In this document: positions 1 to 32,691 of the stretch, piece after piece | Layout: every line of letters starts with the position of its first letter | Numbering within the stretch: position 1 is the first letter of the stretch | NCBI GenBank assembly: GCA_025351455.1 | Contig: JANXVW010000151.1 | Span: forward strand, 1 to 32,691 | Reading direction: 5' to 3' | From: Betaproteobacteria bacterium | Lineage (GTDB): Bacteria > Pseudomonadota > Gammaproteobacteria > Burkholderiales > JACQAP01 | Length of the DNA: 32,691 nt | Translations under genes and position numbers: made by a program | The notes under the pieces: generated by a model | Databases searched by the model: none | Seen by the model: the letters and a program-made list of their open reading frames with translations, nothing else | Told to the model about the DNA's origin: nothing

Positions 1-872
1 GTCAGCAACGGCGTGCCCATCGGAATGAAATACGGCTCGCGCAGCACATCGGCAAGGGTCTGCGCGTCGATGTGCTCGCCTTCCGAGAGATTCAGCACCT
101 TGCGCACGTGGACAATGCCGATGACATCGTCGAGGCGTCCACGGTAGACGGGCAGACGGGTATGGTTGCTGATTGCGATCTGGCGGCGCAATTCGGCCGG
201 AGGCGATTCGATGTCGACCGCCTCGATCTGGTTGCGCGGCGTCATTGCATCTTCCACGGTGATCGATTCCAGGTCGAACAGGTTTAGCAGGATATTCTGG
301 TGTTTCTGCGGCAGGAAGTTACCGCCTTCCAATACCAGTGTGCGCAACTCCTCCATCGTCAGGGTATGAGTGTGGTTGGCCTGCGGCTTCAGGCGCAGGG
401 CCCAGAGCAGGAAACGCACGAACAGGTTCACGAACCAGACGATCGGATATACCAATTTGAGCAGCGGCGTGAGGACATAGGCCGCGGGAAACGCAATGCG
501 CTCCGGATAACTTGCCCCCATCACCTTGGGGCTGATTTCGCTGAATACGAGAATGAAAAAAGTGACGACCACGGTGCCGGCCGTTAGCGCGAGTTCGCTT
601 TCGCCGAACAGCCGGAACGTTATTACGGTGACGAGAGCGGCCGCTGCCGCGTTGACCAGGTTGTTTCCCAACAGGACCACGCCGAGCAGGCGATCGGTGC
701 GGGCAAGCAATTGTGAAGCGAGGCGCGCCCCACGGTGGCCGGTCTTGGTCAGATGCCTCAACCGATAACGGTTGAGCGCCATCATGCTGGTTTCGGAAAT
801 CGAAAAGAATGCGGAAACGATGAGCAGCACGACGAGCGCAATCAGCAGCGTAGAAAGCGGAATTTCATCCAA
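1..872 (-). CDS. corB: CNNM/CBS-domain membrane protein, CorB (YfjD)/HlyC-CorC family, 3' end cut by window
   Basis: The complementary strand reads without a stop from 872 to the window edge, about 290 codons, and the C-terminus is missing. The N-terminus is hydrophobic and carries the family hallmark region SETSMMALNRYRLRH followed by LLGNNLVN and FSEISPK, typical of the CNNM (DUF21) transmembrane domain. A CBS domain begins near residue 205 (EDAMTPRNQIEAVD, then RLPVYRG and DVIGIVH). The family is linked to magnesium/cobalt transport or efflux at the inner membrane; the substrate cannot be read from sequence. An in-frame TGA lies three codons upstream, and TTG at 872-870 is the only start that keeps the first membrane helix, with a GGTGA-like ribosome site before it. 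The order with ccsA and ffh matches E. coli ffh-ypjD-corB, which supports the assignment. Confidence 0.88.
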   Translation of the reverse strand, partial: MDEIPLSTLLIALVVLLIVSAFFSISETSMMALNRYRLRHLTKTGHRGARLASQLLARTDRLLGVVLLGNNLVNAAAAALVTVITFRLFGESELALTAGTVVVTFFILVFSEISPKVMGASYPERIAFPAAYVLTPLLKLVYPIVWFVNLFVRFLLWALRLKPQANHTHTLTMEELRTLVLEGGNFLPQKHQNILLNLFDLESITVEDAMTPRNQIEAVDIESPPAELRRQIAISNHTRLPVYRGRLDDVIGIVHVRKVLNLSEGEHIDAQTLADVLREPYFIPMGTPLL

Positions 873-956
873 GCGCGGTCACCACTGGCGTGTAGACAGG
901 AAATGAGTATCGAGAGGGACAACCGCAGTGTCAAGCAAGCGAGGCGACGCTTGCGA

Positions 957-1778
957 CTACCGCTGCAGCAATATTTCGAGAACGAATTTGCTTCCGATAT
1001 AAGCAAGAACCAGGGAGAGAAAGCCTGCGAGCGTCCAGCGCATCGCCACGCGCCCACGCCATCCGTACAGCGCTCTTCCGGCCAGCATGGCGCCGAAGAT
1101 GATCCAGGACAAGAAGCCGAAAACGGTCTTGTGATTGAACTGCATGGGTTTGCCGAACAACTCCTCCGAAAACAGGATGCCGCTGCCGAGCGTCATGGTG
1201 AGCAGGACGAACCCCGCAAAAATGATCCTGAACAAAAGCCGCTCCATGGTGAGCAAGGGCGGCAGATTCTGCATGAATTGCGGAAGATTGCCGCGATGCA
1301 GCCGTCGTCCCATGACCGCCATCATTAGCACATGCAAGGAGGCGATCGTGAAAAGGCTGTATGCCAGAAGCGAAATGATCAAGTGCGCCTTGAATGCCGC
1401 GAGGTGAGTATTGGTCAATGGATGTACGGCCGGCAACGCGAGCGGGAGCAGGGATAGAACTGCTGCGGTGGGTACGACCAGAACTTGGAGACCTTCCAGC
1501 CTGTAGAAGAAACTCCATGCCCAATAGATCAGAACGGTCAGCCAGATGATGACCGAAATGGCGGTGCCTACGCCGAGATAGAGGGCATCGCCATCGAAAA
1601 CCCCGCGGAACAGAAGCAGCGCATGCAGGCCCAGCGGAAAAACCAGCGCAAAGTGTGCCCATGGGGAGCGCGTCGACACATTCTGCGCGGCAGCCGGCGT
1701 GAGCGCGTCGCGCCACAGGAAAAAGGACAATCCCGCGTAACCGAAACTGACCAGGAGATGAAGTAGAATGTCTTTCAT
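957..1778 (-). CDS. ypjD: CcsA/YpjD-family cytochrome c assembly membrane protein
   Basis: The product is a 273-residue polytopic membrane protein with about eight hydrophobic helices. It belongs to the CcsA/CcmC-like haem-handling family (YpjD branch). The diagnostic tract near the C-terminus contains a GSGILFSEELFG segment followed by FNHKTVFGFLSWIIFG, where a His sits in the conserved FxHKT context. An HPLTNTHLAAFKAHLIISLLAYSLF segment supplies further membrane His residues. Known members act at the inner membrane in haem delivery or c-type cytochrome maturation; the YpjD branch has no firmly settled role. The ATG at 1778 is chosen because it starts just before the first helix; the reading frame stays open upstream but adds only a non-hydrophobic Cys-rich stretch. 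It is divergent from ffh (69 bases between starts) and lies 84 bases before corB, so the two leftward genes may be cotranscribed. Confidence 0.85.
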   Translation of the reverse strand: MKDILLHLLVSFGYAGLSFFLWRDALTPAAAQNVSTRSPWAHFALVFPLGLHALLLFRGVFDGDALYLGVGTAISVIIWLTVLIYWAWSFFYRLEGLQVLVVPTAAVLSLLPLALPAVHPLTNTHLAAFKAHLIISLLAYSLFTIASLHVLMMAVMGRRLHRGNLPQFMQNLPPLLTMERLLFRIIFAGFVLLTMTLGSGILFSEELFGKPMQFNHKTVFGFLSWIIFGAMLAGRALYGWRGRVAMRWTLAGFLSLVLAYIGSKFVLEILLQR

Positions 1779-1847
1779 GCTGACGGCGAAAAAATGCACG
1801 CCAAGTCTACAACATCTGCATTCGAACCACATCCCGAACCCAAACGC

Positions 1848-3194
1848 ATGCTAGATAGCCTTACCAGCCGGCTGGCCGGTGTCGTCAAGACGCTGCGTGG
1901 CCAGTCACGACTGACTGATGCCAATATCCAGGATGCATTGCGCGAGGTCCGCATCGCATTGCTGGAGGCCGATGTCGCGCTTCCCGTGGTCAGGGATTTC
2001 ATTGCCAGGATCAAGGACAAGGCAGTCGGCGAAGAGGTGATCGGCAGCCTGACGCCGGGCCAGGCGCTGGTCGGCGTCGTCAATCGCGAACTCGCCGAGT
2101 TGATGGGCAGTCACAACGATGCACTCGACCTCGCGACGGTTCCGCCGGCGGTCATCCTGATGGCGGGTCTGCAGGGCGCGGGCAAGACGACCACTGCCGG
2201 TAAGTTGGCGAAGCTGCTTCAGGAACAGAAGAAAAAAGTATTGCTGGTGAGCTGCGACGTCTACCGTCCCGCCGCCATCGAGCAATTAGCTACGTTGGCC
2301 GGCCAGATCGGTGTGGATGTCTTTGCGTCGGCTTCGACGCAAAAGCCCGAAGACATCGCTGCCGCCGCGTTGGACTACGCGCGCAAGCACTATCACGACG
2401 TGCTGATCGTGGATACGGCGGGCCGGCTCGCGATCGATGACGCGATGATGCAGGAGATCAGGCGATTGCACGAAATCCTGGTCCCGATAGAAACGTTGTT
2501 CGTGGTGGATGCAATGCAGGGCCAGGATGCCGTGAACGTGGCAAAGGTTTTTGCGGATACTCTGCCATTAACCGGGGTTATCCTCACCAAGCTCGATGGC
2601 GATTCGCGCGGTGGCGCGGCGCTGTCGGTGCGCCAGGTAACCGGCCGGCCGATCAAGTTTGTCGGCGTGTCGGAAAAGCTTTCCGGCTTGGAACCGTTTT
2701 ATCCGGAACGCCTGGCTGCGCGCATCCTGGGCATGGGCGATGTGCTGGCACTGGTCGAAGAAGCGCGCCGCAATGTCGATCTCGATGAGGCCGAGAAGCT
2801 CGCCAAGAAGGTCAAGTCCGGCAAGGGCTTCGATTTGGACGATTTCCGCAATCAGATGCGGCAGATGAAAAAGATGGGCGGCCTGAACGCGCTGATCGAC
2901 AAGCTACCCGCGCAACTCGCGCAAGCGGCTCAGGGCGGGGCGGTGGACGATCGCGTGATAGGCCGCACGGTCGGGATCATTGATTCCATGACGCCCCACG
3001 AGCGCGCCAGGCCGGAGATCATCAAAGCTTCGCGCAAACGGCGCATCGCGACCGGATCCGGTGTGACGGTGCAGGAAGTGAACCGCCTGCTCAATCAGTT
3101 CGAACAAATGCAGAAAATGATGAAAATGATGGGTAAGGGTGGTTTGCAGAAAATGATGCGGTCTGTTAAAGGCGGATTCCCCGGCATGCGCTGA
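1848..3194 (+). CDS. ffh: Signal recognition particle protein Ffh (SRP54 GTPase)
   Basis: This is the 448-residue protein subunit of the signal recognition particle. It binds 4.5S RNA and signal peptides of nascent inner-membrane proteins and hands them to FtsY. The N domain starts MLDSLTSRLAGVVKTL, as expected for the family. The G domain carries the P-loop GLQGAGKTTT near residue 106, DTAGR near 189 and TKLDGD near 247. The C-terminal M domain is Met-rich, with NQMRQMKKMGG and FEQMQKMMKMMGKGG, the flexible signal-peptide and RNA-binding parts. The frame is open 18 codons further upstream, but 1848 matches the usual family start. Length is normal and all GTPase motifs are intact. Confidence 0.97.
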   Translation: MLDSLTSRLAGVVKTLRGQSRLTDANIQDALREVRIALLEADVALPVVRDFIARIKDKAVGEEVIGSLTPGQALVGVVNRELAELMGSHNDALDLATVPPAVILMAGLQGAGKTTTAGKLAKLLQEQKKKVLLVSCDVYRPAAIEQLATLAGQIGVDVFASASTQKPEDIAAAALDYARKHYHDVLIVDTAGRLAIDDAMMQEIRRLHEILVPIETLFVVDAMQGQDAVNVAKVFADTLPLTGVILTKLDGDSRGGAALSVRQVTGRPIKFVGVSEKLSGLEPFYPERLAARILGMGDVLALVEEARRNVDLDEAEKLAKKVKSGKGFDLDDFRNQMRQMKKMGGLNALIDKLPAQLAQAAQGGAVDDRVIGRTVGIIDSMTPHERARPEIIKASRKRRIATGSGVTVQEVNRLLNQFEQMQKMMKMMGKGGLQKMMRSVKGGFPGMR

Positions 3195-3272
3195 CGCGCC
3201 ATGAACGCCCGCTCGAACGGGCAGTCTTAATGTCCACCAGGCACTTCCGTCGTGCACACTTAAGGTAATCGC

Positions 3273-4040
3273 ATGCGTTTATTTGCTGCATTCCTCTTTA
3301 CTGTCCTGTTTGCCTCCGCCGTCCATGCGCAGGAGCCGGACTACGAGCGCGAGAAGCGCTGGTCGGACCAGATCGTGCCCGCCGTTCTCGTCGGTGACGT
3401 CGCGTGGATAAAACAAAAAAACGGCCACGAGTTTCTTGCAATTTATACGCAAGCCGAGAAACCGCGCGGTGCGGTCATCGTCGGTCACGGCCGCGGCTGG
3501 AATCCCGATTACGAGCTCTATGGCACCTTGCGTGTCAAACTGGCTGAGCAGGGCTATACCACGCTGGCAATCCAGTTACCGGTGCTGGGACCGGGGGCCA
3601 AGGTGGGAGACTACCTGCCGATCTATCCCAATGCCGAGGAGCGCTATGCGCTGGCCGCCAAATTCCTGCAGGACAAAGGTTTCGACAAGATTGCGATCGT
3701 TTCCCACAGTCTTGGCGCGACCATGGCGAACCAATATCTCATTCACGCTAATTCCACCCCCGTCAAAGCGTGGGTATTCATCGGCATTATCAACGGCCTC
3801 GAGGAAATGTTTCGCATCAAGATCCCGGTGCTGGACGTGTTTGGCGGCAAGGATTGGGAAATTACCCAGGTCGGTGCGTACGAGCGCAAGAAGCAGATTC
3901 TGAAGGTCGCGGGGTCCGACCAGGTCATCGTTCCGGACGCGCAGCATTTCTTTGAGGGCCGGGAGGACGACCTGGTCAAGGTGGTAGTGGACTTCCTCGA
4001 CACACGCTTTGGCACGGCTGCGGCCGCTTCCGCCAAGTAA
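3273..4040 (+). CDS. Exported alpha/beta hydrolase, DUF3530-like
   Basis: The 255-residue protein starts with a classical signal peptide (hydrophobic core in residues 3-16, likely cut after AVHA), so it should act in the periplasm. The mature part has an alpha/beta-hydrolase layout: GAVIVGHGRGWNP (oxyanion-type loop), the nucleophile elbow SHSLGA with Ser146, an acidic residue Asp194 in FGGKDWE, and His225 in DAQHFF. This resembles the DUF3530 family, whose substrate is not established. AAGG at 3262-3265 gives a good ribosome site seven bases before the ATG. It sits between ffh and the rpsP operon, an insertion into an otherwise housekeeping string. An imperfect GCCCG/CGGGC hairpin at 3207-3222 after ffh lacks a T-tract, so read-through from ffh is possible. 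Confidence 0.75.
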   Translation: MRLFAAFLFTVLFASAVHAQEPDYEREKRWSDQIVPAVLVGDVAWIKQKNGHEFLAIYTQAEKPRGAVIVGHGRGWNPDYELYGTLRVKLAEQGYTTLAIQLPVLGPGAKVGDYLPIYPNAEERYALAAKFLQDKGFDKIAIVSHSLGATMANQYLIHANSTPVKAWVFIGIINGLEEMFRIKIPVLDVFGGKDWEITQVGAYERKKQILKVAGSDQVIVPDAQHFFEGREDDLVKVVVDFLDTRFGTAAAASAK

Positions 4041-4150
4041 CTGAACTAAATAATTAAAATCCGTATAGCCGGTGCTTTTTCGTAACCCTTTCTGATCGGG
4101 GACGTTGCCGCGATGCGGCCGGCCAAACGGTCTCGATTTCCCCAATCACC

Positions 4151-4180
4151 TTGCGGATCAGGCGAGAACGGGCGTAGAAT
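4151..4180 (+). promoter_or_regulatory. Likely sigma-70 promoter of the rpsP operon
   Basis: TTGCGG at 4151-4156 and TAGAAT at 4175-4180 are separated by 18 bases, close to the sigma-70 consensus. The -10 lies 28 bases before the rpsP ATG, which follows a TGAGGT ribosome site at 4196-4201. The preceding 4041-4150 stretch is AT-richer and holds no other recognisable feature. Confidence 0.6.
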
Positions 4181-4208
4181 CGCGCGCTTCGCTTTTGAGG
4201 TATAGCTC

Positions 4209-4463
4209 ATGGTCGTTATTCGGCTTTCGCGTGGTGGCGCCAAGAAGCGCCCGTTCTTCAACATGGTCGTGGCGGATTCGCGCAATCCGCGCGATGGCCG
4301 TTTTATCGAACGTGTCGGCTTCTATAATCCCAAGGCTCCGGAAGGCCAGGAGACCCTGCGCATACAAATGGACCGACTGACCTATTGGCAGGGTAAAGGT
4401 GCCAAACTTTCCGATACTGCGGCGCGTCTGGTCAAGCAGTTCGGTGAGTCGCCCAAGCCCTGA
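4209..4463 (+). CDS. rpsP: 30S ribosomal protein S16
   Basis: The 84-residue protein starts [17 protein letters not shown] and continues with [22 protein letters not shown], the conserved core of bS16, which binds 16S rRNA and is needed for 30S assembly. Length is normal. A good ribosome site (TGAGGT, seven bases before ATG) and an upstream sigma-70-like promoter make it the first gene of the rpsP-rimM-trmD-rplS operon. The next start lies within a few bases of its stop, consistent with translational coupling to rimM. Confidence 0.97.
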
Positions 4464-4467
4464 GGCA

Positions 4468-4956
4468 ATGGTAGTGATGGGGCGCGTTCGCGCTCCACAC
4501 GGTCTGAAAGGCTGGATCAAGGTGCAGCCTTTTACCCAAGAGAGGCAGGGGCTGCTCAACTATCCGGAATGGTGGCTGGGCGGGGAAGGCAAGTGGCAGC
4601 AATACCGGGTGGTGGAATCGGCAGTGCATGGATCGATGGTCGTTGCAAAGCTCGAAGGTTTCGACGATCGCGAAGCGGCGGCGGAGTTGAGGGGCAAGGA
4701 TGTAGCGGTTCCCCGTTCCGCCATGCCCGAGAGCGGTGAAGGCGAGTTCTACTGGAGCGACCTCCTCGGCATGGAAGTACGCAACCGGGATGAAACCACC
4801 CTCGGGACTGTGGCAAGAATTCTCGAAACGGGCGCCAATACGGTGCTCGTAGTACAGGGCGAAAAAGAACATCTGGTTCCGTTTATCCAGAACGTTGTGG
4901 TAAGCGTGGATGTGATAACCAGGCGGTTGATAGTGGATTGGGAAGAACCGGTTTGA
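4468..4956 (+). CDS. rimM: Ribosome maturation factor RimM
   Basis: RimM assists 16S rRNA processing and 30S head assembly and binds S19. The protein has the N-terminal RimM signature [18 protein letters not shown] and the C-terminal PRC-barrel part, with [13 protein letters not shown] and [13 protein letters not shown]. Length is about 162 residues, as usual. The frame is open back to 4399 inside rpsP, but homology begins at MVVMGRV. GAGG at 4462-4465 is only two bases from the ATG at 4468 and eight from the GTG at 4474, so the exact start is uncertain among 4468, 4474 and 4477. The gene is in the operon between rpsP and trmD. Confidence 0.93.
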
Positions 4957-4969
4957 CGGGCTTGTGGCA

Positions 4970-5743
4970 ATGATGCACCTCGACGTAGTCACGTTGTTTC
5001 CCGAGATGTTCAACGCGCTCACCGGCAGCGGCATTACGCAACGTGCGCGCAGCAGCGGCTACTACGAACTGGTGTTGTGGAATCCGCGGGATTTCAGCGG
5101 CAATTCTTACCGCAGCGTGGACGACAGGCCTTACGGTGGCGGTCCGGGCATGGTGATGATGGCGGAACCGCTGGCTAAGGCGTTGCGCGCGGCGCGGCAG
5201 CGGCAAGTCAGCTGTGGCGTGAGGCGCACCCGAACGGTCTACCTGTCGCCCCAGGGCAGGCCGTTGACACAGAAGATCGTTGAAGAATTGGGCGGGTACG
5301 AAGGGTTGGTTTTGCTGGCCGGCCGGTACGAAGGCGTCGATGAGCGGCTGCTGGATGCTGAAATCGAAGACGAAATATCGATCGGCGATTATGTGTTGTC
5401 GGGCGGGGAGTTGCCGGCCATGGTGTTGATGGATGCGCTGATACGGCGCATTCCGGGTGCGTTGAACGATGCCGAGTCGGCACAACAGGATTCGTTTGCA
5501 AACGGATTGCTGGACTGCCCGCAATACACCCGGCCTGAAGTTTACGAGAGTGATGCGGTCCCGGCTGTGCTGTTATCGGGCCATCATGCGCAGATTACGA
5601 AATGGCGCATGAAGCAGTCGTTGGGACGAACCTGGCGCAGGCGCCCGGATTTGCTGGCGAACCTGCCCCTGAGTGCCGAACAAACGGCGTTGCTGGAAGA
5701 ATACAAATTGGAATCGAAAGAAGCGCGGGAGCTGATCAAATGA
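4970..5743 (+). CDS. trmD: tRNA (guanine-N1-)-methyltransferase TrmD
   Basis: TrmD methylates G37 of tRNAs that read CNN codons, using S-adenosylmethionine, and prevents +1 frameshifting. The sequence begins [12 protein letters not shown] and includes the trefoil-knot cofactor site: [24 protein letters not shown] and [13 protein letters not shown]. Length is about 257 residues, typical of the family. Possible starts are GTG 4964, ATG 4970 and ATG 4973; 4970 is best spaced from GGG at 4958-4960. The stop overlaps the rplS ATG as ATGA, so the two genes are probably translationally coupled. Confidence 0.96.
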
Positions 5744-6117
5744 ATCTCATACAGAAAATCGAGCAGGAAGAAGTTGCGCGCCTCGGCAAGAACATTCCCG
5801 AATTCGCGCCTGGCGATACCGTCATCGTCAACGTGAACGTCGTCGAAGGTGACCGCAAGCGCGTTCAGGCTTACGAGGGCGTGGTGATTGCGATCCGCAA
5901 CCGCGGGTTGAATTCCTCCTTCATCGTGCGCAAGATTTCTTCGGGTGAAGGCGTGGAGCGTACTTTCCAGACCTATTCCCCGTTGATCGCGAGCATCGAA
6001 CTCAAGCGCCGCGGGGACGTGCGCCGTGCCAAGCTTTACTACCTGCGCGATCGTTCCGGCAAGTCCGCACGCATCCGCGAGAAACTCCAAACCGAAAAGA
6101 TTGTGGACGGCGAGTAA
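5740..6117 (+). CDS. rplS: 50S ribosomal protein L19
   Basis: The 125-residue bL19 lies at the 30S-50S interface. The conserved features are an early [20 protein letters not shown] stretch, then [18 protein letters not shown] and the C-terminal RRAKLYYLR with SGKSARI. It is the last gene of the operon. Its ATG shares four bases with the trmD stop, and a strong intrinsic terminator begins 22 bases after its stop. Confidence 0.97.
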
Positions 6118-6139
6118 GCGCGCGCTCTGCAGAAAAAAT

Positions 6140-6164
6140 AAGGCGGCCCCGGGGGCCGCCTTTT
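6140..6164 (+). terminator. Intrinsic terminator of the rpsP-rplS operon
   Basis: Bases 6140-6150 are perfectly complementary to 6152-6162, giving a GC-rich stem (AAGGCGGCC arm) with a loop of a few bases in practice. TTTTCTTT follows from 6161. Position and structure fit rho-independent termination after rplS. Confidence 0.9.
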
Positions 6165-6194
6165 CTTTGGACTTCGCTGTTTTCTGGCGCTTCG

Positions 6195-6908
6195 CTATAC
6201 GACGCGCGAGCGGTCCGCCAGCAAGACCTGCTGGATGTAGCTTTGCAACAGCAATCCTTCTGTCGCGTGCAGCTTGCCGAAGCGCACCCCGTGCGAGAAC
6301 ACTTCCTCCAGACTGCTTCCCTTCCTGATCTTGCGCACGCTCTGGATCTGCGCCGAAGTCGCCAGTTTCACCTCGTAATTGTCCGGCTGCACGACGAATT
6401 TGAAAACCAGCCCGAACTTGTCACCGGTTTCTCCGAGACCGGATTGCGTTTCCAATTGCGCGCCGGAGACGCTGAGGTCGGAAATCACGACCGCGCAGGG
6501 CGCGTCGTCGGCTTTCTCGTTCGGATTGGAAACGGTCCCCGGAAGTGCGACGCGTACTCGCAACGCCCCGCGAATCAGGGTCTGCTGAACTTGGGCCGGG
6601 TAGGCGAGGTGTATATAGGGATAGGGCGAGCGGCAGACGCGCTCGATCCGGGACTCCAGGGTAAAAGCGTGGCGACCGGAAAAAGCGCGCACCAGCACAA
6701 CCGCGCCTTCCGGTACGGGAACCGGCAGGTTCTGCACCATCGGCGTGCGAACCAGCACACTGTGACCGGGGACAAATCCGATCAGCGTCGTGTAGTAATG
6801 GTTGCGTGAGCGGTCGGCCACCAGCTCCAGCTGCAGGCGCTCGCCCACGTGCAACTGCGTGGCTTCGAAACTGCAGGTGGAAACCTTCGATTGGTCAAGG
6901 TCCGTCAA
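6195..6908 (-). CDS. PilZ-domain c-di-GMP-binding protein, YcgR/flagellar-brake-like
   Basis: The C-terminal half has the PilZ c-di-GMP signature: RGALR (RxxxR) followed after a short spacer by SDLSVSG (D/NxSxxG). The N-terminal half (HVGERLQLELV through a YYTTLIGFVPGHSVLVRTP segment) looks like the YcgR-type beta-barrel domain, so the protein is a probable c-di-GMP effector for motility or surface behaviour. No ATG fits the homology. TTG at 6908 (GGGA eight bases before it) gives a 237-residue protein, while the frame is open further upstream to 7196 without resemblance. A TATACT box at about 6957-6962 on this strand may be its promoter. It is divergent from ogt and convergent with the rplS terminator. 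The start is uncertain; the family call is firm. Confidence 0.8.
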   Translation of the reverse strand: MTDLDQSKVSTCSFEATQLHVGERLQLELVADRSRNHYYTTLIGFVPGHSVLVRTPMVQNLPVPVPEGAVVLVRAFSGRHAFTLESRIERVCRSPYPYIHLAYPAQVQQTLIRGALRVRVALPGTVSNPNEKADDAPCAVVISDLSVSGAQLETQSGLGETGDKFGLVFKFVVQPDNYEVKLATSAQIQSVRKIRKGSSLEEVFSHGVRFGKLHATEGLLLQSYIQQVLLADRSRVV

Positions 6909-7034
6909 TTGAGTGTCCCATTCGTCTCGTCTTGGATGTCCTGCCGAGGGTACAAAGTATAGCCAAGTCGGCTCGCTACCTGCCGTGCGTATCGCGTTGC
7001 TACAATGCCCCGCAATGCGGAAACGACGCCAATC

Positions 7035-7520
7035 ATGAATACCTCGCTGGAATCCTGGCAGGCCAAGATGGAGGCCCCATTTGCCGTGATCGGGGTACGC
7101 ACCATCGGAGAGAGGCTGGTGCGACTCGAATACCTTCCTCACGGCGCGGCACTGCTCAATCCGCAGACCGCGTTTGCCAGAGAGGCCTGCCGGCAACTAA
7201 AAGCGTACCTCAAGGAACCCAACTTCGAATTCGACCTGCCTTTCGATTACAACGGGACCGATTTCCAGACGCGCGTCTGGAAGGCCGTGCGGGCGATCCC
7301 GGTCGGGGCCGTGCTCTCCTACCTGCAAGTCGCCAGGAAGATTGGTTCTGACCCGCGTCCCGTCGGCACGGCCTGCGGCGCGAACCACATTCCGATTCTG
7401 ATCCCATGCCATCGTGTGGTTGGCAGCCAGGGCATCGGCGGCTTCATGAATGCGCGCCGCGGCGCCCCGATCGACGTCAAGCGCTGGCTGCTGCATCACG
7501 AAAATCCGGGCGCCTACTGA
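7035..7520 (+). CDS. ogt: Methylated-DNA--protein-cysteine S-methyltransferase (Ogt/MGMT)
   Basis: The protein repairs O6-alkylguanine by irreversible alkyl transfer to its own cysteine. The acceptor is Cys125 in the IPCHRVVG motif. Upstream sits the helix-turn-helix DNA-binding region with TDFQTRVWKAVRAIPVGAVLSY and VGTACGAN, and downstream GGFMNARRGAPIDVKRWLL closes the domain. It is about 161 residues. A shorter start at ATG 7065 cannot be excluded because ribosome sites are weak for both. The stop TGA overlaps the xerD ATG (TGATG), so ogt and xerD are probably cotranscribed. Confidence 0.93.
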   Translation: MNTSLESWQAKMEAPFAVIGVRTIGERLVRLEYLPHGAALLNPQTAFAREACRQLKAYLKEPNFEFDLPFDYNGTDFQTRVWKAVRAIPVGAVLSYLQVARKIGSDPRPVGTACGANHIPILIPCHRVVGSQGIGGFMNARRGAPIDVKRWLLHHENPGAY

Positions 7521-8416
7521 TGGCCGCGAACGAAGACCTGCTGGATGAATTTTGCGATGCCCTCTGGCTCGAAGACGGCCTGTCGCGCAACACGATGGAG
7601 AGCTATCGGCGCGACCTGCGACTTTTCTCCACCTGGCTGCTCACGGATCGCGGGAAGACGATGTTGCAAGGGCAGCGCGCCGACCTGCTCGACTATCTGG
7701 CGTACAAGTTTCAGCACAAGGCCGGGGCGCGTTCGGCGGCGCGGCTGCTATCGAGCTTGAAGCGTCTTTACCGCTTCCTGCTCAGGGAGAATCGAATTCA
7801 GGCGGATCCGACGCTGCAAGTCGAATCCCCGAAACTGCCGCGCGGCCTGCCCAAGACCTTGACCGAGGAAGACGTTGATTTGTTGCTGGCCACGCCGAAT
7901 GTCGAAACGCTGCTTGGCCTGCGCGATCGGTCCATGCTGGAGACGCTTTATGCCAGCGGGCTGAGGGTGTCCGAATTGGTGACGATGCAGGTTGCCCAGC
8001 TCAGCCAGGACATGGGTGTGGTGCGCGTCATGGGCAAGGGCAGCAAGGAAAGGCTGGTGCCGGTGGGCGAGGAAGCGCTGTCATGGATCCGCCGCTACCT
8101 CGATAGCGCGCGACCCGAAATTCTAGCCGGCCGGCAAGTCGATGCGTTGTTTGTCACTTCACGCGGAGCATCGATGACGAGGCAGTCGTTCTGGCATCTG
8201 ATCCGGCGCTACGCTGTCAGGGCAGGCATCCGCAATGACATTTCGCCGCATACGCTGCGTCACGCCTTCGCTACGCACCTGCTAAACCACGGTGCCGATT
8301 TGCGCGTGGTGCAAATGCTGCTGGGTCATGCGGATATTTCCACGACGCAGATCTATACACATGTCGCGCGCGAAAGGCTCAAGCAACTGCATGCCAAGCA
8401 TCATCCGCGCGGATAA
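7520..8416 (+). CDS. xerD: Site-specific tyrosine recombinase XerD
   Basis: XerD, with XerC, resolves chromosome dimers at dif under FtsK control. The 298-residue length equals that of E. coli XerD. Catalytic residues are in the expected places: Arg149 in ASGLRVSEL, the beta-hairpin Lys in GKGSKERLVP, HxxR in SPHTLRHAFATHL, the second His in LLGHADISTTQ and the nucleophile Tyr279 in IYTHV. The N-terminal SAM-like DNA-binding domain is present (LSRNTMESYRRDLRLF). Start ATG 7520 overlaps the ogt stop; a longer open frame back to 7406 lies inside ogt and has no homology. This looks like the housekeeping gene and not a phage or integron integrase. Confidence 0.95.
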   Translation: MAANEDLLDEFCDALWLEDGLSRNTMESYRRDLRLFSTWLLTDRGKTMLQGQRADLLDYLAYKFQHKAGARSAARLLSSLKRLYRFLLRENRIQADPTLQVESPKLPRGLPKTLTEEDVDLLLATPNVETLLGLRDRSMLETLYASGLRVSELVTMQVAQLSQDMGVVRVMGKGSKERLVPVGEEALSWIRRYLDSARPEILAGRQVDALFVTSRGASMTRQSFWHLIRRYAVRAGIRNDISPHTLRHAFATHLLNHGADLRVVQMLLGHADISTTQIYTHVARERLKQLHAKHHPRG

Positions 8417-8432
8417 CAAGGGAGAAAAATAA

Positions 8433-9041
8433 ATGGCGTCCGTCCTCTTCGTCGTCGCGGCCTACCTGATCGGATCGGTTTCATTCGCAGTGGTCGTTAG
8501 TTGGAGTTTCGGCCTCCCGGATCCGCGCACGTATGGTTCGGGCAACCCCGGGGCGACCAATGTGTTGCGCACCGGCAGGAAAGTGGCGGCGGTGCTCACC
8601 TTGCTCGGGGATGCCGCCAAAGGCGCGATGGCGTTGTGGCTGGCGCGACGATTGGCGCCGGATTTTGACGTCGGTGAAATCTCACTCGCTGCAGTAGCAT
8701 TCGTGGCGTTTCTCGGGCATTTGTTTCCGGTTTATTTCCGCTTCAAGGGCGGCAAGGGCGTCTCGACAGCCGCAGGCATTCTTCTGGCGCTGGATTTGCG
8801 CATTGCGGGCGTTGTGCTGCTGGTCTGGTTGCTAGTCGTGCTTGCGTCGCGTTTCTCATCGCTCGGGGCAATCATTGCGGCGCTCACCGCGCCGGTTGCG
8901 ACGATTTACTTTCTGGGCTGGGGGCCTTTCGCCTGGGTAGTCCTGGCGATGACTGCGCTGTTGCTGTCACGGCACCGCGCCAATATCGGGCGACTGTTGA
9001 ACGGGACCGAAAGCCGGATCAGGCTGTCGCGGGGCGCCTGA
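8433..9041 (+). CDS. plsY: Acyl-phosphate:glycerol-3-phosphate acyltransferase PlsY
   Basis: PlsY transfers an acyl group from acyl-phosphate to glycerol-3-phosphate, the first step of phospholipid synthesis. The 202-residue protein is polytopic, with the three conserved cytoplasmic motifs: [14 protein letters not shown] near residue 34, [12 protein letters not shown] near residue 107 and the [10 protein letters not shown] region near the end. AAGGGAG at 8418-8424 is a strong ribosome site eight bases before the ATG. The 3' end overlaps that of convergent tsaD by 23 bases. Confidence 0.96.
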
Positions 9042-10041
9042 GTTCGTCCAGTTCCCAGCGCGGCCGCACGGAGAAACCGCGAGTCCGAATGATGCCGGCC
9101 TCGAGCCGCTGCGCACCCGCATAGGCGATCATTGCACCGTTGTCCGTGCACAAATCCAAGGGTGGATAGAACACCTCGAAGCCCTCTGCATTGGCTTTTT
9201 GTTCCAGGGTTTTGCGCAATAGCCGGTTGGCGCCAACACCGCCGGCCACCACAAGCTGGTCCAGCCCGGTGCTCGACACGGCATCGGCGGATTTTGCGAC
9301 GAGCACCTCGACGATCGCCTGTTGGAATGCGGCAGCGATGTCCGCTTTGGTTTGAGAAGTCGCGTTTTCGCGGTTCGCCAGTGTCAGGGCGGCGGTCTTC
9401 AATCCCGAAAAGCTGAAATTCAGGTCGCCGCTCGCGATCATGGGCCGGGGCAGTTTGAATCGTTTCGGGTTTCCGGAGTCGGCAATTTTGGCGAGAGCCG
9501 GCCCGCCCGGATACGGTAAGCCGAGTAACTTTGCCGTCTTGTCGAAGGCCTCTCCGGCCGCATCGTCGACGGTTTCTCCCAGCAACTCATAATCGCCGAC
9601 CGCGCCGACCCTCATGAGTTGGGTATGGCCGCCTGAGACCAGCAGGGCCACAAACGGAAAGCGGGGTGCCGGCGCCGTAAGCAATGGCGACAGCAGATGA
9701 CCTTCCAAGTGATGCAGACCAATAACCGGGACGCCGAGGGCGAAACCGAGGCTCGCGGCAACACTTGCCCCGACCAGCAAGGCACCGGCCAGTCCCGGTC
9801 CCTGAGTGTACGCGATCCCATCAATATCGCCGAGCGCGCGGCCGGTTTGCAAGAGGAGTTGCAGGGTCAGCGGCAGCAGCCGCCTGACATGGTCGCGGGA
9901 AGCCAGTTCAGGAACCACGCCGCCGTACTCCGCATGCATGGCGACTTGGGAAAAAAGGGTATGGCCAAGCAGGCCTGCCTGTGTGTCGAACAGGGCAACG
10001 CCGGTTTCATCGCAGGATGTTTCGATCCCCAGAACTAGCAT
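9019..10041 (-). CDS. tsaD: tRNA N6-adenosine threonylcarbamoyltransferase TsaD (YgjD/Gcp)
   Basis: TsaD, with TsaB, TsaC and TsaE, makes t6A37 on ANN-decoding tRNAs. The 340-residue protein begins [17 protein letters not shown], the ASKHA ATPase phosphate-1 motif. It carries the metal-binding His pair His111/His115 in HLEGH, then [11 protein letters not shown] and [13 protein letters not shown]. Length is normal. It is divergent from rpsU, with 162 bases between start codons holding the rpsU promoter. This tsaD/rpsU head-to-head layout is common in proteobacteria. Confidence 0.97.
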
Positions 10042-10132
10042 AAGGTCTTGAGTTTACAGGCTTGCTGGGGTTTTCTGTCAATGAACGTCCGACCGCGGAT
10101 GATACGGGATCCGCACGGACTCCCGCTTGTGT

Positions 10133-10160
10133 TTGCAAATCAGGGGATTATTGCTAGAAT
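10133..10160 (+). promoter_or_regulatory. Likely sigma-70 promoter of rpsU (macromolecular synthesis operon)
   Basis: TTGCAA at 10133-10138 and TAGAAT at 10155-10160 are 16 bases apart, and the -10 is extended by TGC at 10152-10154. The rpsU ATG is 43 bases downstream of the -10 and is preceded by AGGA at 10189-10192. Confidence 0.6.
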
Positions 10161-10203
10161 TCGCCCCTTCGTTTTTGTCGACCTTCCCAGGACAGTATTT
10201 TTT

Positions 10204-10416
10204 ATGCCGACGATTCGTGTCAAGGAAAATGAGCCGTTCGAAGTGGCCATGCGACGCTTCAAGCGCACGGTGGAAAAAACCGGTCTGCTGACCGAGTTGC
10301 GGGCGCGCGAATTCTACGAAAAGCCCACGTCCGAGCGCAAACGCAAGCTGGCGGCCGCGGTCAAGCGCCACCACAAGCGCCTGCGCAGCCAGTTGCTTCC
10401 GCCCAAGCTTTACTAA
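10204..10416 (+). CDS. rpsU: 30S ribosomal protein S21
   Basis: The 70-residue, very basic bS21 starts [21 protein letters not shown] and ends with an Arg/Lys-rich tail ([16 protein letters not shown]). It takes part in translation initiation on the 30S subunit. The open frame extends upstream, but homology begins exactly at 10204. It is the first gene of rpsU-yqeY-dnaG-rpoD. A terminator-like hairpin follows within 25 bases. Confidence 0.96.
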
Positions 10417-10440
10417 AGCCGGCCGCAAGTTCAGATTCAG

Positions 10441-10469
10441 ACGGTGAATGGGATTCCATTCACCGTTTT
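10441..10469 (+). terminator. Intrinsic terminator/attenuator between rpsU and yqeY
   Basis: A perfect 11-base stem pairs 10441-10451 with 10456-10466, loop GATT, followed by TTTTGCTTTTTT. It probably ends most rpsU transcripts and lets a fraction continue into yqeY-dnaG-rpoD, as the rpsU-dnaG terminator does in E. coli. Confidence 0.88.
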
Positions 10470-10503
10470 GCTTTTTTGCAATCCGTCCCCACATTCTGAA
10501 GTC

Positions 10504-10950
10504 ATGCTTCTCAGAGCCCGCGTTACCGAAGACATGAAGACCGCGATGCGCGCTAAGGATGCGCCGCGGCTCTCCGCTATACGCCTGCTGCAGGCCGCGC
10601 TCAAGCAGCGCGAGGTGGACGAGCGCATCGAACTGACCGATGCCGATGTCCTTGCAATCATCGAAAAGATGATCAAGCAGCGCCGCGATTCGATCGAGCA
10701 GTTCGGCAAGGGTGGCCGCCAGGACCTCGTAGACAAGGAGCAATTCGAGATCGGTGTGCTAGAGGGTTACATGCCGGCGGCGATGTCGGCTGCCGAGGTC
10801 GAGGCAGCGGTCATCGAGGCGATTTTAAGCAGCGGTGCCAAGCTCATGGCCGATATGGGCAAGGTGATGGCATTGTTGAAACCCAGGCTGGCCGGACGCG
10901 CGGACATGGGCAAGGTGTCTGCGCTGGTAAAAACCAAGCTTTCCGGCTGA
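10504..10950 (+). CDS. yqeY: GatB/YqeY domain protein
   Basis: The 148-residue mostly helical protein is related to the C-terminal tRNA-binding domain of the GatB amidotransferase subunit. The family pattern is clear: an early KTAMRAKDAPRLSAIRLL, then the EKMIKQRRDSIEQF segment, an LEGYMPAAMS stretch and the C-terminal GKVMALLKPRLAGRADMGKVS repeat. The cellular role of free YqeY is not established; a tRNA-related role is inferred from the domain. The start at 10504 follows the hairpin; an in-frame ATG at 10444 lies inside the terminator stem and is unlikely. Location between rpsU and dnaG is typical of beta- and gammaproteobacteria. Confidence 0.92.
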   Translation: MLLRARVTEDMKTAMRAKDAPRLSAIRLLQAALKQREVDERIELTDADVLAIIEKMIKQRRDSIEQFGKGGRQDLVDKEQFEIGVLEGYMPAAMSAAEVEAAVIEAILSSGAKLMADMGKVMALLKPRLAGRADMGKVSALVKTKLSG

Positions 10951-11059
10951 GGCGGACGGCAATTCGCATCGTATTACCGGCGCAAGCCCGTTGTCGCGAA
11001 GGTAAAAAGCGGCTCCACGAAGGAAGATGGGCTTTCCCGGAAATTCAGGGAAACTGACC

Positions 11060-11065
11060 TATAAT
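11060..11065 (+). promoter_or_regulatory. Possible -10 box upstream of dnaG
   Basis: A perfect TATAAT lies 80 bases before the dnaG ATG in the 195-base gap after yqeY. No good -35 is visible at 16-18 bases, so this is a weak candidate for an internal promoter. The rest of the gap 10951-11145 shows no other feature. Confidence 0.35.
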
Positions 11066-11145
11066 TCTTCGAAGGCCGCCGGCTATTTCTGCAACGGTTG
11101 CCCGGCCTGAAGCCAGCAGGAAGTGACCGCGAGACATCCCGACGC

Positions 11146-12912
11146 ATGATTCCGCAGTCGTTTATTCAGGACCTTCTCAACCGGGTGGACATCGTGGATG
11201 TGGTCGAGTCCTATGTCCCGCTCAAGCGCGCCGGATCCAACTACGCCGCGCGTTGTCCCTTCCACAGCGAAAAGTCGCCGTCGTTCACGGTCAGCCAGAC
11301 CAAGCAGTTCTACCATTGCTTCGGTTGCGGAGCGCATGGCACCGCCATTAGTTTCCTGATGGAGCATCAAGGCATGGGCTTTATCGATGCGGTCAAGGAC
11401 CTCGCGGGTCGTGTCGGCATGGTCGTTCCGGAGCCCACGCCCGATCCGGAGCACAAGGAAAAGGTCGAAACAGCCGAAGACTTGACGCAAGTCATGCTCA
11501 AGGCCGCACAGTTTTACAAGGCCCAGCTCAAGTCGTCGGACAAAGCCGTTGCGTACCTGAAGAACCGCGGATTGACCGGCGAAATTGCCGCGCGCTACGG
11601 CCTGGGTTATGCCCCGGAGGGCTGGCAAAACCTGGAGGCGGTTTTTCCTGAGTACCGGGCGAAATCGCTGACCGAGGCCGGCTTGGTCATCGCCAGCGAA
11701 GAAGGCCGGCGCTACGACCGCTTTCGCGACCGCATCATGTTTCCGATCCACAACCAGCGCGGCGCGGTCATCGGCTTCGGCGGGCGCGTGATCGATCAGG
11801 GCGAACCGAAATATCTCAATTCACCGGAAACGCCGCTGTTCGAGAAGGGGCGTGAGCTCTACGGATTGTTCCAGGCACGGGGCGCGATCCGCGAAGCGCA
11901 ACGCGTGGTAGTCGTGGAAGGTTACATGGACGTCGTGGCCCTGGGCCAATACGACATTGGCTATGCAGTAGCGACCCTTGGCACGGCGACAACGCCATGG
12001 CAGGTGCAGAAACTGCTTAGGCAGACCGACAACGTCATCTATTGCTTTGATGGCGACGCCGCAGGGCGGCGCGCGGCGTGGCGCGCACTGGAGAACAGCC
12101 TGGCGCAATTGCACGACGGAAAGCAGGTGCGTTTTCTTTTTCTGCCACCCGAGCACGATCCCGACAGCTTTGTGCGCGCCCACGGCAAGGAAACCTTCGG
12201 AAAACTGCTCGATGCGGCGCCACCGCTGTCAGAAATCCTCGTGCAGGAGCTTACCTCGCGCGTCGATATGCGCACCGCGGAAGGCCGGGCAAAGTTCTTG
12301 CAAGAGTCCAGGCCGCTGGTCAAGCAAGTGGCTGCACCCCTGTTGTCGCTGATGCTGCGCAAACAGATCGCCGAACTGGCGGGCGTGTCGCAGGCCGAAC
12401 TCGATCGTAGTTTCGACATCAAAGTTGCAGGTCGTACGCAAGCGCAAGCCCCCGAACGGCGCGAATCGATCAAGCCCTCACTGCTTCGGGCGCTGGTGGA
12501 GATGCTGGCATTCCAGCCCTCGCTGGCGGCGCTGGCGGATTCGGAGCGGTTGCGCGAGAACGCCGACCTGGCCTCCAGCGAACTGCCGCAATCCGAGATC
12601 ATGTTGTTGACGAAAGTGCTTGAGCTTTGTACCCGCGAGAACCATATACGTAGCGTGGCTGAACATTTCCGCGGCAGTGAGTTTGAGCTGCTTGCCCACG
12701 AAATCGAGACGGGCAGCCTGAAATGGGAAAGCATGGACCAGGAGGCGCTCCAGTCCGAATTCGTCGGTGCCTGGAAAAAGCTGGTCGAACGATTTCGCCA
12801 CGTCCGTATCACATTGCTGCTGGAAAAAAGTAAACGGCAGAGTTGGACGTCCGAGGAAAAAGAACAGTTTCGCCGCCTTCAGCACGGTGCGGCGAATGAA
12901 ACCCCCGGGTGA
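11146..12912 (+). CDS. dnaG: DNA primase DnaG
   Basis: DnaG makes RNA primers at the replication fork in partnership with the DnaB helicase. The 588-residue protein has the CHC2 zinc finger (Cys37, His40, Cys58, Cys61 in RCPFHSEKSPSF and YHCFGCG). The TOPRIM catalytic core follows, with VVVVEGYMDVVAL near residue 255 and the metal-binding DGDAAGRRAA near 302. The C-terminal third is helical and weakly conserved, as expected for the DnaB-interacting domain. Homology starts at MIPQSFIQDLLNRVDIVDVVE, so ATG 11146 is preferred over the open extension back to 11098. The ribosome site is weak, which fits the low expression known for dnaG in this operon. Confidence 0.97.
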   Translation: MIPQSFIQDLLNRVDIVDVVESYVPLKRAGSNYAARCPFHSEKSPSFTVSQTKQFYHCFGCGAHGTAISFLMEHQGMGFIDAVKDLAGRVGMVVPEPTPDPEHKEKVETAEDLTQVMLKAAQFYKAQLKSSDKAVAYLKNRGLTGEIAARYGLGYAPEGWQNLEAVFPEYRAKSLTEAGLVIASEEGRRYDRFRDRIMFPIHNQRGAVIGFGGRVIDQGEPKYLNSPETPLFEKGRELYGLFQARGAIREAQRVVVVEGYMDVVALGQYDIGYAVATLGTATTPWQVQKLLRQTDNVIYCFDGDAAGRRAAWRALENSLAQLHDGKQVRFLFLPPEHDPDSFVRAHGKETFGKLLDAAPPLSEILVQELTSRVDMRTAEGRAKFLQESRPLVKQVAAPLLSLMLRKQIAELAGVSQAELDRSFDIKVAGRTQAQAPERRESIKPSLLRALVEMLAFQPSLAALADSERLRENADLASSELPQSEIMLLTKVLELCTRENHIRSVAEHFRGSEFELLAHEIETGSLKWESMDQEALQSEFVGAWKKLVERFRHVRITLLLEKSKRQSWTSEEKEQFRRLQHGAANETPG

Positions 12913-12918
12913 CTCCGG

Positions 12919-12924
12919 TATAAT
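12919..12924 (+). promoter_or_regulatory. Possible internal promoter -10 upstream of rpoD
   Basis: A perfect TATAAT occurs 59 bases before the rpoD start, just after the dnaG stop. The -35 region is poor. Independent rpoD promoters near the end of dnaG are known in E. coli; here it is only a candidate. AAGGGA at 12968-12973 provides the ribosome site. Confidence 0.4.
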
Positions 12925-12982
12925 GCGCGGTTCTTTTTTGTTCGGCGTTTCATAAGCAGTTGTTTTCAAGGGACTAAGGAAC

Positions 12983-14877
<1,895 letters not shown>

Positions 14878-14887
<10 letters not shown>

Positions 14888-14906
14888 GCCTTCGGATCAG
14901 TTATTG
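14878..14906 (+). other. Perfect inverted repeat with C(UUCG)G loop at the end of rpoD
   Basis: Ten bases at 14878-14887 (ending in the rpoD stop codon) are exactly complementary to 14897-14906. In RNA the loop contains CUUCGG, an unusually stable tetraloop. There is no T-tract after it, so it is more likely a 3'-end stabilising or processing hairpin than a terminator. Confidence 0.6.
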
Positions 14907-14970
14907 CTGCGCAGGTTTACCCTGACAGGGGTCAGCGTAAGCGAAGCGGGCGGAGCCATAATAGTTAGGA

Positions 14971-14990
14971 TATTTCCCGCAGGGGAAATA
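14971..14990 (+). repeat. Small inverted repeat before the rpoD terminator
   Basis: TATTTCCC at 14971-14978 pairs with GGGAAATA at 14983-14990 around a GCAG loop, immediately before the terminator stem. Its role is unclear; it could be an extra hairpin in the rpoD 3' untranslated region. Confidence 0.45.
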
Positions 14991-15022
14991 AAATGGCCGG
15001 GTTCACCACCCGGCCATTTTTT
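14991..15022 (+). terminator. Intrinsic terminator after rpoD
   Basis: A perfect 12-base stem pairs 14991-15002 with 15008-15019 (core TGGCCGGGT/ACCCGGCCA), with a five-base loop and a run of T from 15017 to 15022. It ends the macromolecular synthesis operon 20 bases before the tRNA. Confidence 0.9.
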
Positions 15023-15042
15023 GCGCCGCAAAAGTTTCGAAC

Positions 15043-15119
15043 GGGCCCGTAGCTCAGTTGGTTAGAGCAGAGGACTCATAATCCTTTGGTCGAAGGTTCA
15101 AGTCCTTCCGGGCCCACCA
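15043..15119 (+). tRNA. tRNA with CAT anticodon, probably tRNA-Ile2 (lysidine-modified)
   Basis: The gene folds as a full cloverleaf: acceptor arm GGGCCCG/CGGGCCC, D-arm GCTC/GAGC, anticodon arm GAGGA-CTCATAA-TCCTT with CAT at 15077-15079, T-arm GAAGG-TTCAAGT-CCTTC, discriminator A and encoded CCA at 15117-15119. CAT can mean elongator Met, initiator Met or Ile2. The C4-G69 and C5-G68 pairs are TilS recognition features, and E. coli has ileX (tRNA-Ile2) near rpoD, so Ile2 decoding AUA is favoured. This identity is inferred. The opposite strand is used by the end of the pabB-pabC frame. Confidence 0.9.
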
Positions 15120-16869
15120 TCTTTGCCTGATCGTCGTATTCGACGAACACGGCATCGCGCCACTTGCGCACGGAATTGACCACCCAGAGACGCGTGGCGC
15201 GACGCAGGTCGCCAGCGTCGATACGCCGTTCCGTGATTTCTCCGCGCCCTAGCAGCCAGGCGCGAAACACACCCGGGAGGAGCCCGCACGCCAACGGCGG
15301 CGTCACCTTTTCGCCGTCAATTTCCACGACGATGTTGGCGATCGTTGTCTCGGTAATCTCACCGCGCGCATTCCACAGCACCACGTCGTCGCAATCTGGC
15401 CGGGATGCTTTGGCACGATCGTATAGAGCGCGATGCGTTGTCTTGTTGTAGAGAAACGGATCGGACGGATCGACGGGCTCGGCAGCGAGGGTGAGTCTCA
15501 CCGGGCTGGCCGATGCGTTCAGCGTCATCGCTTCGCTGTGCATGCGGCCGTTGCGATCCACGACCAACCTTACCCGGTGTGGTTGCAGCGGCAATCCGTC
15601 GGCGAATTCCTCCAGGTGACGTCGGATGCGTGAGTCGTCCGAGCGAATGCCGAAATACGCCGCCGATTCCGCGAGACGGCGCAAATGTTCCTCGACGAGG
15701 AAAAAGCCCTCCGCTGGTTCCCACAGCAGGGTCTCGAGCAGCGAAAACGCCGGTGGCGATCCGGTGACGATGCGCGCCTTGAGCAGGCACTCATCGTATT
15801 CGGTCTGGCTGCGCGAGTCCCAGACGATGCCGCTGCCGACGCCATATTCCACCGTGCCGCGATTGCGGCTCACTACCGCGGTGCGGATGGCGACGTTGAA
15901 CTGCGCGCGGCGTCCCGGGGCAATATAGCCGATGCAACCGGTGTAGATGCCGCGCGGCGAACTCTCGAGCTTCGCGATGATTTCGGCGGTGCGCACTTTG
16001 GGTGCGCCGGTAATGGATGCAGGCGGAAACAGCGCTTCCAGGATGTCGCAGACTGAAGCATCGGTGTCGGCCGCCACGGTCGAAGTCATCTGCCACAGGG
16101 TCGGATAGCGCTCCAGTTCGAACAGTCGCGGTACCTGGACGCTGCCGGCGCGGGAAACCCGGCTCAGATCATTTCGGACCATGTCGACGATCATCACGTT
16201 TTCCGCGCGATCCTTCTTCGAGGCTGCAAGGGCTTGCGCCATTTCGATGTCTTGGGATTGCATCAATCCGCGGCCGGCCGTCCCTTTCATCGGCCGGCTG
16301 GTGATCCGTTCTCCGTCAAGCCGGAAGAACAACTCCGGTGAGGCCGAGCAAACCACGAAGCTGTCGCAATCCAGATAGGCGCCATACCTCGGTTCGTTTG
16401 CCCGGATCATGCGCAGGAATAGTGCTTCGGGGTCTTCGAGCGCGGGCGCATGCAGGCGCAAGGTGTAGTTGACTTGATAGGTGTCGCCGGTGGCAATGAG
16501 TGCGCGGATCGCATCGATTGCCTGGTCATGCTGCTCCCGGCTGACCGTTGCCTGCCATTGATAGGCTTGCGCCCGTTCGGCTGCAGATTGCGTCGGATAC
16601 GCGATGTGCCGCGGCTGCGGGTACAGCCCCATCCAGAACAGGGGCCAGGCGCCCGGTGCGCGGACCTGGATAGCCGGGTCGAAGGCCGGGCCCGCCTCGT
16701 AGCTGATGAAGCCCGCCGCCCACCATCCCTCGCTGTTTACGCGTTCCTCTATCCGCCTGAGCGCCGGCAAGACCGCGTCGATGCGGTCGATGATGATGAT
16801 TTCGCTGGCATCCTGGAATTGCCACCAGCCGCCTTCATCGCCATCCTGAACCAGGCCCCAGTTCAACAT
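15076..16869 (-). CDS. pabB: Fused aminodeoxychorismate synthase component I / aminodeoxychorismate lyase (PabB-PabC)
   Basis: The 597-residue protein combines two steps of p-aminobenzoate synthesis for folate. Residues 110-370 form the chorismate-using domain, with GDTYQVNYTLRLH near 128, the PabB-type SRPMKGTAGRG (Lys195), VDMVRNDLSRV near 228 and PPASITGAPKVRTAEII near 282. Residues 375-575 form a class IV aminotransferase-like domain with the PLP lysine Lys476 in YNKTTHR, and ETTIANIVVE near 507. The family-like end is VNSVRKWRDAVFV near 576. The frame then runs into the tRNA on the opposite strand; the last 14 residues (584-597) and the stop are antisense to tRNA sequence. ATG 16869 has a GGATG-like site before it. 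The amidotransferase partner PabA is not in the window. Confidence 0.92.
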   Translation of the reverse strand: MLNWGLVQDGDEGGWWQFQDASEIIIIDRIDAVLPALRRIEERVNSEGWWAAGFISYEAGPAFDPAIQVRAPGAWPLFWMGLYPQPRHIAYPTQSAAERAQAYQWQATVSREQHDQAIDAIRALIATGDTYQVNYTLRLHAPALEDPEALFLRMIRANEPRYGAYLDCDSFVVCSASPELFFRLDGERITSRPMKGTAGRGLMQSQDIEMAQALAASKKDRAENVMIVDMVRNDLSRVSRAGSVQVPRLFELERYPTLWQMTSTVAADTDASVCDILEALFPPASITGAPKVRTAEIIAKLESSPRGIYTGCIGYIAPGRRAQFNVAIRTAVVSRNRGTVEYGVGSGIVWDSRSQTEYDECLLKARIVTGSPPAFSLLETLLWEPAEGFFLVEEHLRRLAESAAYFGIRSDDSRIRRHLEEFADGLPLQPHRVRLVVDRNGRMHSEAMTLNASASPVRLTLAAEPVDPSDPFLYNKTTHRALYDRAKASRPDCDDVVLWNARGEITETTIANIVVEIDGEKVTPPLACGLLPGVFRAWLLGRGEITERRIDAGDLRRATRLWVVNSVRKWRDAVFVEYDDQAKMVGPEGLEPSTKGL

Positions 16870-16922
16870 CCAAAAATTTTACGCGATGTGGGGATGCGCG
16901 GTTCTCCTGCGCGCCATTCCAA

Positions 16923-17210
16923 ATGCAGATTGTGGATCTTCAGACCGAAATCTCGCATCTTCGCAGGACCAACGCGGAATTGAACTCGCAAATTCAGAAG
17001 CAGCGCCAGGCGTTGTGCGCCGGCTTCGATGCGGGATTCGTGGCAGGTCAGGATGCCTGCTTTTGGGAATGCAACAGCCTGCCGATGCAGGGCACAGGTT
17101 TACCGCTCAGTAGTCGTCTTTTTCCTCGACATCGCGAGTTTCGTCCTCTTCTTCTTCGTAGAAGTCTTCCTCTTCTTCCTGCCAGTCTCCCGAATCGATT
17201 ACCTCGTTGA
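16923..17210 (+). CDS. Possible small coiled-coil protein, unknown
   Basis: This 95-codon frame sits in the gap between two leftward genes. Its first 57 residues look protein-like: IVDLQTEISHLRRTNAELNS has heptad-spaced hydrophobic residues, followed by a Cys/Gly/Ala stretch. The last third only reflects the opposite strand of the acidic gene at 17107-17433 and has no independent character. No clear ribosome site is visible. It may be a remnant, an extended overlapping gene or chance. Nothing else was recognised in 16870-17106. Confidence 0.28.
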   Translation: MQIVDLQTEISHLRRTNAELNSQIQKQRQALCAGFDAGFVAGQDACFWECNSLPMQGTGLPLSSRLFPRHREFRPLLLRRSLPLLPASLPNRLPR

Positions 17211-17433
17211 CGATGTCGGAAATTCGTCCGCGCACATCCAGTTCGGCCTGGCCGGTGATGCCCCCGATTTCCACATAGACTTCTTCGTCATCGTCGATGC
17301 TGATCGTGGCGTCCGGCCATTCTTCCTGGAATGCCTGCAGCAACTGGCCCTTGAACTTTTCGTATTCTTCTTCGGAGACGACGCCGAGCAGGTCGTGGTT
17401 TGCGAAATAGGCAATCGAAAGAGTGGAGGTCAT
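17107..17433 (-). CDS. Small acidic hypothetical protein
   Basis: I do not recognise this 108-residue protein. It starts MTSTLSIAYFANHDLLGVVSEEEYEKFKGQ and has a compact region with alternating beta-like and acidic stretches. It ends in a strikingly acidic tail (about residues 85-108, mostly Glu/Asp with some Tyr). There is no signal peptide or membrane segment, so it should be cytosolic. An in-frame ATG five codons upstream (17448) is possible; 17433 is chosen as the simpler start. It stands alone, leftward, between pabB-pabC and the sulfatase-like gene. The acidic tail suggests a binding partner with a basic surface, which is speculation. The 105 bases between this gene and the sulfatase-like gene show nothing clear. 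Confidence 0.6.
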   Translation of the reverse strand: MTSTLSIAYFANHDLLGVVSEEEYEKFKGQLLQAFQEEWPDATISIDDDEEVYVEIGGITGQAELDVRGRISDIVNEVIDSGDWQEEEEDFYEEEEDETRDVEEKDDY

Positions 17434-17553
17434 GGCGTTGTGCATCAATCGGTAAGGTGGCTAAAGGATACCCAAAGCGGAATTTATTTTCCGTATTTCC
17501 AGGCGTGTCATAAACCAATATGACAGTCGCTCCCGGATCACGCCTGGCCGGTG

Positions 17554-18984
17554 TCAGGGCCGGACCGGATTGTCGCCCCAATAGACCGGTGTCGCGTATT
17601 TTCGCGGCTTGTGCAGGTCGTCGAGGTAAAGGGAGGGCGCCATTTCCCAGGCCAGTTCATTGAACCGGACAAGCATTTCCTGGACACGCTGCGGCTCGCG
17701 TCCGGCGTGGTTGTCCTCTTCCGACGGATCGTCCTGCACGTTGTAGAGCTCATAGCGCACCGGCAGGCGCGAATAGGCGATGAGTTTCCAGTTCTCGATC
17801 ATCAGCGCGCCGCGGAAATCCTCCATTCCCAGCAACATTTCCTTGCGCCGGCTGAGTTTCGCTCCCGTGATCGTCGGCCACTGATCGACCCCGTCCACGG
17901 GCTTGGCTTGTTCCAGGCTGGCGCCGGCGAGGCCGAGCAGGGTAGGGTACATGTCGGTCACGTGAATGCGCTCCGACACTACGCCAGCAGGTATTTTTCC
18001 CGGCCATGACGCAAACGCCACCACGCGCAGACCGCCTTCGTACAGGCTTCCCTTGCCCTCGCGATAGGGGCCATTGTCGGAGCATGCCTTTTGCACGTCG
18101 CCGTCGCCGGTCGGAAACCTGGTCGGCAGCGCGCCGCCGTTGTCGCTGTGGAAAACAATCAGCGTCTCTTCCGCCATGCCCCTCTTGCCGATTGCGGCGA
18201 TGACCATGCCGACCGCGTCATCCAGGGCAGTGACCATGGCCGCATAAGTCCGGCGCTGTTCGTCGCGGACGTCCTTGTACACGTCGAGATATTCCTTCGT
18301 CGCCCGCAGCGGCGCCTGCGGCGCGTTAAATGAAAGTAAGAGGAATAACGGCCGCGCGTTGTCGTGCTTCTCGATGATCCGCGCGGCTTCCTTGCCGATC
18401 AGCGTGGTGCAGTAGCCTTCTTCCCTGAGCGGGCGCTCGTCGCGATGCCAGTCCGGCTCATTCGCCTGATTGATCTTGCGCAGGCAATCGACATCGCCGT
18501 TGAAACTGCCGTAAAAACTGTCAAAGCCCCGCCGCGTCGGCAGGTATTCTCTCCTGTAATGGCCGAGCTGCCATTTGCCCAGCATTACGGTGCGATAGCC
18601 CGCTTCCTTCAATGCTTCCGGCAGCAGGCGCTCGCCGATCGGCAGGCCGTACTGGCTCCACGGAAGGATGGACAGGGTCTGTAAGCCGTAGCGCATCGGA
18701 TAACGCCCGGTCAGCAAGGCAGCGCGCGCGGATGTGGAATACGGCTCGGAATAGAACTTTTCCAGGCGCGCACCATGTTGTGCGAGTCCGTCGAGATTGG
18801 GCGTCCGGATCTTGCTCCCGTGGAATCCGACGTCTTTCCAGCCCAGGTCGTCGGCAAGGATGTAGACGATGTTCGGCTGGTCCGCGGCACCGGCAGCGCC
18901 TGTCTTGCAAATCAGGGCCAGGGTGGTGCCGAGGGTTAAGGTGCCGCTAAGCAACGCCACTGCGAGTCGCGGGACGACCCTCAT
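17554..18984 (-). CDS. Exported arylsulfatase-B-like protein with altered active site
   Basis: The 476-residue protein has a signal peptide (residues 1-34, likely cut after GAAGA) and an alkaline-phosphatase-superfamily sulfatase fold closest, from memory, to arylsulfatase B. Conserved features are ILADDLGWKDVG (metal Asp45, Asp46), LLTGRYPMRYGLQ, LPTRRGFDSFYG, HSDNGG (Asp281, Asn282) and GKGSLYEGG (Lys311). The formylglycine motif CxPxR is replaced by Ser83-Thr-Ser-Ala-Arg87. The catalytic His of KWHLG is Gln139, and the substrate-side His aligns with Gln223. Metal ligands are kept but the nucleophile Cys, the motif Pro and two His are lost, so normal sulfatase activity is doubtful. No sulfatase-maturing enzyme is nearby. 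It is divergent from the MoxR/VWA cluster with 88 bases between. Confidence 0.85.
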   Translation of the reverse strand: MRVVPRLAVALLSGTLTLGTTLALICKTGAAGAADQPNIVYILADDLGWKDVGFHGSKIRTPNLDGLAQHGARLEKFYSEPYSTSARAALLTGRYPMRYGLQTLSILPWSQYGLPIGERLLPEALKEAGYRTVMLGKWQLGHYRREYLPTRRGFDSFYGSFNGDVDCLRKINQANEPDWHRDERPLREEGYCTTLIGKEAARIIEKHDNARPLFLLLSFNAPQAPLRATKEYLDVYKDVRDEQRRTYAAMVTALDDAVGMVIAAIGKRGMAEETLIVFHSDNGGALPTRFPTGDGDVQKACSDNGPYREGKGSLYEGGLRVVAFASWPGKIPAGVVSERIHVTDMYPTLLGLAGASLEQAKPVDGVDQWPTITGAKLSRRKEMLLGMEDFRGALMIENWKLIAYSRLPVRYELYNVQDDPSEEDNHAGREPQRVQEMLVRFNELAWEMAPSLYLDDLHKPRKYATPVYWGDNPVRP

Positions 18985-19027
18985 ACAATTCCTCCGTCGG
19001 TTGCGCGGATGTTACCCGAGAATGCGC

Positions 19028-19062
19028 CGCCGGCGCTTTGCCGGCGCGCGCTGCGTTACAAT
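19028..19062 (+). promoter_or_regulatory. Possible promoter/operator before the MoxR-VWA cluster
   Basis: A 7-base GC-rich inverted repeat (CGCCGGC at 19028-19034, GCCGGCG at 19040-19046) lies just upstream of a TACAAT -10 candidate at 19057-19062, eleven bases before the first start codon. The -35 is poor. It sits in the divergent gap with the sulfatase-like gene, so it could be a binding site for a regulator of either side. Confidence 0.3.
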
Positions 19063-19072
19063 CGAACGAGTC

Positions 19073-20635
19073 ATGAAAGAGCGTGAAATCATCAACGGCG
19101 TGCTGCGCGACTTGGGCCGCCGCCTGTGGATTGCCCGGGCGATCCGGGAAGCCGCATTTGTTACCTGCGTCGTTCTGTTCTGCCTCGTGTGCTATCAGTT
19201 GGTCGAACCCTCGGTCATATCCGCCATACCGTCGGCCCGAACCGCAATGCACGCCATATTGCTGGCTGCATTCGCCGCCGTTGCCGTTGAGGTTGCAAGG
19301 CGAAACGCGCGCAGGATTCCCTCCGGTCAAGCTGCCGCTCATGCCGATGCGCGCGCGCACCTCAAGGACGAACTGAAATCGGCGCACTGGTTTCTGTCGG
19401 AGGATCCGCTTTCGCCGTTCGCCGAACTTCAGGTCCGGCGCGCGGCGGTGACGGCCGCCGGACTCGATCTCGCCGCGGTTGCGCCGCGCACGCTGCCTTG
19501 CAACGCTTGGTTGGCCGCCGGCCTGGGACCCGCGCTCGCGGCGCTGATCTGGATGACGCCGCAGTTGTCGCGCCCGTGGGAGGCCGGCCGCGAAGGAGTT
19601 CCAGCGGAGCGCCGGGAGATTACCGACCTGCGCTCACTGCTCGCGGACGCGCCACCGGACGCAGAAATCGGGAAGCTCGACCGGGCCCTGAGCAAACTGC
19701 AGAAAACCGGCGCCACCCTTGAAGAGAAAATGCGCGCCCTCGCCGAGGCCCGCGATGCGATCGACCAGGCGAACATGGACGCATCCGCGGCACGCGAAGA
19801 AATGGCGAAACTCGCCGGATCGCTGAAGGTCGATGCGAAATTCGAATCGGTCGTGCAGGCGATGAACGAAGGCCGCATGGATGAGGCGGTGGCGCTTTTG
19901 CACAAGCTCAAGGCCGACGCCGCTTCCGTCACGCCGCAAGACCAGGCCAGCGAGCCGGTTAGCAAGGATGGCAATCAGGAAAATGACGGCAACCCGGCCG
20001 TGGAAAGTACCGGTCGGAACCTGGCCGGCAAGAACGCCGCCATCAACCAGGATGCGCTCAATCGGGTGATCAAGACCCTGGAGCAGGCAAGCGAGCGCAT
20101 CGAGGTGCAGAACCGGGTCAACAATGTCAAACGGCACATGGACAATCTCGTCGCCACGAACCAGCGCAGTCAGCTCACCGCAAGCCAGTTCGATAATCGC
20201 ACCAATCCCCCGAACTCCACGCCGGCGCCGGCGACCGGCAATGCCGATGTTCGCGGCGGTACGTTGTTCAGGCAGGCGGCGGTTGCGCGCGAGGAGGCGG
20301 ACACCGCACGCGAAGGCAGTCAGACCGGCGATGCTTCTGGCGATTCGGTGGCGCTGCCATTGGAAGGTGCGGCGACACGTCGGCTCGATGCGCAATTGAA
20401 GCTCGAAACCATTGCACAAAAATACGACGCGGGCGATCAGGCTCAGGGCAAGGGAGACGCTGGCTGGTTCTATTCCGCCAGCCGCGAGCAGAAATCGATT
20501 CTGCACGCCGAGGACGTGCGCGCTCTCGCCGGCTATGACCGTGAAGCTGCGGCGGATCATGACCGCGTGCCGGTACGGCAAAAAACCATCGTCAAGAATT
20601 ATTTCCTGAACCTGCACGAAAGCGAGAAAAAATGA
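19073..20635 (+). CDS. Membrane-anchored coiled-coil protein, first gene of MoxR/VWA cluster (DUF4175-like N-terminus)
   Basis: The 520-residue protein has hydrophobic helices at about residues 27-43, 57-74 and 145-161. Long charged helical stretches likely to form coiled coils follow (185-330), then a low-complexity Gln/Asn/Pro-rich linker around residues 285-420 and a helical end. The HLKDELKSAHWFLSEDPLSPFAELQVRRA stretch between helices 2 and 3 recalls the N-terminal part of DUF4175-type proteins, a loose resemblance from memory. The enzymatic role is unknown; a scaffold or inner-membrane partner of the MoxR ATPase is inferred from position only. ATG 19073 is preferred over the open frame back to 18869, which overlaps the divergent gene's signal peptide. 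Its stop overlaps the moxR ATG by four bases. Confidence 0.78.
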   Translation: MKEREIINGVLRDLGRRLWIARAIREAAFVTCVVLFCLVCYQLVEPSVISAIPSARTAMHAILLAAFAAVAVEVARRNARRIPSGQAAAHADARAHLKDELKSAHWFLSEDPLSPFAELQVRRAAVTAAGLDLAAVAPRTLPCNAWLAAGLGPALAALIWMTPQLSRPWEAGREGVPAERREITDLRSLLADAPPDAEIGKLDRALSKLQKTGATLEEKMRALAEARDAIDQANMDASAAREEMAKLAGSLKVDAKFESVVQAMNEGRMDEAVALLHKLKADAASVTPQDQASEPVSKDGNQENDGNPAVESTGRNLAGKNAAINQDALNRVIKTLEQASERIEVQNRVNNVKRHMDNLVATNQRSQLTASQFDNRTNPPNSTPAPATGNADVRGGTLFRQAAVAREEADTAREGSQTGDASGDSVALPLEGAATRRLDAQLKLETIAQKYDAGDQAQGKGDAGWFYSASREQKSILHAEDVRALAGYDREAAADHDRVPVRQKTIVKNYFLNLHESEKK

Positions 20636-21630
20636 GCACCGTGGTCATCGACCGGGAAATCCAGGACTTCCGTGAACAATTCCTGCTGGTGCGCGACGAA
20701 ATTGCGCGCGTGATCGTCGGTAACGAGGAAATCATTGCCGGCGTCATGACCTGTCTGCTGGCGCGGGGCCACGTGCTGCTCGAAGGCATTCCCGGCGTGG
20801 GCAAGACCAAGCTGGTACAGACCATGGCCGATGTCCTGCATCTGAAATTCTCGCGCATTCAGTTCACGCCCGACCTGATGCCCGGCGACATCATCGGCAC
20901 CACCATCGTCCGCGAGGATGATTCCGGGCGCAAATCGTTCGAGTTCCAGCGCGGGCCGATATTCGCCAACATGGTGTTGGCCGACGAAATCAACCGCGCC
21001 ACGCCGAAAACGCAATCGGCACTGCTGGAAGCAATGCAGGAAAACAGCGTGTCCGCTGCGGGTCGCACGCATGTGCTGGACCAGCCGTTCTTCGTCCTTG
21101 CCACGCAGAACCCGATCGAAATGGAAGGTACGTATCCATTGCCCGAGGCGCAGATGGACCGATTCTTTTTCAAGCTCAAGCTCGATTTCCCCGACGTCCA
21201 ACAGTTACACCTGATCATCGACCGCACCACTCGCCAGGCGGAGCCTTCCGTGAAACGGGTGCTGGAGCATGGCCAGATCCTGCAGATGCGCGAAACCGCG
21301 CGCGCGATCCCGGTTGCGCGTCCGGTGCAGGAATATGCGATCAAGGTGACCCTGGCCACGCATCCGGAGTCGGACCAGGCGCACGAGTTGACGAAAAAAT
21401 ACGTGCGCTTCGGCTCCAGTCCGCGCGGCACCCAGGCGCTGATCCTCGGCGCAAAGGTGCATGCGTTGATGAACGAACGGGTTTATGTGTCGGGAGAAGA
21501 CATCCGTGCAGTGGCCTTGCCGGCGTTGCGTCATCGCGTGTTGCTTAACTTCGAAGCGGAGGCACAGCGCATGGATGCCGATGCGATCCTTGCGCGCATC
21601 CTGGAATGGGTGCCGCATCCCGGCGAATAA
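20632..21630 (+). CDS. MoxR-family AAA+ ATPase
   Basis: The 332-residue cytosolic ATPase has Walker A GIPGVGKTK (Lys60), Walker B MVLADEINR (about residues 114-122), the MoxR stretch PGDIIGTT before it, sensor 1 in VLATQNPIEMEGTYPLPEAQMDRF and the sensor 2 region SSPRGTQAL. MoxR proteins act as chaperone-like ATPases that insert metals or assemble partners, often with VWA proteins encoded beside them. The ATG overlaps the previous stop (ATGA), and the DUF58 gene follows after 35 bases. This supports a single operon of five genes. Confidence 0.95.
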   Translation: MSTVVIDREIQDFREQFLLVRDEIARVIVGNEEIIAGVMTCLLARGHVLLEGIPGVGKTKLVQTMADVLHLKFSRIQFTPDLMPGDIIGTTIVREDDSGRKSFEFQRGPIFANMVLADEINRATPKTQSALLEAMQENSVSAAGRTHVLDQPFFVLATQNPIEMEGTYPLPEAQMDRFFFKLKLDFPDVQQLHLIIDRTTRQAEPSVKRVLEHGQILQMRETARAIPVARPVQEYAIKVTLATHPESDQAHELTKKYVRFGSSPRGTQALILGAKVHALMNERVYVSGEDIRAVALPALRHRVLLNFEAEAQRMDADAILARILEWVPHPGE

Positions 21631-21665
21631 CGAATCCAGGCTGCGCGGCCGCATCGAGGACCTCC

Positions 21666-22553
21666 ATGGCTCAGGACAACGTGCTGTTTAGCGAAGAGTT
21701 CCTTCGCCAGATCGAGCATCTGACCATGCTCACGCGAGGCCCTGTCGCCGGCCATCTGCGCGGGCATCATCGTTCACGCCGTACCGGGTCGGGCATGATC
21801 TTTACGGATTACCGGCCTTACTCCCCGGGCGACGACACGCGCAACCTCGACTGGGGAACCTATCTCAGGCTCGATCGCCTGATCCTGCGGCTGTTCGAGG
21901 AAGAGGCCGACCTGCCCATTTATATATTTGTCGACGTCAGCCGCTCGATGGAATTCGGCACCCCGTCGAAATTCGATTTTGCGCGCAGGTTTGCGGCGGC
22001 GATCGCCTATATCGGCCTGATCAATCACGATCGCGTGAGCCTGGTCGCGTTTTCTGACGGTGTGGTCGAGGAAATGCCGGCGCGCCGCGGCAAGAGCCAG
22101 GTCTGGAGATCCCTGCATTTTCTCGAACGCCTGCGCGCCGCCGGCGGCACCAGCCTGCAAACTGCCTTTCGCGGTTTTTTCGGCGCGCGTCGTACGCGTG
22201 GCCTGGTCGTGCTGATTTCCGATTTCCTGGACCGCGAGGGTTTTGAGCGCAGCTTCCAGGTCATTCGCGAATACCGTCACGACGTTTTCGCCATTCACGT
22301 GAGCAGCCCGGAAGAAGTGGAACCGGCGCTGGCCGACGAAGTGCTCCTGGTGGATTCCGAACTGGGACATGCCACGCGCACACGGGTAACGCCCGACCTC
22401 ATCAAGGCCTATCGCGAGACCTTCCTGAACTATTGCGCGGAAATCGAGGGCTTCTGCCGCAGCCACGGCTGGGGCTACCTGCGCGCTTCGACGCAGAGCC
22501 CACTTGAGAAATTGGTGCTCAAGGCGTTGCGCGACGAAGGCCTGTTGCGATGA
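21666..22553 (+). CDS. DUF58 domain protein
   Basis: The 295-residue protein has the DUF58 core: FTDYRPYSPGDDTRNLDW near residue 40 (the usual R.Y.pGDd.R.idW motif) and a VWA-like fold with FVDVSRSMEFG (DxSxS metal site) near residue 80. SLVAFSD, GGTSLQTAF and VVLISDFLDREGF follow. DUF58 proteins accompany MoxR ATPases and VWA proteins and are thought to be adaptors. GAGGA at 21656-21660 is a strong ribosome site, so ATG 21666 is chosen over the in-frame 21606 inside moxR. The stop overlaps the next ATG by four bases. Confidence 0.93.
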   Translation: MAQDNVLFSEEFLRQIEHLTMLTRGPVAGHLRGHHRSRRTGSGMIFTDYRPYSPGDDTRNLDWGTYLRLDRLILRLFEEEADLPIYIFVDVSRSMEFGTPSKFDFARRFAAAIAYIGLINHDRVSLVAFSDGVVEEMPARRGKSQVWRSLHFLERLRAAGGTSLQTAFRGFFGARRTRGLVVLISDFLDREGFERSFQVIREYRHDVFAIHVSSPEEVEPALADEVLLVDSELGHATRTRVTPDLIKAYRETFLNYCAEIEGFCRSHGWGYLRASTQSPLEKLVLKALRDEGLLR

Positions 22554-24340
22554 GCGTGCAGGCACTGCCGCCTTACCTGGCACTTGCCCTGATTGCTGTC
22601 GCGGCCATCGTCGCACTGCTGTACTGGCTCAAGCCGCCGCCGCGCACGATCGTCGTTGCCTCCAGCCTGGTCTGGGATCGCGTGTTGCGCGAGAGCCATC
22701 CGAGTCCGGACCGGCTGCGCTGGTGGCTGTCCCTCTTGCTGGCTACCTTGATTGCCGCCATGATTGTCAGCGCGGTGCTCCCGCCAAGTGCGGCAACGCC
22801 GGGTGCAGCCGGATCGACACTCATCATCGTGCTCGACAATTCGCCGACCATGGCGACGCGAACCACCGATGGCGCTACGCGCTGGGATCATGCGGTGGCC
22901 AGGGCGCGGGCCTTGATGGAATCGCGTGCGGTCGGAACCCAGGTCTGGCTGGCGGATTCCATGCGGCGTGTCGCCACGCCGGCCTTTCGGAACCGCGACG
23001 ACGCGCTGGCGCAACTGGCGAGTTTGCAAGTCTCGTATGGATTGGCGCCGGCGCTGCCGTTCCCCGAACAATTCGCGGCCATCGAAGCGATTGTGATCAC
23101 CGATGGCGTGTCGCTCGGCCCGGTTCCTGCGCATGTGAGACTGGAGTCCGTTTTCGAGTCGGTGGAAAACGCCGGCATCACCGCCTTCGAAGTGCGCGCG
23201 CTGCCAGCCGATCCGCGCCGCTACCTGGCCTATGTCGAATTGTTCAACGCCAGCGGTGTCGAAAAGCGCATCGAACTGACGGTCGTCGGCGTCGGAGGCA
23301 AGCGCATCAGCCGGGTAGTGTCCGTCGCACCCAACAGTCCGCGCAACGAGATGGTCGACATTTCGGACTTCGGCGGCGGACCGGTGCGGGCATCGATCGC
23401 GATGCCCGGCGACGGCTTCGCAATAGACGACGTTGCTTACTCCATCTTGCCGGCGCACCGTGTAATGCGCGTGGCGCTGGTGACGGACGGCAATGCCTTC
23501 CTGGAAAAATCCCTGCAGGTCCAGCCGCGCGTGAACATGACGGTCATTGCGCCCGCGCGTTACGCCGACGACCGGAACTACGACGCGATCGTGTTCGACC
23601 GCTTTGCGCCCAAGGCCCGTCCCCATGTCCCCGCGTTGCTATTCCGCCCGTCGCGCGCGGAATGGTTGCCGCCGCGGCATAAGGAGATCGCCAACGTATC
23701 CGCCACATCCTGGAATACGGTGCATCCCCTTCTGGAGAATATTTCGCTGCTCGACCTGAGCGTCGATCGTGCGGCTGTCGCCGACTTGCGGGGACGCACA
23801 CAAGATGCTGAGGCCGTGCTGGCGAGCCGCCCGGGCGGCGAGCCGTTGATCGTGGCCCATGAGGGCGGGGTACGCTGGGTTTCGTTTGCCTTTGCATTGG
23901 ACGATTCGAATTTCGCGCTGCACGCCGGCTTTCCGATATTTCTGAACAACGCACTTAACTGGATGTGGGGCGAGCAGGCGCACATCAAGCGCGGACTGGG
24001 CGTCGTCGAAGTTCCGGTGTCCGACGCGCGCGTGATGACGGCCGATGGAACGGAATTGCCTACGCACTCCACCGGTGGCGGCAGTCTCTTCGAAGTTGAT
24101 GTCCCCGGCCTGTTCACGGTCGTGTCGGCTCACCAACGCCTGCGGCTTGCGGTGAATTTGTTGGATCGCCGCATTTCAGACGTGAACAATTCCCGGCTGG
24201 CGCAGGTCAAGCCCGACCCAGAGGCGCTGATTGCCGCGAAGCGGTCGTTTGCGTTTGACCCATGGTTCGCGCTGTTGCTTGCTGCTGCGCTGTTGCTGTT
24301 GTTCGAGTGGTGGAGCTGGAACCGGCGGATGACGGTATGA
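22550..24340 (+). CDS. BatA-like VWA membrane protein
   Basis: The 596-residue protein has N-terminal helices at about 8-26 and 58-78 (the BatA-type aerotolerance-regulator N-terminal arrangement). A VWA-like domain follows with an imperfect metal site Asp96-Asn-Ser98-Pro-Thr100 (DxSxT), then TDGVSLGP near residue 180. Mixed beta-rich regions precede a C-terminal helix (about 572-590) with a short basic cytoplasmic end. The topology suggests the large domain faces the periplasm and is held at both ends, as in BatA. The start overlaps the DUF58 stop (ATGA), and its own stop overlaps the next ATG in the same way. Exact partner or substrate is unknown. Confidence 0.85.
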   Translation: MSVQALPPYLALALIAVAAIVALLYWLKPPPRTIVVASSLVWDRVLRESHPSPDRLRWWLSLLLATLIAAMIVSAVLPPSAATPGAAGSTLIIVLDNSPTMATRTTDGATRWDHAVARARALMESRAVGTQVWLADSMRRVATPAFRNRDDALAQLASLQVSYGLAPALPFPEQFAAIEAIVITDGVSLGPVPAHVRLESVFESVENAGITAFEVRALPADPRRYLAYVELFNASGVEKRIELTVVGVGGKRISRVVSVAPNSPRNEMVDISDFGGGPVRASIAMPGDGFAIDDVAYSILPAHRVMRVALVTDGNAFLEKSLQVQPRVNMTVIAPARYADDRNYDAIVFDRFAPKARPHVPALLFRPSRAEWLPPRHKEIANVSATSWNTVHPLLENISLLDLSVDRAAVADLRGRTQDAEAVLASRPGGEPLIVAHEGGVRWVSFAFALDDSNFALHAGFPIFLNNALNWMWGEQAHIKRGLGVVEVPVSDARVMTADGTELPTHSTGGGSLFEVDVPGLFTVVSAHQRLRLAVNLLDRRISDVNNSRLAQVKPDPEALIAAKRSFAFDPWFALLLAAALLLLFEWWSWNRRMTV

Positions 24341-26946
24341 CACTACCGTTGACCATTCAATCCGCCTGGCCGGCAGTATGGCTCGCAGTGGTGCCGCTGC
24401 TGTTCTGGCTGGCCCGCGCAAGCCATACCCGGCTTGGCAGACTGCACCTGCTGGTCGCAACCATGTTGCGCAGCCTCGCCATCGTTGCGCTCGCGCTGGC
24501 GTTGATGCGGCCACAATGGAATGCGAGTTCAGGCGACGTATCGGTCGTCTATGCGGTGGACGTCTCGCGCAGCGTGTCGTCCGCCTTCATCGATGCGGCA
24601 ATCAGATGGATCGAACAGGCCAATCGGGAGGGCGCACCGGCGCAGGCGCGCTATCTGGCATTCGCTGATCACGCGGTGATGCTGAGCAGGCCTGCGGACA
24701 TACGCAGCGTCGCCGTGACGGAAAATTCCGTGCGGGGTGCCGCAGGAAACCCCGACGTCATCGACCAGGCAGCGACCAACATCGAACAGGCGCTGGATGC
24801 CGCCCTGATGGGCCTGGATCGCGATCGCGCCAAGCGCATCGTATTGCTGACCGATGGCAACCAGACCGCCGGCGACGTCTGGCGTATATTGCCGCGCCTG
24901 ACGCAAGCCCATGTGCGCGTATATCCGATTCCGGCGAAAGTCCGCGAGGACAACGATGCCTGGGTTGCGGGCATCAACGTGCCCGCAGATATTCATTCCG
25001 GCGAACCGGTAACCGTGACTGTGCGCGTGATTTCCGGCATCGATACCATCGCACGAGTGTCGCTCGAGGAGGCGAAGGGGGTGCTGGGCAGGCGAAACGT
25101 GCAACTGAAAGCCGGCCTGAACCGGGTGGCGTTTGAAGTGAGGTTGGGACGAGCCGGATCGGTCACGCTGTCGGCCGAAGTCGTTGCCAAAGGCGATACG
25201 GTTGCCGATAACAATCGCATGCAGCAGTCGATGTGGGTCAAGGGGCGGCCACGCGTCCTCTACGTGGAGGGCGGACAAGCTGAAGCCGCGCGTTATCTGG
25301 CCGACGCGCTGACCGGCCAAGGCATCGACGTGCGCGTCATCTCGCCCGCCGCGCTGCCGGCTTCCGCCGCGGGGCTTGCAGCCTATGATGCGGTGATTTT
25401 GAGCGACGCGCCGGCGAAAGCACTCTCGCCCGAAGGGATGCAGGCAATCGAATCCTATGTTCGCGATCTGGGCGGCGGCCTGCTGTTTGCAAGCGGCGAG
25501 AATGTGCATGGCGAGCAGGGTTACAGCGATACCGCGGTGGAACAAGTGCTGCCAGTGCAACTCCGCGCACAGGAAAAGCGCAAGGATCTCGCGCTGGTAA
25601 TTGTGCTGGATCGCTCGTATTCGATGAAGGGCCGCAAAATGGAGATGGCGAAGGAAGCCACCCGTGCCACGCTCGACCTGCTCGAGGAGCAGCATCGATT
25701 CGCGGTAGTGGCCTTCGATTCACAGACTTATGTCGCGGTGCCGATGCAGTACGTGCGCTCGCGGCGCAAGGCGGAAGACCAGATCAGCCGCATCCAGGCA
25801 AGCGGGCAAACCAATATCTATCCGGCGCTCGGCATTGTCTACCGGCTGCTGCAGAGAACCGATTCGAAGGCGAAACACGTGATCCTGCTCTCCGACGGCG
25901 ATACGCATCCTGCAGATTTCGAAACCCTGGTCAAACGCATGGCCGGCGAAAAGATCGTGGTGTCCACCGTTGCGGTCGGCGCGGACGCGGACCGGACCCT
26001 GATGAGCGACATCGCCAAATGGGGCAAGGGCAGGGCGTACGTCGCCGAGAGTGCCGAATCGATTCCGCAGATCTTCATCGAGGAGACCGAACGCGCGGTG
26101 CGATCCAATCTGCTCGAAGAATCGTTCAAGCCCGCGGTCAAGCACCGCAGCACTGCATTCCGTGGCGTGGACGTCGAGAAACTGCCCGAACTCAGGGGCT
26201 ATGTCAGCAGCAAGGCGCGCGATCACGCGGAAGTCTTGCTTGCCACGCCGTCGGGCGCGCCCCTGCTGGTGCGCTGGCAATACGGCCTCGGCAAGAGCGT
26301 CGCATTTACATCGGACGTGAAGAATCGCTGGGCGTCCAACTGGATCGAGTGGCCCGGCTACGGAAAGTTCTGGGCGCAGCAGGTGCGCGACCTCATGCGC
26401 CGCGATACCGGGGAAGAGCTGGATTTCCGTGTCGCGCGCGAGGGCAGCGAGGCGGTCGTCAGCCTGTCAGTGCTGACGCCGGACGGGAACTATCGCAACG
26501 GCCTGGCGCCGCAGGTGCGGATAAGCCGGCCCGACGGAATCAAGTTGACCATCAGTCTTGTGCAGACCGGGGCCGGCGTTTATCAGGTGCGCATGCCCGT
26601 CGACAGATCGACGCAGACCGAGAGGTTTGAACTTGTCGAGTCGCCGGGGATACCGAAGCAAGTGGCGCTTCGCGCGGGTACGCGTACCTTGCATCAGGAT
26701 TATCCGGACGAATATCGCGGATTCTCGCCCGATGTCGAATTGCTCGACGCGCTTGCCCGCGCAACGGGGGGGAAAGTCGCGCCGTCCTTCGCCGAAGTGT
26801 TCGCGCAGCAAGGCGACGAGAGCAGGGCCACCAAATTCCTGTGGCCATGGATTGCGGCGCTGGCATTGATTTTCTATTTGCTCGACATCGCCGTGAGGCG
26901 CTCGCCACTGGCCTGGCGCTGGCTCGAGGGCCAGCCGGAAAACTAA
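24337..26946 (+). CDS. Large membrane protein with two VWA domains and a glutamine-amidotransferase-like region
   Basis: The 869-residue protein begins with two helices (about 10-25 and 43-57). VWA domain 1 has MIDAS Asp75-Val-Ser77-Arg-Ser79 and LLTDGNQTAGD near residue 170. A beta-rich Ig-like stretch follows, then a class I GATase-like region at about 305-395 (VLYVEGGQAEAARYL, then YDAVILSDAPA and GGGLLFASGEN) that lacks an obvious Cys nucleophile. VWA domain 2 has MIDAS Asp425-Arg-Ser427-Tyr-Ser429 and ILLSDGDTHPAD. A C-terminal helix near 833-853 anchors the end. ATG 24337 overlaps the previous stop; the longer frame to 24262 lies inside the BatA-like gene. The stop shares four bases with the convergent HATPase gene. 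It is probably the periplasmic business end of the MoxR cluster. Confidence 0.88.
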   Translation: MTLPLTIQSAWPAVWLAVVPLLFWLARASHTRLGRLHLLVATMLRSLAIVALALALMRPQWNASSGDVSVVYAVDVSRSVSSAFIDAAIRWIEQANREGAPAQARYLAFADHAVMLSRPADIRSVAVTENSVRGAAGNPDVIDQAATNIEQALDAALMGLDRDRAKRIVLLTDGNQTAGDVWRILPRLTQAHVRVYPIPAKVREDNDAWVAGINVPADIHSGEPVTVTVRVISGIDTIARVSLEEAKGVLGRRNVQLKAGLNRVAFEVRLGRAGSVTLSAEVVAKGDTVADNNRMQQSMWVKGRPRVLYVEGGQAEAARYLADALTGQGIDVRVISPAALPASAAGLAAYDAVILSDAPAKALSPEGMQAIESYVRDLGGGLLFASGENVHGEQGYSDTAVEQVLPVQLRAQEKRKDLALVIVLDRSYSMKGRKMEMAKEATRATLDLLEEQHRFAVVAFDSQTYVAVPMQYVRSRRKAEDQISRIQASGQTNIYPALGIVYRLLQRTDSKAKHVILLSDGDTHPADFETLVKRMAGEKIVVSTVAVGADADRTLMSDIAKWGKGRAYVAESAESIPQIFIEETERAVRSNLLEESFKPAVKHRSTAFRGVDVEKLPELRGYVSSKARDHAEVLLATPSGAPLLVRWQYGLGKSVAFTSDVKNRWASNWIEWPGYGKFWAQQVRDLMRRDTGEELDFRVAREGSEAVVSLSVLTPDGNYRNGLAPQVRISRPDGIKLTISLVQTGAGVYQVRMPVDRSTQTERFELVESPGIPKQVALRAGTRTLHQDYPDEYRGFSPDVELLDALARATGGKVAPSFAEVFAQQGDESRATKFLWPWIAALALIFYLLDIAVRRSPLAWRWLEGQPEN

Positions 26947-27389
26947 CTGCGGGTGGCAACGAGCCGGAGGCAGATGCGGTTGCGGCCTTCGACGTAGCAG
27001 TAGTCGGCCTGTTCTGTCAGTCCGATGGTAATGAAGATGCCGAGGCCGCCCACGCGGCGTTCTTTTATGGTCGATTCAATATCCGTGCGCTTTCCCGCAG
27101 CGAGCGGGTCGAATGGCGGTGCCGAATCTTCGTAGATCAGCTGGACGCTGCCCTTGTCTTCTTCGAAAGTAATGGAAACCGGAGCGTCGCTGTCTCCTCG
27201 GTGGCCGTGATTGACCGTATTGGTGAACAATTCTTCGACAATTAACGTCAGTTTGTGGCGATCCTCGCGGCCGAGTTCGGCCACCTCACCGAATTCGTCA
27301 ATCAGTGCTTTGACCTGCTCAAAGGCTAACAGCCGCGCGGGGAAGACGCGATTCAGGCGGTGCATGCTTTTCTCAATTTGCACAGGCAT
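26943..27389 (-). CDS. RsbW/SpoIIAB-like ATP-binding protein (anti-sigma or STAS-directed serine kinase)
   Basis: The 148-residue protein is a stand-alone GHKL HATPase domain. The N-box EELFTNTVNHG places Glu53 and Asn57 in the nucleotide/magnesium site, EDSAPPFDP forms the G1-type region at about 87-95, and RRVGGLGIFI is the G2 glycine lid. This architecture fits RsbW/SpoIIAB kinases that phosphorylate STAS antagonists and hold a target, often a sigma factor, when the antagonist is phosphorylated. AGGAAG lies seven bases before the ATG at 27389, deciding the start. It is divergent from the FecR gene and overlaps the end of the VWA gene by four bases. The matching STAS and phosphatase genes lie 3-5 kb downstream. 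Confidence 0.88.
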   Translation of the reverse strand: MPVQIEKSMHRLNRVFPARLLAFEQVKALIDEFGEVAELGREDRHKLTLIVEELFTNTVNHGHRGDSDAPVSITFEEDKGSVQLIYEDSAPPFDPLAAGKRTDIESTIKERRVGGLGIFITIGLTEQADYCYVEGRNRICLRLVATRS

Positions 27390-27509
27390 TTGCCACTTCC
27401 TGCAAAGGGCAGGCCCGCTGTTAAGATGGTTACGTGCATGGTTCTTGCACCAATTATCCGGGACCGGCGATGTTTGCCGACACTACGATTCAGAACCGGA
27501 GAGGGCAAA

Positions 27510-27986
27510 ATGACCAAAGTATCGACATTCCAAAGAGATATCCTTGTTTTTGGCGTACTTTTACTGGCTACCGCGTGGACGTGCACGCACGCGTTTGCCG
27601 GCGATGCCGGACGCATCAAGGTATCCAAGGGTGACGTGCAGATCGAGCGCAACGGCAAATTGATGCCCGCGCCGGTCGGCGCCGTCATTGAAGTCGAGGA
27701 TACGGTAAAAACCGGCGCGGACGGCTCGGTAGGCATCACCTTCCAGGACAACAGCCTGTTATCCGCGGGACCTAACAGCGAGCTTGTGATTGAGCGCTTT
27801 GTCTTCGACACTACGACCCACCAAGGCGAGTTCGACACGCGCCTGAAAAAGGGAACCCTGGCAGTCGTCTCCGGCAAGATTGTCAAGCAATCCCCGGAAG
27901 CCATGCGCATCAAGACACCCGCTGCGATCATGGGCGTACGCGGTACTGAATTCATCGTCAAAGTGGACGAACCCACCGCCAATTGA
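27510..27986 (+). CDS. FecR-domain exported protein
   Basis: The 158-residue protein has an N-terminal hydrophobic helix (residues 11-28, ending THAFAG), a probable signal peptide, then a FecR-type beta-helical domain. The domain shows GRIKVSKGDVQIERNG, VKTGADGSVGITFQDNSLLSAGPNSEL, KGTLAVVSGKI and a closing TPAAIMGVRGTEFIVKVDE, the family's conserved end. The group is the stand-alone, exported FecR type and not the anti-sigma FecR of iron uptake; its ligand is unknown. GGAGAGGG is a strong ribosome site four bases before ATG 27510. Its stop overlaps the next gene's ATG (TGATG), so it is coupled to the OmpA-like lipoprotein. Confidence 0.88.
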   Translation: MTKVSTFQRDILVFGVLLLATAWTCTHAFAGDAGRIKVSKGDVQIERNGKLMPAPVGAVIEVEDTVKTGADGSVGITFQDNSLLSAGPNSELVIERFVFDTTTHQGEFDTRLKKGTLAVVSGKIVKQSPEAMRIKTPAAIMGVRGTEFIVKVDEPTAN

Positions 27987-28669
27987 TGAAGCGTGTTGTC
28001 CTCGTGTTGGCCACCGTCGCGGCGATGGTGGCCGGTTGCGCGCAGTTTGCATCCCAGCCGAGCGCGGCTCGCTGGAGCAAATCCCAGCAGCCGATCGAAC
28101 CCGAGGCCTTGCGTCCGTCGGACCGGTCGCCGCGCAACGACCTGATCGTCCTGCTGCCAAAGCCGAACGGCAAGATCGGTGGCGTCGTCGTCAGGAACGA
28201 TGGCGGCAAGGAAATCGTTCTGGACAAGGCCTATGCTGGCGCGCATATCGACGGTCCCGGCGAGATGCAATCGATCACGTACGGAGCCGATCGCGTCGCG
28301 CGCGAGTTTTCTTCCGTCGTGGCGGCACTGCCTGGACGCCCCGCCACTTTCTTGCTGTATTTTCTCGAAGGAAAGGACGAACTCACGCCGGATTCCGAAC
28401 GCGAGGTCGAACGCGTATTTGCCGAAATCGCGGCCAGGCCGTACCCGGAAATTCTCGTCATCGGCCACACCGACGCCGTCGGCAACGCCGAGTTCAACGA
28501 CCACCTCTCGCGGCAACGAGCACAGCGTGTGCGAGCCGATCTGGTCAAGCGCGGGATCGCGGTCGATCACATCGAGGTGTCCAGCCGCGGCAAGCGCGAG
28601 CCGCTGGTGCCGACTTCCGAAGGCGTTTCCGAGCCCAAGAACAGGCGCGTAGAAATCAACGTGCGCTGA
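27986..28669 (+). CDS. OmpA-family outer-membrane lipoprotein
   Basis: The 227-residue protein has a lipoprotein signal ending MVAGC (Cys18 as lipid anchor) and a C-terminal OmpA/Pal-like peptidoglycan-binding domain. The domain shows FLEGKDELTPDSE, ILVIGHTDAVGNAEFN, LSRQRAQRVRADLVKRGI and SEPKNRRVEI. The middle (residues 50-100) is unassigned, with a KIGGVVVRNDGGKEIVLD beta stretch. It probably links outer membrane and cell wall. The ATG at 27986 overlaps the FecR stop; a TTG one codon earlier is also in frame. FecR-OmpA pairs next to CHASE2 genes recur in proteobacteria (general recollection, not checked), which hints at a shared envelope-sensing role. Confidence 0.88.
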   Translation: MKRVVLVLATVAAMVAGCAQFASQPSAARWSKSQQPIEPEALRPSDRSPRNDLIVLLPKPNGKIGGVVVRNDGGKEIVLDKAYAGAHIDGPGEMQSITYGADRVAREFSSVVAALPGRPATFLLYFLEGKDELTPDSEREVERVFAEIAARPYPEILVIGHTDAVGNAEFNDHLSRQRAQRVRADLVKRGIAVDHIEVSSRGKREPLVPTSEGVSEPKNRRVEINVR

Positions 28670-28710
28670 GCCTCGAGCGCGATGGATGAGCCGGGCTTGC
28701 ATTCCGCTCT

Positions 28711-30867
28711 TCACGTTTCACCGCCATTCCAGCGCAAGGCCAGGATCGTAAGATCGTCCGAGCGCTCCATATCCTTTACGAAAGCGCGGACGTCGTCGCG
28801 CACTGCGTTGACGATTTGAATCGCGTCTGTTGCGCCGAACGATGACTTCAATACGGTAAACAAACGCTGCTTTCCATAAAATTCGTTGCTGGCGTTCATC
28901 GCCTCCGTCACGCCGTCTGTAAACAGACAAAGTGCCTCGCCGGGCAGCAGGCGGTAATGCTCCTGCAAGTAGGCATATCCCTCGATCACGCACAGCGGTG
29001 GCCCGGCGTCGCCTTCAACTTTGACCGGAGTAGTCTGGCCAGGACGCAGGCACAAAGGCGGGTCGTGTCCGGCGTTGCACCAGGTCAGTTCGCCGGTCTT
29101 CAGATCCAGTATGCCGGCGAATACCGTCACGAACAGCATTTCGGGATTGTCGCGGGCGATCTCCGCGTTGGCGGCGCGCATGACTTCGCCGATGCCGGCG
29201 CCGTGCTCCATGCGCAGGGCCGTACTTTTGTACAACGCCTTGCTCACCGCCATGAAAATGCTCGCCGGCAGGCCTTTGCCCGCCACGTCGCCGACCATGA
29301 AGAACAAACGATCGCCGTCAAGCTTGAAGAAATCATAGAGATCGCCGCCGACCAATTTCGCGGGTTCGATCAGGGCTTGCAGGCTGAAACGTGCATCAGC
29401 ATAGAACTTGGCTGAAGGCGGAGGTAACATGCCCATCTGGATGCGTTGGGCCGCTTCCAGTTCGCCGGCCGCGCGTGCGGCGGACTCGCGCTCCGCCTGC
29501 AATGCCTGGCGCAATGTACGGCGTTGCCGGTCCGCTTCGGCGAGCGTGCCGGTTAGCATGACGCCAAACAATATCGTGCTGACCGCCACTGGCCAGGCAA
29601 CGTCGACGAGCATGCGCTGCCAGTAATACAGCGCAAATCCGCCGGTCAGCAGGCCGGCGATGAGCACGGCGTAGATCAATGCCGCGATGCGCGGCTTCAC
29701 GGCGGGAACGGCGAGAATAAGGATCAGTCCCGAAATCAGCAGGAGCACGCGCTCCATGTTTGCGAGATAACCCGGGCGCTGCAGCAGGCTGTCATCGAAA
29801 ATGTTCTCCAAAATTTGCGCATGGATTTCGATGCCGGGGATGCGCTGGCCGGTGGGAACGGTCTGATAGTCGAGCAAACCCAGGCCGGTCGCGCCGATGA
29901 GCGCAATCTTGCCCCGTATCTGTTCGGGGTCAACGCGTCCGTGCAGTACGTCGGTCGCCGAAACAAATCGATCTTCGTCGTGCAGGCCGAAATGCACCCA
30001 CACGGACCCGTCCGCGTTGGTCGGAATGAAGACGTCGCCGATGCCGATGCCCGTCACGCGATCCGGTTCGCCGACCGCGACGAAAGCCGGGACCTGGGTG
30101 GCGATTCGCAAGACCTCAATGGACAGGGCAGGGGTCAGCACGTCATTGACGGATGCCAGCAGCGGAACCCGGCGCACAACGCCTCCACTTGGATCGACGC
30201 TCAGCAGCCCGTGGCCGCGGGCGGCAGCGTCCAGTTGTTCCAGGCTGCGCAGCGTTCCGGCGAAATGCCGCAAATGCGGGGTAGGGTCGCTCCCGCGAAC
30301 TCGAAACGGCGCGGTGCGGCTGTTGGCGACAGCCGACCCTTTTTGCTCAACCCCGGCGATGCCGAGCGCTACGGGATGCCGGCGCAGCGTATCCGCCAGC
30401 ACGGAGTCGTTGCTCGGCAACTTCGCCAGGCGCTGGGCGAGTTTCAAATCCAGCCTTTCGATCAGGCCGGCGATGCTGGCCGGCGACATGCGGTCGGATT
30501 CCGGCATCAGCACGTCCACGCCGATCGACGCGGGTTCGTTCTTCGCGATCGCTTCGATCAGATCTGCGACGGTTGTGCGGGGCCACGGCCATTGGCCGAG
30601 TTCCTGCAGGCTTTTTTCATCGATGGCAACGATGACCGCGGGAGCCGAGGCGCGCTTGCGCGGCGCAACTTTCTGGTATCCGTCGAACAAAGCCATGCGC
30701 AGCTCGCTTAGGGCCGGCAGCGTCGGGAACAGCGAAAGCGCGAGCAGGACGACAAGCAGTGCCACGCCCAGCGGCCGGCCTTGGCCGCCGGTCAGTACCG
30801 AACGCAAATTGCGCGCAGTGCCCTTTTCTGCGGTGTTCACCCCGGGATTTTGGCCGGCTTCGGTCAA
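28711..30867 (-). CDS. CHASE2 sensor with SpoIIE/PP2C-type serine phosphatase
   Basis: The 718-residue membrane protein has an N-terminal helix (33-50), a large extracytoplasmic CHASE2 domain (about 55-365, with VIVAIDEKSLQELGQWPWPR, ASIGVDVLMPE and IRGKIALIGATGLGLLDYQ) and three helices (373-390, 394-413, 421-440). A coiled-coil linker (445-477) leads to a SpoIIE/RsbU-like PP2C domain (485-715). Phosphatase metal motifs are KLVGGDLYDFF (Asp509, Asp512), MVGDVAGKGLPA (Asp527), LCLFTDGVTEA and SDDLTILAL. It should dephosphorylate a STAS protein, probably the one encoded at 31830-32201, in response to a periplasmic cue. The TTG start at 30867 shares TTGA with the MBL stop, suggesting translational coupling; GTG ten codons in is an alternative start. 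Confidence 0.92.
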   Translation of the reverse strand: MTEAGQNPGVNTAEKGTARNLRSVLTGGQGRPLGVALLVVLLALSLFPTLPALSELRMALFDGYQKVAPRKRASAPAVIVAIDEKSLQELGQWPWPRTTVADLIEAIAKNEPASIGVDVLMPESDRMSPASIAGLIERLDLKLAQRLAKLPSNDSVLADTLRRHPVALGIAGVEQKGSAVANSRTAPFRVRGSDPTPHLRHFAGTLRSLEQLDAAARGHGLLSVDPSGGVVRRVPLLASVNDVLTPALSIEVLRIATQVPAFVAVGEPDRVTGIGIGDVFIPTNADGSVWVHFGLHDEDRFVSATDVLHGRVDPEQIRGKIALIGATGLGLLDYQTVPTGQRIPGIEIHAQILENIFDDSLLQRPGYLANMERVLLLISGLILILAVPAVKPRIAALIYAVLIAGLLTGGFALYYWQRMLVDVAWPVAVSTILFGVMLTGTLAEADRQRRTLRQALQAERESAARAAGELEAAQRIQMGMLPPPSAKFYADARFSLQALIEPAKLVGGDLYDFFKLDGDRLFFMVGDVAGKGLPASIFMAVSKALYKSTALRMEHGAGIGEVMRAANAEIARDNPEMLFVTVFAGILDLKTGELTWCNAGHDPPLCLRPGQTTPVKVEGDAGPPLCVIEGYAYLQEHYRLLPGEALCLFTDGVTEAMNASNEFYGKQRLFTVLKSSFGATDAIQIVNAVRDDVRAFVKDMERSDDLTILALRWNGGET

Positions 30868-31820
30868 ACGTCGATTTCCATGCCGTCGTAGGCCGCGGTG
30901 ACGATCAGGGGCCTTTCGCCGCGGGTGAGCTTCTCGAAGCGGATGGTTTCATTGAGGACCGACTGGATTCGTTCGTCATTGAACGCCGGCTCGTGATGGA
31001 ACATGCACAGGTGCTTGACGTTCGCCAGCTGCGCCAGCTCTACGCCCACCATGTTGCTCGAATGTCCCCAGTCCTCCTTGACCGACACCGCCTCGAGCAG
31101 CGAATACATGGCGTCGAAAATCACCAGGTCGGCATTGCGGAAGAAAGCGACAAAGCCTTCGGTTTCGGCCGGATCCTCAAGCTTGTGTTCGGAATCGGTC
31201 GAATACACGATCGCCTTGCCGTCGCGCTCGAAGCGATAGCCGTAGGAATCGCCGGTATGGCGTTGAAGCTTTGGCGTCACGCGGTATCCGGCAATGTCGA
31301 CGCTCTTGCCGGCCTCGAGCTTGATGAATTCGATCTTCGCCGAAAGGCGGGAGAAGTCCACCGGAAAACACGGCGCGGATTGCTGCAGCCGGAATGCTTC
31401 CTCCAGCACATCGTGGCAGCCAAATATGCGGATATGCGCGCCGGGGAGGTAAGCGGGCGTGAAGAAAGGAAACCCCATGATGTGGTCCCAATGCACATGC
31501 GACATCAGCACGTTGACCACGAGCGGGCCGGACTTTTGCGCCGCCATCACGTGGCCGCCGAATGCGCGCGCTCCGCTGCCCATATCGCAGACCAGGAATT
31601 CGGTGCGCCCAGTTTCGATCTCGACGCAAGGCGATTGCCCGCCGTAGGTTTGCGCGATGGAAAAATCCAGATCGTTGTCGATGAAAGCCCGCGCCTTCTC
31701 CGGCGTATCGACGCCCTTGGCGATAGCCAGCGCAAGCGCCGTTTCAACCTTTCGGCGGATATCGGCCGACGTCAGCGCAACCGGGATGGAACCGCGCGTT
31801 CCCCAGAAACGTACCAGCAT
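30864..31820 (-). CDS. Metallo-beta-lactamase-fold hydrolase
   Basis: The 318-residue cytosolic protein starts MLVRFWGTRGSIPV, as in the cAMP-phosphodiesterase/RNase Z-like MBL group. It carries the metal motif His108-Val-His110-Trp-Asp112-His113, then RHTGDSYGYRFERDG, IVYSTDSEH, LVIFDAMYS, a WGHSSNMVGVELA His and FHHEP. These match phosphodiesterase-type MBL members, so a cyclic or other nucleotide phosphodiester may be the substrate; this is not proven. The gene follows the STAS gene after 9 bases and overlaps the CHASE2-PP2C start by 4 bases. This makes it the middle of a three-gene signalling operon and ties it to the partner switch. Confidence 0.88.
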   Translation of the reverse strand: MLVRFWGTRGSIPVALTSADIRRKVETALALAIAKGVDTPEKARAFIDNDLDFSIAQTYGGQSPCVEIETGRTEFLVCDMGSGARAFGGHVMAAQKSGPLVVNVLMSHVHWDHIMGFPFFTPAYLPGAHIRIFGCHDVLEEAFRLQQSAPCFPVDFSRLSAKIEFIKLEAGKSVDIAGYRVTPKLQRHTGDSYGYRFERDGKAIVYSTDSEHKLEDPAETEGFVAFFRNADLVIFDAMYSLLEAVSVKEDWGHSSNMVGVELAQLANVKHLCMFHHEPAFNDERIQSVLNETIRFEKLTRGERPLIVTAAYDGMEIDV

Positions 31821-31829
31821 TGCCTGCCT

Positions 31830-32201
31830 TTACGCCTGGTAGGCCTTGAGGGCCACGGGCGAGAGCTTGGCAATCGCTTCCTGCACCGTGGCGAAGGTGT
31901 CGAATACCAGCGTAAAGCGGCTGATCTCGAAAATCTCCTTCACGACCGGCTGCATGGCCGCGACGACGATCGTCCCGCCCCGCGACTTCGCCTGTTTCTC
32001 CGCCAGCATAAAGCAGCGTAGCCCCGCGCTGCTGATGTAATCGACCCCGGCGAGATCCAACACGACGCGTTCGCCGTCGCTCTTGCAGCGCTCGATAAAA
32101 AGCGCAAGGCCGTTGCGGAAGTCTTCGCTGTTGGCGTGGTCTATCCGTCCCTCGGGCGAGAGCACGAGGACATCGCTGTAGGTTTTATTTTTGATTTCCA
32201 T
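31830..32201 (-). CDS. STAS-domain anti-sigma-factor antagonist (RsbV/SpoIIAA-like)
   Basis: The 123-residue protein is a single STAS domain: VLVLSPEGRIDHANSEDFRNGL near the start and RVVLDLAGVDYISSAGLRCF with the phosphorylatable serine at Ser57/Ser58 in the DxxxSSxG context. Phosphorylation by an RsbW-like kinase and dephosphorylation by a PP2C phosphatase would switch its partner binding. Both enzyme types are encoded nearby (26943-27389 and 28711-30867). ATG 32201 is preferred over the open frame to 32288, since homology begins at MEIKNKTYSD and GGGACGG precedes it. A TAGAAT box on this strand at 32267-32272 could be the promoter -10, with no good -35. Confidence 0.92.
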   Translation of the reverse strand: MEIKNKTYSDVLVLSPEGRIDHANSEDFRNGLALFIERCKSDGERVVLDLAGVDYISSAGLRCFMLAEKQAKSRGGTIVVAAMQPVVKEIFEISRFTLVFDTFATVQEAIAKLSPVALKAYQA

Positions 32202-32363
32202 TTTACCGTCCCGAACGCGATCACGAGCCGGCGGGAGGCCGGCGACGGTACGCGTGTCGAATGCAAATTCTAGTCGCGTGCCGGCCATCCGACCTGCCCC
32301 ACTGGAGCAGACGCCCCCCCTGAAAGCGCGTGTCTGTGCAAACGGCGCGACTGCCTATATTAA

Positions 32364-32377
32364 ACCCGAAAACGGGT
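32364..32377 (-). terminator. Weak hairpin, possible terminator of the DUF1501 gene
   Basis: ACCCG and CGGGT flank a four-base loop; read leftward the stem is followed by TTAATATAG. The stem is short (5 bases), so termination is uncertain. The rest of 32202-32399 holds only the putative STAS promoter. Confidence 0.3.
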
Positions 32378-32399
32378 CGCGCCGGCGCTGGACCGGAAA

Positions 32400-32691
32400 T
32401 CAGGAAAAGACGGGGAAGGTCTCGAATTTGCCGGACAGTAGCTGTTCGGCATCCTTACAGCCGAGCCAGCCGTCGATCACGCTGGCATAGACGCGACGAA
32501 AATCCGTGGTGTAGACCAGGTTGTCACCTTCATCGAGCTTGGTAAGACTTGGGGCCTGTCCGTAGTGGCCGCCCTTGACCGGCTTGCCAATGACGTACAT
32601 GTGGTTGGCCGTGCCGTGGTCAGTGCCGAGGCTGGTGTTTTCCGGGACGCGGCGACCGAACTCGGAGAACACGAGCACGGTGACATCGTCG
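32400..32691 (-). CDS. DUF1501 family protein, C-terminal fragment (5' part beyond the window)
   Basis: The frame is open to the window edge and gives the last 96 residues. LVFSEFGRRVPENTSLGTDHGTANHMYVIG followed by GGHYGQAPSL and TDFRRVYASVIDGWLG is the conserved DUF1501 ending, a family of Tat-exported proteins related to the sulfatase/alkaline-phosphatase fold with unknown substrate. In many genomes DUF1501 is paired with a DUF1800 gene, which would lie outside this window. It reads in the same direction as the STAS operon but is separated from it by about 200 bases. Confidence 0.9.
   Translation of the reverse strand, partial: DDVTVLVFSEFGRRVPENTSLGTDHGTANHMYVIGKPVKGGHYGQAPSLTKLDEGDNLVYTTDFRRVYASVIDGWLGCKDAEQLLSGKFETFPVFS

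Follow-up and report, generated by a model that had tools for sequence, protein, structure and literature searches.

Within the 32,691 nucleotides of betaproteobacterial DNA analysed here (the window) lies a gene for an exported protein with a sulfatase fold and a degenerate active site. Comparison with its relatives gives good support to the view that this pseudosulfatase is a maintained pseudoenzyme, its known chemistry apparently lost without decay. Judging from its residues, it is very probably not a hydrolase. Taking all the evidence together, we favour, with moderate confidence, the reading that it is maintained in the periplasm most likely for a non-catalytic role, as partner or client of a MoxR/VWA machine in the inner membrane. 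The constant MoxR/VWA neighbourhood is the most informative feature of the locus, and the original prediction had missed it. That prediction placed the gene at 17554-18984, which is correct; the reading frame lies on the minus strand (18984..17554). The gene and its main features, with active-site positions taken from alignment, are as follows.

17554..18984, minus strand: pseudosulfatase coding sequence, 476 aa
18883..18984, minus strand: signal peptide, about residues 1-34, with a hydrophobic stretch at 7-25 (from sequence and hydropathy)
18847..18852, minus strand: D45-D46, metal ligands
18724..18738, minus strand: S83-T-S-A-R87, replacing C-x-P-x-R
18562..18576, minus strand: K137-W-Q139-L-G, replacing K-W-H-L-G
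18475..18477, minus strand: K170, a His in canonical sisters
18316..18318, minus strand: Q223, replacing the second catalytic His
18139..18144, minus strand: D281-N282, metal ligands
18052..18054, minus strand: K311, retained in the window protein
17557..17598, minus strand: clade-specific C-terminal tail, residues 463-476, P-x-x-W-x-x-N-P

The protein matches PF00884 (E 7.5e-59), the fold of the S1 formylglycine sulfatases. Its best match among solved structures by phmmer is human ARSB (1fsu, E 2.5e-78), followed by the iota-carrageenan sulfatases 6bia and 6b0j, and all three alignments are unambiguous across the active-site motifs. The predicted model (mean pLDDT 87.2, pTM 0.88) superposes on 1fsu with a Z of 53.2 and an rmsd of 2.1 over 418 residues, so that on the model the protein is a complete ARSB-type S1 sulfatase fold. 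The signal peptide that had been proposed is supported by sequence and hydropathy and by signal-like N-termini on the relatives; inspection of the N-terminus revealed no lipobox. The C-terminal tail is strongly conserved in the pseudosulfatase clade (P466 and W469 in 93%, N472 in 100%) and missing from canonical sisters; it has low pLDDT in the model of the window protein.

How unusual is the degenerate form? Relatives were gathered from related genomes and public genome contigs, giving degenerate forms and a large canonical set, mostly from metagenome assemblies. The degenerate sulfatases (n=41) come from five families of the same order and form one clade, supported by an SH-aLRT of 98 in a tree from which eleven active-site columns were left out. 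When a profile was run across 399 genomes of the order, 29 proved to carry the degenerate form, scoring 653-823 bits. Five matches elsewhere in the phylum scored no more than 605 bits and fell with canonical sequences in the tree or outside the clade. Among 71 canonical sisters, the catalytic positions are invariant except for one Q at position 85 and single gaps. In these sisters, 83 columns are near-invariant (at least 97% conserved), and just seven of the 83 fall below half retention in the degenerate proteins: C83, P85, K137, H139, H170, H223 and K311. All but H170 are known catalytic or motif positions. Mean retention in the degenerate proteins is 0.91 across 72 other near-invariant columns.

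The individual positions bear this out. As had been claimed from the sequence, alignment to ARSB places D45, D46, Arg87, K137, D281, N282 and K311 in the window protein, and the phmmer alignment to 1fsu places Ser-Thr-Ser-Ala-Arg, Gln139 and Gln223 at the catalytic positions. Hence the window protein has neither a [CS]-x-P-x-R formylglycine motif nor the two catalytic His, and it does have the D-D-D-N metal ligands. Across the clade, Ser83, Arg87 and D46 are invariant (41/41), position 45 varies (29 D, 11 N, 1 G), D281 is D in 39 and N282 is N in 36; the strict D-D-D-N set is present in 26 of the 41 and missing in 15. At position 139 the clade has Q, L or R (His in 1/41) and at position 223 any of A, G, Q, S and E (His in 0/41); position 170 is Lys in 30 of 41, where 69 of 71 canonical sisters have His. 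Substitutions at K137 and at K311 each affect over half of the clade, K311 being a Lys in only 16 of 41; both Lys are retained in only 10, the window protein among them. A search for homologues with Ser-x-Ser-x-Arg and both Gln had been suggested: the 41 relatives share Ser83 without His223, Gln139 and Gln223 are not constant, and Q, S and P all occur at position 85. Could a Cys or His be supplied from elsewhere in the protein, as the original prediction had allowed? None is apparent in the alignment of the 41 relatives. No relative has a Cys near position 83, and the sole clade-enriched His near the site, H279, is also found in 30% of canonical sisters, which leaves no apparent catalytic substitute for the lost His in the sequence.

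These patterns bear on whether the protein could still be an active hydrolase, with unmodified Ser83 as nucleophile and a bound metal acting on phosphate or other esters in the manner of alkaline phosphatases. The invariance of Ser83, D46 and R87 and the frequent retention of D281 and N282 are compatible with this, and the window protein itself, with its metal ligands, both Lys and Ser83, may have residual chemistry. However, both His are gone, one or both Lys are gone in most relatives, 12 of 41 have N or G in place of D45, D281 and N282 vary in some, and a two-metal site of the alkaline phosphatase type is missing. A Ser-nucleophile phosphohydrolase, one of the functions first suggested, is unlikely for the family because 15 of 41 members lack the strict D-D-D-N set and the catalytic positions other than the invariant Ser83 are free to vary; overall, we regard an active hydrolase as improbable.

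A conventional enzyme would also need to be matured. Ser at the formylglycine position could indicate an ordinary sulfatase of the Ser type, with anSME as its maturase, but we reject this as highly improbable: both catalytic His are missing, 35 of 41 clade members have Ser or Gln in place of Pro85, and the protein's own genome has no TIGR03942 (anSME) match. The motif Pro is only 87% conserved in SulfAtlas, with replacements mostly Ala (PMC5066984), so its loss alone is not decisive. The earlier statement that this is not simply an anSME-matured enzyme stands on the lost His and the lack of an anSME match. Nor was an FGE found; the sole PF03781 gene in the genome, rejected as a candidate, is EgtB, adjoining EgtD. 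Neither kind of maturase was thus detected in the genome, and this absence is strong rather than absolute, since the assembly, although 98.8% complete, is split into 353 contigs. It has three PF00884 genes: the pseudosulfatase and two with N-terminal membrane segments, which read from their sequences as EptA-like and LtaS-like. Separately, in family f19, an exported FGE-fold protein (PF03781) is encoded no more than a few kb from the pseudosulfatase (L128:11899-12771, minus strand), with counterparts in L167, L171, L174, L179, L180, L182 and L185-L187; it is not near the pseudosulfatase in the window's genus. Among solved structures it is closest to PvdO (5hha, E 2.3e-40) and the L128 copy, read by eye, has no Cys pair at the true-FGE position, so it is not read as a maturase.

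Is the gene simply decaying on its way to loss? The lost active site would fit. However, reading frames are intact in all pseudosulfatase loci examined. The window's genus gives a dN/dS of ~0.11-0.13, and nine of the ten pairs compared lie at 0.06-0.18, the tenth being a pair of low divergence at 0.35. Moreover, the gene is retained in genomes of 1.6-2.1 Mb, usually as their only PF00884 gene. The dN/dS of ~0.1 and the intact relatives lead us to reject decay, which we consider scarcely credible, in agreement with the earlier argument. The protein has lost its catalytic residues, kept its fold and remained under purifying selection. The 41 relatives with the same selective active-site loss, together with purifying selection, favour the pseudoenzyme that had been proposed from one sequence.

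The conserved neighbourhood suggests what a pseudoenzyme might be maintained for. In the window, the pseudosulfatase is divergent from a cluster in the order fam1, MoxR, DUF58, BatA-VWA, VWA-GATase.

18985..19072, no strand: divergent intergenic region of 88 bases, common to the pseudosulfatase and fam1
19073..20635, plus strand: fam1, helical membrane protein with N-terminal TM segments
20632..21630, plus strand: MoxR AAA+ ATPase (AAA_3; PF07726, E 2.3e-63)
21606..22553, plus strand: DUF58 protein with a VWA-like region (PF01882, E 9.9e-38)
22550..24340, plus strand: membrane protein with a BatA N-terminal domain and VWA
24334..26946, plus strand: VWA and GATase1_like membrane protein (mechanical ORF start 24262)

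No Pfam or NCBIfam family matches fam1 over cut-off, and its predicted model (pLDDT 58.7) is too poor for a structure search. Two of the 41 pseudosulfatase loci (L170 and L181) are cut at a contig edge; in all 39 testable loci, fam1 adjoins the pseudosulfatase, usually divergently, accompanied by the remaining cluster genes where the contig is long enough. In L119 and L178, the pseudosulfatase lies upstream of the cluster, co-directional with fam1. By comparison, MoxR/VWA cluster genes are near none of 80 canonical sulfatase loci, some of which have short flanks. Among the 399 genomes, fam1 occurs in 32, including all 29 with the pseudosulfatase; among 299 phylum-wide genomes, it occurs in the window's own genome only. 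The cluster also occurs in four loci (L213-L216) with no pseudosulfatase next to it, and hence does not require one. A nested branch of nine pseudosulfatases (SH-aLRT 92) is a further variation: in the eight loci where the contig extends far enough, fam1 and both VWA genes are present and MoxR and DUF58 are missing, which is, as read from sequence, a derived loss. Because most of the linkage reflects vertical inheritance from a single origin, the loci are not independent witnesses.

Other genes near these loci were also seen. An LldD-like FMN-dependent dehydrogenase gene (PF01070) follows the pseudosulfatase co-directionally in L116 (8130-9374, minus strand) and is also beside it in L114, L121, L166, L168-L174, L177, L183, L185 and L186. 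It is found in ~18 of 32 MoxR-type loci, only as fragments in L128, L176 and L187, and neither in the branch without MoxR nor in the window. Downstream of the pseudosulfatase, the window has a small, very acidic ORF of 113 aa (17107-17448, minus strand) with no NCBIfam match; conservation of the antisense frame in L117/L034 and L121 suggests that it is a real gene. A tRNA-Met (cat) gene at 15043-15119, plus strand, overlaps the 3' end of a chorismate-binding/aminotransferase ORF (15076-16869, minus strand), the last residues of which read across the tRNA gene. Beyond the cluster and outside the conserved neighbourhood, 27360-30867 holds a CHASE2 and SpoIIE-phosphatase protein and ORFs that are, by eye, FecR-like and OmpA-like.

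How might the pseudosulfatase act with the cluster? A role as partner or client, suggested by gene context, is somewhat favoured. The exported protein would fold in the periplasm and perform no hydrolysis, although a residual metal site would probably remain around D46, S83 and D281. It may bind a membrane-anchored protein (fam1, BatA-VWA or VWA-GATase), with the conserved C-terminal tail as a candidate contact, and MoxR and DUF58 could power or assemble the complex in most lineages, the partners persisting without them in the derived branch. Retention of the pseudosulfatase with the VWA proteins and fam1 where MoxR was lost points to these as the partner side. Alternatively, the dead site could be a receptor for sulfated or phosphorylated glycans of the envelope or environment, signalling via the VWA proteins. 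The retained fold, metal region and Arg87 and the linkage to membrane VWA proteins are consistent with such a receptor, but the lost positions include K137, H139, H223 and K311, at which known sulfatases contact the sulfate, and these differ widely between clade members. With both Lys in only 10 of 41, binding of sulfated glycans, as first suggested, is not supported for the family, and we consider a receptor of this kind unlikely. As to the partner or client role, we see an even chance that the locus represents a hitherto undescribed system of the envelope: a MoxR/VWA membrane machine that took on a dead sulfatase as its own dedicated subunit or client, without catalytic function, and that has fam1 as a membrane component.

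What are the implications? First, a clean clade with a constant neighbourhood is a concrete candidate for what a MoxR cluster of the BatA/DUF58 type acts with. Second, annotation by PF00884 alone would label such pseudosulfatases as sulfatases. A search of the open-access literature, with subscription papers mostly outside its scope, found no papers on pseudosulfatases (one match was unrelated) and none that brings MoxR, DUF58 and a sulfatase together. The fold and the MoxR/VWA genes were already known; what appears new, relative to the literature searched, is a conserved pseudosulfatase clade tied to a MoxR/VWA cluster.

Compared with known systems, the pseudosulfatase resembles human ARSB (1fsu) and the S1_19 carrageenan sulfatases (6b0j, 6psm) in fold, signal peptide and metal-ligand positions, and shares with S1 sulfatases the motif Arg and most near-invariant structural columns. 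Unlike them, it lacks the Cys and CxPxR motif, both catalytic His are replaced, and its clade has its own C-terminal tail and no conserved sulfate-contacting Lys. The canonical CTPTR sisters (L039-L109; Bradyrhizobium, Rhodopila, cyanobacteria and others) are ~47-58% identical, with the same length and domain, but they keep all catalytic residues and the MoxR/VWA cluster is not nearby. MoxR ATPases and VWA proteins together remodel protein clients, and some insert metals (PMC13036017). In Leptospira biflexa, loss of the bat genes by deletion left growth, morphology and the oxidative-stress phenotype unchanged (PMC3557215). The NorQD, RavA-ViaA and Bat aerotolerance clusters also combine a MoxR AAA+ ATPase with VWA proteins, and Bat-type clusters have DUF58 and BatA genes as well; to these known arrangements, the window cluster adds fam1, the VWA-GATase1_like protein and the pseudosulfatase.
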